A DNA stretch of 64,000 bases from Acidicapsa acidisoli (GTDB taxonomy: Bacteria; Acidobacteriota; Terriglobia; Terriglobales; Acidobacteriaceae): assembly GCF_025685625.1 (NCBI RefSeq), contig NZ_JAGSYI010000002.1, positions 1,302,001 through 1,366,000 of the forward strand, written 5' to 3'. The notes under the pieces were generated by a model. The model ran no database searches. It was not told the DNA's origin and saw nothing but the letters and a program-made list of their open reading frames with translations. Position numbers and translations under genes: made by a program. Below, one piece after another: positions 1-64,000 of the stretch (position 1 is the stretch's first letter; each line of letters starts with the position of its first letter).

Positions 1-131
1 CCGCAGCCGAGAATGGCTCCGGTGAGGGTCTGGATCAGCCGCGCCGGTTCTTCCATCGTCCTGGCCCGCATCATCATAGCCCAGGGCGAATTCGGTTTTG
101 GTCCGGCTTTGGGTAGACGTATCGGATTCAT
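1..131 (-). other. Possible 5' end of a minus-strand gene cut by the window edge
   Basis: The minus strand is open from an ATG at 131 to the window edge, about 43 codons, with a run of three Met codons near residue 19 as alternative starts. The plus strand is also open here as far as 190, so the strand cannot be decided from this fragment. I do not recognise the product. The rest of the stretch up to acpS holds no other convincing gene. Confidence 0.2.
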
Positions 132-238
132 CCCTGCGTTTATCGGATCACTCCCGCGAGTCTTGACCCTCTGTACTGGGTTGCGACGTTGATGGCCCGT
201 TTTGGAACAAGTCACGATTGTGTTAGCCTCCAGGCAAG

Positions 239-649
239 ATGCTTGTCGGCACGGGAATTGACCTCACTGACATACACCGGATTCAGAAGTCGATCGATCG
301 CTTCGGCAGCCGATTTCTGGATCGCATATTTACGACCCGCGAAAAGGCCTATTGCCTGCGCAAACGCAATCATGCAGAGAGTTTTGCCGCGCGCTTCGCA
401 GCCAAGGAAGCCGCCGCCAAAGCCCTCGGCACCGGCATCAACTATGGCGTGAACTGGCTGGAGATTGAAGTGACCCGCGAGCCGAGCGGCCGTCCGGGCC
501 TCGAATTTCATGGCCGCGCCGCCCAAATCGCAGCCCGCCTGGGAGTCACCAACGCGGTTCTCTCCCTGACCCATTCCGACGCACTTGCGATGGCTAGCGT
601 CGCGCTGGAAGGCTCATCGGCGCGGCCTGCCGATCTCTTCAATTCATGA
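239..649 (+). CDS. acpS: Holo-[acyl-carrier-protein] synthase (AcpS)
   Basis: The product transfers 4'-phosphopantetheine from CoA to a serine of apo-ACP, which activates the carrier for fatty-acid synthesis in the cytoplasm. The 136-residue length fits AcpS. Residues 4-12 read GTGIDLTDI, with Asp8 as the expected Mg2+ ligand, and the second motif RFAAKEAAAKAL carries Glu57, the other metal ligand. The C-terminal half ends in the family's LSLTHSDALAMASV strand-helix. The ATG at 239 places the first motif at the very N-terminus, as is usual. It is followed by a 157-bp gap and an unrelated MCE gene, so it is probably transcribed alone or with genes upstream of the window. Confidence 0.95.
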   Translation: MLVGTGIDLTDIHRIQKSIDRFGSRFLDRIFTTREKAYCLRKRNHAESFAARFAAKEAAAKALGTGINYGVNWLEIEVTREPSGRPGLEFHGRAAQIAARLGVTNAVLSLTHSDALAMASVALEGSSARPADLFNS

Positions 650-681
650 TGTCTTCACAGATCTAATTTTTGTTCTGGTTT

Positions 682-720
682 TTGCTCTGGGTTCTTGCTT
701 CGGGTTCTTGCTCCGGGCGG
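682..720. repeat. 13-bp tandem repeat, three copies
   Basis: Three consecutive 13-bp units related to ttgctctgggttc start at 682, 695 and 708, with a degenerate 12-bp copy just before them. They lie in the acpS-MCE gap. Similar short triplications occur at several other gene borders in this window. Confidence 0.7.
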
Positions 721-806
721 CGAACTTGTTGAAGAACATAAGTATTTTAGGTATGCGGACTTCCGGTGCAGGTCTGGTATTCTCACTCAATTGAGGAACG
801 ATAGCG

Positions 807-1883
807 ATGCCGAGCCAGAAAGAACTCCGTTGGTCGCAGCTGAAGGTGGGTATTCTGACCCTTTTCGCGCTGGCCGCCCTCACCGCCATCATATTCATCC
901 TCTCTCGTTCGACCGGCGGGCTCTTTACGCGCAAGCTCAACCTGCGGGCGTACTTTGAAAACGCCAATGGGCTCAAGGTGGGGGCTCCCGTGACCCTGGA
1001 CGGCGTCACCATTGGCAATGTGGTCGGCGTGCGCATCGTTCCCCACCATGACCCGGATGCCGTCGAAGTGGTCTGCCGGGTTGGAACGACTTACCTGCCG
1101 TCGCTGCATACCGACTCCACGGTAGCGATCAATCAGGCCGGGGTGCTGGGCGATGCGTTCATCGACATCTCCTCCGTGCACGCCACGGGTCCTGAGCCCA
1201 AAGACAACGCAACCCTGAGCACCAACCCCATTCCCGGTATTCAGGACGTGATTCGGACCAGCCAGGATTCAATTCAATCCATCAATAAAGTAGTCGCCAA
1301 GGTCGGCGTCCTGCTCGACACGCTCAATTCCGGAAAGGGAACCGCCGGGATGCTGCTGAACGATCCGGAAGTGGCCAAGAAGATCTCTCGCACAATCGAT
1401 CAATTGCAGATTCTTTCGGCAAATATCTCCAGTGGAAAAGGCACTGTCGGCAAGCTCATCAACGACGACGATCTCTATAATCGTCTCGACTCCACCGTCG
1501 CCAAGCTGGATAACATCACGACCCGCCTCGACAACGGCGAGGGCTCGGCGGGCAAGCTGCTGAAAGACGAAGCTCTTTACAAGAACCTCAACTCCGCCAT
1601 CGCCAATGCGAACGAACTGCTTGCCAACATCAACTCCGGCAAAGGCTCTCTGGGCAAACTGGCGAAGGACCCGGCGCTGGCCAATAAGGTTGAGGAGACG
1701 CTTACGCACCTCAACGGCGTCCTGCAGGGAATGCAAGAGGGCAAAGGCACCTTGGGTCAACTGGCGCAGAATCGTTCGCTCTATGACAATCTGGACAAGA
1801 CGCTGAACGATACTGGCCAGTTGATCACAGCTATCCGCAAGGACCCGAAAACCTATCTGACGATCCACGTCAAGGTTTTCTAG
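807..1883 (+). CDS. MCE (MlaD-like) family lipid-transport protein with repeat tail
   Basis: MlaD/MCE proteins are periplasmic substrate-binding parts of lipid ABC importers that keep outer-membrane asymmetry. Here an N-terminal membrane anchor (about residues 14-32, FALAALTAIIFILS) precedes the MCE domain at about 45-125 (ENANGLKVGAPVTLDGVTIG). After residue 150 the chain has five copies of a roughly 38-residue repeat with the core G-K/E-G-T/S-x-G-x-L-x-x-D, predicted helical. The 358-residue length is well above E. coli MlaD because of this tail. No mlaE or mlaF gene lies alongside, so the partner permease and ATPase must be elsewhere. The start follows a purine-rich stretch (gaggaacgatagcg). 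Confidence 0.85.
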   Translation: MPSQKELRWSQLKVGILTLFALAALTAIIFILSRSTGGLFTRKLNLRAYFENANGLKVGAPVTLDGVTIGNVVGVRIVPHHDPDAVEVVCRVGTTYLPSLHTDSTVAINQAGVLGDAFIDISSVHATGPEPKDNATLSTNPIPGIQDVIRTSQDSIQSINKVVAKVGVLLDTLNSGKGTAGMLLNDPEVAKKISRTIDQLQILSANISSGKGTVGKLINDDDLYNRLDSTVAKLDNITTRLDNGEGSAGKLLKDEALYKNLNSAIANANELLANINSGKGSLGKLAKDPALANKVEETLTHLNGVLQGMQEGKGTLGQLAQNRSLYDNLDKTLNDTGQLITAIRKDPKTYLTIHVKVF

Positions 1884-2052
1884 AGAATCTTCATCAGCGG
1901 TTTTGAGCGTATCGGCTCATAGAAAAACAACACGAGCGACTACGTGTCTGCTCCGTGTTAATTTTCTATGGAGCAGTTCCTGCCAGATCGGCTGCCATAT
2001 CTAACGCGGACGGCCCTGCCCGATTCGGCTGCTCCCACCTCTGAGGAATCCG

Positions 2053-4191
2053 ATGAAACCTTCGTGCGTCTCCCGCTCCCGCCACGTTTTCGTTCTGCCT
2101 GCCTCAGCCTTGCTCGCAGCATTGTGTCTTTCGCCTGCCTCCGTCCACGCCCAGATCAGCCTGACCGATTTGAGCTTTGCTCCCGCAGATAACTCGGCTC
2201 CAACGCCGCCTCAGTCTGTGAAGAGCCTGGACCTCAGCGCCATCGACAAAACGGCCGATCCCTGCACCGACTTCTACCAATACGCCTGCGGCAACTGGGT
2301 CAAGAACAACCCGGTGCCCTCGGACCAGATACGCTGGGCGCGTTCCTTTTCTCTGCTTCAGGAGCGCAACCGCTATCTGCTCTGGCAAGAACTCGACAAC
2401 GCCGCCAAATCTCCCAAGACTCCCTTGGAGAAGAAGTTTGGCGATTACTTTGCCGCGTGCATGAATACCGACCTTGTGGAAACAAAGGGTCTTGCGCCGT
2501 TGACGCCCGCTCTGGACAAGGTCGCCGCCTTCTCGAACGCCAAAGAGCTTGCGGCGCTGATGGGAGAACTGCTCGCCGCCGGCAGTCCTGCTCCGCTTTT
2601 CCAGTTCGGAGTAGCCCAGGACGAGAAGGACTCCAGCAAGCAGATCGCGCAAGCCTCGCAGGGCGGGCTCTCGCTTCCCGACCGCGATTACTACATCAAG
2701 GACGACCAACGCTTTGTCACGATCCGCGAACAGTATGTGGCCCATCTGAAGAAGATGTTCACCCTGGCTGGCGATTCGCCCGAGAAGGCCGCCGCGGAAG
2801 CCGCCGCTGTGCTGCGCATCGAAACAGCTCTCGCCAAAGGCTCGACCAGCAGAACCGAGATGCGGCAGCCCGAGAATCGTTATCACATCTACACCATCGC
2901 AAAACTGGAAGAACTGTCGCCCAGCTTCGATTGGCCGGTGTATTGGAAGTCGATCAGCATCGGCAAATTCGATACGCTCAATGTCGCTACGCCTGAATTC
3001 TTCAAAACCGTCAACCAGCTTATCGAAACCGAGCCTGCGGATGCCTGGCGGGCTTACTTCCGCTGGCAGGTCCTGCACGTAGCGGCTGCCAATCTTCCCA
3101 AAGCCTTCTTCGACGAGAATTTCGACTTCTTCGGCAAGACGCTTGCCGGACAAAAGGAGCCGACTCCGCGCTGGAAGCAGTGCACTGCGATGACCGACCA
3201 GGCTCTCGGCGAAGCGGTCGGCCAGGATTGGGTCAAGGAAAACTTTCCTCCCGCGGCCAAGGCCAGCATGGACAAGCTCGTCGCAGCTCTCGAGAAGTCG
3301 CTGGGCGACGACATCAAGACTCTGCCCTGGATGGGCGACGAAACCAAGAAGGCAGCCGAGGAAAAGCTCAGCCTCATCCGAAACAAGATCGGCTATCCGG
3401 AAAAATGGCGCGACTACTCCGCTCTGGAGGTTGAGCGCAACGACCTGCTTGGCAACCTGCGGCGAGAGGCGGTCTTCAACCGCAATTACCGTCTGGCCAA
3501 GCTGGGCAAGCCCGTCGATGAAAAGGAGTGGGGCATGACGCCGCCGACGGTCAACGCCTACTACTCTCCTTCGATGAACGACATCAACTTCCCTGCCGGT
3601 ATTCTGCAGCCGCCCTTCTTCGACTTCACCATCGATCCGGCGGTGAACTTCGGCGGCATCGGCGTCGTTATCGGTCATGAGATGACGCACGGCTTCGACG
3701 ACCAGGGCAGCAAATACGACGGCCATGGCAATCTGCGCGAGTGGCAGACCGCCGAAGACCGCAAGGCCTTTACCGAACGCACAGACTGCGAAGCCACTGA
3801 GTACAGCGGCTTCGATGCCTCGCCCGCACACGATGGCCTGCCCGCGCAAAAGCTCAACGGCAAGCTCACCCTCGGCGAAAACACCGCAGACAACGGTGGC
3901 CTGCGCATTGCCTATATGGCGCTGCTCGACACGCTGGCCTCGGAGGGCAAGAGCATCGACGACAAGATCGACGGATACACGGAGGCGCAACGCTACTTCC
4001 TCGGCTTCGCGCAGGTCTGGTGCCAGAATCAGACCGACCAGTCAGCCCGCCAATCGGCCCTCACCGACCCGCACTCGCCCGGCCAATGGCGAACCAACGG
4101 CTCCGTTCAGAACTTCGAAGAATTCGGCAAAGCCTTCGGCTGCAAGAAAGGCCAGCCCATGTATCCTGAACATTCCTGCCGCGTCTGGTAA
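2053..4191 (+). CDS. M13 family zinc metallopeptidase (PepO/neprilysin-like)
   Basis: This secreted zinc endopeptidase probably cleaves short peptides in the periplasm or outside the cell. A signal peptide covers about residues 1-34 (hydrophobic LLAALCLSPASVHA, cleavage after the last Ala). The N-terminal M13 domain starts near DPCTDFYQYACGNW. The zinc site is HEMTH at 542-546, and the third ligand plus catalytic Asp lie in ENTADNGGL near 610. The chain ends in CRVW, the usual M13 C-terminus. The length of 712 residues is typical. It stands alone, followed by a strong hairpin. Function beyond peptidase cannot be read from context. Confidence 0.93.
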   Translation: MKPSCVSRSRHVFVLPASALLAALCLSPASVHAQISLTDLSFAPADNSAPTPPQSVKSLDLSAIDKTADPCTDFYQYACGNWVKNNPVPSDQIRWARSFSLLQERNRYLLWQELDNAAKSPKTPLEKKFGDYFAACMNTDLVETKGLAPLTPALDKVAAFSNAKELAALMGELLAAGSPAPLFQFGVAQDEKDSSKQIAQASQGGLSLPDRDYYIKDDQRFVTIREQYVAHLKKMFTLAGDSPEKAAAEAAAVLRIETALAKGSTSRTEMRQPENRYHIYTIAKLEELSPSFDWPVYWKSISIGKFDTLNVATPEFFKTVNQLIETEPADAWRAYFRWQVLHVAAANLPKAFFDENFDFFGKTLAGQKEPTPRWKQCTAMTDQALGEAVGQDWVKENFPPAAKASMDKLVAALEKSLGDDIKTLPWMGDETKKAAEEKLSLIRNKIGYPEKWRDYSALEVERNDLLGNLRREAVFNRNYRLAKLGKPVDEKEWGMTPPTVNAYYSPSMNDINFPAGILQPPFFDFTIDPAVNFGGIGVVIGHEMTHGFDDQGSKYDGHGNLREWQTAEDRKAFTERTDCEATEYSGFDASPAHDGLPAQKLNGKLTLGENTADNGGLRIAYMALLDTLASEGKSIDDKIDGYTEAQRYFLGFAQVWCQNQTDQSARQSALTDPHSPGQWRTNGSVQNFEEFGKAFGCKKGQPMYPEHSCRVW

Positions 4192-4252
4192 GCCTTCCCG
4201 GACGCTGCGTTCGTTGATGCGGAGTTGTCCGTCCTGATTTCAAACAAGTCTC

Positions 4253-4280
4253 GCTCAGGTCTCGAAATCGAGACCTGAGC
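4253..4280 (+). terminator. Perfect 12-bp hairpin after the M13 peptidase gene
   Basis: gctcaggtctcg at 4253-4264 pairs perfectly with cgagacctgagc at 4269-4280 across an aaat loop. There is no clear T run after it, so it may be a weak terminator or an mRNA-stabilising structure. It sits in the 341-bp gap before the first beta-propeller gene; the rest of that gap shows no gene. Confidence 0.55.
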
Positions 4281-4532
4281 CGCATTCCAACACGACTTCA
4301 AACGCCTGCCGATTTTCGCGATACCGGATTTTTCTCTGAAACGTCCAAAGCACAAGTAACTCCATGGGGTGACCGTTTTCAGGGCTTTCGTATCACCCCG
4401 CAACTATGCACAATGGCCCCGCACCTTCTACAATGCAGCGAGGGACCCCATACCCACCCAGCTCTGCTGCGGAACATGAAACCTGACGGTACGGGCGGAA
4501 AAGCTTGGGCTGGATCAGGACGAAGGAATCGC

Positions 4533-5951
4533 ATGACGTTCAGGAAATTCGGCAAGACAGTGCTGACCGCTGCCCTTAGCTCGGCCATCGTATTCAGCCT
4601 TAGCTCTTGCGTTCGTAGTTTTACAGTTGGCTATCTGTATGTAACGGGTACGAGCACAGCCCAACCCTCCAGCGCAGGAATCATCAGCGGCTTCAAAATC
4701 AATAACAATAATGGCAAATTGACTGCCTTGGATGGCCTGCCGGTCGCCAGCGGCGGAGCCAATCCCGTTCGCGCCGTCCTCCTGAGTGGCGGAAACTTCG
4801 TCTATGTCCTGAATCGCGGCACAAATTCGAGTGGTGGTTCGGTCTGCACAGCGACCGACCCATGCGGAAGCCCGAACATCACCGAATTCGCTGTCGGCGG
4901 CAACGGAATCCTGACTCCTCAAAACACCTTCTACACCCAGGGATTCAATCCCGTCCGTCTTATCTCGGATTCGACCGGAGCCTTTCTGCTGGCACTCGAC
5001 CAGAACGCGCCCGGCACCAATCCGGCCGCTCCCAGCAGCGCTCTCAATCCGAATCCGTACTGCGTGTCGCAACTGGGAACCCCGACCTGCGGCGATATCA
5101 CCATCTTCTCGATCAACTCGACCACGGGACGCCTTTCGCTGGTCACCAATGCGCAGCTGACCTCTTCAAGCGGCAGCCAGGTCACCTACTTCCCTGTTCC
5201 GGCGAATCCGATCGACTTCACCATGGCTTCGGGCTATGTGATGACGCTGGCCGGCGCGCCCAGCCCAAGTCCCACCTCTGTTGTCACCACTCCCACGCTC
5301 GGACAGACGGTTTACCCCTACACCTACAACTCCACCAACGGTCAGTTGTCGGAGAGCCAGAGCACGGTTCAATACATCACCAACGGCCTGGGTAACCCGG
5401 TTGGCCAGGGCACTGCGATTGTTTTTGCCGGCAGCAAAGTCTACGTTCTGGACAACGAAGTTCTCGCCAACGGCGTGCCCGGACAGATTCTTCCATACAC
5501 AGTCGGCACCAACGGCGCTCTCCAGTCGCTGGTCGGCGGCGCGGTGGCAGACGACGCCAGCGAGACCAACCCCGTTTACCTGATGGTGGAATCCAAGGCC
5601 AAGTATCTCTATGTAGCCAACCAGCAGGGCGCCAATATCAACGACGGGGCCGGCATCGTTGCCTACGTTATCGACCCAACCTCCAGCCAGCTCAGCGAGG
5701 ATTCCGGTTCTCCCTTCCTCGTTGAGCAAACAGGCGTCAGCTCACCGTCTGGCACTGGCGCTTCGCCTCAATGCATCTTGGAAGATCCTTCGAACCAGTA
5801 CGTTTACACGGCAAACGCAGGCGACTCAACGGTCACGGGCAAGGTTCTGGACCCGAACTCGGGTGCATTGACTCAGATGCAGGGCTGGTCCGGTCAAATC
5901 GGTATCAACGGACCCGCCACCTGGTGCATCGTAACCGGCCGCACAAACTAG
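4533..5951 (+). CDS. Beta-propeller lipoprotein, lactonase-fold family (copy 1 of 3)
   Basis: The start at 4533 follows gaaggaatc and gives a lipoprotein signal peptide (MTFRKFGKTVL... to a lipobox ending LSSC at residue 28), so the reading frame upstream to 4413 is not used. The mature part consists of repeated blades with signatures such as FVYVLNRG, KYLYVANQQG and YVYTANAG, typical of the 7-bladed YVTN/6-phosphogluconolactonase-like fold. Catalysis is not implied: in acidobacteria these are exported lipoproteins of unknown role. The gene is 472 codons and is the first of three adjacent paralogues on one strand, with a terminator between it and the next. Confidence 0.85.
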   Translation: MTFRKFGKTVLTAALSSAIVFSLSSCVRSFTVGYLYVTGTSTAQPSSAGIISGFKINNNNGKLTALDGLPVASGGANPVRAVLLSGGNFVYVLNRGTNSSGGSVCTATDPCGSPNITEFAVGGNGILTPQNTFYTQGFNPVRLISDSTGAFLLALDQNAPGTNPAAPSSALNPNPYCVSQLGTPTCGDITIFSINSTTGRLSLVTNAQLTSSSGSQVTYFPVPANPIDFTMASGYVMTLAGAPSPSPTSVVTTPTLGQTVYPYTYNSTNGQLSESQSTVQYITNGLGNPVGQGTAIVFAGSKVYVLDNEVLANGVPGQILPYTVGTNGALQSLVGGAVADDASETNPVYLMVESKAKYLYVANQQGANINDGAGIVAYVIDPTSSQLSEDSGSPFLVEQTGVSSPSGTGASPQCILEDPSNQYVYTANAGDSTVTGKVLDPNSGALTQMQGWSGQIGINGPATWCIVTGRTN

Positions 5952-5980
5952 CCTGGTCCGTTTGTGCCTCACCTCACGGA

Positions 5981-6010
5981 AGGGCCCGCCCATACGCGGG
6001 CCTTTCTGCT
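5981..6010 (+). terminator. Rho-independent terminator after propeller gene 1
   Basis: ggcccgc at 5983-5989 pairs with gcgggcc at 5996-6002 and is followed by tttctgct. A second hairpin (gcacaaac / gtttgtgc, 5941-5967) overlaps the stop codon. Together they suggest that the three propeller genes are transcribed separately. Confidence 0.7.
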
Positions 6011-6088
6011 AAACCTCAAACCTGGCAATCAGTCCGGACTCAGCAAAACGGGAACTGAAGTGCCAAAGTCTAACAACGAAGGAAACAC

Positions 6089-7402
6089 ATGAAGTTCGGC
6101 AAAGTCGGCCAGGTCGTACTGGTCTCCGCCATCGCACTCTCAGTGGCCACCTTATTTACCGCCTGCAGCACTCTGACCGTAGGTTTTTTGTATGTTCCCA
6201 CTACCCTACAAAACCCGGGGCAGATCGAAGTGTACGAGGTCAACTCGGAGTCCGGCGTCCTGCGTACCATCCCTACTTCGCCTTTTCCTTCCGGCGGAAG
6301 AAATCCCCTTGCGGAAGCCGTATCGCCAGACTTCAACAATCTCTATGTTGCCAATAACGAAGACAACAATATCGTCCAGTTCGGAATCGGAAACGACGGC
6401 AAACTTTATCCGCAAAGCACCGTGAATACTCCGGGCACCTTCCCAGTCGCTTTGGGCGTCAACGGCACCTATGCTTACGTTGTGGACAACCTCGGTCCAA
6501 CCGCCGGATGCAGCCTCACCAACCCCTGCCCCGGTTTGATCGCCGGCTATACCATCGCACCGCAGACCTCCACTGTGAACCCCGGCTCTCTGGGCCTTGC
6601 GCCGGCGAGTTGCGCTACCGTTCCGGCCCCGTCGCCGCTGCCTGACTGCACCGACGGCAATCCGATCACGAACAGCAACGGCCTGCCCTACGTGTCGTTG
6701 CAGCTAAGCGCCAACGATCAGACAGTGCTCACTCCAGCAGCGATCAACATCACGGCCAACGGCAACTACGTGTATGTGACAGCCTATAACCCCGCGACCA
6801 GCCCGTTTCAGGGATATCTCTTTGCGTTCTCCGTGGGTGCAGGCGGCAGCCTCACGCCGGTTCCGCTCGGCGCGAACTATCTGCTCAACGGGCAGTCCAC
6901 GCAGATGATTCCCCTTCCGGTGGGGTCTGAGCCAATCACCCTCACGAGTGATTCCGCCAGCCAGTACCTCTATGTCGTCGACGAATTGAAGAACCAGATT
7001 GACACATTCTCCCTGCAATCCGGAGGTTCGCTGACGCTTCTCGGAACCACTCCGACGGGAAACAAGCCCTCCGCAGCCGCCATGTTCAAGGACAGCTTTC
7101 TGTATGTCACCAATTCGCTCGACTCCACCGTCTCCGCATACTCCATTGCTTCGGGGAGCCTGACGCAAATTGCGAATTATGCCTCGTCGCTCAATCCTGT
7201 GGCGATTACAGTCGATCCGAAGAACATCGGATTTCTCTACACGGTGAACTATCTCGGCAACTCATTGAGTGGATATCAGATCAACCCCGCTACCGGAGTA
7301 CTCATCAATACCCAGGCAACTCCCTACCTGTCGTCAGCCCAGCCGTCTACCATCACCGGCATCCCTCACGGCGGAACTGCTACCAGCGGAACTGCCAAGT
7401 GA
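6089..7402 (+). CDS. Beta-propeller lipoprotein, lactonase-fold family (copy 2 of 3)
   Basis: This is a 437-residue paralogue of the preceding gene. The start follows gaaggaaacac. The signal peptide MKFGKVGQVVLVSAIALS ends in a lipobox around LFTAC (Cys26), so the protein should be lipid-anchored. Blade motifs are NNLYVANNEDNN, YAYVVDNLG, YLYVVDELKNQ and FLYTVNYLGNSLSGYQI, as in YVTN-type propellers. Its signal peptide is nearly identical to that of copy 3 and clearly related to copy 1, while the blades have diverged. No active-site assignment can be made. Confidence 0.85.
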   Translation: MKFGKVGQVVLVSAIALSVATLFTACSTLTVGFLYVPTTLQNPGQIEVYEVNSESGVLRTIPTSPFPSGGRNPLAEAVSPDFNNLYVANNEDNNIVQFGIGNDGKLYPQSTVNTPGTFPVALGVNGTYAYVVDNLGPTAGCSLTNPCPGLIAGYTIAPQTSTVNPGSLGLAPASCATVPAPSPLPDCTDGNPITNSNGLPYVSLQLSANDQTVLTPAAINITANGNYVYVTAYNPATSPFQGYLFAFSVGAGGSLTPVPLGANYLLNGQSTQMIPLPVGSEPITLTSDSASQYLYVVDELKNQIDTFSLQSGGSLTLLGTTPTGNKPSAAAMFKDSFLYVTNSLDSTVSAYSIASGSLTQIANYASSLNPVAITVDPKNIGFLYTVNYLGNSLSGYQINPATGVLINTQATPYLSSAQPSTITGIPHGGTATSGTAK

Positions 7403-7654
7403 TGCGCGCGAACCAAGCGGGTCCAACCTTTCATCGCGGAGATGACTCCTGCCGAAAGCGCGCGTCCAATCAGAGACTTATGGATTGGACCGCATTCGGC
7501 CAGCCGCCTGGTCGGGGGCCCGCGGGGACAGCAGGCAGCTAGCCCGGCAGGTCACTAGCCGAACGCCGTCTTGAGCTTTTACAATCGAGACGGACAACAC
7601 CTAACCCAGTTTGCATACGGCCAGGCGACAAATGGCCCACGATGAAGGAAACAG

Positions 7655-8884
7655 ATGAAGTTCAACAAAGTCGGCCAAGTATCACTGGTCTCAGCCATCG
7701 CACTTATACTGGCCAGCACATTTACAGCGTGCAATCCTGTCACGATTGATTACGTATTCGCTGCCGGCAACAAGGAGAATCCCGGGCAGATACAGACATT
7801 CCTTGTCGACCGCGTCTCCGGCGCCCTGAGCGTTCAGGGCTCTACGATCTCCTCCGGCGGCGTTGATCCGGTCTCCATGGCTGTTTCGACGGATTTCGCG
7901 AATCTCTACGTCGCCAACCAGGGCGACAGTTCCCTGGTGCAATTCAGCATCTCGAGCAGCGCTGCGCTCGCATCGGTAAGTACCATCACGCTAAGCAGCG
8001 AAGGAAATACTCCGGTTGCAATCTCCATGAATGCCGCTGGAACCCTGCTCTACGTTGTCAATAAGTACCAGCCGGGCTGCAGCACCGCTGTGACCGGCGC
8101 TACGACCTGCAACGGCGGCGCGCTAGCCGTATTCCCAGTGAGCACGACTGGGGCGCTGGGTACGCCAGTCACCAACGGCAGCCTCAACTACTGGCCTGTC
8201 GGCATCAATCCGACCGCCGTGAATCCCCTCGCCAGCGGAGCGGCGGTCTATGTCTCCACCTACGATCCGACAGCAGGCCTCGGATATCTCTACGGATTCA
8301 CCTCGACCAGCGCCGGCGCTCTGGCATCCGTCGTTGGCAACGCCAAGATCAGCGGTACACCCTTCTTTGCAGGCGTAAAGCCGGTCGGCATCGCCAGCAC
8401 CCCAACCAGCCGCTTCGTCTACGTCACTGACTTCGCTCAGAACGAACTCATTGCGTACAGTGTGCTCGGCAATGGTGTTCTCCAACCGCTGATCAATGGT
8501 CCGTTCAAGACAGGCAACCAGCCGTCGGCGATCACCGTCGATCCGCGGGGCATTTTCATCTACGTCTCCAACGAATTGGATAACTCCGTCTCGGCTTATG
8601 ACATCGCCTTGCCCACAGGAACTCCCTCTGCGGCAGTGAACACCACAGGCAGCGCGACCAACGTCACGGGAACGCAGCCGGTAGCTATTCTCGTCGATCC
8701 CGGTTATGGACGCTATGTCTATACCGCCAACTTCCTCGATAACTCGGTCACCGGGTTTCAATTGAACGCCAGCACCGGAACGCTTGCCCCGGCACAGAGC
8801 GGTCCTTACCCGACAGTTGGACAACCCGCTGCACTCGCGGCCATACCGCACGGCAACCACTCCATCGAAGTCGACCAGCCGTAG
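7655..8884 (+). CDS. Beta-propeller lipoprotein, lactonase-fold family (copy 3 of 3)
   Basis: This third paralogue has 409 residues. It starts after gaaggaaacag, a ribosome-binding context almost the same as copy 2, and its signal peptide MKFNKVGQVSLVSAIAL ends at a lipobox near TFTAC (Cys26). Blades contain NLYVANQGDSS, FVYVTDFAQNE, FIYVSNELDNS and YVYTANFLDNS, spaced 45-60 residues apart. A strong terminator follows. The 252-bp gap before it has no gene. The role is unknown; a ligand-binding or scaffold role at the cell surface is as likely as enzymatic activity. Confidence 0.85.
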   Translation: MKFNKVGQVSLVSAIALILASTFTACNPVTIDYVFAAGNKENPGQIQTFLVDRVSGALSVQGSTISSGGVDPVSMAVSTDFANLYVANQGDSSLVQFSISSSAALASVSTITLSSEGNTPVAISMNAAGTLLYVVNKYQPGCSTAVTGATTCNGGALAVFPVSTTGALGTPVTNGSLNYWPVGINPTAVNPLASGAAVYVSTYDPTAGLGYLYGFTSTSAGALASVVGNAKISGTPFFAGVKPVGIASTPTSRFVYVTDFAQNELIAYSVLGNGVLQPLINGPFKTGNQPSAITVDPRGIFIYVSNELDNSVSAYDIALPTGTPSAAVNTTGSATNVTGTQPVAILVDPGYGRYVYTANFLDNSVTGFQLNASTGTLAPAQSGPYPTVGQPAALAAIPHGNHSIEVDQP

Positions 8885-8923
8885 GTCAGCTTCACTTCAA
8901 ACGTAAGCTGGTTCGAAAACAGC

Positions 8924-8960
8924 AAGGGCAGTCTCCCCATCCGGAGACTGCCCTTTTGCT
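8924..8960 (+). terminator. Rho-independent terminator after propeller gene 3
   Basis: aagggcagtctcc at 8924-8936 pairs perfectly with ggagactgccctt at 8943-8955 and runs into ttgct. It lies between convergent genes and could stop transcription from both sides. Confidence 0.85.
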
Positions 8961-9032
8961 TTAGCTGCCCCTTGGTTCGGGAAGCCAACCTTACTGAATC
9001 GTTGCTTCACTTCCCCGGAGAAATTCCGCGAG

Positions 9033-10133
9033 TCATGCACCCATCCATTTGCGAAGCGCCTTCTGCGCGGGCTTCTCAATCAGATGCAATGCCAGCAGTC
9101 CGAGTCCGATCAGAATTGCATAGCTGATCCAGGGATCAAATCGATCCAATCCAAACCGCGGCAATAACCCGCTCTGATGCAACAGATTCCAAAGATTGAA
9201 GTGCATCAGGTAGAGGCAATAGCTCGACTCGCCAACAAAAACGAATACCGGAAAACCGAAGAGCTTCGACAGCGGATTAATGCCCGACAATCCTATGATC
9301 AAGCAACCGAATAGCGGCATCAGCAGGCCATCGTGGATCAGCGCATAGGGAACGAGCGAGCCCAGGCACAACACTCCGTAGATGCCTGCAAAGCCGAAGA
9401 GCCCGATCCATAGCCGAAGCTGTCCGGTGCGCTCGACGCACTCGTCCAACCCGGCAAGCATCACCCCAAAGGCGAAGCTTGGCAGATGAGGCAGAGGCGT
9501 GAACTTGAGTGCCTGCAACCAGGGAGCCGAGGAGAAGCGGTCGACGTGCGCGATGCCATCGGGATTGAACAGGACATAGAGCGTGCCGGGAATGAGCCCC
9601 AAACACCACAATGCCCCGAGCCGCCAATAATGCACGCCAGTCCGAACCGGCTTGCGCACACTCGCCAGCCAGGGAAAGAGCACGTAGTACGCGGCTTCCG
9701 CGGACATCGTCCACGCTGGCGTGTTGCCGAATGTCGCAATCTCCGGAATCCAACCCTGCAAGAGGATCGGCGTCAGGATCGCACCCAGCCAGAACATGAA
9801 GGGAGTGTGTGCCGCGGGCTCGGCGCGAAAGGTCTGCCAACCGATCACCAGGCTCAGCAAGTAAATCGGATAGAGCCGCGTCAGACGCGCCTTCCAGAAA
9901 CGCACTTTGTCCAGTTTGCCCTCGCGCGCTCGTCCCGCGTAGTTATACGCGAGCACAAAACCGGAAAGCATGATGAAGAAGCTCACCGACAGATAGCCGG
10001 CATTGACCACGGGTGAAAGCGGGCCGAACCAGTCTGGATTGGAAAAATGGAAGAAGACGATATTCAGAGCCGCGAAACAGCGCAGACCTGTCAGTGCGTC
10101 CAGCCGGGCTGGTTTAGGGTTATCCACTAGCAA
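9033..10133 (-). CDS. Membrane acyltransferase of the OafA/NodX (acyltransferase 3) family
   Basis: These integral membrane enzymes O-acetylate or O-acylate sugars of polysaccharides or lipids. The N-terminus carries the family start RLDALTGLRCFAALNIVFFHF, with the conserved histidine in FFHF, then about ten hydrophobic segments (for example FFIMLSGFVLAYNY, LLSLVIGW, ISYAILIGLGLLAL). The C-terminus is basic and cytoplasmic. The 366-residue length fits a stand-alone AT3 domain without an SGNH module. The substrate cannot be predicted; no polysaccharide gene cluster surrounds it. Confidence 0.88.
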   Translation of the reverse strand: MLVDNPKPARLDALTGLRCFAALNIVFFHFSNPDWFGPLSPVVNAGYLSVSFFIMLSGFVLAYNYAGRAREGKLDKVRFWKARLTRLYPIYLLSLVIGWQTFRAEPAAHTPFMFWLGAILTPILLQGWIPEIATFGNTPAWTMSAEAAYYVLFPWLASVRKPVRTGVHYWRLGALWCLGLIPGTLYVLFNPDGIAHVDRFSSAPWLQALKFTPLPHLPSFAFGVMLAGLDECVERTGQLRLWIGLFGFAGIYGVLCLGSLVPYALIHDGLLMPLFGCLIIGLSGINPLSKLFGFPVFVFVGESSYCLYLMHFNLWNLLHQSGLLPRFGLDRFDPWISYAILIGLGLLALHLIEKPAQKALRKWMGA

Positions 10134-10185
10134 TTAGACGACTATCTCTGAGGCCAGGAGTCGGAAAGAGATCACTATGAGGGAA

Positions 10186-10890
10186 TCAGGAAGTCACAAG
10201 CGAGCCGACCTTTTCTCCCAACGCCACCCGGCGGATATTCCCAGGCTCATTCATGTTGAAGATGATCATCGGCAGATTGTTGTCCTTGCATAGACTTACC
10301 GCAGTCAGATCCATGACCTTCAGGCCCTGCCGCAGAATCTCCATGTAGGTGATCTCGTCGTATTTCACGGCGTCTTTGAAGAGCACGGGATCGGCGCTGA
10401 AAATCCCCTCGACCTTGGTGGCCTTCATCAACACATCCGCCTTGATCTCCATCGCTCGCAGCGAAGCGGCGGTATCCGTCGAAAAGAAGGGATTTCCGAT
10501 TCCAGCCGCAAAGATCACGACGCGGCCCTTTTCGAGATGCCGCACCGCGCGACGGCGAATGTATGGCTCCGCGATCTGGTCCATGGCGACGGCGGTCATC
10601 ACCCGGCACTGCACGTCATGCTTCTCGATCGCATCCTGAAGCGCGATGGCGTTGATCACGGTCGAGAGCATCCCCATGTTGTCGGCGGAAACGCGGTCCA
10701 TCTCTTTGGCCTGCTCGGCCACGCCGCGAAAGAAATTGCCGCCGCCAACGACAATCGCAACCTCTACGCCGAGGGCGCGGACCTCTACGATTTCGTTGGT
10801 GATTTCAATAACGCGTTCCGCATCGAGGCCAAAACCTCTGCTGCCTGCCAATGCTTCCCCAGAGAGTTTGAGAACGATCCGCTTATACAT
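10186..10890 (-). CDS. pyrH: UMP kinase
   Basis: UMP kinase makes UDP from UMP with ATP in pyrimidine nucleotide synthesis and is a hexameric amino-acid-kinase-fold enzyme. Signatures are KLSGEAL at residues 8-14, [24 protein letters not shown] and the C-terminal [23 protein letters not shown]. The 234-residue length is normal. In most bacteria pyrH follows tsf directly; here a 2.75-kb GH2 gene and a terminator separate them, so pyrH must have its own promoter or be read from the GH2 transcript. Confidence 0.96.
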
Positions 10891-10959
10891 GCTTTTTCGA
10901 GTATCGCATACCGGCTTTGGATTTCCGCAGACCGTTCCCTCTCAGGGTGGGTGACGCCA

Positions 10960-13713
10960 TTACTTCCATGTATGGGCGACGATGGGCAGATTGGTTACTG
11001 GCCAGTGATCTACCTGGGCATTGATGTTCTGCGTCACTGGAACAGAGGAACCTGCGTCGGAAACCCCGATATTCCAGCCATCGATAACAATTCGCGGAGC
11101 TTCGCCTTTCAGATCGGACTCGGCCGCCTCGATGGTGATAGCACGGCTCTCGCCCGGCACCAGCGAGACGTAGTTATCACTGTAGTAGACAGGCAGAACG
11201 CGATCTGCGACGTTGGCCAGCGGGTCAGAAGGGTTTGGGGCTTTGCCGCGACGGAGCTGCAGGTGGGCCATCAGCGCTACTTCCGTTCCGGGGTTGCGCA
11301 GCGTCACGGTGATACGCACTTTGCCTTCCACATCGCGCCGTGCTGCTTTTGCTTCGAGCTTCACCGTCTTCATAGTCTCCAATGCCTGCAAGTCATCGGG
11401 GTGGTCAGGCACGCTACGCCAGTAGAAGTTTTCCGAGAGCAGTTTGCCATCGGCGTCTTTCAGCTCCAGCTTCACAAAATGGACTGCGGAGACCGACGAG
11501 GGCCACTCGACCGAACCCAGATCAATTGCCGTATACGCCGGTCCGGTCACCGGGTATTCATGCTCATACACACGCGAACCGTCGAGATTGTAAATGGCGA
11601 TGTGCGCAGTCGCCTTGGCGATTCCAGTTGGCAGGTTGTTGATCACCTGCACGTCACCGTTGCTCTCGTTGAGCAGAATATGCACCATCTCCCCAGCCTT
11701 CTTAACCGCAAACAGCGCGGCATTCGGCTCCAGATCGTGGTGGTAAAGCTGCCAGACAAAGCTCGGCTGCGCCGGGTTGCTCATCCAGGTAATGACGGCC
11801 GTCGACGGGTTGAAGAGCTTCGCTTCCCGCCCTTCGTACATCGCCCGGTACGCCTCATAGTTAGCGAGCTGGCTCTTGCGGACGAAGTCGGCCAGATTGG
11901 CCACCTTGCCGTAACGATCCGCCAGCGTTTTGGGATAAGTATTGCCTGCCTGCGCGCCACGGGCGAGGTCATGCTCGGCCCAGTCGTCGTTGATCTCCTC
12001 CCAATCCTTCTGCGGCATCATGCCCTGGATCGACTCGATGGTCGGAATCGACGAGCTGCCGATCTCCGTCTTGAAGGCTTCGCCGAAGACGTAATACTCG
12101 CGTGGCGTACGCCAGCGGTACGGTCCACCGGAGTTCACGCCTTGTCCCGACGTCGAGCTCGGCTGATAGCGTCGTGTCGGCTCCAGCTCCGCCATCAACA
12201 CCCGAAGCTGGTCGTCAATCTCCTTCGGCGGAAAGCCCTCGTTGCGCGCGCACCAGACTGCTATCGAAGGATGGTTGCGATAGCGCAGAATCTTGTCACG
12301 CACATTGGCCATGTACGTCGGCAGATCGTCGGGATTTGGCCCATCCGAGGGATTGGGCTGGAAGAACTCATCCCAAAGCAGAATGCCGTATTTGTCGCAC
12401 AGTTCGTAGAAGTCTTCGCCGGTCGACTGCCCTACCCAGTTGCGGATGAGGTTCATATTCGCCAGCGCGTGCATCTTGATTTCCGCTTCAAGGCGTTCGC
12501 GCGGGATGCGCTTCATCGCTTCGTCGAGGCCCCAGTCACCGCCGCGAATGAAGACTCGGACGCCGTTGACGGAGATGGTCAGATTCTCCGAATCCGGCAC
12601 GAAATAGGTGATCTGGCGAACGCCGAAGGAGATGTTCTGCGCGTCGGAGGTCTTGCCCGCTTCATCGAAGCTCAGGTGCAGCGCATACAGGTTCTGCGGT
12701 CCGTAGCCGTTGGGCCACCACAGCTTCGGATTCTCAACGTGCAGCGCCGGAAAAGCCTCCGCATCCAGCGAGACGATCTGCGATGCATGCGGAGCGAGTT
12801 CAACTTCCTTCTCAACAGAAACGTCGCCAAAATGGGCCTTCAGTACTCCCTTTTGCGGCTGATCCGTCACATTTTCGACCGTCGTTGAGATCGCCACATC
12901 TGCCGAGTCGGTCTTCGGAAGCGGAAGGGCCGTCGTCACCAGCGGGTCTTTCACCACCACTGGCCCGGTCGAAGAGAGAAAAACCTTCGCCCAGATGCCC
13001 GAATCCCGGTCGCGAATGCCAGGGAGCCAGTCCCATCCAATCGTCGAAAGAAATGTCGGACCGTCGAGCGCGGTGATGCCGCCATTGGTCACCATGCCGT
13101 CGGCGATGGTGTGCTCATGCGGGTCGCCGGGATGCGGCTGAGGCTTCACCAGCACGGCAATTGCGGCCTTTTCGCCCGGTTTTACAAACTCCGAGATATC
13201 GAAAATGCCGCGCTTGAATGCTCCGCGCATCGTGCCCAGGTACGTCCCGTTGACCCAAACCTCGGCTGAGAAGTTGATGCCGTCGAGATTGAGCCAGACA
13301 TGACGGCCGCGGTACGCTGCCGGAATCTCAGTCACGGTTCGGTACCAGTACGAGGTCTTGTTCAGGCTTTCGGGAATTCGGTCTGGACGGTTGTTTTCGC
13401 CATACAGCGGCTCGGGATAGACGCCATTTTTGACGAGCGTCGTCAGCACCGTTCCAGGCACCACTGCCGGAAACCAACCCTGCGTCTTGTAGTTCAGCTT
13501 CGAAATCGCCGCGCCCGCTCCTGATCCCGCCTCTGCCACCTTCGCCGAATCCTGCAGCTCCCAGCCGGAGGAAACTTCCACCTTCGCCGGAACTGCCGCC
13601 TCGGAATGGGCCTGTTGGGAACGCACATCGGCGATAGCCGGCGAGCTCAACAGCGCGAGATTTGAACCGATCAGAACAGCGAGCGACATGACTCTCTTCA
13701 ACAAAATGGGCAA
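10960..13713 (-). CDS. Secreted glycoside hydrolase family 2 (exo-beta-glucosaminidase / beta-mannosidase-like)
   Basis: The 917-residue protein has a signal peptide (residues 1-29, ending PAIADV), a GH2 sugar-binding jelly roll (about 50-250), an Ig-like domain (about 255-370), a TIM barrel (about 370-600) and C-terminal Ig-like domains. The acid/base is Glu492 in AVWCARNEG, and the nucleophile is probably Glu550 in AFKTEIGSSS. The wording AVWC-x-RNEG and the Ig-fold tail resemble exo-beta-D-glucosaminidases and mannosylglycoprotein endo-mannosidases more than LacZ. Export fits use of external glycans. It is inserted between the translation genes and pyrH, with a terminator upstream, so it is likely its own unit. 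Confidence 0.88.
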   Translation of the reverse strand: MPILLKRVMSLAVLIGSNLALLSSPAIADVRSQQAHSEAAVPAKVEVSSGWELQDSAKVAEAGSGAGAAISKLNYKTQGWFPAVVPGTVLTTLVKNGVYPEPLYGENNRPDRIPESLNKTSYWYRTVTEIPAAYRGRHVWLNLDGINFSAEVWVNGTYLGTMRGAFKRGIFDISEFVKPGEKAAIAVLVKPQPHPGDPHEHTIADGMVTNGGITALDGPTFLSTIGWDWLPGIRDRDSGIWAKVFLSSTGPVVVKDPLVTTALPLPKTDSADVAISTTVENVTDQPQKGVLKAHFGDVSVEKEVELAPHASQIVSLDAEAFPALHVENPKLWWPNGYGPQNLYALHLSFDEAGKTSDAQNISFGVRQITYFVPDSENLTISVNGVRVFIRGGDWGLDEAMKRIPRERLEAEIKMHALANMNLIRNWVGQSTGEDFYELCDKYGILLWDEFFQPNPSDGPNPDDLPTYMANVRDKILRYRNHPSIAVWCARNEGFPPKEIDDQLRVLMAELEPTRRYQPSSTSGQGVNSGGPYRWRTPREYYVFGEAFKTEIGSSSIPTIESIQGMMPQKDWEEINDDWAEHDLARGAQAGNTYPKTLADRYGKVANLADFVRKSQLANYEAYRAMYEGREAKLFNPSTAVITWMSNPAQPSFVWQLYHHDLEPNAALFAVKKAGEMVHILLNESNGDVQVINNLPTGIAKATAHIAIYNLDGSRVYEHEYPVTGPAYTAIDLGSVEWPSSVSAVHFVKLELKDADGKLLSENFYWRSVPDHPDDLQALETMKTVKLEAKAARRDVEGKVRITVTLRNPGTEVALMAHLQLRRGKAPNPSDPLANVADRVLPVYYSDNYVSLVPGESRAITIEAAESDLKGEAPRIVIDGWNIGVSDAGSSVPVTQNINAQVDHWPVTNLPIVAHTWK

Positions 13714-13810
13714 AGAACTGGTCCCTTCTAGAGTTACTTCGTTTACCTCGTTATCTTAAATTGCACGCACCAGTTGGCGACAGATTCCGGGTTTCTCAAT
13801 CTCGGGTCAC

Positions 13811-13852
13811 GCCACAAAACAAAACGGCCCGAAGCTTTCGCCCCGGGCCGTT
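13811..13852 (-). terminator. Rho-independent terminator of the ribosomal/tsf operon
   Basis: On the minus strand aacggcccg and cgggccgtt form a stem (13823-13831 with 13844-13852), followed by ttttgttttg. It lies just after the tsf stop and before the GH2 gene. It ends the rpsB-tsf transcript and so separates pyrH from tsf. Confidence 0.85.
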
Positions 13853-13874
13853 TCCCTGCAATTTATCGGCAGAC

Positions 13875-14531
13875 TTACTCTGCTGAGCCTTCGACCAGCT
13901 TGGTCGTCGCGACGGTCCAGTTCGGGTCGCCCACCTTGAAGCGCGCAAAGCGCCGCACGGTGATGTTTTCGCCGAGCTTGCCGACCTTCTGCGCAATCAG
14001 TTCCTTGATCGAAACGGACTGATCCTTGATGAAGGGCTGCTCCAGCAAGCAGACTTCCTCGTAGAACTTGGCCATCTTGCCCACGACCATCTTTTCTGCA
14101 ATGTTTTCCGGCTTGCCAGAGGCCATTGCCTGCGCCTTGTAGATTTCCTTCTCGCGCTCCAGATCCTCTGGCGTCACATCTTCGGGCCTGACGTAGCGCG
14201 GATCGCTGGCTGCGATGTGCATGGCGATGTCCTTGAGCAGGTCCTGGAAATCGTCGGTGCGGGCGACAAAATCGCTTTCGCAGTTCAGTTCGACCATCAC
14301 ACCGATCTTGCCGCCGGCGTGGATGTAGTTGCCGACCGCGCCTTCGTTGGTCGAGCGCGAAGACTTCTTCGCGGCGGACGCCATGCCGCGCTTACGCAGC
14401 ACCACAAATGCCGCCTCGATATCGCCCTTGGACTCCTGCAGCGCCTTCAGACAATCGCCCATGGGCGCGCCGGACTTCTCGCGCAGTTCCTTTACCAGAC
14501 CCGCACCAATTTTCTCACTCACCGTCGTCAT
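13875..14531 (-). CDS. tsf: Translation elongation factor Ts
   Basis: EF-Ts recycles EF-Tu by exchanging GDP for GTP. The start ATG at 14531, preceded by cggagtggag, gives 218 residues beginning MTTVSEKIGAGLVKELREK; upstream ATGs at 14561 and 14654 are in frame but lack a ribosome-binding site. The N-terminal UBA-like domain holds SGAPMGDCLKALQ, and the core domain follows with ELNCESDFVARTDDF. The chain is short compared with the 283 residues of E. coli, as in many bacteria with a single core subdomain. It is directly downstream of rpsB and followed by a terminator. Confidence 0.95.
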   Translation of the reverse strand: MTTVSEKIGAGLVKELREKSGAPMGDCLKALQESKGDIEAAFVVLRKRGMASAAKKSSRSTNEGAVGNYIHAGGKIGVMVELNCESDFVARTDDFQDLLKDIAMHIAASDPRYVRPEDVTPEDLEREKEIYKAQAMASGKPENIAEKMVVGKMAKFYEEVCLLEQPFIKDQSVSIKELIAQKVGKLGENITVRRFARFKVGDPNWTVATTKLVEGSAE

Positions 14532-14662
14532 CTCCACTCCGTTCGTTTCTTCAATACTCATTTGATTCGGCTTTTGTCCCAGAGCTTCCGGCACAAGAAA
14601 AGCGTGGCTCGGAATATTCGGCGGCCACGCTTCTATTGTGCGTGCTCGCAGCACGCAGAAGA

Positions 14663-15541
14663 TTACAGTGCTGTTTCAGCCGTCTCAGCTTCTTCTTCCA
14701 GCGCCGAAACTACGCCGGGAGCCTTGCGAATTCCGCCGCCTAGTGCAGCTTCGAGGTCAACCACATCGCCGACTTCCTCGCCCTCGCCGCTGGCGTCGAG
14801 CGTAACCAGTTCCGCAGGCGCTTCCGTCTCGGCAACCTCGGCAAACTGCTTGTCGCCCACCAGGTTCACGCCCTCGATTGCCGAATCGGAGATCTTGGAG
14901 GTGAAGAGGCGGATGGCGCGCAGCGCGTCATCGTTGCCCGGGATCACGTAATCCACAACCGTCGGGTCGCAGTTCGTGTCCACAACGGCGACTACCGGGA
15001 TGCCCAGCTTCTTGGCTTCCTTCACGGCGATCGCTTCGTTGTTCGAGTCGACGATGAAGATCGCGTCGGGCAGCCGCTTCATGTTCTTGATGCCGGCAAG
15101 GTTGGCCTGCAGGTGCTTGCGCTCCCGCTCCAGCTTGATGACTTCCTTCTTGGTCAGCAATTCGTAGCGGCCATCGGTAGCCATTTCGTCGAGTTCCTGA
15201 AGGCGCTTCACCGACTTCTGCACGGTCACCCAGTTGGTCAGCAGACCGCCGAGCCAGCGCTGATTGATGTACGGCATTCCGGCGCGGTTGGCTTCCTCTG
15301 CGATCGCATCCTGAGCCTGGCGCTTGGTGCCGACGAAAAGAACCGTCTTGCCGCTGGCGCACAGGTCGGTGACGTACTTCGACGCGTCTTTGAACATCTT
15401 GAGCGTCTTCTGCAGGTCAATGATGTAAATGCCGTTGCGCTCGCCAAAGATGTATTCCTTCATCTTCGGGTTCCAGCGCTTCGTCTGATGCCCGAAGTGA
15501 ACACCCGCTTCGAGCAGCTCCTTCATGGTAATCGTGGCCAA
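14663..15541 (-). CDS. rpsB: 30S ribosomal protein S2
   Basis: S2 binds late to the 30S head and is needed for S1 binding. The protein opens with [20 protein letters not shown] and carries the family motifs [20 protein letters not shown] and [19 protein letters not shown]. It has 292 residues, about 50 more than E. coli S2. The extra part is an acidic C-terminal tail rich in Glu and Ala (about residues 240-292). It is followed at close range by tsf, the usual pair. Confidence 0.97.
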
Positions 15542-15683
15542 TTGAGCTCCTTATTGCCGTTGCATCCGGGCTGGCGTTCGCCTGGTCCGGATTGATCCTG
15601 CTTAAGCAGGAGATTGAACTGCGGAATGCCAAATGTGAAGCGTGAGTGTGTAAAACCGCCGCACCCACACTTCACACTCCACA

Positions 15684-16079
15684 CTATCTCTTGCTGAACT
15701 GGAAGCGTGCGCGCGCACCCTTCTGACCGTACTTTTTGCGTTCCTTCTGGCGCGCATCGCGGGTCAGAAGGTTTTCCGATTTCAACAGCTTGCGCAGCTC
15801 GGGGTTGAAGACCACGAGAGCGCGAGCTGAACCCATTTTCACGGCATCGGCCTGGGCCGAAACGCCGCCGCCCTTGACCGTGGTGACCACGTCAAAGGTG
15901 GAGAGCAGTTCGGTGAGCACCAGAGAGCGCTTCGCTGCGGTACGCTGCTGCTCGGTCACGAAGTACTCCGTGTAGCCCTTGCCGTTTACCTTGAACTCAC
16001 CCGTTCCGGGGCGCAGAAAAACACGGGCAATCGCCGACTTGCGGCGGCCCGTTCCGTAATACTGAACCAAATCTGCCAT
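15684..16079 (-). CDS. rpsI: 30S ribosomal protein S9
   Basis: S9 contacts the P-site tRNA anticodon stem with its basic C-terminus. The protein contains [21 protein letters not shown] at the start and ends [15 protein letters not shown], the conserved tail whose last Arg reaches the P site. The length is 131 residues, as expected. It lies downstream of rplM, separated by a 92-bp gap with a strong hairpin. Confidence 0.97.
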
Positions 16080-16123
16080 GTGCTCTCTTCCGCCCTATCC
16101 GGGCCTCAAACCTTTTTGGGGTG

Positions 16124-16158
16124 CCCGTCCTTGCCACCTTTTGCGTGGCAAGGACGGG
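16124..16158. other. Strong hairpin between rplM and rpsI
   Basis: cccgtccttgcca at 16124-16136 pairs perfectly with tggcaaggacggg at 16146-16158 around a 9-nt loop. There is no T run on the minus strand, so it is not a canonical terminator. It may be a processing or stability element within the rplM-rpsI message. Confidence 0.65.
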
Positions 16159-16171
16159 ATTCCATCAAACC

Positions 16172-16606
16172 TTACGCGATAACTTCCAAAACTTCCGGTG
16201 TCTGCGCCTCGTGGGGATGCTTATCGCCGCGATAGACCTTCAGTTTGGTGCCCATCTGGCGGCCCATCTTGTTCTTCGGCAGCATGCCCTTGACGGCTTC
16301 TTCAATGATCTTTTCGGGACGGCGATTCAACAGGCGCGTGAACGACTCTTCGCGCAGACCGCCGGGGAAACCGGTGTAGCGGCGATAGAGCTTCTGCTGC
16401 GACTTCAGGCCGGTCAGCACGATCTTCTCCGCATTGATGACGATGACGTGATCGCCGGTGTCAATGTACGGAACATACTGGGGGTTAAGTTTTCCGCTCA
16501 GCACATCGGCGGCCTTGGTGGCCAGGCGGCCCAGCGTCTTGCCGCTGGCGTCCACGACGAACCACTTGCGGTTGATCTCTTTCGCGCTCGGAATATAGGT
16601 TGACAT
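16172..16606 (-). CDS. rplM: 50S ribosomal protein L13
   Basis: L13 is an early assembly protein of the large subunit. Diagnostic stretches are [33 protein letters not shown] and [12 protein letters not shown]. The 144-residue length is normal. It is the first gene of the rplM-rpsI-rpsB-tsf series on the minus strand; the promoter should lie in the gap upstream. Confidence 0.97.
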
Positions 16607-17002
16607 CTCGCTCCCGCTTTCAAATCCCTAAAATCTTGCGTGCCAACACGACCCAGCACGTCTCAAAATCAGCAAAATCCGCCCACGCCAATTGGCTGGG
16701 CTGCATCGAAAACCCACGGCTAAACAAACCTGTTCGCGTGAGACCCTTCCGGGCTCTTGACCTTTTTGGAACCGGCCCGTTTCACGACAGCCGTATCCGA
16801 AAGGTGGGTGCGCTCTGCTCCAAATCTAATTTCTGAGGAAGTCCTTGATCCGGATGAACAACCGCAAGATCAATTGGACTCAAGCCCAGCAGACGCAACA
16901 CCGCGCAAGGACTTCAGAATACCCGAATTTGAATGGGGAGTCAACGGATACGCCCGCAAAGTCCATCCGTCATTCAGATCTAGATGACCATCGCGAATCT
17001 TA
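16607..17002. other. Non-coding stretch upstream of rplM
   Basis: No reading frame with family features, RNA gene or repeat was seen in these 396 bases. They should contain the promoter and leader of the ribosomal operon on the minus strand, but I could not fix a convincing -35/-10 pair. Confidence 0.4.
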
Positions 17003-17518
17003 TTATTTCCGGGTGCCGATCCGGCTGAAGATTTCGTCGAGTTCGACATACAAGGGAGTGCCGGAAACTACCAGCCGCCGCGCTTCCGTCCACTCCGCGC
17101 CCGAGCACATTCGCCCGGTCCGGGTTTTCGGGTCGACGATCCACACAGTCTCCACGCCCATGTCCCGGTAATCCTGGGCGCGCTCCTGGGTGTCGGAATA
17201 GCTGTCATCCGGCGACAAAATCTCGATGACAAGCAACGGCGGATCGGTCAGGACGTCAGGCTGCGGACCTGATCTCAGGATAACCAAGTCCGGAACGCGG
17301 ACGCGATCTCGCGAAACCTGCACCCGCTGTTCCGTGCTGACAAGAATGCCCCAGTCAGACTCGTGGTTACCAAACCAGATTGCCAATAGCGCCTGAATTC
17401 GTGCGTGCTCCCATTTACCCACGTTCCGCTCCCGAATCTCCCCGTCCACGTACTCGCGATCAGGGCGATAGCTGGTTCCGAGATAATCGCAGAGCGGAAT
17501 GTGTATGGTGGCAGCCAT
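17003..17518 (-). CDS. Uma2 family (DUF820) restriction-endonuclease-fold protein
   Basis: Uma2 proteins have a PD-(D/E)XK nuclease fold, are very abundant in cyanobacteria and some acidobacteria, and have no settled role. The chain shows the family outline: YRPDREYVDGEIRERN, then VRVPDLVILR, then PPLLVIEILSPDDSYSDTQERAQDYRDMGVETVWIVDP. The expected active-site residues are the Asp of VPDLV, the Glu of VIEIL and a following polar residue. I chose ATG 17518 (MAATIHIPLCDYL) because it matches the usual N-terminus; in-frame ATGs at 17536 and 17563 are possible. It is transcribed alone. Confidence 0.85.
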   Translation of the reverse strand: MAATIHIPLCDYLGTSYRPDREYVDGEIRERNVGKWEHARIQALLAIWFGNHESDWGILVSTEQRVQVSRDRVRVPDLVILRSGPQPDVLTDPPLLVIEILSPDDSYSDTQERAQDYRDMGVETVWIVDPKTRTGRMCSGAEWTEARRLVVSGTPLYVELDEIFSRIGTRK

Positions 17519-17741
17519 AATTTCGGATCGTAGCATATTTTCTGACGCCATTCGATGACTCATGGCTCGATACTCCCCGTCTCCTGTTGACTCAAAAACT
17601 AAGGATCGATAGGTTCAATAGCTGGAGCTCCCTATCAAATTTCACCGACATGGGGAGGCCATGGACAGGGGAACGATAGTAAGGCTCGATAATCTATGAT
17701 GATTGCACCAGCCACTGAAGTGAACCCACAGCATCGGAGCA

Positions 17742-18509
17742 TTGACCGAATTGACTGGTACTTCTTTGCCTTGCACGATCGTAATTCCCTGTTATAACGA
17801 AGCTTCTCGGCTCAAAACGGAAGACTTTGCGCAATTCCTCCGGGACACCGAGGGGATTTCATTTCAGTTTGTGAATGACTGCAGCACCGACGCGACCCTG
17901 GCCATTCTGGAGCAGTTTCGCATCGGCCGGGAGGACTGCGTTCATGTCCTGAACAAGCTCGCCAACGGCGGCAAAGGCGAAGCGGTGCGGGATGGGATGC
18001 TGGAAGCGATCCGGCGCGGGGATGCAAGCGTTGTCGGATTCTGGGATGCCGATCTGGCGACTCCTCTGGACGCGATCTTCGACCTCCTCCACGAACTCGA
18101 AGTAAATTCCAATCTCCAAATGGTTCTTGGTTCTCGCGTCAGGCTGCTCGGCAGAGAAGTGCACCGTCAAGCGGTGCGCCATTACCTGGGCAGAATCTTC
18201 GCGACCATCGCGTCAAGTCTGCTTTCGTTGGCAATTTATGACACGCAGTGCGGGGCCAAGCTCTTTCGGGTAACACCGGAACTGGAGCAGTTGCTCTCTG
18301 AGCGATTCTGCTCGCGCTGGGTATTCGACGTTGAAATTCTTGCCCGGTATATCGTTCAAAACAAAAATCATCGGGAGCGATTGCATTCGTCGATCTACGA
18401 ATACCCATTGAAGCGATGGGAAGATGTCGCCGGCTCGAAGGTGCATCCGTCGGACTTCGTCCGCTCTTTCTGGGATGTCCTTAGGATTTACAACAAATAT
18501 CTGCGATAG
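17742..18509 (+). CDS. Family 2 glycosyltransferase (dolichyl/polyprenyl-phosphate sugar transferase-like)
   Basis: This cytoplasmic GT-A enzyme probably transfers a sugar from a nucleotide-sugar to polyprenyl phosphate. Motifs are TIVIPCYNEASRL near the N-terminus, FVNDCSTDAT, the metal-binding WDADLATPL (DXD type), and VLGSRVRLLG. QCGAKLFR and WVFDVEILARY near the C-terminus match the DPG synthase/Alg5 subgroup. There is no C-terminal membrane segment. The start is a TTG at 17742 with cggag just upstream; the spacing is short and TTG 17751 is an alternative. It converges on the next gene with only four bases between stops. Confidence 0.88.
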   Translation: MTELTGTSLPCTIVIPCYNEASRLKTEDFAQFLRDTEGISFQFVNDCSTDATLAILEQFRIGREDCVHVLNKLANGGKGEAVRDGMLEAIRRGDASVVGFWDADLATPLDAIFDLLHELEVNSNLQMVLGSRVRLLGREVHRQAVRHYLGRIFATIASSLLSLAIYDTQCGAKLFRVTPELEQLLSERFCSRWVFDVEILARYIVQNKNHRERLHSSIYEYPLKRWEDVAGSKVHPSDFVRSFWDVLRIYNKYLR

Positions 18510-18513
18510 CGAA

Positions 18514-19101
18514 TCAGTGGCCTGCGCTTACCAGCATCAGCGGATCGGGCGTGATGCGGCATCCTCTGCCCGTTTCCGGAGTCCAGATCGAACCATCCGC
18601 ATAAGTCAGCGAATCGAGCGTGATCGATTGGACTGAGGTGAATCCGGAAAGCACCATTTCGGACGATAGGCCCTCGTTCGCTTCCACGCTGGCGGTGGCG
18701 TCGGGATGGAACGTGATATCGAGCGTCCTCTTCAAATCCGACCCGTCCAGCTCCTGAGAAGCCGGTACCGTTCGCCATTTCGCGCCGGTTCCGTGCACCG
18801 TGACCCTCGCACGCGAAACCCCGACCGGTTCTTTCCCGCTGCCCAGGATGAGGCGAATTCGCTGGGCAACGCCAGGCTGTGGAGCGGGCGTTCGGCCACT
18901 TTGGGTGTACCGCATGCTGCCGCCGCCCTCGTGCCGTGCACGCATTGGAACCGGGCAATCGAGATCTGCCGGCGCTTGAAACACATAAACCGTCGGCAGT
19001 CCTGCCAAGGGAGCGGGTGCAGGGTTTGGCGTCGGAGATTGCGCCCCCGACGTCAACGTACCGAGCAGAACTGCGAACGAAAACGCTGCAAGTCGATTCA
19101 T
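18514..19101 (-). CDS. Secreted protein of unknown function
   Basis: The 195-residue product has a signal peptide (MNRLAAFSFAVLLGTLTSGAQ) followed by a Pro/Ala-rich linker (residues 22-35). The remainder, with segments such as RIRLILGS, ARVTVHGTG, ATASVEA and FTSVQSITLDSLTYADGSIW, is predicted all-beta. A pair of cysteines (CPVP and GRGCR) might form a disulfide. I recognise no family or catalytic motif. It stands between the GT2 gene and the sugar-porter gene, with no operon partner. Confidence 0.7.
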   Translation of the reverse strand: MNRLAAFSFAVLLGTLTSGAQSPTPNPAPAPLAGLPTVYVFQAPADLDCPVPMRARHEGGGSMRYTQSGRTPAPQPGVAQRIRLILGSGKEPVGVSRARVTVHGTGAKWRTVPASQELDGSDLKRTLDITFHPDATASVEANEGLSSEMVLSGFTSVQSITLDSLTYADGSIWTPETGRGCRITPDPLMLVSAGH

Positions 19102-19244
19102 AACGGCTCCTTTCGGAGATGCGTTCGAGATTCGCTACCTTTTTGACGTTCGAAGCGTGCTGCCGCATCCTTCAAAGGACACCAAAAAGATACTCCGACG
19201 CTATCTGCGAATCAAATTCCAACCCGTCGCGTGCCCGTCCCTAA

Positions 19245-19280
19245 GTTCTGAGTCAGGTTCTGAGTCAAGTTCTGACCAAT
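19245..19280. repeat. 12-bp tandem repeat at the sugar-porter stop codon
   Basis: Units gttctgagtcag, gttctgagtcaa and a partial third copy start at 19245, 19257 and 19269. The porter's stop codon (19265-19267) lies inside the array. Confidence 0.7.
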
Positions 19281-20593
19281 CGCCGCTGCAATGCCTCCAG
19301 CGTCTGCCCCTTGGTCTCGGGATAGAACAGGAACACCACGATAAATTGCACCACGGTCATGACGGCGAAGAAGACAAACGGCGCGCCGTGGAACCTGCCC
19401 GCCAGGATCGGGAAGATCAACGCAATGGCCGCGTTCATGATCCAGTGGGAGCTGTTGCCGACGCTCTGTCCTTTGTTGCGCACCACGTTCGGAAAGACTT
19501 CGCCGATATAAACCCAGATCACTGCTCCCTGCGACACGGCAAAGAATGCGATGTACACAACCAGCAGCCACAAGAGCATCGCCTGGTGCGAGTTGGTCAG
19601 GAAGACATAGGCAACTCCGGCCAGGCAGGATGCGCAACCCGCTGCGCCAATCAGCAGAAGCGTCTTGCGCCCGAGCCGGTCGATCAACGTCATGCCGATC
19701 AGGGTGAAGATCAGGTTCGTTGCACCAATGGCGATGGCCTGCAAATCTCCCGACATCTGTGTGAATCCGGCAGCGGCAAAGATGTTGTTGAGGTAATAGA
19801 GGATCGCGTTGATGCCCGCGAGCTGATTGAACGCGCCGATGGTAATGGCCAGAAACAGCGGGTAGCGATATTTCCACTGGAAGACCGGCTCATTGGCCAC
19901 GGCATGGCTCTCGCGCAGCGCCTGCTGGATATCTGCAAGCTCCGCCTCGGGAGCTGGGTCGCCCATCAGCTTCAGCACTTCAAGCGCCTCGTCGATGCGG
20001 TTCTTCGAAACCGACCAGCGCGGGCTGCGCGGAATCCCGAAAAGCAGCGCCAGGAAGAGGATCGCAGGGACTGCGGCGACTCCTAACTGCACCCGCCACT
20101 CCCAGGAACCGAGATGCAACAGCCTAATTCCGAAGTTCGACGCGTAGGCAAGTAGAATCCCGATCACAACGTTGACCTGAAACGTGCCGACCATGCGGCC
20201 ACGCCACTTTGCGGGAGCAAGCTCCGTAATATAGACCGGGCCAAGCACGGACGAAGCGCCGATTCCCAATCCTCCAAGGAAGCGGAACACCAGCAGCGCC
20301 GGCCAGTTCCACGCCAGCATGCAGCCCAGTGCTGAGATCACATAGAAGACGGCCGTAATACGAAGAGTCTCGCGACCGCCCAGCTTTTGCCCGACCGCGC
20401 CGGCAGACATCGCGCCCACCACGGTGCCCGCAACGGCTGTAAAGACGGTAACTCCCTGCGTCGTGTCCGAAAGGTGATAGAGCCGGGTAAGCGCGTCAAT
20501 CGCGCCCGCGATCACCGCCGTGTCGAATCCAAAGAGCAGGCCGCCAAGCGCGCCGCTCACTGTCGCCTTCATTAAATAAAAATTGGGTCGCAT
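19265..20593 (-). CDS. MFS sugar porter (sugar/H+ symporter)
   Basis: The 442-residue protein has 12 predicted membrane helices and the hallmarks of the sugar-porter subfamily: GGLLFGFDTAVIAGAI in helix 1, RFLGGLGIGASSVLGPVYITE, a central loop with PRSPRW, AGINAILYYLNNIF in helix 7, and PETKG near the C-terminus. XylE, GalP and AraE are relatives; the exact sugar is not determined. A cupin-type regulator gene lies 170 bp upstream on the same strand and may control it. The stretch between them carries a 15-bp triplicate repeat. Confidence 0.92.
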   Translation of the reverse strand: MRPNFYLMKATVSGALGGLLFGFDTAVIAGAIDALTRLYHLSDTTQGVTVFTAVAGTVVGAMSAGAVGQKLGGRETLRITAVFYVISALGCMLAWNWPALLVFRFLGGLGIGASSVLGPVYITELAPAKWRGRMVGTFQVNVVIGILLAYASNFGIRLLHLGSWEWRVQLGVAAVPAILFLALLFGIPRSPRWSVSKNRIDEALEVLKLMGDPAPEAELADIQQALRESHAVANEPVFQWKYRYPLFLAITIGAFNQLAGINAILYYLNNIFAAAGFTQMSGDLQAIAIGATNLIFTLIGMTLIDRLGRKTLLLIGAAGCASCLAGVAYVFLTNSHQAMLLWLLVVYIAFFAVSQGAVIWVYIGEVFPNVVRNKGQSVGNSSHWIMNAAIALIFPILAGRFHGAPFVFFAVMTVVQFIVVFLFYPETKGQTLEALQRRLVRT

Positions 20594-20597
20594 CTAT

Positions 20598-20642
20598 CTC
20601 CCGTTTCCGCAGCTCCCGTTTCCGTAGCTTCCGTTTTCCTGG
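20598..20642. repeat. 15-bp tandem repeat upstream of the sugar-porter gene
   Basis: Two near-identical copies of ctcccgtttccgcag (20598, 20613) and a diverged third copy (20628) lie directly before the porter's start codon at 20593. The array occupies the position of the leader or ribosome-binding site. Confidence 0.7.
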
Positions 20643-20763
20643 CTCTTGCTTCGGATACCGTCGTACGAAGTCTGATGGACGGCCTTGGCCATGAACGTCC
20701 GTTGCTGGATCAACGGCCATCATACAGGCTGACCCGCTACGGTCGGCGAGGGATGCGAAGGAT

Positions 20764-21408
20764 TCAATTACCGGGGCTCTCTTTGGCTTCCGGCTCGGCT
20801 TCCGATCCACTCGGGTGGCCGACAGCATGACTTCCCGGAGTCACCGCGAGCAGACGGCATCGCTGCTTGGCCGCCGCTCCCCAGGCCAACGGCAGATCGC
20901 TCTCCAGGTACGCGCAATCGCCCGCATCAAGGGTCTCGCTCAAGCCGCCAACTTGCAGCAGCAGGCGGCCATCGATCACATATACCAGCAACGCGCCTTC
21001 GGCATGGATCTCTGCCCCGGCCAAAGCAGAGCCAGCCGGCAAGTCTACGAGCCAGGCATCCATCTTGCGGTTCCGCACACCGGGATTAAGCGGAATTCGG
21101 ACGGTAGGATCGTTGCCGCGGCCTCGCCCCTGGTTCGTAACCTTCCGCGTAATGGAGAGCGAATGCTCTCTTGAGTCGTGGAAGAAATGTCCAAGACCCA
21201 CTCCATAGACCCGGCAAATGGCAGCCAGGGTAGTGAGCGTCGGCACCATGCGGTCGGTCTCCAGCTTGGAAAGCAGCGCCGTTGAGAGCCCGGTCTCTGC
21301 GGCGAGCCGCGCCAGCGTCAGCCGTTTTTCCACGCGCAGACTGCGCAGCTTCGCGCCGATGCAATACGGTGCAAGAAACCACTGTGCATGGGAAACAGTT
21401 TTCGTCAT
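20764..21408 (-). CDS. XRE-family regulator with C-terminal cupin domain
   Basis: An N-terminal helix-turn-helix (about residues 15-75: LRSLRVEKRLTLARLAAETG, then TALLSKLETDRMVPTLTTL) is joined to a cupin domain (about 120-200: AGAEIHAEGALLVYVIDGRL, TLDAGDCAYLESDLPLAWG). Such proteins (MIP family) sense small ligands and repress or activate adjacent metabolic or transport genes. The porter immediately downstream is the natural candidate target. The length is 214 residues. Confidence 0.88.
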   Translation of the reverse strand: MTKTVSHAQWFLAPYCIGAKLRSLRVEKRLTLARLAAETGLSTALLSKLETDRMVPTLTTLAAICRVYGVGLGHFFHDSREHSLSITRKVTNQGRGRGNDPTVRIPLNPGVRNRKMDAWLVDLPAGSALAGAEIHAEGALLVYVIDGRLLLQVGGLSETLDAGDCAYLESDLPLAWGAAAKQRCRLLAVTPGSHAVGHPSGSEAEPEAKESPGN

Positions 21409-21620
21409 AATTCCCTATCCCGGCAGCCAGTGCCTGTTAACAGGCCCTAAGTCTTCCACGAGCGTCTCGTGAAATTCCGGAAGAATTTCTGAAATCTGCC
21501 CGACTTTGGCGATCCTCTAAGGTCAAATCTCGACAGGTATCTTCGACTTATGCAGTTAGAATGGCGGCAGGCAACCTTGTAGAGTGATCACCCCTTCCAG
21601 CCCCGAAAGGATGCGATTCC

Positions 21621-22793
21621 GTGAACGCTAGCTGCAATAACTCCCTATCGCTTTCTCTGCGTCTTCGCTCTCGACACTCTTCCGCGACGCGCGTGTTTCC
21701 GTCGATGATCGCTAGCTTGTTGGTTTCGGCTGCAGTGATCCTTCTGCCATCAGCAGTCCTGGCCGATTCTGTAACGCTTAAGAACGGAGATCACTTGACC
21801 GGCACCGTAACCCAGTTAGCAGGCGGCAAGCTCACCGTCAAGACCTCGTACGCCGGAGATGTGACGATCACCTGGGATGAAGTGACCAGCGTCCAGCTCG
21901 ACAAGCCGCTGGTGATGCCAGTCGAGACCAAACACGGCAAACAGGTCGAAATCAACAAGGTAGACATTACAGGCATCGAGCGCACGCCCTCGGGCTTTGT
22001 CGTCACCACGGCAACCGGAATGCGGCCCGTTCCGCCCTCGGATCTCACCGCGCTCCGCACCGCCGCAGCGCAACAGGCTTATGAAGCCTCTCTGCGGCCC
22101 AACTTCCTCCATGGCTGGATAGGCTCCGCCAACCTCAGCCTTGCGGTTACAGGCGGCAACAGCGAAACAACTTCGATTGGCACCGGCGTCAATCTCTCGC
22201 GGCCCACAAAAACCGACAAGACAGCTCTCTACTTCAACACCGTCTATACCCATGACAACGTGCAGGGCATCACCATTGCCGACACCACAACCGCCGGGCT
22301 ACGATACGACCATAACGTCAATCCAAAGCTTTTTGGATTCGGAACGCTGGACTTCGACAGAGACGCGCTACAGGATCTCGACTTGCGCACGGTCGTCGGT
22401 GGCGGATTTGGCTGGCACGCTATCGCCAAACCCAACCGGCAGCTGGATGTCCTTGGCGGCGCTGTCTGGACCCACGAGGATTACAACTCCAATCCTCTGA
22501 TCGCAAGCCCCGCGATACATAACAGCTTCGCCGCGCTGGACTTCGGCCAGCAGTTCACCGAAAAGTTCGGCAAATCGACCGTCTTGACCGAACAAGCCTA
22601 CTTCTTCCCGGACGTCCAGGACATCAGCCAGTATCGCGCCACGGTAAATGCCGGGTTGAGCACCCGCATCAACGGCTTCCTGAGCTGGCAAACCTCCTAC
22701 AGCGATGTCTACGTCACCAATCCTCCGCCGGAGACCAAGAGCAACGACGTCATCCTCACCACCGGGATAGGATTCACCTTCACGAAGAAATAA
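21621..22793 (+). CDS. DUF481 outer-membrane beta-barrel protein (YdiY-like)
   Basis: The product has a signal sequence (hydrophobic core near residues 28-48, ending AVLADS) and an SH3-like N-terminal domain (VTLKNGDHLTGTVTQL... ITWDEVTSVQLD, about 50-95). From about residue 140 it has a DUF481 barrel with alternating strands such as GWIGSANLSLAVTGGNSETT and KLFGFGTLDFDRDALQDL. It ends in an aromatic strand (DVILTTGIGFTFTKK). The family includes salt-induced outer-membrane proteins; its cargo is unknown. The start is a GTG at 21621 after gaaagga. A hairpin follows the stop. Confidence 0.87.
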   Translation: MNASCNNSLSLSLRLRSRHSSATRVFPSMIASLLVSAAVILLPSAVLADSVTLKNGDHLTGTVTQLAGGKLTVKTSYAGDVTITWDEVTSVQLDKPLVMPVETKHGKQVEINKVDITGIERTPSGFVVTTATGMRPVPPSDLTALRTAAAQQAYEASLRPNFLHGWIGSANLSLAVTGGNSETTSIGTGVNLSRPTKTDKTALYFNTVYTHDNVQGITIADTTTAGLRYDHNVNPKLFGFGTLDFDRDALQDLDLRTVVGGGFGWHAIAKPNRQLDVLGGAVWTHEDYNSNPLIASPAIHNSFAALDFGQQFTEKFGKSTVLTEQAYFFPDVQDISQYRATVNAGLSTRINGFLSWQTSYSDVYVTNPPPETKSNDVILTTGIGFTFTKK

Positions 22794-23230
22794 CAGCTTC
22801 GCGCCCTCGAAGGGCCGCACACGGAATCGTCTCCGCACCGGCCCTTCGCAGCTCCGGACCTTCTCTCTACTCACCCATCCCCGGCTTCTTCCCAAATATC
22901 CCTCAGGCAAGCCTCCAGAACTGTTGGGGATGGCGAATCATCTTCCAGTCAAAATGGAGATGGCATCTCGCAAGTATCCATCTTCCGTCGGTATTGTCGG
23001 ATTTTTGCGTGGACAGCTCTCCATTTTGGGCTATGCTTATCTCCAATTATCCGAGCCGTTTATCCTGCGTCACTGATTTTTTGATTCCAGCTTCTCTGGA
23101 CTTGCCCTCTCCTTGGTTTCCCACGTGGCTTGCCCTGCGTGGATGAACTCGCGCGCAAATTTGAGGCGCGGATCATCCTATGTCGACCTTGGCCTGTTTT
23201 CATGACAAAGGCTTGATTGGGGATCACCGA
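22794..23230. other. Intergenic stretch with hairpin and inverted repeat
   Basis: cgaagggccg (22808-22817) pairs with cggcccttcg (22839-22848), a likely terminator stem for the DUF481 gene, without a T run. A separate inverted repeat, aaaatggaga (22951) and tctccatttt (23018), may mark a control region for the next gene. No gene is seen. Confidence 0.5.
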
Positions 23231-24199
23231 ATGACCGTTCCCAAGCCAGAGATGGCGATCCATCCCGATAGCTTCCGTTACACTTTTGGCTCCTATTGTC
23301 TTCTTCCTGACGGAACACTTCTTCGAGGTGCGGAGGAAATCCACCTGCCTCCAAAGGAACTCGCAGTTCTGCGCGTTCTGATCTCGCACCCCGGACAGAT
23401 CGTGCCTCCGGAAAAGTTGCGTCTCAGCGCCTGGGGCGATACTCATGTCTCAGCCGACAGCCTTCCTCGCTGCGTCTCATCTCTCCGCGCTCATCTGGAT
23501 TCGGAACTTTGCATTCAGACCATCTACAAGCGAGGCTACCGTTTCACTCTGCCCGTGCATCGAATCGACCCGGCCTCCCATTCGGAACAGTTCCCCGCAA
23601 GGAGACACACAGACCGACCGGATTGGCCAGACCGACGAATCGCTCGCCCGACAAGCCTTCCACGGCTTGCAATTTTGCCCTTCACCACGGCAGAGGACGT
23701 CCCTGTTTTCCTGGGAACCGGCATTGCCGAAGAGACCATGATCCGGCTCGCTCGCACTCACAGCCCGGAGGTGGAGCTGATGGCGCGCGACTCTGTCTTC
23801 CATCTCGCCGCCCGCGGAGCGAGCGCACGGGAGGTCGGTGCGACTCTCGGCGCGGATCTGGTCCTCGCGGGATCGATCACGCCGCTTCCCTTGCACTTCC
23901 GCCTGCGCATCGAGATGATCCGCGTCGCCGATGCCATTCAGCTTTGGATTGAGGATTTTCTCGTTCCGCGCACCCTTCTCGCCTGTGCCGACACCCGCAC
24001 GGCCGGGCGCATCTGCGCCAGAATCCGTGATACATTTGCGACGGCCATCGCTCCCGCAGTCGCGCCTTTTGCCGCCTCGAATGAGGCGACGCCACTATGG
24101 AAGCACCTGGGAGCATCGAGCGGCAATACTGCCCATGACTCTTCGAGTTGCTCGTCAACCCGAGTCTGCGGCAGCTCCACAGCGAACCCTGTCTCATAA
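23231..24199 (+). CDS. Winged-helix (OmpR/CadC-type) protein with TolB-N-like domain, short C-terminus
   Basis: The start at ATG 23231 (MTVPKPEMAIHPDS) is preferred to 23180 because the DNA-binding domain then begins near residue 14. That domain (FRYTFGSYCLLPDG ... IQTIYKRGYRFTLPV, about 14-108) is the CadC/OmpR C-terminal winged helix used here as an N-terminal module. A TolB-N/FlgO-like domain follows (LPRLAILPFTTAEDVPVFLGTG to IRDTFATAIAP, about 145-285). Relatives usually continue into TPR repeats; here only some 35 low-complexity residues follow (SSGNTAHDSSSCSSTR). The stop falls in a 12-bp repeat array, so the end may be truncated. It has no transmembrane helix. Confidence 0.75.
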   Translation: MTVPKPEMAIHPDSFRYTFGSYCLLPDGTLLRGAEEIHLPPKELAVLRVLISHPGQIVPPEKLRLSAWGDTHVSADSLPRCVSSLRAHLDSELCIQTIYKRGYRFTLPVHRIDPASHSEQFPARRHTDRPDWPDRRIARPTSLPRLAILPFTTAEDVPVFLGTGIAEETMIRLARTHSPEVELMARDSVFHLAARGASAREVGATLGADLVLAGSITPLPLHFRLRIEMIRVADAIQLWIEDFLVPRTLLACADTRTAGRICARIRDTFATAIAPAVAPFAASNEATPLWKHLGASSGNTAHDSSSCSSTRVCGSSTANPVS

Positions 24200-24228
24200 A
24201 TGGCCTCATAAACGGCGTCATAAACTCG
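24193..24228. repeat. 12-bp tandem repeat covering a stop codon
   Basis: ctcataaatggc, ctcataaacggc and a diverged third copy start at 24193, 24205 and 24217. The first copy contains the stop codon of the winged-helix gene. Confidence 0.7.
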
Positions 24229-24436
24229 GCGGCCACATCGCCAAAAGCGCAGGAAATTCCCTAGTAAAGCGATATATCTAGCCAAACGACCCCTCTGGGC
24301 TGTAAATTTCTTCGGGATGATCCGCAATCATTTTTTGGCGTCTTAAACCCGATCCGTGATTCCTGTTCCGTGCCGCGAAGCACGCCGGTTTTCGTCCTAT
24401 CACCCCGTCGCACCAAGCTCGAAGGAGAAACACGCA

Positions 24437-27199
24437 ATGAACCGCCGCCAACTTCCAATCTCCAGACTCCGCACGCATCTGGCCTGCCTTCCATGCCTTC
24501 TCGGAACCGCAGTGTTTACGCTTGCACTCTTCCTTGGGACTTCGCCCACATTGCTGCAAGCCCAGCAGCCGGATTATCTGAACACCCAGCTCACCGCGCA
24601 GGCACGCGCTCACGATCTCGTCTCACGCATGACGCTGGACGAAAAGGCCTCGCAGCTTGAAGACTGGGCTCCTGCAATCCCACGCCTCGGCATACCCGAT
24701 TACCAGACTTGGAATGAAGCCCTCCATGGCGTCGCCCGCGCCGGTTACGCGACCGTCTTTCCGCAGGCCATCGGCATGGCGGCTACCTGGGACCCGAAGA
24801 TCGTTCACTCCATGGGCGACATCGTCTCCACTGAGGCTCGCGCCAAGTACAACCAGGCGCAAAAGGAAGGCAACCACCGCATCTTTTACGGCCTCACCTT
24901 CTGGTCGCCCAACATCAACATCTTCCGCGATCCGCGCTGGGGACGCGGGCAGGAGACCTACGGCGAAGACCCATTCCTCACCAGCCGAATGGGCGTAGCC
25001 TTCATCACCGGCGTGCAGGGCGACGACCCTGACCATCCGAAAGCCGTGGCCACCAGCAAGCACTTCGCAGTGCACAGCGGCCCTGAATCCACGCGCCACA
25101 CCGCCGACGTGCATCCCAGCCCGCGCGACCTGGAAGAGACTTATCTGGCCGCATTTCGTGCGACTGTTATCGATGGCCATGTTAAGTCCGTCATGTGCGC
25201 CTACAACGCCATCGACACCTACGCCGCCTGCGCCAACAAGAATCTCCTCGTGGATCACCTGCGCAAGGCTTGGGGCTTCAAAGGCTTCGTCGTTTCCGAC
25301 TGCGCCGCCATCATGGACGTGACCAACGGCCACCACAACGCGCCGGACATCACCCACGCCGCCGCCATCTCGCTCGAAGCCGGAACGGACCTTTCGTGCA
25401 GCATCTGGGCTCCGGGCTTCGACACCCTTGGCGACGCCGTCCGCCAGAAGCTCGTCTCTGAAGACCTGGTTACGCAAGCCACCGAACGTCTCTACACCGC
25501 CCGCATCCAGCTCGGACTCTTCGACCCACAAGGCGCAAACCCGCTCGACAAGGTGCCATTCAGCGCCAACGACTCCGCCGCGAACCGCGCGGTTTCCCTC
25601 AAAGCCGCCGAAGAAGCGATGGTTCTGCTGAAAAACGACGGCACGCTGCCCCTGAAAGCAGCACCCGCCAGCATCGCCGTCGTCGGTCCTGAAGCCGACC
25701 TGATCTTTGCTCTCGAAGGCAACTACAACGGCATCCCGCATCACCCGGTCGAACCCGTAGACGGCATCGCCGCGCAGTTCAGCGGCTCGCAGATCCATTA
25801 CGCGCAAGGCTCAACGCTCGCCGAGGGCGCCAAAGTCCCGGTTCCGCGCACCGCATTCGGCACCGGCCTCAAGACTGAATTCTTCGCCACGCCCGACTGG
25901 ACCGGCCGCCCGGTCGCAACCATGACCGATCACGACATTCAGGCCGAATGGGGCGATTCGCTTCCCGTTCCCGAGCTGCATACACACACCTACTCCGTCC
26001 GCTGGAGCGGCAAGCTTTCTGTCCCAGCCGCCGGACACTACACCTTCTCCGTCGAACCAGCCGACGCCTTCCCGTATTCGCCCAAAGACAGCTTCCGCCT
26101 GACCCTCGACGGCAAAGTCCTCGCTGAAGGCGAACTGCGCAAGGCGCTGGATCTTTCCGCAATGGGCAACTTCAAATCCGCGCCGGGAGCAAGCCCGAGC
26201 GCGCCACCGATTATGAACGGGGGAACGCCGGTCGTCGTCTCCGTGGACTTCACCGACACCAACCCGCACGACTTCCAGCTCGAATACAGCCACTCACGCG
26301 ATCAGTCCGGCGGCGGACTGTACCTCAAGTGGGCAGCGCCCGCGCAGGCCCAGCTCGACGAAGCCGTCGCCGCAGCGAAACAATCCGATGTCGTCGTAGC
26401 CTTTGTCGGCCTTTCGCCGCAACTTGAGGGCGAAGAGATGCCCATCAAGATCGACGGCTTTGCCGGAGGCGACCGCACCAAGATCAATCTGCCCGCCGCC
26501 CAGCAAAATCTGCTCGAAGCCATCGCCGCAACCGGCAAACCCGTCGTGGTGGTGCTGATGAGCGGCAGCGCCGTCGCCCTGCCCTGGGCGCAGGAGCACG
26601 CCGCAGCGATTCTCGAAGCCTGGTATCCCGGCGTCGAAGGCGGGACGGCAATCGCACGCACTCTGGCTGGTCTCAACAATCCAGCCGGACGCCTGCCCGT
26701 CACTTTCTACAACTCCGTCGACGACCTGCCCGCCTTCACCGAATACAGCATGAAGGGTCGCACCTATCGTTACTACACCGGCAAACCGGAATGGGGCTTC
26801 GGCTACGGCCTCAGCTACTCCAACTTCACCTACAGCCCGGTTACGCTGTCCTCAAGCAAACTGCAGGCTGGCGAACCACTAACTGCCACTGTCAGCGTCA
26901 CCAACTCCAGCGCCCTCGCAGGAGACGAAGTCGTCGAGGCTTACCTGAAAACTCCAGAGAACGGCGGTCCAATCCACTCGCTTGAGGGCTTCGAGCGCGT
27001 TCATCTGCAAGCCGGAGAAACCCGCGACGTAACGCTCCACTTCGATCCCCGCGCGCTCTCCAGCGTGGACGAAAAAGGAGAGCGCAGCATCCTTCCCGGC
27101 AAGTATGAGCTGACTCTCGCAGGAGCCCAGCCCGGCGAAGCCAAAGCAAAGTCCGAAACCACCTTCACCATCACCGGAACCCAGCCGCTGCCACGCTAG
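24437..27199 (+). CDS. Secreted glycoside hydrolase family 3 with PA14 domain
   Basis: A beta-glucosidase or beta-xylosidase of 920 residues. The start at 24437 follows gaaggagaaac and gives a signal peptide (hydrophobic core about residues 20-38, then LLQAQQ). The N-terminal barrel contains KHFAVHSGPESTRH and the nucleophile Asp288 in GFVVSDCAA. The alpha/beta sandwich is split by a PA14 carbohydrate-binding insert (about 472-610: GLKTEFFATPDWTG, HYTFSVEPADAFPYS). It continues with VVVLMSGSAVALPW and a C-terminal fibronectin-like domain. The overall layout resembles plant-cell-wall xylosidases as well as BglX. A terminator follows. Confidence 0.93.
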   Translation: MNRRQLPISRLRTHLACLPCLLGTAVFTLALFLGTSPTLLQAQQPDYLNTQLTAQARAHDLVSRMTLDEKASQLEDWAPAIPRLGIPDYQTWNEALHGVARAGYATVFPQAIGMAATWDPKIVHSMGDIVSTEARAKYNQAQKEGNHRIFYGLTFWSPNINIFRDPRWGRGQETYGEDPFLTSRMGVAFITGVQGDDPDHPKAVATSKHFAVHSGPESTRHTADVHPSPRDLEETYLAAFRATVIDGHVKSVMCAYNAIDTYAACANKNLLVDHLRKAWGFKGFVVSDCAAIMDVTNGHHNAPDITHAAAISLEAGTDLSCSIWAPGFDTLGDAVRQKLVSEDLVTQATERLYTARIQLGLFDPQGANPLDKVPFSANDSAANRAVSLKAAEEAMVLLKNDGTLPLKAAPASIAVVGPEADLIFALEGNYNGIPHHPVEPVDGIAAQFSGSQIHYAQGSTLAEGAKVPVPRTAFGTGLKTEFFATPDWTGRPVATMTDHDIQAEWGDSLPVPELHTHTYSVRWSGKLSVPAAGHYTFSVEPADAFPYSPKDSFRLTLDGKVLAEGELRKALDLSAMGNFKSAPGASPSAPPIMNGGTPVVVSVDFTDTNPHDFQLEYSHSRDQSGGGLYLKWAAPAQAQLDEAVAAAKQSDVVVAFVGLSPQLEGEEMPIKIDGFAGGDRTKINLPAAQQNLLEAIAATGKPVVVVLMSGSAVALPWAQEHAAAILEAWYPGVEGGTAIARTLAGLNNPAGRLPVTFYNSVDDLPAFTEYSMKGRTYRYYTGKPEWGFGYGLSYSNFTYSPVTLSSSKLQAGEPLTATVSVTNSSALAGDEVVEAYLKTPENGGPIHSLEGFERVHLQAGETRDVTLHFDPRALSSVDEKGERSILPGKYELTLAGAQPGEAKAKSETTFTITGTQPLPR

Positions 27200-27230
27200 C
27201 AGTTACGCGGCAGAACATACTAGATAAGAC

Positions 27231-27270
27231 AGCCCCCGATCTCCTTGTCCGAGATCGGGGGCTGCCTCTC
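27231..27270 (+). terminator. Rho-independent terminator after the GH3 gene
   Basis: A perfect 13-bp stem, agcccccgatctc at 27231-27243 with gagatcgggggct at 27251-27263, encloses a 7-nt loop and is followed by gcctctcatat. The rest of the 268-bp gap to the next gene shows no gene. Confidence 0.85.
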
Positions 27271-27467
27271 ATATGTATAAATTTGAACTACTTACCTCGT
27301 CACATTGTCGTTTCGCCTGGCTCCGATTCGCGAATTTGTACAACCGCGCGATACCTCCAGGCATCGATTTAAGTAGAGCGGGGTTGCATTCAGAGACGCA
27401 TGTCTCTCTTGAAGATGGTTCCGAGAGCTGCGCACGACAGCCCCCTTTCCTGAATTGAGGAGACCTG

Positions 27468-28646
27468 ATGCTGCCTTCGAATCCAGCCACAAAAAAACGA
27501 GCCTTGAAACAAGCCTCGAACAGTCGAGCCTCGAAAAACCTGCTCCGAGCCATCATCTTCGTCCTTCTGCTATCTTCCATGCCGCGCCTGTATGCCCAGG
27601 CCGCGCTTCTGCTGGAGCAGCCATATGGAGTTTTCGGCACGCTCAATCCTACCGGCCACACCGCGATCTATCTGGAGCGCGTATGCGCGGATACGCCGGT
27701 TCATCTGCGAATGTGCAACGACGGCGAGACTGGCGTGGTAATCAGCCGTTACCACGGCATGGGCGGATACGACTGGGTGGCGATTCCCCTGATCCCGTAT
27801 CTATACGCCGTGGACGATCCTGCAAAAGTGCCAACAAAGGTCGACCCGGAAATCGTCCGGCGCTTCAGAGATCACTATCGCGAAGCTCTGCTTGGCACAT
27901 TCGGCGACGCTCTGCCGAAAGGCAACGCGTTCCGCGACGGCTGGGTGCAGTTGGTAGGCACGGCTTATGACCGCCGCACCTATGCCTTTCGCTTTGCGAC
28001 TACACCGGAGCAGGACCGTCAACTCGTCGCTCGCGTCAATGCGCTCTCCAATGTTTCGCACTTCAACCTCGAATACAACAATTGCGCCGACTTCGATCGG
28101 TTCATTTTGAACAATTACTTCCCACATCAATTCAAGCGCACCATTTTTCCGGATGTTGGCATGACCACTCCGAAACACATCGCATACTCCCTGGTGAAGT
28201 ACAGCAAGCGCCATCCCGAGACTCAGCTCACCATCCTGGAAATTCCCCAGGTTCCCGGTAACCGGCATGAAAGCCGCTCCATTCGCGGCGTGGATGAGTC
28301 CTTGGTCACGGATGGATATGTGATCCCGATTGCGGTCCTCAATCCCTACATAGGTGGAGGCTTGCTGGCCGACTACCTCGTAAAAGGCCGATACAATCTC
28401 GTCCCGAAGAATCCCGCTACGGTCGGTCCGGAGCATCTTGACGCGCTCACACAACCTTCCGATCCGGCCTCGACACCTGCATCGACCCCAGCTTCGTCTG
28501 AAACTGGTTCGCAGGAAGAGAATCCACCTGACTCCGTGCAGCCAGCGGCTAGCGTACCGAACGAGGATGCCTCTGCTCCGGCGCATTCAACCCGTCCGGC
28601 GCAGGCTCCATCCACGCCTGCGTCGCCTACAAAAGTTCAGCCCTGA
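27468..28646 (+). CDS. Secreted protein with permuted papain-like (NlpC/P60-superfamily, DUF4105-like) features
   Basis: The 392-residue product has a basic N-terminus, a signal peptide (about residues 24-45, LLRAIIFVLLLSSMPRLYAQ) and a soluble domain. Two conserved-looking motifs appear in permuted order: His64 in PTGHTAIYLERVC and Cys206 in LEYNNCADFDRFILN. His-before-Cys is the arrangement of circularly permuted papain-fold enzymes such as the DUF4105, YiiX and LRAT groups. A Pro/Ser/Thr-rich tail (about residues 325-392) follows. A peptidase, amidase or acyltransferase role at the cell surface is possible, but I cannot name the substrate. No operon partner. Confidence 0.7.
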   Translation: MLPSNPATKKRALKQASNSRASKNLLRAIIFVLLLSSMPRLYAQAALLLEQPYGVFGTLNPTGHTAIYLERVCADTPVHLRMCNDGETGVVISRYHGMGGYDWVAIPLIPYLYAVDDPAKVPTKVDPEIVRRFRDHYREALLGTFGDALPKGNAFRDGWVQLVGTAYDRRTYAFRFATTPEQDRQLVARVNALSNVSHFNLEYNNCADFDRFILNNYFPHQFKRTIFPDVGMTTPKHIAYSLVKYSKRHPETQLTILEIPQVPGNRHESRSIRGVDESLVTDGYVIPIAVLNPYIGGGLLADYLVKGRYNLVPKNPATVGPEHLDALTQPSDPASTPASTPASSETGSQEENPPDSVQPAASVPNEDASAPAHSTRPAQAPSTPASPTKVQP

Positions 28647-28659
28647 GCCCAAAACCGCC

Positions 28660-28688
28660 GTGGCCGGAAACGGAAGGTTTCCAGCCAC
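28660..28688. terminator. Hairpin between convergent genes
   Basis: gtggccggaaac and gtttccagccac form an imperfect stem in the 90-bp gap between two convergent stops. There is no T run on either strand; it may still act as a bidirectional barrier. Confidence 0.4.
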
Positions 28689-28736
28689 GCGATCCCACAC
28701 CCTTTAGCCCTGCTAAGGACTACTTTTCAAGCTGCA

Positions 28737-30452
28737 CTACTTTTCGAGTTCCTCCAGGACATCAGGCAGAATTTGCGTGCCCTCGGCTCTCACCGCATCC
28801 AGTTCGTTCGGATCCAGCCCCAGCGCCTTCAGGATCGTCGGCGCAACCTGGGTGGTCGCGGTCTCGGCCGATACCGTCTTTGCCCGGAAGTGTGGATTGG
28901 CAACCAGAAGCATGACATTGGTATCGTCATGCGCGAATCCGCCGTGGTCGCCGATCATCGCGGTGCTGCCCGAGTACGTGATTCCCAGATTCGGCGTTAC
29001 GATGATGTCCGGGCTTCGCGGGTCTTGGCCAGGCTCGAGACCGCCGATGTGATAGTTCGGCGCCAGGGTCGGCCCATACAAAATCTCCCCCAGTCCGAGC
29101 GCTGTTGCGTTGGCTTCGAGCAAATCCACGGCTGCGGTGACGCTTTCGCCCTTTTTCAGCCACAGGACGGATACATCGTCTTCTGTTGCGCCGATGCCGG
29201 TTGGGTTGAGCGGCGACTCCGAGAAGGGAATGGCAGTGCCCAGCAGCGTTGCCGGTGTATTGGCTCCGTCGGCCACGTACCGCGTGGGGTCGATGGGCGA
29301 CTCGCCATGCTTTGCCGTAACGATAACCAGCGTCTCGTCGTAGATGCCCCGGTCCTTGAGCGCGTTGACGATGTCGCCGATCGAGGCGTCTACAAACTCG
29401 ATCTCGCTCAGCAACTCTTCGCTGGGCACGGCCGCCGCGTTCTTATATCCACCCGCGCCGACGCCCGGCTCATTTAACGATTGCCCATAGTAGACCGACT
29501 GGAAGTTCATGCCGAAGACGGCTGGCGTAACCGACGGCGCTCCGGTGTGCGTCTTGCCTTCGATCTCATTCAACAGCGCTTTCACGCGCAGCGCGTCATA
29601 ACATTGCACGTTCAGGAAACTGCTCGTCCATCCGGACAGAGCTGACGTATCCCGAACCGTGGCGCAGGAAACGCCCAGCGCGGTCTTGACGCCGGGCAGC
29701 GGAACCACGTTCGACGCCACTTCGGGCACATACAGGTCGTCCACATTTTTGCCGTCGCCGGGCCCGTTCACGAACGCGTACGACGGACGCTTGTCGATCC
29801 ACGCCGTGTACCCGCCTGCCTTGTGGACCACGCCAAAGATCGTGTTGGTCCGGATGAACTGCCAGGGCCACACTGGCAAGCAGCCTGTCTGCGGGTCTCG
29901 CACCAGCCTCTTGTAGTCAATGGAAGCAGCCGTGCCGTCGGTCAGGCTAGCGCCCGGCGCGCCGCCGTTCAACTTGGTCGCGTCGATATCGATGCCCTGG
30001 GTGTTGTCGGTCGTCGTCCCGGTGGGTATCCCGTAAGGCGTGCATGGACCTGCCGCCAGTCCGCTGGCCGTCGCTACTGCCGGCGCGTCGAGCGAGCGGT
30101 CATAAGCCACGTCGTAGTAGATGCCGGTTGTCTTGGGAGTTCCGCCGGTAATCAGCGCGGTCAATCCTGGGAAGGAGTCGGAGGGCTTCGACGACGTAGC
30201 ACCCACATAGCTGATTCCTCGGCGACCAAGCTCCGCCAGATTGGGGCAGTACGGATCGCCGCCGTTCGCACCCGCGATACCGTGAGTGCAGTTATAGAAA
30301 TCCACCTCGTGCATGCCGTCAATGCTGAGCAGCACCACATGCTTGATATTGCGTGAACCAATTCTGCCCTTTTCTTCCGCCATTCCCCATATAGACGAGG
30401 TCAACGTGACCGCCGCCACAACACCAGCCAGTACAAGCGTTTTTGCTCTCAT
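28737..30452 (-). CDS. Secreted alkaline phosphatase superfamily phosphodiesterase (NPP-like)
   Basis: The start is ATG 30452, preceded by gcgggggac, giving 571 residues with a signal peptide (MRAKTLVLAGVVAAVTLTSS). The enzyme belongs to the type I phosphodiesterase/nucleotide pyrophosphatase group: metal-binding Asp in HVVLLSIDGMHE, the nucleophile region SKPSDSFPGLTALITGG where a Ser or Thr is modified, then VTAKHGESP and GDHGGFAHDD with the remaining metal ligands. It should act in the periplasm on phosphodiesters; the substrate is unknown. It is divergent from the LacI gene, with 231 bp between them. Confidence 0.87.
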   Translation of the reverse strand: MRAKTLVLAGVVAAVTLTSSIWGMAEEKGRIGSRNIKHVVLLSIDGMHEVDFYNCTHGIAGANGGDPYCPNLAELGRRGISYVGATSSKPSDSFPGLTALITGGTPKTTGIYYDVAYDRSLDAPAVATASGLAAGPCTPYGIPTGTTTDNTQGIDIDATKLNGGAPGASLTDGTAASIDYKRLVRDPQTGCLPVWPWQFIRTNTIFGVVHKAGGYTAWIDKRPSYAFVNGPGDGKNVDDLYVPEVASNVVPLPGVKTALGVSCATVRDTSALSGWTSSFLNVQCYDALRVKALLNEIEGKTHTGAPSVTPAVFGMNFQSVYYGQSLNEPGVGAGGYKNAAAVPSEELLSEIEFVDASIGDIVNALKDRGIYDETLVIVTAKHGESPIDPTRYVADGANTPATLLGTAIPFSESPLNPTGIGATEDDVSVLWLKKGESVTAAVDLLEANATALGLGEILYGPTLAPNYHIGGLEPGQDPRSPDIIVTPNLGITYSGSTAMIGDHGGFAHDDTNVMLLVANPHFRAKTVSAETATTQVAPTILKALGLDPNELDAVRAEGTQILPDVLEELEK

Positions 30453-30683
30453 ATCAGTCCCCCGCGCGAGCTTAGCTGCGAGGACATTACTTTGGCGTCT
30501 CTTCTTTGTGAAAACTGGGTAAATCCTCGCCTGCAACTCGCGCAAGCTTCGTAAAATCAGAAACCGCTTCATTGGAGCCATGCGGAATCTACTAGAATCC
30601 TCCCGAGCTTCGCGCGGTACTCCCAATATTCCAAAGGAGTTTTCTTTTTTTGCACAGGAAAGAAAACAAAGTAACATGAATTC

Positions 30684-31772
30684 GTGAGCCGAAAAGGAAG
30701 CCGCACCACCGTTTCCAGCAAACCAGACATCCGAACCGTGGCCGCGCTCGCCAAGGTTTCGATCGCCACGGTCTCCCGCACCATCAACTCCTCTCCGGCT
30801 GTCAGCCAGAAGCTCTCCCAGCGAGTCTGGCAGGCCATCGAGGAGCTGAACTACTTCCCTAACACCCACGCACGGAGCCTGGTCTCAGGCCGCAGCCGCA
30901 TCCTGGGCATTATTGTCGAAAACATTACCAATCCGTTCTTCCCGGAACTGATCTCCAGTTTCGAAGAAATCGCCGTCGCCCACGGCTACGAAATTCTGGT
31001 CAGCTCCACTAACATCAACAGCGCCAGCCAGCTCACAAGCTGCGTCCGCCGCATGCTGGAGCGCAAAGTCGAAGGCGTCGCCGTACTCACTTTCGGCAGC
31101 GAAGAGTCGGTCCTCGACCAGCTCTCGATCCACAACATGCCCATTGTCCTCGCCGAGTTCCACTTGGACGACCCCAAAGTCAGCACCATCCTGCTCGACT
31201 ACTCGGCAGGCATTCATGCCGCAGTGGCTCACCTGGTTCAGCTCGGCCACACCCGCATCGGCTTCCTTGCTGGGCCGCATACGCTGCACTCCGCGATCAC
31301 ACGCCTCGAAGCCTTCCAGCAGACCATGCGGGAAGCTAATCTCAAGGTCCATAAGAGCTGGATCATCGAGTGCGACCATACGCTCAAAGGGGGCGTCGCC
31401 GGTTTCGGCAAACTGATGGCGCTCCACAGCCGTCCAACTGCCCTCATCTGCTCCAACGACATGACAGCCATCGGCGTCCTGCGCGCTGTCTACATGGCAG
31501 GCCTGCGCGTGCCGGAAGATCTTTCGGTGATCGGCCTAGACGACATCGACTTTGCCGAATTCACGCTGCCTCCGCTCACCACCATCCGCCTCTCGCGGCA
31601 GGAGCTGGCCAAAGCCGCATTCGACGCCTTGCGTCTGCAAGCTGAAAATGCAGCCAACTCCGCCAACGGTTCGGTGATCCAGCGCGAGTTCCTGGTTTCG
31701 ACCAGCCTCGTCGTTCGCGGTTCGACGGCCCCGCCTGCTGCGGAAAACTCCAAAACACCCGCCAAGAACTAA
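30684..31772 (+). CDS. LacI family transcriptional regulator
   Basis: A GTG start at 30684 gives 362 residues. The N-terminal HTH and hinge read VAALAKVSIATVSRTINSS and RVWQAIEELNYFPNTHARSL. The periplasmic-binding-protein-like sensor follows (ILGIIVENITNPFFPELISSF, HLVQLGHTRIGFLAGP, ALICSNDMTAIGVLRA, DLSVIGLDDIDFAEF). Such proteins bind sugars or nucleosides and repress catabolic genes. It may regulate itself and the divergent phosphodiesterase gene. Its stop overlaps that of the convergent acyltransferase gene by four bases. Confidence 0.93.
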   Translation: MSRKGSRTTVSSKPDIRTVAALAKVSIATVSRTINSSPAVSQKLSQRVWQAIEELNYFPNTHARSLVSGRSRILGIIVENITNPFFPELISSFEEIAVAHGYEILVSSTNINSASQLTSCVRRMLERKVEGVAVLTFGSEESVLDQLSIHNMPIVLAEFHLDDPKVSTILLDYSAGIHAAVAHLVQLGHTRIGFLAGPHTLHSAITRLEAFQQTMREANLKVHKSWIIECDHTLKGGVAGFGKLMALHSRPTALICSNDMTAIGVLRAVYMAGLRVPEDLSVIGLDDIDFAEFTLPPLTTIRLSRQELAKAAFDALRLQAENAANSANGSVIQREFLVSTSLVVRGSTAPPAAENSKTPAKN

Positions 31773-32542
31773 ACACAGGGAAGTTCAGTCGGGGACTTTT
31801 CCTCGCTGCGCATTGCCTCGACCGCATTATGGCTTCGCCATGCCGCCGCGCCCCGATCCGGAAAGATCTCCGGCGCGCCAAACCGGATTACCGCCATAAA
31901 ATCATCCACTTCCAGCACGCGCAGCAGATGAGGAAGAAACGATTCGTCCCCAAACCAGCAGAGATCGCGCTCCGTTCCCGCGCCGCTCCGCTCGTAGAAG
32001 ATCGCAGCGGGCGTCACCCGCACCCGACCCTCCACTGCCGGGGCAAACAGCGTTGAGTGAAATCGGATTACCTCGCTCCCATCCGTGCTCGTTCCCTCCG
32101 GAAACAGCACCACCGGCACACACTCGGCCAGCCGAAGCACCATCTCGTCCGCCGCGTCCCACGCGCTGGCCCGGCTGCTGCGATCGACAAAAATCGCCCC
32201 GCCCATCTTCGACAGCGGTCCAAAAAACGGCCAGCTGCCGATCTCTTCCTTGGCTACAAAGGCGCACGGGAGCGCGACGCTCGCAATCACAATATCCAGA
32301 TAGCTCAGGTGGTTGGCAACGATGAGCGTGCTTCCGGCGGCCATATCGCCCTCCACCCGATAATGAATTCCCATCGCCGCCAGCACCAGGCGACCACAGA
32401 AATGCATCCACTCCGCGCGTTGTTGCGCAGTCACCCGCCTGCCCCGAAGGAAGGCAACGAGGCTCGTACCCTGAAACCGCAGGGCACAGAAGAGAAGAGA
32501 TGCGACCAGTAGAAAGCCGCGCCGGGCGGCCCGCCAGCTCAC
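31769..32542 (-). CDS. 1-acyl-glycerol-3-phosphate acyltransferase family protein (OlsA/PlsC-like)
   Basis: The protein has an N-terminal membrane segment (FLLVASLLFCALRF), the acyltransferase block I NHLSYLD (catalytic His and Asp), IFVDRSSRASA, block III FPEGTST, and a C-terminal conserved region. PlsC acylates lysophosphatidate; the OlsA branch acylates lyso-ornithine lipid. The start codon overlaps the stop of the upstream OlsB-like gene (ATGA), which argues for coupling and for ornithine-lipid synthesis. Length is 257 residues. Confidence 0.85.
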   Translation of the reverse strand: MSWRAARRGFLLVASLLFCALRFQGTSLVAFLRGRRVTAQQRAEWMHFCGRLVLAAMGIHYRVEGDMAAGSTLIVANHLSYLDIVIASVALPCAFVAKEEIGSWPFFGPLSKMGGAIFVDRSSRASAWDAADEMVLRLAECVPVVLFPEGTSTDGSEVIRFHSTLFAPAVEGRVRVTPAAIFYERSGAGTERDLCWFGDESFLPHLLRVLEVDDFMAVIRFGAPEIFPDRGAAAWRSHNAVEAMRSEEKSPTELPCV

Positions 32543-33540
32543 TCCGCTAGCGGCGCCAGGAACCGGTTCCGCGCAGACGACGAAATCGTGCGCAGATCCA
32601 ACAATGTCAGGAAGTCGATGGTCCCAAACTCCCGATCCCAGGCGGGCGCACTGCAGATGCGCGCCCCGATAGCAAGATAGGTCTTCAAAAGCTTCGGGAC
32701 CTTGGCTGGCTCGGACGCTGGCGTCAGATCTGATTCTTTCGCAGAACCAGACTCCGAATCTTCATGCTCGCCCGGGCAGATAAATCCCTCGGCGGGCAGC
32801 GTCTGCAACTCTGCTGCCGCGCGGTAGTTGGTCAACTGGCGATACATCTGCCAGCCCTCGCGCGGGTCCACCGAGTTCAAAGACGAGCATCCGATCAGAT
32901 AGCGCAACTGCATGTCCGTAGCATACTGCGCAATACCGCGCCACAGAAGCGTTAATACTTCCGGCGTCCGGTGTTCGCGATCAATCGACGCCCGCCCCAG
33001 TTCCAGAATCTCCCCGCGCATCGCCTCATACGGCGCAAACCCGAACTCCTGCTGCGAGTAATAGCCGAGATTCTGCTCCGCCGTAATGCCCGACTGCATG
33101 CGGTAGGTGCCGACGATCCTGCGGTCGACTTTGTCCTCGACCAGGAGATGTTCACAAAAAAGGTCAAACTGGTCCGTGTCCAGCCCAGTTTCATACGAGG
33201 CGTCGAGTCCCTTGCCCAGTTCGATATTGAAGACCTTGAAGCGCAACCGACATGCCGCGTCCCGATCCTCTATCGACTGCGCCAGACGCAGCCTGTACCG
33301 TCCCACCTCGGCATGAACACGAGGAAACGCGGGACAGGGCGGAGCGAGCAGTGGAACCGAGAATTCCGGCGCGGACGCGATACCAACTCCGGAAGTGGCA
33401 CCGGAGACGGAAACCTCCCACAGGGGCGAAGCAGAAGCCGCCAGCCCGGAAGGATCTTTCAACCCTGTCTGAGTGTTCACGGCAACAGTATGGCCCGGAT
33501 ATTGCGAAAGGATGGTGAACGCAGTGCGAACACAATGCAA
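32539..33540 (-). CDS. OlsB-like ornithine N-acyltransferase (GNAT-fold, hemolysin-like)
   Basis: The core (about residues 80-260) matches acyl-ACP-dependent N-acyltransferases that make lyso-ornithine lipid: RLRFKVFNIELG, FDLFCEHLLVED, RIVGTYRMQSG, EILELGRASIDREHR, YLIGCSSLNSVDP. The first 80 residues are low-complexity and the true start may be later (GTG 33480 is one choice); the TTG at 33540 is simply the longest. A C-terminal segment (KVPKLLKTYLAIGARICSAPAWD) is typical. It is translationally coupled to the OlsA-like gene. Ornithine lipids replace phospholipids during phosphate stress. Confidence 0.82.
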   Translation of the reverse strand: MHCVRTAFTILSQYPGHTVAVNTQTGLKDPSGLAASASPLWEVSVSGATSGVGIASAPEFSVPLLAPPCPAFPRVHAEVGRYRLRLAQSIEDRDAACRLRFKVFNIELGKGLDASYETGLDTDQFDLFCEHLLVEDKVDRRIVGTYRMQSGITAEQNLGYYSQQEFGFAPYEAMRGEILELGRASIDREHRTPEVLTLLWRGIAQYATDMQLRYLIGCSSLNSVDPREGWQMYRQLTNYRAAAELQTLPAEGFICPGEHEDSESGSAKESDLTPASEPAKVPKLLKTYLAIGARICSAPAWDREFGTIDFLTLLDLRTISSSARNRFLAPLAE

Positions 33541-33582
33541 ATTCTGACCAAAGATGTAAGCAGAAGCAACACAGCTCCAGCG

Positions 33583-34047
33583 CTATTCCATGCTTTTCCG
33601 ATAAACGATAAACCCGGAAAGGTCAGCCACCCGATCATAGAGTTTTCTGGCAGTGCTATTGGTTTCGTGAGTCAGCCAGTACACCCTCGTCGAACCGGCA
33701 AGTTTTGCCTGCCCATAGACCGCATGGATCAGTTTTTGACCAACTCCCTTGCCTCGCAGCGACGGGACAGTGAAAAGATCGTGCAGATAACACGTCGGAG
33801 CGATCGAAAGCGTGGTGCGATGAAAAAGATAATGAACAAGACCGACCAGCTTGTCTTCTTGTTCCGCCACAAGTGCATGAACCGGCTCATAGGCGTCGAA
33901 AAAACGCGCCCATGTCATCTGCGTGATTTCTTCCGGCAGAGCCGTCGAACCCGAGCGGCCATAAAACTCGTTATAGCCCTCCCAGAGAGCACGCCACTGA
34001 GAATAATCCGTGCGAAGAACGGCGCGGATCGTTACATCTTCTGCCAC
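33583..34047 (-). CDS. GNAT family N-acetyltransferase
   Basis: The GTG at 34047 is preferred because ggagag lies three bases upstream; a longer frame runs to TTG 34101. The 154-residue protein shows the GNAT fold: VTIRAVLRTDYSQW, GLVHYLFH, CYLHDLFTVPSLRGKGVGQKL (acetyl-CoA loop R-G-K-G-V-G) and YWLTHETNSTARKLYDRV. The acceptor is unknown. It lies in a minus-strand series between the sulfur-carrier gene and the OlsB-like gene, but the gaps do not show an operon. Confidence 0.88.
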   Translation of the reverse strand: MAEDVTIRAVLRTDYSQWRALWEGYNEFYGRSGSTALPEEITQMTWARFFDAYEPVHALVAEQEDKLVGLVHYLFHRTTLSIAPTCYLHDLFTVPSLRGKGVGQKLIHAVYGQAKLAGSTRVYWLTHETNSTARKLYDRVADLSGFIVYRKSME

Positions 34048-34154
34048 TTGCTCTCCAAAGATGACCAATTTAACCACGCAACGTTTCGGATTCAAACCCA
34101 AAGGAAAAGCCGAACCGCATTCAGCGATTCGGCCTCATCCCTCATCAATCCAAC

Positions 34155-34430
34155 TCAACCACCGGCGATCGAAGGAATCACCAGCACCTCATCCCCGTCC
34201 TGAAAGGCGTACTTCTCATTGCCCAGGAAGCGAATGTCTTCTTCATTCACATAGAAGTTAATGAACTTGCGCACCTGTCCGTCTTCGCCGCGCAAATGCT
34301 GGCGCAGCGCCGGAAAACGCCCTTCCAGATCCTTGACGAGTTCCGGCAGATTGGCAGCAGCCGTATCGATCTCCCGCACGTTGTTGGTGTGCTTCTGAAA
34401 TGCATTGGGCAACAAAACCTTAACCGACAT
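34155..34430 (-). CDS. MoaD/ThiS family sulfur-carrier protein (MetO-like candidate)
   Basis: The 91-residue protein has a ubiquitin-like fold outline (KVLLPNAFQKHTNNVREIDT, then FINFYVNEEDIRFL) and ends in SIAGG. Its C-terminal Gly-Gly is the site that is adenylated and turned into a thiocarboxylate in sulfur carriers. The start lies 11 bases inside the end of the upstream threonine-synthase-family gene, so the two are translated together. This pairing, behind a SAM riboswitch, points to sulfur donation for homocysteine rather than to molybdopterin or thiamine synthesis. Confidence 0.88.
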   Translation of the reverse strand: MSVKVLLPNAFQKHTNNVREIDTAAANLPELVKDLEGRFPALRQHLRGEDGQVRKFINFYVNEEDIRFLGNEKYAFQDGDEVLVIPSIAGG

Positions 34431-35691
34431 ACACCGCTCCCGCCAAGCCAGCCGCCCGGCCTTCCTGTTCTTCTAAATAGGCCGCAAAGTCCGACATGCG
34501 CGGACGAACCGCAGCATCCTGTGCATATGCTCCCTGCAATACATCGGTCGTCTTCAGCCCGTTGCCGGTGATGCAGCTCACTGTCAGCTCATCGGGCTTG
34601 ATGCGCCCATGCGCATAGAGCCGCGCTGTGACCGCCGTCGTCACGCCGCCTGCAGTCTCCGTAAACACGCCCTCGGTCTCGGCCAGTTCCTGGATCGCCG
34701 AGACAATCTCCACATCCGAAACATCCTCGGCCCAGCCGCCAGAATCCCGAATCACGCGAATCGCATATGGCCCATCCGCCGGGTTGCCGATCGCCAGCGA
34801 GCGAGCAATCGTATTCGGCCTCTGCGGCTCGATGTTGTCTGCGCCGCCTTTTACCGCCGTCGAAATCGGCGAGCATCCGGTCGCCTGAGCGCCGAAGAAC
34901 TTCACCGGCTTGTCTTCGACCAGCCCAAGAGTGACGAGTTCCTTGAAAGCCTTGCGAATCTTGGTAATCAGCGACCCGCCCGCCATGGGAACAACGACGT
35001 TATCCGGCAACCGCCAGCCAAGCTGCTCGGCAATCTCGAACCCAACCGACTTCGAGCCCTCGGCGTAATACGGTCGCAGATTCACGTTGACAAAGCCCCA
35101 GTTGTACTTCTCCGCGATCTGCGAACAGAGCCGGTTGCAATGGTCATAATTGCCATCAATCCGGATTAAAGTAGCGCCATAGACCTGGGTATTCAAGATC
35201 TTCGCCGGTTCCAGATCGGAAGGCACGAGGATGTACGTCTTCAACCCCAACCGCGCCGCGCCGGCAGCGACCGCGTTGGCCAGGTTGCCCGTCGAAGAGC
35301 AGCCGACCGTATCGAATCCAAAGGCCTGCGCATTGGCCAGCGCCACGGCCACCACGCGATCCTTGAAGCTCAGGGTCGGCAGGCAGACAGCGTCATTCTT
35401 GATGTAGAGATTCGTTGCCCCGATCCGCTTCGCGAGCCTTGGAGCGGCCATCAGCGGAGTCATGCCCGCAGGCGTGGTTGGAATATAAGTATCAGAAACC
35501 GGCAGCAGCGCCCGATAGCGCCACATATTCAACGGACCGGCGGCAATCGCATCGCGCGTGAACCGGCTGCGCGCGTAATCCAGGTCAAAATCGACTTCCA
35601 GTGGAGAAAAACACTCATCGCAGATAGAGAGCGGCTGATTCCCGTAGCTCTTGCCGCACTCCCGACATCGCAGTTCGTAGGCCGTAGTCAA
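34420..35691 (-). CDS. thrC: Threonine synthase family PLP enzyme (possible MetM-type homocysteine synthase)
   Basis: The 423-residue enzyme starts at TTG 35691 after gaggga. An N-terminal zinc ribbon has Cys9-x2-Cys12 and Cys24-x2-Cys27. The PLP-binding Lys110 is in TLSFKDR, and the phosphate-binding loop is SSTGNLANAV. By family it converts O-phosphohomoserine to threonine. However, it overlaps a sulfur-carrier gene and has a SAM-I riboswitch in its leader, which regulates by methionine status. A MetM-type enzyme, which makes homocysteine from O-phosphohomoserine and a thiocarboxylated carrier, has been described from Streptomyces and is a threonine synthase homologue. I infer the same here; classic threonine synthase is still possible. 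Confidence 0.85.
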   Translation of the reverse strand: MTTAYELRCRECGKSYGNQPLSICDECFSPLEVDFDLDYARSRFTRDAIAAGPLNMWRYRALLPVSDTYIPTTPAGMTPLMAAPRLAKRIGATNLYIKNDAVCLPTLSFKDRVVAVALANAQAFGFDTVGCSSTGNLANAVAAGAARLGLKTYILVPSDLEPAKILNTQVYGATLIRIDGNYDHCNRLCSQIAEKYNWGFVNVNLRPYYAEGSKSVGFEIAEQLGWRLPDNVVVPMAGGSLITKIRKAFKELVTLGLVEDKPVKFFGAQATGCSPISTAVKGGADNIEPQRPNTIARSLAIGNPADGPYAIRVIRDSGGWAEDVSDVEIVSAIQELAETEGVFTETAGGVTTAVTARLYAHGRIKPDELTVSCITGNGLKTTDVLQGAYAQDAAVRPRMSDFAAYLEEQEGRAAGLAGAVYVG

Positions 35692-35842
35692 AGTTCCCTC
35701 GCGTATGCGAGAGCGGTTGGAAACGAGTACAGCGACTCTTCCACGACTAACGGCGACGTTTCACGGCTCTTGGCCTGAGCGAACCTGAGAGGGTGCAGTT
35801 GCGAAAATGCCTTTGACCCGAAGGCCAGTCCATTTTCCGAAT

Positions 35843-35947
35843 CTCATGTCCCCCGTTACCGGGCGAGAGTTGACACCGTGATCCAGAATTGCTCCGGCCG
35901 GTTGTCGTGGCGTCGCAGGGCTCGTCCCTCAACCACTCTTCATGAAA
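35843..35947 (-). promoter_or_regulatory. SAM-I (S-box) riboswitch
   Basis: On the minus strand, atttcatg and catgagat can form P1, enclosing the S-box core: aagagtggttgagggacgag, then ccctgcgacgccacgacaac and cggtgtcaactctcgcccgg. These follow the SAM-I consensus (GAGGGA, GCCC, GRNGCC, GGCAACC-like, GGTGCCAA-like) in the right order and spacing. The aptamer begins some 35 bases after a promoter and ends about 150 bases before the threonine-synthase-family gene. SAM binding should turn expression off. Confidence 0.9.
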
Positions 35948-35989
35948 TCCAGGTTCATTCCCGATAGGAACGAACCAGAATATGTATAT

Positions 35990-36018
35990 GGTATAGCAGA
36001 GCTTGCGCCGCAACGCAA
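35990..36018 (-). promoter_or_regulatory. Sigma-70-type promoter of the riboswitch-thrC-moaD transcript
   Basis: On the minus strand a -35 element ttgcgt (36013-36018) and a -10 element tatacc (35990-35995) are separated by 17 bp. Transcription should start near 35983, giving a leader that contains the SAM-I aptamer. Confidence 0.55.
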
Positions 36019-36084
36019 CTCGCCTTGCAGCGAATGGTGCCCACAGCTTCTTCAACTGCCTGAATCAGGAATCAAAACTGCAGA

Positions 36085-37269
36085 TCAGTTCGTGTAGAAC
36101 CGCACATAATCCACCAGCAGCGAAGCAGGAAAAGTAGTCGAAGCATTTGGATTTTTCGGCCAGTCTCCACCCACGGCCAGATTCACAAGCAGGAAGGCGC
36201 TATCGCCCGAATCAAACGGCCAAACTGCCCCGCTCAAGCGACTCAAACTCGCTGGATTCGTGTAGGTCACATACGGGCTGGCCGGATCATCGATGTAATA
36301 CGCCACTGAACCGGGCTTCCAGATCATGCCGTATGTGTGCCAGCCCGCCGCCGTCTGTCCCGCCGGAAAGTGATACAACGTGCCAAGTCCCACATCCCCG
36401 GTAAAGCCTGTCCCGTGCACGGAGCCCTCGTTCCAATCCGGCGTCAACGCAGCGTTGACCCGCTCCATGATGTCCATCTCGCCGCAGGCAGGCCAGTCCA
36501 CCGTGGCGATGTTATTGCCAAGCGTCCAGAACGCCGGCCAGTATCCCTGCCCCTCGGGGACCCAGATCTTCGCTTCCAGCCGCCCATACTGCAGGCTGAA
36601 CAATCCCTGCGTCTTCATCCGCGCCGAAGTGAAAACACCCGGCGCAGGCTGCCGCGCCACAACATGCAGATATCCGTCCGTGCCCACGTACGCGTTCGGA
36701 TTCGCCGGATCACAGGGCGCAGCGGTCGAGCCCCATGCACAGTAGTTCTCCAACTCGTGGTTGCCGAATCCGCTGTTCCCTGTGTCATACGTCCAGACCG
36801 CCGGGTCCGGCTGCTGATTCGAGCCCGTTGCATTCGTGAACTCATCGCTCCACACCAGTGTTCCCGAAGCAATGTCAGGCGCAAAAACCTTCGTCGCGAC
36901 CGCGCTGGGCTTGTCTCCCGTAAGCGTCGCATAGGCGTTGAGCGTCAGATTCGAAGCCACCAGAAACGGAGCCTCGTATACCGTAGAAGACGGAGTTGGC
37001 GCGCCGCCATCCACCGTGTAATGGATCGTCGCACCCGGCGTAGTACTGGCCAGGGAAACGATCTGCGCGCCCGCCTGCGCGGCCTTCGTCGTAATCGCCG
37101 GAGTCGCTACCTGAGCCTGCGCCGGAGTTACCGGCCCGGTCGAGTTCGAACCATCCAAACCACCCGATCCGCTTCCGCCTGCCCAAATCAATGCAGTCAG
37201 GAAAAGAGAAAGTCCACCCAAAAATCCGCCCAAGAGACCACCCGATCGTTCGCCCGTACCCATGCACAA
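36085..37269 (-). CDS. Glycoside hydrolase family 16 beta-glucanase with chitobiase-C-like domain
   Basis: The 394-residue protein has a membrane-active N-terminus (GLLGGFLGGLSLFLTALIW) serving as signal peptide or anchor, then a beta domain like the chitobiase/hexosaminidase C-terminal module (about residues 55-130: PGATIHYTVDGGAPTPSSTV). The GH16 jelly roll follows (about 135-394). Its catalytic motif is GEMDIMERV, with both glutamates flanking Asp. WSDEF and WPAFWTLG are also typical. Likely substrates are beta-1,3 or mixed-linkage glucans (laminarinase-type). It stands alone. Confidence 0.92.
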   Translation of the reverse strand: MCMGTGERSGGLLGGFLGGLSLFLTALIWAGGSGSGGLDGSNSTGPVTPAQAQVATPAITTKAAQAGAQIVSLASTTPGATIHYTVDGGAPTPSSTVYEAPFLVASNLTLNAYATLTGDKPSAVATKVFAPDIASGTLVWSDEFTNATGSNQQPDPAVWTYDTGNSGFGNHELENYCAWGSTAAPCDPANPNAYVGTDGYLHVVARQPAPGVFTSARMKTQGLFSLQYGRLEAKIWVPEGQGYWPAFWTLGNNIATVDWPACGEMDIMERVNAALTPDWNEGSVHGTGFTGDVGLGTLYHFPAGQTAAGWHTYGMIWKPGSVAYYIDDPASPYVTYTNPASLSRLSGAVWPFDSGDSAFLLVNLAVGGDWPKNPNASTTFPASLLVDYVRFYTN

Positions 37270-37388
37270 GCGTTAGTATGCACCGAAAGGACTCTCGCGG
37301 CGCACCCTCAGCCCTTGTAGCATCGGCCAGCGACGCCAGTCAAACGATTGATCTAAATCTACCCAGACCAGCCCTGATCTGTCCGGAC

Positions 37389-38438
37389 CTACCCGGCCAA
37401 TGAGGAATCTCCCTCAGTCTCAGGGAAATACTGCCGAAAGGCCAGTTGCACCCGTTCACTCTTCGACCGAGCGACTGCCTGCTCCACCCGCGCCCGCACA
37501 GTTGGCGAAGTATGCACCCGGCTGATCGCCTCCAGCGCCGAAGCAGCCTGCCGAACATCCTTTTCAATGACGCCGAGCAGGAAATCCATCGCTTCCGGCA
37601 GGCGGGTCAGCACAATTGCCTGATCCAGAACCGATCCAAACCACGTGTCCGCTCCCATGCGCCGACGATCGATCAGCGCTGTCAAAGCCGCCGATTCGTG
37701 AGTCTCCGCCAAGGCGTACGCCGCTTCTGCTGCCGCTTCTTCCGCGTCGTCAAGGAAGTCCGCAACCAGTGAGATCGTGCCCAGTTTGTCGTTGTGTTCC
37801 ATGCCCAGCAACGCCGAAAAACATGCCCCTAACACTTCCGGTTCTTCCTTGCGCATCAGAACCCTAAGTTTCAGGAGCAGCGCGGCAGTCGACCCGCCAA
37901 CCTGCCCTATGGCGCGTGCAGCTTCCATACGGACGGTCTTGTCCTGATCGAGCAAAGGCTCCAGCAGAATATTCAACAAGGCAATTTCGCTCAGATCATG
38001 GCACCCTACGAGCGCCTGTGCGCAGGTTGAGCGCAGCGCGCCAGCCGTATCGGAGTGGCCACCCCAGACCGGCTCCTCCTGCGTGTGCCGCAACCCTTGT
38101 AAATACACCGTTGCATCGCAACACTTCAACTTGACCAGCGCCTTGACGAGCGCATTCTTTGCCCAGCACTGAGGATCGCTTTTCACCGCGTCGGAAAAGA
38201 AGCGCTCGAAGGCCGACAGCACATCCGGCAGTAAATCCACCAGTTCGTGATCGGCGACGATCTTGGCCGCCTTCGCTACAAGGTAGTTATTCTCACTTGT
38301 GAGGGCATGTTTAACTCTTGCGACTCCCTCTCGATCCGGAACCCGCCCGCTCATCGCTTCGAGCTGGGCGAGCTCGCGCTCAAATGACCGGTTGACAGGC
38401 ATGCGAGCCCCGGTGCGGCTGATTGCTGCCTTTAGCAT
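37389..38438 (-). CDS. HEAT-repeat protein
   Basis: The 349-residue, signal-less protein is almost entirely helical repeats of about 30-40 residues: AKAAKIVADHELVDLLPDVL, VRMEAARAIGQVGGSTAALL, EAAAEAAYALAETHESAALT and RQAASALEAISRVHTS. HEAT arrays are protein-binding scaffolds; no partner is suggested by the neighbours. The start could be ATG 38438 or the in-frame ATG at 38402. Confidence 0.8.
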   Translation of the reverse strand: MLKAAISRTGARMPVNRSFERELAQLEAMSGRVPDREGVARVKHALTSENNYLVAKAAKIVADHELVDLLPDVLSAFERFFSDAVKSDPQCWAKNALVKALVKLKCCDATVYLQGLRHTQEEPVWGGHSDTAGALRSTCAQALVGCHDLSEIALLNILLEPLLDQDKTVRMEAARAIGQVGGSTAALLLKLRVLMRKEEPEVLGACFSALLGMEHNDKLGTISLVADFLDDAEEAAAEAAYALAETHESAALTALIDRRRMGADTWFGSVLDQAIVLTRLPEAMDFLLGVIEKDVRQAASALEAISRVHTSPTVRARVEQAVARSKSERVQLAFRQYFPETEGDSSLAG

Positions 38439-38908
38439 GATCGATCTTTACCCCTTTTCTTCCGAACACCCTATCCCCGGCTCCGGAACTTCACGCCCCG
38501 AGTACTTTGCCTGCAAATGAATCACTTATATTGCGTTCTTACTTCTTACTCTGTTCCGGTCCGAAGGATAACTCTCCGGTCAATCCGGCCAATCGCGCGC
38601 CCAATTTACCTCTCGGCTCCAGCATACTGAGCTTGATTTTCCAAATCGGTACACTCCGGATATCAAAAGAGTAACCCTAACCAGGGTACTTATGGTGAAA
38701 AAGATTAGTTACCCCGTCCGAATCGTTTTCTCAATTCCCAAAAGTAACCGCGCCCATTTGTGAACTTACTCGGACTATGCCGTCACCGCCCCGACGAAGA
38801 GCCCATGCAATCAATGGCATCAAGTGCAATCCACGCCTCAAAGAGCTTCTGCGTGTTTCGATGCATATTTGGGGGCTGGACGTCTAGCCAATAGATAACG
38901 TACTTAGG
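38439..38908. other. Non-coding stretch between the HEAT-repeat and metH genes
   Basis: No credible gene is visible. The stretch contains an interrupted palindrome, gtaaccct-aacc-agggtac (38671-38688), and two more gtaacc-like words on either strand near 38709 and 38744, which may be binding sites for a regulator of the HEAT-repeat gene. Confidence 0.4.
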
Positions 38909-41616
<2,708 letters not shown>

Positions 41617-41620
<4 letters not shown>

Positions 41621-42732
41621 GCGGCAACCTCATTCCGGCTCAACTGCCGCGGAGGCTGGCCCTCAAGCGCCCTGGCGATAGCCGCGATATGCTCAGGCGT
41701 GTTGCCGCAGCAGCCGCCGGCGATATTGATCAGCCCTCCCCGCGCAAACTCTCCGAGATAACGAGCCATGTCCTTCGGCCCAAGATCGAACCCAGTCTCC
41801 GATAGCGGATTCGGCAGACCGGCATTCGGGTAGCACGAAATCGCCACATCCGCCTTCTCCGAAAGCTCCTCCAGAAACGGATACATCAGATCCGGCCCAA
41901 GCGAGCAGTTGAGTCCCACCGAGAGCGGCTTCACATGCTGCACCGCGTTCCAGAAGGCCTCCGTGGTCTGCGCCGAGATCAGCGTCTCGCCGCCGCGCCC
42001 CACCGCCGCCGAAATCATCACCGGCAGATCCCTGCCGTTCGCCGCGTGACCATCCTCATCGAACACCTCGCGGATAGCCACAAGCGCCGCCTTGGCATTC
42101 AGCGAGTCGAAGATCGTCTCCACCAGCAGCAGGTCGACGCCACCGGCAATAAGCGCCCGCACCTGCTGAGCGTAGGCAGTCTTCACCTGATCGAAGGTCA
42201 CCACCCGGAAGCCTGCATCTTCAGCATCCGGCGAATTCGAGAGGGACACAGTCATTGGCCCAATCGCCCCAGCCACGAACCGTTGCACCCCGGTCGCGCT
42301 CCCGACACGATCCGCCCACTCCCGGCACTGCCGCGCCGACTGCTCATTGATCTCCCAGGCCAGATCGTCGAGAAACCGATCCTCGATGATCTTCTGGTAG
42401 AACGCAGGGTCTTTCCGGCCGCCATGCTCGCGCGGATCGTCCACAAAGAATTCGCTCTGGGTAATGCTTGTCGCGCCAAAGGTATTCGTCTCGATAATGT
42501 CCGCCCCAGCCTCCAGAAACCGGCGATGGATGTCGCAGATCATCGCCGGCTGCGTCAGCGAGAATAGGTCGCCGTTGTTCTTGAGATCCTTGGTCGAGTC
42601 CTTGAAACGCTCTCCCCGGATATCCGATTCCGTCATGCCATAGGTGCGGATCGTCGTGCCCATCGCACCATCAATGATGGCGATACGGCTCTCCATGATT
42701 TTCTGAAGCGGATGTTTATGCACTGTTTTCAT
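41617..42732 (-). CDS. metH: Methionine synthase, homocysteine-binding part (split MetH)
   Basis: The start at ATG 42732 follows aggaaga and gives a 371-residue homocysteine S-methyltransferase barrel. Features are [17 protein letters not shown] near the N-terminus, [13 protein letters not shown], and the zinc-binding cysteines of GLNCS and GGCCGN. The chain stops where single-chain MetH would enter its linker to the folate domain, and the next gene begins with that domain. The product methylates homocysteine using methyl-cobalamin carried by the partner. No SAM or B12 riboswitch was recognised in its leader. Confidence 0.93.
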
Positions 42733-42911
42733 ATTCTTCCTGATGACTCTTCCCTTTGACAGGTCGCAAGCAACGCTAATCGACCCGATTTCGCGTCTTC
42801 CTGACCGGCAAAAAAGTAAGTGGCTAACCTTCCAGAATATACGGCTCGTCAATTTCCCTGTACACGAGGTCACTGCGACACGGGGTCAAGGTTGCAATTT
42901 CCGCTCGAATA

Positions 42912-42926
42912 ATATAACTGTTATAT
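42912..42926 (+). promoter_or_regulatory. Palindromic operator before the BrnT-like toxin gene
   Basis: atataac-t-gttatat is a perfect 7+1+7 palindrome ending two bases before the toxin start codon. It overlaps the likely -10 region. Ribbon-helix-helix antitoxins autoregulate by binding such sites. Confidence 0.6.
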
Positions 42927-42928
42927 CA

Positions 42929-43685
42929 ATGCGGTTCGACTTCGACCCGACAAAGAGCCAGAAGTTAAGGTCAAATCCACAGCGCGGGATTGGCTTCGAA
43001 GAAGCGCAGGAGGTCTTCGTGCGTCCGTACTATCAGGATCAGCGGTCGGACGATCCGAGTCGCCGCAGTGCAAAATGCAGTGACATACCGTTCATTTCGT
43101 GCTTATCTACTTGGGCAGGAGGTAAAGAGAAGATGCGAAAACCCAATCATCGTATGGCAAGGACCGCAGCTCAGATGCTGCGTAGAGGGACATCAAAATG
43201 CCAAAGGCTTGCTGGTCGAGTTCTAGGTGAGCGTCGCACACGGCGTAGCTGAGTTCAACAAGCCAGCATTTGGACTGAAAAATACGAGAGGGAAAAACGT
43301 GGCTTGTGGATGCGGAGAGCGATTTCAGCGAGTATTCCCGGCAGTGAACAACTTTTCAGTGTATTTCGACGCAAGGCGCACAACCTTCCCCACGAGTTGG
43401 CGGTCGGACGAGTTAGCTGTGTGCCTCTCTTGCGGTGAAATTGTCGCTCATGTGCCAGACGCAGAATTGGAAGAACTCCGCCGTGATGCCGCTGGAGCCC
43501 GGTGAATAAGAGCGTCGGCCTTTCTAGACCGAGGCTTCGCATACCGCGCTATCGGATGGGTAGGACAGCGCTCGTGTTCGTTGGTTTTCGAAGTACGCGG
43601 GGACGGTGAAGGCGAGTTTTAGCACCTGGTAACGCTTTGGAAATCAACTCGGGAAGAACAGGAACTTTATGTCGAAAACACTTGA
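42929..43685 (+). pseudogene. brnT: BrnT-like toxin gene, interrupted by ~470 bp and carrying a nonsense codon
   Basis: An N-terminal fragment from ATG 42929 reads MRFDFDPTKSQKLRSNP, RGIGFEEAQEVFVRPYY and QRSDDPS, the start of a BrnT-family RNase-like toxin. The matching C-terminus resumes only near 43542 in another frame: YRAIGWVGQRS, then VFEVRGDGEGEF, a TAG at 43620 where Tyr or Phe is expected, then HLVTLWKSTREEQELYVENT and TGA at 43683. The last codons overlap the antitoxin ATG at 43669, as in intact brnTA pairs. About 470 bp of foreign sequence separate the halves, so the toxin is inactive. The family match is from memory of the family's motifs. Confidence 0.75.
43299..43505 (+). CDS. 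Small zinc-ribbon-like protein inside the broken toxin gene
   Basis: A GTG at 43299 preceded by gagaggga gives 68 residues. Two cysteine pairs, Cys3-x-Cys5 (ACGCGERF) and Cys42-x2-Cys45 (DELAVCLSCGEIVAHV), could bind one zinc, and a charged helix follows (PDAELEELRRDAAG). A longer frame without ribosome-binding site runs back to 43227. I do not recognise a named family. It lies wholly within the segment that splits brnT, so it is probably cargo of that insertion. Confidence 0.6.
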   Translation: MACGCGERFQRVFPAVNNFSVYFDARRTTFPTSWRSDELAVCLSCGEIVAHVPDAELEELRRDAAGAR

Positions 43686-43935
43686 TTCCCCAAAAACGAT
43701 GACTGCCGACGAGATCGCGGAGACGGCTGATAGAGGAGAGGACATCTCTCGCTTCTTCAAGGAACCAGGAAGGACGATGTCGCCAATTCAGCGCGTCAAT
43801 GTGGACTTTGCCTTGCCCATGCTTCAGGAGTTAGATCAGCAGGCGCAGGAGTTGAACATCAGCCGGCAGGCGGTTATCAAATCGCTGCTGCGGCAGGCGC
43901 TGGATCAGCACTATTTGGCGCGCAAGGCAGGGTAA
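43669..43935 (+). CDS. BrnA/CopG-like ribbon-helix-helix antitoxin
   Basis: The 88-residue protein has an N-terminal extension (ADEIAETADRGEDISRFF) thought to contact the toxin, then a ribbon-helix-helix DNA-binding domain: strand QRVNVDFALPMLQEL, helix DQQAQELNIS, helix RQAVIKSLLRQALDQHYL. Its ATG overlaps the end of the ruined toxin gene. It is intact although its partner is not, so it may now act only as a repressor or protect against a related toxin elsewhere. Confidence 0.8.
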   Translation: MSKTLDSPKTMTADEIAETADRGEDISRFFKEPGRTMSPIQRVNVDFALPMLQELDQQAQELNISRQAVIKSLLRQALDQHYLARKAG

Positions 43936-43973
43936 GTCAATCTCTACTGAGAGGAAGGCAATAATTACGTTGA

Positions 43974-44204
43974 CTAACCCAACTTTGGCCGCTTGAAGAC
44001 TGTGTGGAGTATCAGTGGATTGACTGGATTTTCCGCTGATTCCTCCGTCCACGCACTAGGAAGAAATCCAACCAACTCCCAGCCCTGTTCACCCACCCCA
44101 TTCAAATATGCATGGATGATTTCGATTGCATCTGGAGGACGGGCAGCGCTTTGCGTCTCCCACGTTGGCCTAATGGTCCTTATTTCGTAAACCCATTCGG
44201 TCAT
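43974..44204 (-). CDS. Small DUF4177-like protein
   Basis: The 76-residue product reads MTEWVYEIRTIR at the start, then NGVGEQGWELVGFLPSAW and HTVFKRPKLG. The pattern WEY/VYE ... LN-x-x-G-x-x-GWELV ... FKR is that of DUF4177-type small proteins, of unknown function. The ATG at 44204 follows gggga at good spacing; a TTG four codons earlier is an alternative. Its stop codon overlaps the left inverted repeat of the surrounding element, which suggests it belongs to that element. Confidence 0.65.
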   Translation of the reverse strand: MTEWVYEIRTIRPTWETQSAARPPDAIEIIHAYLNGVGEQGWELVGFLPSAWTEESAENPVNPLILHTVFKRPKLG

Positions 44205-44311
44205 CTGATTCCCCAAGAGTTGCTGCGCTTCCCGATGGAGCGCACATTAGTCATAATGAAGAAATCCCGCTGGGGGCGGGGTCCTCTATTCGCTGCTAAG
44301 ATACCACAAAT

Positions 44312-44635
44312 TCAATCCAACGTGTTAACCGTAGACCTTCGTTGGGAAACTGAATGGTTTAGTCCAGCGTTATACCTGTCGATGCGCGCATTTCTAAGAG
44401 CACAGAGTAAAGCAATGACATCGTTATAGCGATGTTTATGGTCATGCTCCACACCAGGCAGCCGGTGCGGAGGGTGCTTACCATCAAGGCAATCTTCGCC
44501 TGAAGGTCCCAAAGCGGCGCTCCTTTTCAATTCATCAGCCGCCCACGGAAGATCGTTTGCTAAATTAATGGCTCGCTGCCGAAGACTGGTTAATTCGTCC
44601 TCTGCCTTTTGGAGTTCTTCATCGGGATTCGTCAT
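44312..44635 (-). CDS. Hypothetical protein within the inverted-repeat unit
   Basis: From ATG 44635 the product has 107 residues. The first part is a likely amphipathic helix (DEELQKAEDELTSLRQRAINLA). The remainder contains a His-rich stretch (GKHPPHRLPGVEHDHKHRYND) and a second helix (VIALLCALRNARIDRY). No ribosome-binding site is clear and I recognise no family, so coding is only probable. Confidence 0.45.
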   Translation of the reverse strand: MTNPDEELQKAEDELTSLRQRAINLANDLPWAADELKRSAALGPSGEDCLDGKHPPHRLPGVEHDHKHRYNDVIALLCALRNARIDRYNAGLNHSVSQRRSTVNTLD

Positions 44636-44807
44636 GCACAGGCTTATACAGCCGCGCCTACCTAATGTCCAGCGATTCTGTGGCACCTTTTCCTTCAATC
44701 GAACCGGCGTGGTGCGCTAAATATATTTATGCTGACTCAATCGCTGATGCTTGGGCGAGTCAACGTAATTATTGCCGGGAGGAACGCAAGGATTAAACGA
44801 GCTAGGG

Positions 44808-45275
44808 CTACTTCGCCGTCAGCGCCGCCACCGGCACCAGCATTTCTTCCTTGCGCATCACCAGGTTGGTCGCGTTCAGGCTGGCCAGTTCAAAGCCGTG
44901 TCCATGCGTAATCGCATCCGTCGGGCAGGCCTCCACGCAGTAGCCGCAGAAGATGCACCGGTTGTAGTCGATATTGTAGGTCTTCGCGTAGCGCTCGCTG
45001 GACGAGATGCGCACTTCCTTCGTATTGTCCGCTGCCTCGATAAAGATGCAGTTCGAAGGGCACGCCGCCGCGCACAGGAAGCAGGCCACGCACTTTTCCA
45101 GGCCATTTTCATCCCGCTGCAACTCATGGGCGCCGCGGAAGCGCTGCTCGAACTTCGCTCCACGCAAGGGTCCTGGCCCGTCTGGATAATTCTCTACCTG
45201 CGTCGGCTCCAGCATCTCCTTGAAGGTGATGCTCATACCCTTGGCAATAGCTCCGATGTTGCGCACAATCGACAT
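44808..45275 (-). CDS. nuoI: NADH-quinone oxidoreductase subunit I (2x[4Fe-4S] ferredoxin)
   Basis: The start at ATG 45275 (MSIVRNIGAIAKGMSITF) gives 155 residues; the longer open frame upstream is not used. Two 4Fe-4S motifs are intact: CVACFLCAAACPSNCI and CIFCGYCVEACPTDAI. The N-terminal KGMSITFKEMLEPTQVENYP is typical of the Complex I subunit that passes electrons from NuoG to NuoB. No other nuo gene lies nearby, so this is a detached copy and could also serve another ferredoxin-type complex. Confidence 0.9.
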   Translation of the reverse strand: MSIVRNIGAIAKGMSITFKEMLEPTQVENYPDGPGPLRGAKFEQRFRGAHELQRDENGLEKCVACFLCAAACPSNCIFIEAADNTKEVRISSSERYAKTYNIDYNRCIFCGYCVEACPTDAITHGHGFELASLNATNLVMRKEEMLVPVAALTAK

Positions 45276-45312
45276 ACGCCCAGTATACGATGGAACCCGA
45301 GAGGGATTCATT

Positions 45313-45864
45313 ATGCGCAAGTTGATTTGGACCTCGGCTCTTTTCCCGGCTTTGGCCGTTCTGGCAATTCTGAGCCCGTCAGATTTACGCAGCCAGGCAC
45401 CCGCACAGCCCGCGGGCGAAATGAAGATGGACGCGCACTCCACCCCATCCACCTCACTCAAGATCACCTACGCTGGAAAATCCGAAGATTTCACTCCCGC
45501 GACCCTCGCCGCGCTGCCCCACACCACCATCACCGTCTACAACGAGCACGCCAAAGCCTCCCAGACGTACTCCGGCGTGCCGCTGAGCACACTGCTCGCC
45601 CGTCTCGGCGTCCCCGAAAAGCCCCGCGGCAAAGACTTCCGCCTCTACCTGCTCGCCGAGGGCACCGACGGCTATGGCGTGGTCTATTCCGTGGGCGAAG
45701 TTACACCGGACGTCCATGACGGCACTACCCTGGTCGCCGATACGCTGGATGGCAAACCCCTCGCCGACAACGGCCAGTTTCAGTTAGTGACCACCGGCGA
45801 AAAGCGCCCCGCGCGCTGGGTCCGCAACCTAGCTTCGATTCACGTACTCACCGCGCAGGAATAA
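45313..45864 (+). CDS. Secreted oxidoreductase molybdopterin-binding-domain-like protein
   Basis: The start at ATG 45313 follows gagaggga. A signal peptide (KLIWTSALFPALAVLAILS) precedes a compact domain with KITYAGKSEDFTPATLAAL, YSGVPLSTLLARLGVP, LLAEGTDGYGVVYSVGEV and a C-terminal RWVRNLASIHV. This matches the small SUOX-fold (molybdopterin-binding) domain, in which the body is kept but cofactor-binding Cys and Arg are often lost. No catalytic Cys is visible, so an enzymatic role is doubtful. Length is 183 residues. It is divergent from nuoI with a 37-bp gap. Confidence 0.7.
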   Translation: MRKLIWTSALFPALAVLAILSPSDLRSQAPAQPAGEMKMDAHSTPSTSLKITYAGKSEDFTPATLAALPHTTITVYNEHAKASQTYSGVPLSTLLARLGVPEKPRGKDFRLYLLAEGTDGYGVVYSVGEVTPDVHDGTTLVADTLDGKPLADNGQFQLVTTGEKRPARWVRNLASIHVLTAQE

Positions 45865-45868
45865 GCAA

Positions 45869-46819
45869 CTACTTCTTCGCCGGAGGCGGCAAAGACTGCC
45901 CACGGTTATTCGCCGGAGGAGTCGTCGTCGGCCGCCGCACCGGCCTCGTCTTCGCAGTCATCCCGATCAGCTCCCGGCAAATCGCCGAATCCTGCCCCCG
46001 CGCCAGCTCCGCCAACGCCGGATCAGCCTGTCCGGGATTCGCCTTGCACAATCGCTGCTCCATCTCCTCGGCATGGGGCGAACTCAGCCGCTGCGTCTGC
46101 TCCAGCCCGCTCCCGACGTCCACGCTGTACTCAAAGACATAATCCTCCGCCGGCTTGGTCTTCCCGTAGTCGTAATGGTTCCAGGTGGCCAGCACATCCC
46201 GCCCCGGGGGCTCCGTCAGCAGTCCGTACACCTGCGTCCGGACCACGCCGTCCACTGTTCCGCCGCTCCAGAGCGCCGCCGCCTGGTCGCCTCGCAGCCA
46301 GCGCGCCCGCCACGCATGATCCACGTAGTTGTAATACAGCGTCGTGAAAAAGGTTGAAGGCGCATCGCATCCCCAGCAGTCGTCATACACCAGCCCCAAT
46401 TCGGGCACCAACTGGCTCGCGCCGCCAAAAGTCGTCCAGTTCAAAATTCGCGGATTGACCCCATGCAGCAGTGGCTGCACCGCATGTTTCGACAGCGCAA
46501 TGCTCCAGACCGTAAACGTGTCGCCCGGCGGAGCCGACTGTGGCGTCGCCCGCAGCGAAGTCACCACCACCGCCGAATCCCACTGCACGCCAATCTCGCG
46601 GATCGCCGTCCACTTCTCCGCCGTCAGCTCCCGCGTCACCCACTGCACCATTGGAGCATCCTTGGAATCGTGAAAATCTACCCAGTGAAAAGCCTCTGCC
46701 CCGGTCTGCGCCATAACCGGACCGGCTGCAAATGCCAGAGCGCCAAATACAACCGCAGGCCATCGCAAAGGTCTCCAGGAAGCTGAGAGGCGCGCAATGA
46801 AATATCGAGGGAATGTCAT
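45869..46819 (-). CDS. Secreted protein of unknown function
   Basis: The start at ATG 46819 follows agaggccg and gives a signal peptide (WPAVVFGALAFAAGPVMAQ) in a 316-residue protein. The mature part is mainly beta with aromatic segments (FHWVDFHDSKDAPMVQWVTR, TTLYYNYVDHAWRARWL, LATWNHYDYGKTK) and two close cysteines (DDCWGCDAP). The C-terminus is Pro/Arg-rich and disordered. I recognise no family. Its end lies four bases from the stop of the convergent upstream gene. Confidence 0.65.
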   Translation of the reverse strand: MTFPRYFIARLSASWRPLRWPAVVFGALAFAAGPVMAQTGAEAFHWVDFHDSKDAPMVQWVTRELTAEKWTAIREIGVQWDSAVVVTSLRATPQSAPPGDTFTVWSIALSKHAVQPLLHGVNPRILNWTTFGGASQLVPELGLVYDDCWGCDAPSTFFTTLYYNYVDHAWRARWLRGDQAAALWSGGTVDGVVRTQVYGLLTEPPGRDVLATWNHYDYGKTKPAEDYVFEYSVDVGSGLEQTQRLSSPHAEEMEQRLCKANPGQADPALAELARGQDSAICRELIGMTAKTRPVRRPTTTPPANNRGQSLPPPAKK

Positions 46820-47067
46820 CGGCCTCTGCTGACTTGCGGATCGAGAGGCTCTACGCAGGAATTGGCGCAACCGAAACAATCGCATGAGTCTAGTATGCCC
46901 TGCCGCACGGCGTAGACACTACGCCAGGCCTTATCAAACCAGTATCGTCCCAGTATCCTCCGTACCGCTTCCAGCCGCCTCGCAAGCCAGTCTTCAAAAC
47001 AAAATGCACGCAGCTTTCTGAATTTCTTTGACAGTTTTACCCAGGCTGGAGTACTTTCCCCCATAAG

Positions 47068-47412
47068 ATGCTTAGGGAAGAACAAACCGACTCCGGCGAC
47101 CTGATCCAGGGCACCCTCGAAATGCTTGTCCTCAAAGCGCTGACACGCGGCCCGCTGCACGGCTACGCGGTCGCTGAGTGGATTCACCAGACCTCGCAGC
47201 AGCTTCTTAAAGTCGAAGAAGGCGCGCTCTATCCCGCGCTGCATCGGCTTGAACTACGCGGCCTGCTCAAAGCTGAATGGGGAGCATCCGAGAACAATCG
47301 CCGCGCCAAGTTCTACCAGCTTACCGCCGAAGGCAAGAAGAAACTGAATGCCGAATCGCAACGTTGGGCGCGGCTTTCCGCAGCAGTAGCTTTTGTGATG
47401 CAAGCGTCTTAG
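47068..47412 (+). CDS. PadR family transcriptional regulator
   Basis: The 114-residue winged-helix protein shows the PadR signature: DLIQGTLEMLVLKALTRGPL, HGYAVAEWI, VEEGALYPALHRLELRGLL and AKFYQLTAEGKKKL. It is followed after 36 bp by an orphan ABC permease gene, a pairing repeated many times in acidobacterial genomes, and presumably represses that operon. Confidence 0.92.
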   Translation: MLREEQTDSGDLIQGTLEMLVLKALTRGPLHGYAVAEWIHQTSQQLLKVEEGALYPALHRLELRGLLKAEWGASENNRRAKFYQLTAEGKKKLNAESQRWARLSAAVAFVMQAS

Positions 47413-47448
47413 TTACATTGCCCTGACCGCATTTCAAGGAGACACCGC

Positions 47449-50142
47449 ATGGCTCCCAACCTGCATGAATTCCTGGGACGGCTCAAATCCCTCTTCCGCA
47501 AACAGCGCCTCGACCGCGAGATGGCCGAAGAGTTGGAGTTTCATCAGACGCTGCTGCGCGAAAAGCTTCTCCGTCAGGGCGTCCCGCAATCTCAGGTTGA
47601 TCGAGCCACGCGACAGACCTTCGGCAATCCAAATCGCTGGCAGGAGCGCCTGCGTGAACTCTGGCAATTCCGCACCGCCGAAAACCTCCTGCGCGATGTC
47701 AGCTTTTCCCTTCGCCTCTTGAAGAAATCCCCAGGATTTACCGCAATCGCAGTGCTAACTTTGGCCCTGGGAGTAGGCGCAAACACTGCGGTATTTTCCC
47801 TCATCAACGGGCTGTTATTACGCCCACTTCCAGTGCCGCACGCGGAGCAACTGGCCGTCCTTAGCTTTGAAGAGGGAGGGCCGCAGCCGGAATACGAATT
47901 CTGCACACCTTTCTTCCGCAGCCTTGAGACCAGGCACGACGTTTTCTCGGACATCTTCGCCTACAATACCGACACTCTCCAGGTCAGAGGACAATCCGGC
48001 AATGAGAACATTCATGGCATGCTTGTCAGCGGACAGTTCTTCACCGCGCTGCAAACACCGCCGCTCCTGGGGCGCTATCTCACCCCTGAGGATGACCAGC
48101 CCGGCGGCAGTGTCACAGGACTGGCCGTCGTCCTCAGCGAGAGTTTCTGGGAAAGGTGGTTCAATCGCGCTCTCGACGTCGTTGGCCGCAAGCTGATCAT
48201 CGCGAACGTCCCCTTCACCGTGGTGGGAGTCATGCCTAAGCGTTTTATAGGAGCCGACCCCACCCAGAGGCCGCAGATTTTTGCTCCGCTCTCCGCCGAC
48301 CCGATCATCGATGCGCCAAGGAATCATATTGACGATGGAATCCATGCATGGTGGCTGACCGTTTTAGCACGCCGCCAGCCCGGCGCAAGCCTCGAACAGG
48401 CCAACGCAGCCTTGCAGACAATATCGATTCCGATTCTTCATGAATCATCCTCTGATCCGCAATTCATCTCGGAAAAAGAAAAGGGGCATTTTCATTTCGC
48501 CGCCGAATCGGGCTCGCGCGGATTCACATTTATCCGTACCCTGTTCCGCAAACCCCTCACTATCATGTTCTGGATGTGCGGAGGGATTCTGTTGCTGGCA
48601 TGTTTGAACCTCGCCAGCCTGTTGATGGCGCGCAGCGCAGCGCGCGAACGGGAGCTGGCGACCCGGCTCGCAATGGGCGCGACACGACGCAGGCTCGTAC
48701 AACAACTCATCGTCGAAAGCATGTTGATAGCTGTAATTGGCACGGCTGTCGGAATTGCCGCCGCACCGACCGTCAGCCATTTCCTCGCCGCAATGCTTTC
48801 CAGCGGCGAGAGCGCAATCCAACTGGATGCCTCGCTGGACTTCCGCGTGCTCGCATTTGCCGCTCTGATCGCCGTAATCTCGACCCTGCTCATCGGTCTT
48901 GTTCCAGCGTTGCAATCGACTCGCCGCGATCTCAATGACCACATCAAGGAAGGCCAGCACGCCAGCCATTTGCAGGAACGGCGCAGCATCCTGCCGCGAA
49001 TACTGCTCGCCTGTGAGGTAGCTCTGGCATTGGTGCTCGTCGTCGGCGCGGGACTCCTTGCAACCAGCGTGGTGAAGTTATATGAGTCCGGCACAGGATT
49101 CGACCCCAAGGGCCTCGTCAATATCGCCTTCAGCATGGATAAACAGGGGCTTCAAGGCGACCAGTTGATGCAGCTCTATCAGCAACTTGGTGACAACCTA
49201 AGCCATCAACCGGGCGTAAGGAATGCCAGCTTCGAGTTCATCGTGCCGCTGTCTCACCGAGGCTGGAACGGAAGATACGCAGCACCCGGCCAGAGCGCTC
49301 ACATGATCTGGCTGAACAGCGTTGCGCCACGGTACTTCGAGACGATGCGCATCCCGCTCTACCAAGGACGCGACTTTACGTGGGGTGACACCAAAGCCTC
49401 GGGGCTGAAAATCATTCTGAACGAAGCCGCCGCTAAGCAGTTCTTTCCCGGACGCAACGCTGTCGGGCAACAGGTCATCTATTCGCGCACCAAGACTTCC
49501 TTTGAAGTTGTCGCGATCGTAGGAGACGCGAAGTATCGAGATATTCGCACGCCTGCGCCTCCTGCTGGCTATGTACCCATCATGCAGGACGAACAGCCCA
49601 AGCCATCGTTGAATGCCGTGGTGCGCATCGATGGACCGCAGACTCCGCTGGTTGCGGCAGCCCGTTCCATAACAGCGCGGCTCGCTCCGTCGATCCCGGC
49701 TCCAACCATGACAACGATGGACGATGTAGTGGATAACTCCATGAGCGCGGAGCGGATGATGGCGCTGCTCACAGTATTCTTCGCCGCCTGCGCGCTGCTT
49801 GTCACAGCCATCGGCCTCTACGGCACACTCGCATACTCGACCGCTCGCCGCACCAGCGAAATCGGCATCCGCATGGCGCTCGGCGCGCAGCGCGCCAGAG
49901 TCGTCGCGTTAGTCTTCCGCGAAAACGCCGTGGTTGCCTTTGGCGGCTGCGGCGCCGGGCTCATCGCGGCGATCCTCGCTTCGCGCGCGTTGGCCAGCTT
50001 CCTCTACGAAACTTCGCCGCGTGATCCCTGGATTCTCTTCGGCTCTGTCGCTGCTTTGACCGCCATCGCCAGTGCAGCTTCCCTGTTGCCCGCGCTCCGG
50101 GCAGCGAGGATCGAGCCAATCAGCGCCATCCGCTGTGAATAA
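47449..50142 (+). CDS. MacB-like ABC transporter permease, acidobacterial orphan permease (ADOP) type
   Basis: The 897-residue protein has a short N-terminal helical region (FLGRLKSLFRKQRLDREMAE), a first membrane helix (FTAIAVLTLALGVGANTAVFSLING), a MacB-like periplasmic domain, three helices (GGILLLACLNLASLLMARSA onward), a repeat of the whole unit and a last trio ending LLPALRAARIEPISAIR. This duplicated FtsX layout without an ATPase defines the ADOP family. Its substrate is unknown. It is co-transcribed with the PadR gene. Confidence 0.9.
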   Translation: MAPNLHEFLGRLKSLFRKQRLDREMAEELEFHQTLLREKLLRQGVPQSQVDRATRQTFGNPNRWQERLRELWQFRTAENLLRDVSFSLRLLKKSPGFTAIAVLTLALGVGANTAVFSLINGLLLRPLPVPHAEQLAVLSFEEGGPQPEYEFCTPFFRSLETRHDVFSDIFAYNTDTLQVRGQSGNENIHGMLVSGQFFTALQTPPLLGRYLTPEDDQPGGSVTGLAVVLSESFWERWFNRALDVVGRKLIIANVPFTVVGVMPKRFIGADPTQRPQIFAPLSADPIIDAPRNHIDDGIHAWWLTVLARRQPGASLEQANAALQTISIPILHESSSDPQFISEKEKGHFHFAAESGSRGFTFIRTLFRKPLTIMFWMCGGILLLACLNLASLLMARSAARERELATRLAMGATRRRLVQQLIVESMLIAVIGTAVGIAAAPTVSHFLAAMLSSGESAIQLDASLDFRVLAFAALIAVISTLLIGLVPALQSTRRDLNDHIKEGQHASHLQERRSILPRILLACEVALALVLVVGAGLLATSVVKLYESGTGFDPKGLVNIAFSMDKQGLQGDQLMQLYQQLGDNLSHQPGVRNASFEFIVPLSHRGWNGRYAAPGQSAHMIWLNSVAPRYFETMRIPLYQGRDFTWGDTKASGLKIILNEAAAKQFFPGRNAVGQQVIYSRTKTSFEVVAIVGDAKYRDIRTPAPPAGYVPIMQDEQPKPSLNAVVRIDGPQTPLVAAARSITARLAPSIPAPTMTTMDDVVDNSMSAERMMALLTVFFAACALLVTAIGLYGTLAYSTARRTSEIGIRMALGAQRARVVALVFRENAVVAFGGCGAGLIAAILASRALASFLYETSPRDPWILFGSVAALTAIASAASLLPALRAARIEPISAIRCE

Positions 50143-50189
50143 CCCATCGGAGACCGATTACCGAATAGTAACTATTTCTAACCTATTCA

Positions 50190-50217
50190 TTGACAGAACC
50201 ATTAACTGTGCTACTCT
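50190..50217 (+). promoter_or_regulatory. Probable sigma-70 promoter of the helicase gene
   Basis: ttgaca at 50190-50195 and tactct at 50212-50217 are 16 bp apart. The start of transcription would be near 50225, giving a leader of about 390 nt. Confidence 0.5.
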
Positions 50218-50618
50218 TAGATTGCGCTCAGTTGTTTGGTTGTGAGCCATTCTCGCTCTCCGGCAGATTCCACGATTCGGAGAACTTGGCCCCGATACCT
50301 GGAAAAGGATATTCGCAGGGCCATAAAAGCAAGACTGCCCCGCAAGTTTTATTTCTCCAAGCCCCTACAGCGTAACCGCTCTGTTCTTAGCAAGTTGAGC
50401 GGACAGCAGATTGCAGGAACAGATAAGTTCCCAATCAGAGGCAGCGTGCGGCAGGGCCGGATTGAGTCATCGCAGTATTTACTTCCACTCAATCACCAGG
50501 ATTTATTCCTACCCGGTACTACGCATCATTTCAGGTTTCTCTTCCGGCGCTTGAAGCCGCCGCAGAGCATAGAGCAAGGCCCACAGCAGAGCTGTATGCG
50601 GCCGCATATAAGGACTAA
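50218..50618 (+). other. Long untranslated leader before the DEAD-box helicase gene
   Basis: No convincing gene is present. A frame at 50236-50622 has no family features. Long leaders are usual for cold-induced RNA helicase genes, where structure controls translation, but I recognise no named RNA motif here. Confidence 0.4.
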
Positions 50619-51743
50619 GTGACTCAGTTTTCAGACTTTCAAATCTCCGACGCGCTCAAGAAGCGCATCGCTGCTCTTAATTTCATTACCCCGACTCCAG
50701 TTCAGGCCGGCGCAATTCCGCCCGCCTTGGAAGGCAAGGACGTCCTCGCCACAGCCCAGACCGGCACTGGCAAGACCCTCAGCTTCATCGTTCCGATCCT
50801 CGAGAAGCTCGCCAAGACCGAATCCCGCTCCGCGACAGCATTGATTCTGCTGCCCACCCGCGAACTGGCTATGCAGGTTGAGACGCATTTCCGCAATCTC
50901 AACACCAACCCGGCCAATAACGTCGCGCTCGTCTGCGGCGGCATGGCAGAGGGTCCGCAACTCCAGCTTATCCGCCGCGGAGCACGCCTCATCGTCGCCA
51001 CTCCCGGCCGCCTCGAAGACTATCTCAAGCGCAAGCTCGTTAAGCTCGACCAGGTACAGATTCTTGTCCTCGACGAAGTCGATCGCATGTTAGACATGGG
51101 CTTCAAGCCGGCCATTCAGCGCATCGCCGCCTGCCTGCCCCAGGGCCGCCAGACTCTCTGCTACTCGGCAACGCTTGATGCTAATATTCGCGAAATCGTC
51201 CGCGAGTATCTGAAAGATCCGGCCCGCATTGAAATAGGTTCCGTACTGAAACCATCCGAGAATGTCGAGTTACAGACATTTGAAGTAGAACAGGATAAGA
51301 AGCACGAGCTACTTGAGCATCTGCTTGAAACCGGCGAAGGCAGCTTCCTCGTCTTTGTTCGCACCAAGCACGGCGCCGACCGCGTAGCCAGCCGTCTGGT
51401 TCGCTCCGGACATTCAGCGACGCAGATACACGGCGATCGCTCTCAGGCGCAGCGCAACTCGGCACTTAAGAGCTTTTCCGAAGGCCGCCATCGCGTCCTC
51501 GTCGCTACCGACGTGGCGGCGCGAGGAATCGACGTGAAGCACGTTGCGCACGTTGTCAATTACGATATCCCGAAAGTTGCCGAAGACTTTGTCCATCGCA
51601 TTGGTCGTACCGGCAGAGCTTCCAGCAAAGGTATCGCTTCTACGTTTGCATCTGCCTCAGAACGCAGCGATTTGCGCAAAATCGAGCGTTCGCTTTCAAT
51701 TTCCATGAAACGATTTCGAGTCACCGCGCCACAAAGCGCGTAG
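50619..51743 (+). CDS. DEAD-box ATP-dependent RNA helicase (RhlE-like)
   Basis: The GTG at 50619 gives 374 residues covering only the helicase core. Motifs in order: Q motif FSDFQISDALKKRIAALNFI, I AQTGTGKT, Ia PTRELA, Ib TPGRL, II DEVD (Val in place of the usual Ala), III SAT, IV VFVRTKHGADR, V VATDVAARGID, VI HRIGRTGRA. There is no basic C-terminal extension. It unwinds short RNA duplexes and probably helps ribosome assembly or decay in the cold. The downstream RGG/zinc protein could supply RNA binding. Confidence 0.94.
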   Translation: MTQFSDFQISDALKKRIAALNFITPTPVQAGAIPPALEGKDVLATAQTGTGKTLSFIVPILEKLAKTESRSATALILLPTRELAMQVETHFRNLNTNPANNVALVCGGMAEGPQLQLIRRGARLIVATPGRLEDYLKRKLVKLDQVQILVLDEVDRMLDMGFKPAIQRIAACLPQGRQTLCYSATLDANIREIVREYLKDPARIEIGSVLKPSENVELQTFEVEQDKKHELLEHLLETGEGSFLVFVRTKHGADRVASRLVRSGHSATQIHGDRSQAQRNSALKSFSEGRHRVLVATDVAARGIDVKHVAHVVNYDIPKVAEDFVHRIGRTGRASSKGIASTFASASERSDLRKIERSLSISMKRFRVTAPQSA

Positions 51744-51800
51744 ACTATTCGTACCCGCGTAGTCTACGGGGTTTTAACAAACTGAAAAAGGGGAACACTA

Positions 51801-52205
51801 ATGGCTGGAGATCTGCAACTTACCTGTAGCGACTGCGGACGGGAATTCACATTTACTGCTGCTGACCAGACGTTCTTCCAGGAACGGGGATATTCGACGC
51901 CGAAGCGCTGCAAGCCTTGCAGACAGGCCAAGAAAGCCGACCAAGCCGGCGGCGGAGGCTTTGGCGGAGGTGGCGGAAGCAGCTACGGCGGCGGGGGCGG
52001 TGGTTATAGCTCGCGTGCATCTACCGGAACGGCAGTTATCTGCTCTGGCTGCGGCCAGCAGACGACAGTTCCTTTTGAGCCTCGCGGAGATCGTCCGGTA
52101 TTCTGCCGCGACTGCTTCCAGGCGCAAAAGGGTGGTTCAGGCGGCGGTGGCGGACGTGGACGCGGCGGCAATGATCGCGGCGGACGCGGCGGCGGACGTT
52201 ACTAA
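51801..52205 (+). CDS. CxxC-x17-CxxC zinc-ribbon protein with Gly-rich/RGG regions
   Basis: The 134-residue protein has a first zinc ribbon (CSDCGREFTFTAADQTFF, then CKPC), a Gly-rich linker, a second ribbon (CSGC, 17 residues, CRDC) and an RGG-like tail (GRGRGGNDRGGRGGGRY). The second ribbon exactly fits the CxxC-x17-CxxC family. The composition indicates nucleic-acid, probably RNA, binding. The start follows aaaggggaac. It lies 57 bp after the helicase gene and before a terminator, so both probably form one operon. Confidence 0.85.
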   Translation: MAGDLQLTCSDCGREFTFTAADQTFFQERGYSTPKRCKPCRQAKKADQAGGGGFGGGGGSSYGGGGGGYSSRASTGTAVICSGCGQQTTVPFEPRGDRPVFCRDCFQAQKGGSGGGGGRGRGGNDRGGRGGGRY

Positions 52206-52237
52206 GCTGCTCAAGTAGTTACAACACGAAGGAAAAC

Positions 52238-52277
52238 AAAAGGCCGGTGTGCATTCAGCAGACCGGCCTTTTTGTTT
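52238..52277 (+). terminator. Rho-independent terminator of the helicase/zinc-ribbon unit
   Basis: aaaaggccggt at 52238-52248 pairs with accggcctttt at 52262-52272 and runs into a T-rich stretch. It sits between convergent genes and may serve both. Confidence 0.88.
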
Positions 52278-52296
52278 TTGCCGCACGGTGATCTTC

Positions 52297-52878
52297 TTAA
52301 GATGCCGCGCCCGCTTTCGCTGCGCCCTCAACCTCGATCAGCTTACCGCTCTTCACGTCATAGATATAGCCGTAGATCGGAATCGACTTAGGAACCAGAG
52401 GGTGGGTGCGAATGCGAAGTACGTCATCGATCACTGCCTGCTTCTGATCGGGAATCGTCAGCCATTCGATAAATTCGCCCGCACGTGAACCAGGACCCTT
52501 CCCTATGTCGCGGAATCCGCTCGCGCCAAGTTCAGCGGTTTCGAGACTGTTACTGAGAAGTCCTCGCATAACTTCGTTGGTGAAGAACTCCATCCCGCAA
52601 TTTGTGTGATGAATCACGAAGAATTCCCGGGTGCCCAGCAGCTTGTAACTGATTACGAGCGAGCGAATGGCGTCATCGCTGGCGCGTCCGCCTGCGTTTC
52701 GAATCACATGCGCATCTCCCTCGCGCAGGCCTGCGAACTTAGCCGGATCGAGACGAGCATCCATACAGGTAAGTACCGCGAATCGCCGGGCCGGTGGAAG
52801 GGCAAGATTCGCCTTTTCACCGAAAGAGGTGCTGTATTCCTGGTTGGCTGCGATCACTTCGTTGAGAACCGTACTCAT
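52297..52878 (-). CDS. Beta-class carbonic anhydrase
   Basis: The enzyme interconverts CO2 and bicarbonate in the cytoplasm. ATG 52878 follows acaggag; an ATG ten codons earlier lacks such a site. Zinc ligands are the Cys of [10 protein letters not shown] and the His and Cys of HHTNCGMEF, with the Asp-Arg dyad in CMDAR. The 193-residue length fits the short type-II-like beta-CAs. It stands alone. Confidence 0.93.
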
Positions 52879-53160
52879 AGGTGCACTCCTGTCTGTCGTG
52901 GTGTTCATCTGCGTTCACGTCGAGCATCTGGATGCAAAGAGGAAGACTGGGCGGAAGATATCGACTCAGCGCCTGCATGGATCGACGCGAGAGGATGTAA
53001 CCTCAGGGAGAATTTGGATGAGCGATGGATTGTGCCGAATGACGTTGCAGGCTGGCTTGCCGCTCACCCAACTACTGGATGTGGGAGCAACAACAACGAA
53101 GAGCTGAGATCTTCATGCAGCGAAGGTATACGACGCGCGCGAAGCCGTCAATCTCCCGAT

Positions 53161-53844
53161 TCACTTACCCTTGTAATCCTTGAATAACTCAGGAAACTGA
53201 GCCTTGAGCGCTTCCACCTTCGGCTTGTCGCAGACCAGGATATAAGGATTCTCCTGATGATAGAGCGCATAGTCCTGGTGATAGGACTCTGCGTCATAGA
53301 ATCCCTTCAGTGGCGTAACCTCCGTCACAATCGGCTTCGGAAATACCTTCGCTCCGTCGAGCTGCGCAATATAAGCCGCGCTGATCCGGTGCTGCTCTTC
53401 GCTGGTATAGAAGATCACCGAGCGGTAAGACGTGCCCACATCCGGCCCCTGCCGGTTCAGTTGCGTCGGATCATGCACGACGGAAAAGAAGATCTGCAAC
53501 AACCGCCCATAAGTGATCTTCGACGGATCGTAAACCACCTTCACCGATTCGGCGTGCCCCGTATTCTCCTGGCCTACCTGCTCATAAGTGGCCGTCGAAG
53601 CCGAACCGCCTGAATATCCGGCAGTCGTATCGAGCACCCCCTTGACCCGCTCAAAAACTGATTGCGTGCCCCAGAAACAACCGCCCGCGAAGACGGCAGT
53701 CTGCTTGCCCGGCTTAGCTGCCAGCGCAGCGTCGCTTGCCGGAGCCGGAATGGAGACGCCGGTCGCAGCATTGCATCCCACACAGGCCAAAGAAGCAATC
53801 AAAACCCACCAGATAGCGCGGCTAAGTGTACTAAAACCAGACAT
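53161..53844 (-). CDS. msrA: Exported peptide-methionine (S)-S-oxide reductase MsrA
   Basis: MsrA reduces methionine S-sulfoxide in oxidised proteins. The catalytic Cys56 is in GGCFWGTQ, followed by GYSGG and the family stretch YRSVIFYTSEEQ and YHQDYAL. An N-terminal hydrophobic segment (IWWVLIASLACVGC) with a near-lipobox suggests export and perhaps lipid attachment, so it would repair envelope proteins. The start follows gaaggaga. No msrB gene is adjacent. Confidence 0.93.
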   Translation of the reverse strand: MSGFSTLSRAIWWVLIASLACVGCNAATGVSIPAPASDAALAAKPGKQTAVFAGGCFWGTQSVFERVKGVLDTTAGYSGGSASTATYEQVGQENTGHAESVKVVYDPSKITYGRLLQIFFSVVHDPTQLNRQGPDVGTSYRSVIFYTSEEQHRISAAYIAQLDGAKVFPKPIVTEVTPLKGFYDAESYHQDYALYHQENPYILVCDKPKVEALKAQFPELFKDYKGK

Positions 53845-53951
53845 ACCAATCTCCTTCAGAAATCCTCTGCCCTATCAGATGGACACTTTCCTTGAAATGT
53901 TACGCCCGGCAGCCAATTAGTCCCCCGTCTGTCTTTCGCCGAGAGTGCCCT

Positions 53952-53987
53952 AGTTCCATTTCAAGTCCCATCTCAAGTTCCATCTCC
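53952..53987. repeat. 12-bp tandem repeat in the msrA-fba gap
   Basis: agttccatttca, agtcccatctca and agttccatctcc start at 53952, 53964 and 53976. They lie in the divergent promoter region between msrA and fba. Confidence 0.7.
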
Positions 53988-54134
53988 CCGTTCGCCGACG
54001 CCTGAACCGGACCCGTGGCAAAGAATGATACGGACCGCAAATCGACCCTCAACTCTCTGCTACCATTAGTACGATTGTCGCCACCCCCTCGGTTCTGTCG
54101 TGAGGAGATGGCGCACACCAGAAGGAGAATTCAT

Positions 54135-55184
54135 ATGCCTTTAGTCTCGATGCGCCAGCTACTCGACGAAGCCGCCAAAGGCGGATACGGCGTCGGTGCC
54201 TTCAACGTAAACAATATGGAGCAGATCCAGGCGATCATGGCTGCCGCGACCGCGACCAACTCTCCTGTCATCATCCAGGCCAGCCGCGGAGCTCGCCAGT
54301 ACTCGCAGGACAATTACCTCTATCACCTCATCCTGGCCGCGGCGGAACTGAACCCGACGATTCCGATCGCCATGCACCAGGACCACGGCAACAGCTTCGA
54401 AACCTGCAAGAGCGCCATCGAGCTGGGTTTTACCTCGGTCATGATGGATGGCTCCCTGAAGGCTGACGGCAAGACCCCGACCGAGTTCGAAGAGAACATC
54501 GAAGTCACCCGCCGCGTCGTCGAATTCGCCCATGAGCGCGGTGTCACCGTGGAAGGCGAAATCGGCGTCCTTGGCGGCATCGAAGACGGCCACGGCGCAG
54601 GCGGCTCCGGCCTCGATCACGTCACCGATCCCGACCAGGCTGTCGAGTTCGCGGAGCGCACCGGCGTCGACGCGCTGGCCATCGCCATCGGCACCAGCCA
54701 CGGCGCTTACAAGTTCAGCAAGAAGCCGGATGGCTCGGTGCTCAAGATGAACCTGCTCATCGAGATCCACAACCGTCTGCCCCGCACCCATCTCGTCATG
54801 CACGGCAGCTCGTCGGTTCCCAAGGATCTGCAGGACATCGTCAACCAGTACGGCGGACACCTCAAGGAAACCTGGGGAGTGCCGGTCGAAGAGATCCAGC
54901 TCGGCATCAAGCACGGCGTGCGCAAGATCAATGTCGACACCGACAACCGTCTGGCGATGACCGGCGCAATCCGCAAAGTGCTCTGGGAGACCCCGGAGAA
55001 GTTCGACCCGCGCGACTACAACGGCGCCGCTCGCGCCGCAATGCAGAAGGTCGTTGCCGCGCGCATGACCGAGTTCGGCCAAGCCGGTCACGCGGGCGAC
55101 TACGCTCCCAAGACCATCGCCGAGATGCGCGAAGGCTACGCCAACGGAACGCTGGAAACCCGGCCCTCCCTGGCTGCGCACTAA
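54135..55184 (+). CDS. fba: Class II fructose-bisphosphate aldolase
   Basis: The enzyme splits fructose 1,6-bisphosphate in glycolysis and works in reverse in gluconeogenesis. ATG 54135 follows gaaggag and gives 349 residues. Key parts are [14 protein letters not shown], the catalytic Asp and zinc His of [24 protein letters not shown], the zinc His of GTSHGAYKF and the phosphate-binding VMHGSSSVP and KINVDTD. A terminator follows. An in-frame upstream extension to 54015 is not used. Confidence 0.95.
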
Positions 55185-55209
55185 GCAGCAGACGGTTTAC
55201 AAACGATAG

Positions 55210-55248
55210 AACGGCCACTCCTCATCCTCGGAGTGGCCGTTTTCCTTT
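55210..55248 (+). terminator. Rho-independent terminator after fba
   Basis: aacggccactcc at 55210-55221 pairs with ggagtggccgtt at 55230-55241, followed by ttcctttcc. Confidence 0.85.
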
Positions 55249-55344
55249 CCCTTCCATCCGCCAGCCTCAATGGCGCCGAAGGTCCATCGCATCGATTCCA
55301 GCTTTTCCTGCGCCAAAGCTGCAGTTTTTGGTACGCTTCCGGTA

Positions 55345-56625
55345 ATGAAACTCCCCCGGCTTCGCATCTTCCCCATCCTATGGCTGTTATGTTGTGGGGT
55401 CTCCGGCGCAGCTCAGTCGTTTGCGTTCAAGACGATTCATTTCGAGGGAGCCAGCCAGTACACTGATGCTGAACTGGCCACCGCCGCCGGTCTCCAGTCA
55501 GGCGTCCCCGTCACCGCAGCCGCCTTGAACGAACACACCACGCAGTTGCTCGATACCGGCCTCTTCGAGAACATCAGATTCGCCTACAACGATCGGGAGT
55601 TGACCTTCCAGATCACTCCCACATCCACGCTGTATCCCATCCGCCTCGAGAACTTCCCAGTCAACTTCGCCAACAATCTGGACAACCGGCTCCGTGCGCG
55701 CGTGCTTCTCTATCGAGGGAAGGTTCCCGGCTCCGGCACCCTGCTGACCGGAGTTACTGAAGCATTGCAAGAGGAACTGGGAGCCATGAGCATCTCCGCC
55801 GCTGTAATTCCGAAGCTGTATACCGATCCGAATCTCGACAAGATCACAGCCATGAGCTTCACAATCGTCGACCCTCTAATCCTCGTGGGAAAGATCAGGA
55901 CTGGCATCCTCTCAGCCAAACTCGCGGACGAGGTGCGATCGGTCCTCGCAAAGTCCACCGGCTCAGCCTACAGAACAGAAGACAGCACACTCCAGTTGGA
56001 AACAGACCTTTTCAACTTGTATGAGGGTCAGGGCTATCTCGACATAAAGGTCCACGCAACGGCTATGCCGAATCCAGTGATCGATAAGAACGGGGTGCAT
56101 ATCCCGCTTACCGTATCCATCGACGAAGGCCCTCAATACAGACTGGCCGGCGCGCAGCTCGCAGAAAACTCCTTTCTGTCGCAAGCGGAATTCGACCAAC
56201 AGCTTGGGCTCCGTCCCGGAGATGTCGTCGATCTCGCAAAGCTACACCGGAGTTGCGATTTCTTCAAACGGCAACTGCACAACTATGGACATATGAGGGC
56301 CAAGGTCACCGTTACACCCACGGTCGATCGCGCGCATGGCACAATTGGCTATCAAATCTCCGCCGACCTCGGCCCGATCTACACCATGGGCAACCTCAAC
56401 GTCGCAAACGTAAGCGACGACCAGCGCGCGATCATCATCGGTGCTATACGTTTGCCCCAGGGCGAAGTCTTCAACGAGGGAGCGCTTCTCAGCATGACAA
56501 GCACACAAGGCCTCAATCCCGCCTTCGAGCACGCCTTTGTGTCCCAGAGGCTGCTTTACACGCTCAACCTCAACGACGATACGCATACCGTGGACGTTGA
56601 ACTCACTCCTGAGAGAAAAAACTGA
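55345..56625 (+). CDS. Secreted POTRA-domain protein (BamA-like, no barrel)
   Basis: The start at ATG 55345 gives a signal peptide (LPRLRIFPILWLLCCGVSGAAQ) and about 400 residues of POTRA-like repeats: FKTIHFEGASQYTDAELATA, PLTVSIDEGPQYRLAGAQL with GLRPGDVVDLAKLHR, and YTMGNLNVANVSDDQ. The Omp85 beta-barrel that normally follows is missing; the chain ends in VELTPERKN. It might act as a periplasmic adaptor for outer-membrane assembly, as a truncated relic, or with a separate barrel protein. The gene is alone. Confidence 0.8.
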   Translation: MKLPRLRIFPILWLLCCGVSGAAQSFAFKTIHFEGASQYTDAELATAAGLQSGVPVTAAALNEHTTQLLDTGLFENIRFAYNDRELTFQITPTSTLYPIRLENFPVNFANNLDNRLRARVLLYRGKVPGSGTLLTGVTEALQEELGAMSISAAVIPKLYTDPNLDKITAMSFTIVDPLILVGKIRTGILSAKLADEVRSVLAKSTGSAYRTEDSTLQLETDLFNLYEGQGYLDIKVHATAMPNPVIDKNGVHIPLTVSIDEGPQYRLAGAQLAENSFLSQAEFDQQLGLRPGDVVDLAKLHRSCDFFKRQLHNYGHMRAKVTVTPTVDRAHGTIGYQISADLGPIYTMGNLNVANVSDDQRAIIIGAIRLPQGEVFNEGALLSMTSTQGLNPAFEHAFVSQRLLYTLNLNDDTHTVDVELTPERKN

Positions 56626-56712
56626 GGACGATCATGCTCCCGGTCATCGTCTATCTCGTGCTGGTAATCCTCCTGCGCGCCTCTGGTCATTAGAATTTTC
56701 CAAAATATTACC

Positions 56713-56749
56713 GTTGCGGATATATCCATAACGGATGTATATTCGCAAC
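56713..56749 (+). promoter_or_regulatory. Inverted-repeat operator abutting the PadR start codon
   Basis: gttgcggatata at 56713-56724 and tatattcgcaac at 56738-56749 form a 12-bp inverted repeat with one mismatch, with 13 bp between arms. It ends immediately before ATG 56750. PadR proteins bind such palindromes, so autorepression is likely. Confidence 0.6.
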
Positions 56750-57082
56750 ATGATTGTTTCGACCCCTCTCACGCCCGCCGTCTTCGCAATCCTCCTGTCG
56801 CTTGCAGGGGGCGACCGGCACGGCTACGCCATGATGAAGGACGCGCGCGCTCCCGAAGGCGGCGGCATCGCAATGGGTCCCGGCACGCTATACGGAACGC
56901 TCGAACGACTGATGCGAGACAACCTCGTTGTCGAAACCGACACCTCCGACAACGAGCGCCGCCGCTACTACCGCTTAACCGACGCCGGACGTCTCGCCCT
57001 CGAAGCCGAACTCAACCGCATGGACTCCGCCCTTGCCGCCGCACGGCAACGCGGTTTGCTTCCGCAAGGAGGCCGTTCATGA
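56750..57082 (+). CDS. PadR family transcriptional regulator
   Basis: The 110-residue protein reads MIVSTPLTPAVFAILLSLA, HGYAMMKDA, MGPGTLYGTLERLMRDNLVVE and RRRYYRLTDAGRLAL, a standard PadR winged helix with C-terminal dimerisation helix. An in-frame ATG at 56735 lies inside the inverted repeat, so 56750 seems better; neither has a ribosome-binding site, and the mRNA may be leaderless. Its stop overlaps the next start (ATGA), so the pair is coupled. Confidence 0.9.
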   Translation: MIVSTPLTPAVFAILLSLAGGDRHGYAMMKDARAPEGGGIAMGPGTLYGTLERLMRDNLVVETDTSDNERRRYYRLTDAGRLALEAELNRMDSALAAARQRGLLPQGGRS

Positions 57083-57879
57083 CGCTCCCTTCTGCGCACA
57101 GACCCAACCAAATCGAATCAGCCTATCAACGCGCCATCAGCCTCTATCCCCTGCAATTCCGCCAATCCTACGAAACCGCCATGATGCAATCGCTGCGCGA
57201 TGCGCTCGCCGACCCCGTTCTGTCCAGGCCCGCATTTCTGCGCACGCTCCTAAAGGACCTGATCCAATCCCTGATCAAGGAGAATCTCGCCATGCTGCGT
57301 GAAACTGTCTCGCGTCCAGTGGTGCTCTACAACGCGCTCATTCTGATCGCCCTCTTCAGCGCACTGACCCTGGGCTTCGTAATCATTGAACAGAACTCTC
57401 TGCGCCAGTCTGCCAACGACCCTCAGTTAGGCATGGCCACCGACCTCGCCAGCCGTCTCGCTCGCGGAGTCTCCATCGCCGCAGCCGTTCCAAACGACCA
57501 GACTGATATGGATGCCAGCCTGTCCGCATTCGTCATTGCCTACGACGAGCAGGGGCAGGTGCTCGCGTCCTCCGCGCAATTGAATGGAGCCGTGCCGCAA
57601 TTGCCGCGCGGCGTTCTCGATTTTGTGCGCAGGAATGGGGAAGAACGCGTGACCTGGGCGCCACGGCGCGATGTCCGCATTGCCTCAGTTGTTCGCCATG
57701 TGTCCGGCGCGCAAGGTGGCTTCGTGCTCGCCGGCCGCAATCTCCGCGAAATCGAGTCCCGCAAGGACCTCGTCCTAGAGCAGGCTGCTCTTATCTGGCT
57801 CGGTCTGCTCGGCATCATCGTCGTTGGAACTTTTCTCTTCGGCTGGCTGACGCGTGCGCCCAGGCCCGCAGCGGCCTGA
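57079..57879 (+). CDS. Membrane protein with periplasmic sensor-like domain, PadR-coupled
   Basis: The 266-residue product starts with a cytoplasmic helical region (YQRAISLYPLQFRQSYETAM), which resembles the N-terminus of PadR-linked membrane proteins. A first membrane helix follows (about 87-108, VLYNALILIALFSALTLGFV). Then comes a periplasmic domain of about 130 residues with a PAS-like outline (SAFVIAYDEQGQVLASSAQL), and a last helix (ALIWLGLLGIIVVGTFLFGWL). I recognise no enzymatic motif. Coupling to PadR suggests a stress-responsive envelope function. Confidence 0.7.
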   Translation: MTLPSAHRPNQIESAYQRAISLYPLQFRQSYETAMMQSLRDALADPVLSRPAFLRTLLKDLIQSLIKENLAMLRETVSRPVVLYNALILIALFSALTLGFVIIEQNSLRQSANDPQLGMATDLASRLARGVSIAAAVPNDQTDMDASLSAFVIAYDEQGQVLASSAQLNGAVPQLPRGVLDFVRRNGEERVTWAPRRDVRIASVVRHVSGAQGGFVLAGRNLREIESRKDLVLEQAALIWLGLLGIIVVGTFLFGWLTRAPRPAAA

Positions 57880-57894
57880 GTCAGCGCTAGTAAG

Positions 57895-59154
57895 TCACAG
57901 AACTCCGAGCACGTCGCGCACAGCACGCACCACACGTTGCTTGTATCCCTGCCAGCCCAGCTCCGCCGCACGCTCCTGCGCGGATTCGCTCATCTGCTGT
58001 AACAGTTCTCTATGTCCATGTAACTGAAGCAATCGGGCAGTTATCGCCTCGGCGTCGCGAATTGGAACGACAAACCCATCTATTCCGTCCCGCATAATAT
58101 CCGTTCCTCCCGAGTTAGGCGTCGTGATCACCGGAAGCCCCTGCGAAAGCGCCTCGCCTTGCACCAGCGCCAGCCCCTCAAAGAGTGACGGGAAGACAAA
58201 CACATCATGGCGGCGCATCTCGGCAAGTATCTCCGAGTGCGGCAAAGATGGCACCCAGCGATGATTCTCGCAATTCTTATCCAGCAGCGCCGATTGTCCC
58301 ACCTTGCGCCCGACTACCGTTAACGTAACAGCCTTGCCGGCCTTCTCGACGGCCTCAAAAAGATAGGCAATTCCCTTCCTCTGCGTAAGTGAACCAACAT
58401 ACAGCACTCGCAAAGGCTGATCGGATTTTGTAACTTTTTTCACGGCGGAGATACTCGCCGGAACCCCGAATGGGTTCACAAGAATCTTCTTTGTATCCGG
58501 AAACAGTTCGAGCGTGTTTTTTACAAACGTGCTGGGAACAATCACCGTGTCGGCCAGGCTCAGTTCCTCATCCTTCAGCGCGCATTTGGCGTCGCTGTCG
58601 GCCAGCGCATTGAGCGTTCCCCTCCATTCAGGCTGCAATTCAGCCTCTTCCGCCGAGATATTCCGGTTCGCGCGCCAGTACCCGATCGGTAAGTCGTAGA
58701 TGCACTGCACGCCTAACTCATGCGCCTGCCGAAACTGCCTCAGCGCTCCGTCCTCATACGCATACACTGCGCGAATTCCCGGAATCTTATCCATGCTTCG
58801 CGCGACATAACCATCCAGGTCGCGATATACCCCATCGATCGAGTAGGGATGGCGCGAATCGGCGATCAGATGCCTCTTCCCTGTCCGTATATACAGATTG
58901 CGCACTAACTCGCGAAAAGGCCTCGTGCGAACAAACTCTGTCGGAATCTGTATCCGCGCACGCCGTTCAAACGCCGCCCGCACAGCCTTCGGCGCGGCCT
59001 TTGCCAATCGGCTATCCGGCCGCCAATCCACGCATGTAAAGAAAGCCGCGAGTAACTCGTCCTCGTGCAGCGCACTTACCACGGCAGCCGCATTGGCATT
59101 GCCGGTAGGGTGGCTGACGACAACCGTCCGTGCGCTTGCTCGACTTACTCCCAT
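57895..59154 (-). CDS. Family 4 glycosyltransferase
   Basis: The 419-residue GT-B enzyme has the family's C-terminal donor site: [21 protein letters not shown], then [19 protein letters not shown] with the E-x7-E motif and [13 protein letters not shown]. The N-terminal half includes [14 protein letters not shown]. It transfers a nucleotide-activated sugar to an unknown acceptor. Its start overlaps the end of guaA by 10 bp, so it is translated from the guaA message. Confidence 0.9.
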
Positions 59155-60710
59155 TCAATGGTTCCCGGAGGTTTGGAAGTAATGTCATACACCACGCGAT
59201 TGATCCCGCGCACCTCATTCACGATCCGGCTGGAGATGCGTTTCAGCACTTCATACGGCAGCGGAACCCAATCCGCCGTCATGCCATCCTCCGAGTGAAC
59301 CGCGCGAATGGCGCAGGTATTCGCATATGTCCGCTGATCGCCCATCACACCCACGCTGCGCACTGGCAGCAACACGGCAAAGCTCTGCCAAACCTGCGAA
59401 TACAGCCCCGCAGCCTTGATCTCGCTAACGACTATATCGTCCGCTTCCTGCAAGATTGCTACGCGTTCAGCGGTAACTTCCCCCAATATGCGCACCGCCA
59501 GCCCCGGTCCCGGAAAGGGCTGCCGCCCGAGAATGTCTTCCGGCATGCCGAGATCGCGCCCGATCCGTCGGACTTCATCCTTGAAGAGATCGCGCAGCGG
59601 CTCAATCAGCTTCATCTTCATCTGTTCCGGCAAGCCGCCGACATTGTGATGGCTCTTGATCGTCTGCGAAGGCCCGCGCACGCTCGAAGACTCAATCACA
59701 TCCGGATACAGCGTCCCCTGCACCAGCCACTCTACGCCGCCCGACTTACTGGAACTAAGTTGGTCGGCGATGCGGTGGGCCTCGTCGTCGAAAACCGCAA
59801 TGAACTCCCGACCGATGACCTTCCGCTTCGTCTCCGGATCGGTAATCCCAGCCAGCTTCTCTAGAAACCGCTCGCTGGCATCCACCGGAACCAGGTTCAA
59901 CCCCAGCTTGTCGCGTAGATTCTTCGTTACCTGCGCAAATTCGTTCTTCCGCAACACCCCGTTATTCACGAAAACACAGGTAAGCTGGTCGCCGATCGCC
60001 CGATGCACGAGCACCGCCGCCACCGACGAATCCACTCCGCCCGACAGGGCGCAAAGCACATGGCCCGACCCCACTCTCTGGCGAATCGAGGCCACCGTCG
60101 TCTCAATGAAGTGATGCGGCGTCCAGTCGCCGCGCGCGCCGCAGATTCCAAAGACAAAATTACGCAAAAGCTGCGACCCGAGCGGCGTGTGGTGCACTTC
60201 GGGGTGAAACTGCACAGCCCAGATCCTGCGATCTTCATTGGCAATCCCCGCCAGTGCATTCGACGTAACGGCTGTGCGATGGAAGCCGGCCGGCAGTTCC
60301 AGCGCTTCATCGCCATGACTCATCCACACCTGAATCTTCGCCGGCAGTCCAGCAAAAAGCGGCGTCTCCGCATCCTCAACCGTGACCTCGGCGTGTCCGT
60401 ACTCGCGCTTGTCCGCCGAACGAACCTTCCCGCCCAGGTGATGCACAATAAACTGCAATCCATAGCAGATGCCGAGCACCGGCAACTCCAGCGCCAGAAT
60501 CGCCGGATCGGCGTCCGGAGCATCCGCGTCATAGACCGAAGACGGCCCGCCCGACAGGATGATCCCAATCGGCGAATACGCCTGAATCTCGGCAATCGAA
60601 GCCGTGCAGGGCAGCACGGCGGAAAAAACATTCAGCTCGCGAATACGGCGCGCAATCAACTGCGTGTACTGCGAGCCGAAATCCAGGATAACGATACTTT
60701 GGGTGTCCAC
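59145..60710 (-). CDS. guaA: GMP synthase (glutamine-hydrolysing)
   Basis: GuaA aminates XMP to GMP with glutamine and ATP. The glutaminase domain (1-190) has the Cys of GICYGLQ and the His-Glu of QFHPEVHHT. The ATP-pyrophosphatase P-loop is [11 protein letters not shown], and the C-terminal dimerisation domain ends GTIEWE. The 521-residue length is typical. No purine riboswitch was recognised upstream. Confidence 0.97.
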
Positions 60711-60774
60711 TCCCTAGTGTGTCAGGGACCGCACACCCTTTGCAAGCAGTTCCCTGCTCCCAAAGCCGGCGCTC

Positions 60775-63000
60775 CTAAACCTCAATCGCCACCACCTCAT
60801 GATCGAGCACCGAAGGGACAGTGAGAGTCAGCGTCAACCCGGAACGTTCCACCGGAACGCTCGCCCCGGCCACCAGCAGTCGCGCCTCTTTCGCAGGAAT
60901 ATCCCCCAGCAGCCGGAGCCGAATCCTCTGCGCACCCACCGGGAAAAAATCCCGATACGGACCCTTCATCGCCATGGGATTCGTCAGGTTCACCAGATGA
61001 ATCGTAATCGACCCAGGATTCCGCCATGCTGTCACATCCACAAGCCCGGGACCAGCAACCTCGACCATCGGCGCTTCATCATGCGCCCAAAGCAGAGCAT
61101 TCCGCATCATTTTCAAGTGGTCTTCGCTCAAGACCTCCCAGAAAGTCCGGTCAATATCGAATGGGAAATAAGCCACCCGCCCGGCAGGCTTGTGAATATA
61201 TAAGCAGGAAATATCCGTGCTAGCCACGCGTGGATAAACCTTCTCCATCGGCAGATCCGGATAGCTCGGAATCAGCGTAAACGGCGTCTCGGCAAAGGCT
61301 GCGCGCGGCGTTACCTCCAGCCGATTCACCCCGTTCACAATCCTCGGAGCATCCTCCAGCCCGGCAAATAAAGCATTCCCCGGCAGCCGCTCGTGTTCCA
61401 GCCGAATATACGAGTTCTGCATCGGCCCCTCAGCCTTGCCGGTCCAATCCACCCCAAAGATGTCTGCGAGGCCAAAGTTCTTTCGCCGCACGCCCAGTTC
61501 ATCGTAAAGACTGGTCTCATGCGTTGCCACCACGCTCCCGCCACTGCGCACAAAGCTGCGGATCTGCTCGCACTGCGCATCGCTCAGCGCCGCAATATTC
61601 GGCAGAATCAGCGTCTTGAACCCGGCCAGCCGGTCCTCATCCAGCAATCGGTCATGCACCATCTCAAAGGGAATGCGCGACTCGATCAGCGCCTGATACC
61701 ACCCCAGCGCATAGTTCTCTACCCTTGCATCAACGTGTTGGTCTCCGTAATACCAAGCCGTCTGCTGCGAATACACCAGTCCTACCCGTGCCAGCGGCTT
61801 CTCATGTGTCAGGTAGCGCTGATTCTCCTCCGTCCACACGTACAGTTCTTCAACACCCTTGAGCCAGCGCTCATCATGCAGAGTCGCAGAAAACTTGCTG
61901 CACCACGGCCGCATCCCATTGGCCACAGCATCCAGCACCCAGATCCGAATCTCGGCCTTGCTCGTAACGCTGTCCTTCCAGCGATACGGCTCCTCCAGCC
62001 CCACGCCAAAGAGCCCGATCACCGGCTTCGCGCCCATCGTCGCGCGAAACTCCTTCGCCGTCTTGCCAATCAGCCACGGAGCAGCCAGCCCATGCCGCGA
62101 TTGCCTGTCGGCAGCCAGCATCGGCGCTCTCCGGCTCGTCTCAACCGCATCCAGCGGAATGAGCGCTCCGCTCCCGTTATTCGGAATCATCGCCGCCTCG
62201 GGATTGATCTTCCGGATCTCTGAGTTCCAAAGATCCAGCAGACTCACCAGCCGCTCCCGGCTCCACGTCAGATACGCCCGCCGCACAGGATCAGTCCCCA
62301 GACCACTTGCACCCGCGCCACGCGGAAGATCGAACCCCGTCGCCGCCTTGAAATTCGCAGCGCAGTGCTGGCAGTAACACTGCCCCGACCCATCCCAGCG
62401 ATTGAGAAAAATCCCATCCGGGCGATACCGCGTCATGATCTCGCGATGCACCGCCGTCATGAACTCGAAGTTGTACGGCCCCCACGCGCACGTCACCCAC
62501 ATCTCGGGCGTTGCCCAGTGCCTGCGCGGCTTGTCCTCCGCATCCACAGCAATCCAGTCCGGATGCGCGGCCTGCAGGTCGTCATACGTTGCATGCGGAT
62601 CGGTCCGCACCAGCACCGACATGCCCATCTTGCGGCAACCCGAGATCAACTCTCCAAGCACATCGCGATCGCCAAGCCACTTGCTCCGATGATGAAACGG
62701 AATCTCGGTAGGATAATAAGCCACACACCCGCCGCCGCTGAGACAAACCGCATCCGAGCGCGTGCGCTTGAAGTAATCCAGCCAGAATGCAAGATCAAAA
62801 TGCGCAGGATCGTCTTCGACCAGCGTCAACTGAAACCAGCGCATCGGCTTCGAGGCCCACGCAGGCACAGTCTCAACCCCGGCCGCCAGAGCAGCCTCAC
62901 CCCACAAAGTGCGCGGCGCAACCTGAGTAAACGCAACCCCAGTTCCCGCAACAGCCGAAGATTGCAGAAACTCCCGACGAGTCAGAGCTAGTGACTTCAT
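60775..63000 (-). CDS. Tat-exported GH42-like/hypothetical glycosyl hydrolase with trimerisation-type domain
   Basis: The 741-residue protein has a twin-arginine signal (LTRREFLQSSAVAGTGVAF). The central region is a TIM barrel of the GHL6/GH42 kind (LDYFKRTRSDAVCLSGGGCV, YRPDGIFLNRWDGSGQCYCQHC), with a Cys pair CYCQHC that may bind zinc. A beta-galactosidase-trimerisation-like flavodoxin fold follows (about 420-520: ESRIPFEMVHDRLLDEDRL, SFVRSGGSVVATHETSLYDE), then a beta C-terminus. Candidate acid residues cannot be fixed. Substrate unknown; a beta-galactoside or related glycan is likely. Confidence 0.78.
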   Translation of the reverse strand: MKSLALTRREFLQSSAVAGTGVAFTQVAPRTLWGEAALAAGVETVPAWASKPMRWFQLTLVEDDPAHFDLAFWLDYFKRTRSDAVCLSGGGCVAYYPTEIPFHHRSKWLGDRDVLGELISGCRKMGMSVLVRTDPHATYDDLQAAHPDWIAVDAEDKPRRHWATPEMWVTCAWGPYNFEFMTAVHREIMTRYRPDGIFLNRWDGSGQCYCQHCAANFKAATGFDLPRGAGASGLGTDPVRRAYLTWSRERLVSLLDLWNSEIRKINPEAAMIPNNGSGALIPLDAVETSRRAPMLAADRQSRHGLAAPWLIGKTAKEFRATMGAKPVIGLFGVGLEEPYRWKDSVTSKAEIRIWVLDAVANGMRPWCSKFSATLHDERWLKGVEELYVWTEENQRYLTHEKPLARVGLVYSQQTAWYYGDQHVDARVENYALGWYQALIESRIPFEMVHDRLLDEDRLAGFKTLILPNIAALSDAQCEQIRSFVRSGGSVVATHETSLYDELGVRRKNFGLADIFGVDWTGKAEGPMQNSYIRLEHERLPGNALFAGLEDAPRIVNGVNRLEVTPRAAFAETPFTLIPSYPDLPMEKVYPRVASTDISCLYIHKPAGRVAYFPFDIDRTFWEVLSEDHLKMMRNALLWAHDEAPMVEVAGPGLVDVTAWRNPGSITIHLVNLTNPMAMKGPYRDFFPVGAQRIRLRLLGDIPAKEARLLVAGASVPVERSGLTLTLTVPSVLDHEVVAIEV

Positions 63001-63110
63001 GCGTCCAATGTTACCCGATTGCTTTCGGCGAGCGTCAAGAAGTGAGACTCACGTTCCATCGCATCCTGTCTGGCCAAAGGCCCGTTGCATGCTTATCGGT
63101 ACGAATGTAT

Positions 63111-64000
63111 TTACCATGAGCGAATCAGACAGCGTACGATTCCGAATCCGAGACTCAAGCCGATTACTGTACCTAACTTTGTCCTGCGTGTTCCAAGCAG
63201 GAAGATCGACAGGCCGACCACCGCAACGGCGATCCAATCGAGATCCGCAAAGGCGTACGTTTTTGCGTGAAACAGAACGCCACGGGCGAGAAACAAGGCG
63301 AGATCGACCATAGCAGCGAACACAACTGCGATGACGAGATTCAGCACAGCTTTCATACTTCGATTGTGTTGCGTCCATCTGACAAGAGGAGTGCCCGCGA
63401 ATACGAACAGAAAGCATGGCAGAAAGGTGTATAGAGTCGTCAGCAGGAGGGCTAAGGTACCCATAAGGATCGAACCATGGAAATGGTGAAAGCCCGCCAT
63501 GAACCCGACGAAGGCCACCACGATGATGAGCGGGCCTGGTGTGGTCTCCGCGAGCGCAAAACCATCGAGCATCTGTGGCTGGCTAAGCCAGTGATACCTG
63601 GATACCGCCGCGTGGGCCACATAAGGGATAACAGTGTAGGAACCTCCAACCGTGACGAAGGCAGTGCGCGTAAAGAACAGACCAAGTTGAGCCCAAAAGG
63701 GAAAGCCCCGGCCGAACAAGTAGAGAGCCAGGAATGGAGCGAGCCATATTCCCAATCCCACCGCGGTGATCTTTGCAAGCGATAGGAGAGCCTGCTTCCG
63801 CATGGCAGGGTTCGCAATCGATGCTTCGTAGACAGGCATCGACCGTGTCGACGATACAGAGCCGCGACGGAATTTCGCCAGAATGAAACCCATGACAATA
63901 GCCGCACCCATCACGAAGGGTATCGAAGCATGCAGCCAGCTCATTACCGCGAACGCCCCAGATGCAACAACCCATTGCACCGGCTCAACCAGCGAACGCT
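63111..64000 (-). CDS. Chromate transporter (ChrA family), 5' end cut off
   Basis: The frame is open to the window edge, so the N-terminus is missing; about 296 residues are seen. Hydrophobic helices alternate with the second-half ChrA signature: FFTRTAFVTVGGSYTVIPYV, HWLSQPQMLDGFALAETTPG and LIIVVAFVGFMAGF. ChrA proteins expel chromate, usually by proton exchange, although many family members have no proven substrate. Full-length ones are around 400-450 residues, so most of the protein is present. Confidence 0.85.
   Translation of the reverse strand, partial: RSLVEPVQWVVASGAFAVMSWLHASIPFVMGAAIVMGFILAKFRRGSVSSTRSMPVYEASIANPAMRKQALLSLAKITAVGLGIWLAPFLALYLFGRGFPFWAQLGLFFTRTAFVTVGGSYTVIPYVAHAAVSRYHWLSQPQMLDGFALAETTPGPLIIVVAFVGFMAGFHHFHGSILMGTLALLLTTLYTFLPCFLFVFAGTPLVRWTQHNRSMKAVLNLVIAVVFAAMVDLALFLARGVLFHAKTYAFADLDWIAVAVVGLSIFLLGTRRTKLGTVIGLSLGFGIVRCLIRSW

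Follow-up and report, generated by a model that had tools for sequence, protein, structure and literature searches.

A SAM-I riboswitch precedes a threonine-synthase-family gene that overlaps a sulfur-carrier gene in Acidicapsa acidisoli: a probable MetM/MetO route to homocysteine

The unit described here was found in a stretch of 64,000 nucleotides from the genome of Acidicapsa acidisoli (hereafter the window) and all of its parts are located on the reverse strand. It consists of a SAM-I (S-box) riboswitch aptamer (35841..35948), a leader from the aptamer to the start codon (35692..35840), which by its position is the presumed expression platform, a metM-like gene (34420..35691) and a metO-like gene (34155..34430). 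The metM-like open reading frame begins with TTG and encodes a PLP-dependent protein of the threonine-synthase family (423 aa, PALP domain), which on the basis of its domain, its TIGR00260 match, the tree and the predicted model is proposed to be a homocysteine synthase acting on O-phosphohomoserine. The match to TIGR00260 reaches 288.8 bits, above the curated cut-off of 167.1, and the predicted model (mean pLDDT 86.6) has threonine synthases as its best fold matches; solved threonine synthases among the relatives are 2zsj, 6cgq, 1uim and 2d1f. An earlier reading made from the letters alone (hereafter the sequence-only reading) had named Lys110 as the PLP lysine and had seen an N-terminal zinc ribbon. 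Both were borne out, Lys110 lying within SFKDR, which aligns with the same motif of the solved threonine synthases, and Cys9, Cys12, Cys24 and Cys27 of the ribbon being invariant in 14 sequences, the window included.

The metO-like gene encodes a sulfur-carrier protein of the ThiS/MoaD/CysO type with 91 aa (ThiS PF02597, E 2.3e-11). Its C-terminus, SIAGG, ends at Gly-Gly and its best solved-structure match is 3dwg_C (E 2.8e-15, listed as cfp10A), which we take to be CysO of M. tuberculosis. The GG-ended, MoaD/ThiS-like gene and its overlap of 11 bp with the metM-like gene (34420-34430) are as the sequence-only reading had described them; its wording that the genes are fused by overlap holds for the overlap and not for a fusion, as these are two separate open reading frames.

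The S-box aptamer proposed earlier was confirmed by the Rfam covariance model, RF00162 matching 35841-35948 over its full length (model positions 1-108 of 108) with 70.8 bits and E 1.5e-14, against a gathering threshold of 44.4. The whole-genome search gave this match, before the metM-like gene, as the only one in 7.11 Mb. A common structure was obtained from 14 sequences (the window and 13 relatives), in which the family shows little covariation (both sides changed in 2 of 31 pairs), so the riboswitch claim is carried by the Rfam score. An inverted repeat (35952-35976) was seen by eye immediately upstream of the aptamer. The promoter which had been counted as part of the unit was not confirmed, since a sigma-70 scan of 33400-36200, covering one promoter type, gave no consensus site upstream of the aptamer and only a single site in all, on the forward strand, with an average of 1.0 in shuffled sequences.

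The leader was analyzed for a mode of switching. The scan listed no terminator-like site between the aptamer and the metM-like gene, and the alignment of 14 leaders gave no consensus structure beyond the aptamer. The predicted folds contain a hairpin (35696..35713, 4 bases before the TTG start) whose 3′ arm includes a Shine-Dalgarno-like GAGGG and which may act as a translational switch. By eye, such a hairpin is found at a like place in 11 of the 14 leaders, window included, with differing arm sequences. Its mean pairing in the window is only slightly above that of mononucleotide shuffles (0.63 versus 0.53), and the pairing is below shuffles in L060 and L063, where the start was taken further downstream, and in L069; as evidence of switching the hairpin is weak. 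With no terminator listed and the hairpin recurring in 11 of the 14 leaders, translational control appears to be the likelier mode.

Counterparts of the unit were found in actinobacteria. A tblastn search of plasmid records gave a protein of Nonomuraea which is 53.8% identical to the MetM-like protein of the window and is encoded in the order SAM-I, metM, metO, the gene being immediately preceded by an aptamer of 68.7 bits and immediately followed by a GG-ended carrier. The best 80 loci of a genome scan for relatives were all actinobacterial, many of them from Streptomyces. In the 18 of these that were scanned for SAM-I the aptamer always ends 22-121 bases before the matched start, which with Nonomuraea brings the scanned actinobacterial loci that have SAM-I immediately upstream to 19 of 19. 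A carrier-like open reading frame with IPAVAGG lies behind the gene in 80 of 81 loci (the best 80 and Nonomuraea); 64 of these carriers stop at IPAVAGG, 13 close with GGC, and the remaining three carry one or two other residues at the end. At L099 the search for the IPAVAGG motif behind the gene gave an unrelated match only.

MetM was identified as a homocysteine synthase in Streptomyces by Hasebe et al. 2024 (10.1128/aem.01247-24) and has homologues among cyanobacteria, according to the passages on it in PMC12172450. The same passages place a SAM riboswitch upstream of metM in S. albulus and liken its metO to a putative sulfur-carrier gene of Microcystis (PMC12172450). As far as these passages describe S. 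albulus MetM/MetO, the window shares with it the threonine-synthase-family enzyme, the adjacent sulfur-carrier gene and the upstream SAM riboswitch; it differs in belonging to another bacterial group, in the conventional metX/metY route that coexists in its genome, and in its relatives, where MetO is tailed or a ThiF-desulfurase pair is added. A SAM riboswitch ahead of metM has been known from Streptomyces albulus since 2024, and the unit is very probably a further example; the ThiF-desulfurase operon, the tailed MetO and the linked sister clade are possibly new.

The tree was built from 69 rows, of which 59 represent the wider group and 10 are other threonine synthases, the window genome contributing two; S. 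albulus is not among the rows. The ten outgroup threonine synthases part from the wider group at 100/100. In this tree, a check that the sequence-only reading had proposed, the window is grouped with actinobacterial MetM-type proteins, in a clade B of 44 rows of which 15 are actinobacterial (15 of the 81 loci were used), with moderate support of only 93/74. A constrained tree uniting the family of the window and sister clade A was not rejected (p-AU 0.071).

All distribution searches were run on one set of 199 genomes from the phylum, 20 of them in the window's family, with cut-offs of 1e-80 for the metM-like gene and metY, 1e-60 for metX, 1e-70 for threonine synthases of the L008 type and 1e-3 for metA, SAM-I and JAMM. 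The window genome holds two other threonine synthases, L006 and L008, which supplies the second, canonical thrC that the sequence-only reading had proposed to look for, and the L008 type is present in all 20 family genomes; the metM-like gene is neither the only threonine-synthase homologue of its genome nor clustered with the others in the tree. The RF00162 search found no SAM-I beside L006 or L008. Of the 20 family genomes 16 hold a metM-like gene (partial in G112). At the cut-offs used, metX, metY and metA had no match in 15 of these 16, and the four genomes which lack metM all have metX and metY. Only the window genome (1 of 20) combines metM with metX/metY, and it is also the only family genome with metA. 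The suggestion to look for metX and metY elsewhere had therefore a divided outcome: they are present in the window genome, where metX-metY and metY-metA mean that MetM is not the only homocysteine route, and they were not found in the other 15 family genomes with metM. The second metY of the window genome (L013) adjoins a metA/HTS gene (G000:C5:27456-28382); where it came from was not revealed when plasmid records were searched with it.

Counts were made on a narrow set of 30 clade-B genomes (29 rows of the tree plus G112 with its partial gene) and on a wide set of 45; the Fisher values computed for them take no account of relatedness. In the narrow set, and with relatedness left uncorrected, metX, metY or metA occurs in 1 of 30 genomes versus 80 of the 169 others; in the wide set 5 of 45 have one of them (G000, G077, G125, G175 and G188). 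SAM-I precedes metM in each of the 15 family genomes in which it was found, the other five of the 20 giving no match at 1e-3. Across the phylum sample it is upstream of the metM-like gene and on the same strand in all 28 genomes holding both, at less than 600 bp in 24 and about 2.4 kb upstream in four. Other copies of SAM-I precede metY in 15 cases (ten with metA behind) and metA in one, and 57 of the 101 copies in the sample stand before none of the genes that were searched. Within the stretch read, 6 of 29 clade-B loci have no adjoining metO.

Sister clade A comprises 15 rows. Five have SAM-I directly upstream (G188, G140, G050, G024 and G088; loci L188, L190, L191, L192 and L200), and in G188 a carrier gene, whose frame extends past Gly-Gly, lies behind the metM-like gene. 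In nine of the ten rows without SAM-I, hom and/or a GHMP kinase (thrB) is directly upstream, mostly as judged by eye; a GHMP kinase near the gene was confirmed by Pfam in G183 and G054, and in G125 an aspartate-kinase-like open reading frame was seen by eye behind the gene. A threonine synthase of the L008 type immediately follows the metM-like gene in G014 and G175. Siroheme-synthase genes are close to it in G028, and nitrite/sulfite reductase genes are upstream of it in G088 and G116. The hom/thrB neighbours had given a first reading of clade A as true threonine synthases, which was weakened by the separate L008-type enzyme and the sulfate-reduction genes alongside. For a second O-phosphohomoserine enzyme standing beside ThrC and such genes, homocysteine would fit better than threonine, and clade A may form another homocysteine-synthase branch. 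In one locus without SAM-I (G183, L199) an L008-type ThrC, a GHMP kinase, the metM-like gene, a PAPS reductase and a siroheme synthase were seen in a row. A residue signature of 40 columns was also compiled, in which the window has 18 residues like actinobacterial MetM, 8 like the ten clade-A rows without SAM-I and 14 like neither, some clade-B rows being even or lower in MetM-like against clade-A-like columns; since clade A may itself consist of homocysteine synthases, this signature is no test of MetM against ThrC.

The carrier tails vary among the relatives. Wherever metO adjoins metM in a family relative (13 of 13, L057-L069), the frame continues past Gly-Gly, in 11 of them by two residues of varied sequence and in the remaining two by 20 and 28 residues; beside the metM of G023 no metO was seen. 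Provided that the chemistry follows that of other carriers, such a tail must come off before C-terminal activation. Every one of the 20 family genomes has a JAMM gene (PF14464, E 1.6e-21 or better), whether it holds metM or not, and none was matched at 1e-3 in the four genomes of the family f18, whose MetO ends at Gly-Gly. The JAMM protease had been considered as a diagnostic partner of the tailed MetO, which was ruled out because the gene also occurs in family genomes without metM.

Genes for sulfur relay were seen near several of these loci. In G128, of family f18, SAM-I is followed by a ThiF-family E1 gene (E 9.4e-74), a class-V aminotransferase gene (E 1.4e-82), metM and metO, the aminotransferase being a cysteine desulfurase by our reading of its sequence. 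G153 was read with the same order, G019 has matching genes in place (tblastn), and for G169, in which a metO is present, the two upstream genes are presumed from an identical spacing. The series ThiF, class-V aminotransferase of the desulfurase type, metM and metO is headed by SAM-I in L201, L202 and L222. In G110 the riboswitch has an E1 gene shortly upstream of it, and in G009 the 5 kb after metM-metO contain a ThiS-ThiF-rhodanese fusion and a JAMM gene. The window genome has a ThiF-rhodanese gene adjoining a JAMM gene; between the two no carrier open reading frame was seen there, and one is present at that place in the relative G139. In the window itself, metH is split in two genes (38909-42732) which overlap at TTGA. 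One lacks the homocysteine-binding domain (38909..41620, reverse strand; PRK09490 1503.9 bits over profile positions 339-1233), and the other codes for the missing N-terminal part, a homocysteine S-methyltransferase domain (41617..42732, reverse strand; PF02574 E 1.3e-78). Within the stretches fetched around metM, metH is near it in 3 of 8 relatives.

Taken together, the unit is very probably a SAM-controlled metM-metO pair serving homocysteine synthesis, with the reaction judged from sequence and context. The MetM/MetO route put forward in the sequence-only reading is supported by the actinobacterial gene order, the tree, the separate ThrC and the distribution. When SAM is low, the SAM-I leader would leave the metM start open, probably at the level of translation. 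The C-terminal Gly-Gly of MetO would be thiocarboxylated by an E1-like adenylyltransferase and a sulfurtransferase, a role that in the window genome falls probably to the ThiF-rhodanese protein of L233. MetM would then take O-phosphohomoserine from the threonine branch, eliminate phosphate and add the sulfur of the MetO thiocarboxylate instead of water, giving homocysteine; the MetM of Streptomyces reportedly likewise uses thiocarboxylated MetO. MetH, encoded 3 kb away, would turn homocysteine into methionine.

Parts of this scheme are known from other systems. CysM/CysO/Mec of Mycobacterium tuberculosis also has a PLP enzyme using carrier-thiocarboxylate sulfur, as proposed here, and a JAMM partner; unlike the window enzyme, its enzyme belongs to the CysK/CysM family and makes cysteine, and we know of no SAM-I for it. 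In Wolinella succinogenes, HcyS/HcyD/HcyF with MetY carry out carrier-dependent homocysteine synthesis, and a C-terminal extension of the carrier, as found in the window's relatives, is removed by a JAMM protease; that system uses a MetY-type enzyme and O-acetylhomoserine instead of a threonine-synthase-type enzyme, and the enzyme beside the window carrier is PALP, not Cys_Met_Meta_PP. With canonical ThrC the window enzyme shares fold, PLP lysine motif and probably substrate, and it differs in its separation from those enzymes in the tree and in having SAM-I beside it.

Three other explanations were weighed. The protein could be an ordinary or dual threonine synthase under SAM control, the carrier serving another pathway, as its best labels and folds would suggest, together with the many sister-clade relatives adjoining hom or thrB and the Microcystis homologue, which the passages in PMC12172450 report to act as a threonine synthase. 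We consider this unlikely in view of the separate ThrC throughout the family and the two others in the window genome, the L008-type ThrC beside the metM-like gene in G014, G175 and G183, the SAM control, the overlapping carrier gene and a distribution complementary to metX/metY in the family. That the unit is a redundant relic in the window genome, given its two other homocysteine routes and the TTG start, is very unlikely: the reading frames are open, the aptamer is full length, the catalytic motif is kept, and the closest sampled relative is still 83-84% identical.

It is highly improbable, finally, that the pair is a carrier-dependent cysteine synthase like CysM/CysO, acting on O-phosphoserine or O-acetylserine. 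Profile models and solved relatives point to threonine synthases and not to CysM, two CysK-like proteins were recognized by eye from their sequences in the genome (L004, L005), and SAM-I control fits methionine; the presumed CysO as best carrier match and the JAMM and ThiF partners in the genome would agree with such an enzyme.

With the homocysteine route preferred, a wider picture can be drawn, for which we see an even chance. The O-phosphohomoserine route would be a full alternative to O-acylhomoserine sulfhydrylation in this phylum, the two exchanging within one family. One sister family would have a self-contained SAM-controlled operon of E1, cysteine desulfurase, MetM and MetO; in most relatives MetO would be made as a short-tailed precursor and loaded with sulfur only after the tail has been cut off, the cutting enzyme probably being a JAMM protease. 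The sister clade, whose genes adjoin sulfate-reduction genes, thrB or a separate ThrC, would form a second, carrier-poor branch of homocysteine synthases. Automatic annotation would call the gene thrC, its score being above the curated cut-off, so that the methionine route goes unseen and such genomes appear to lack homocysteine synthesis. Because metM and metX/metY replace each other almost cleanly within one family, the pathway can be tested genetically, and a single clone of the ThiF-desulfurase-metM-metO operon would carry the complete sulfur relay.
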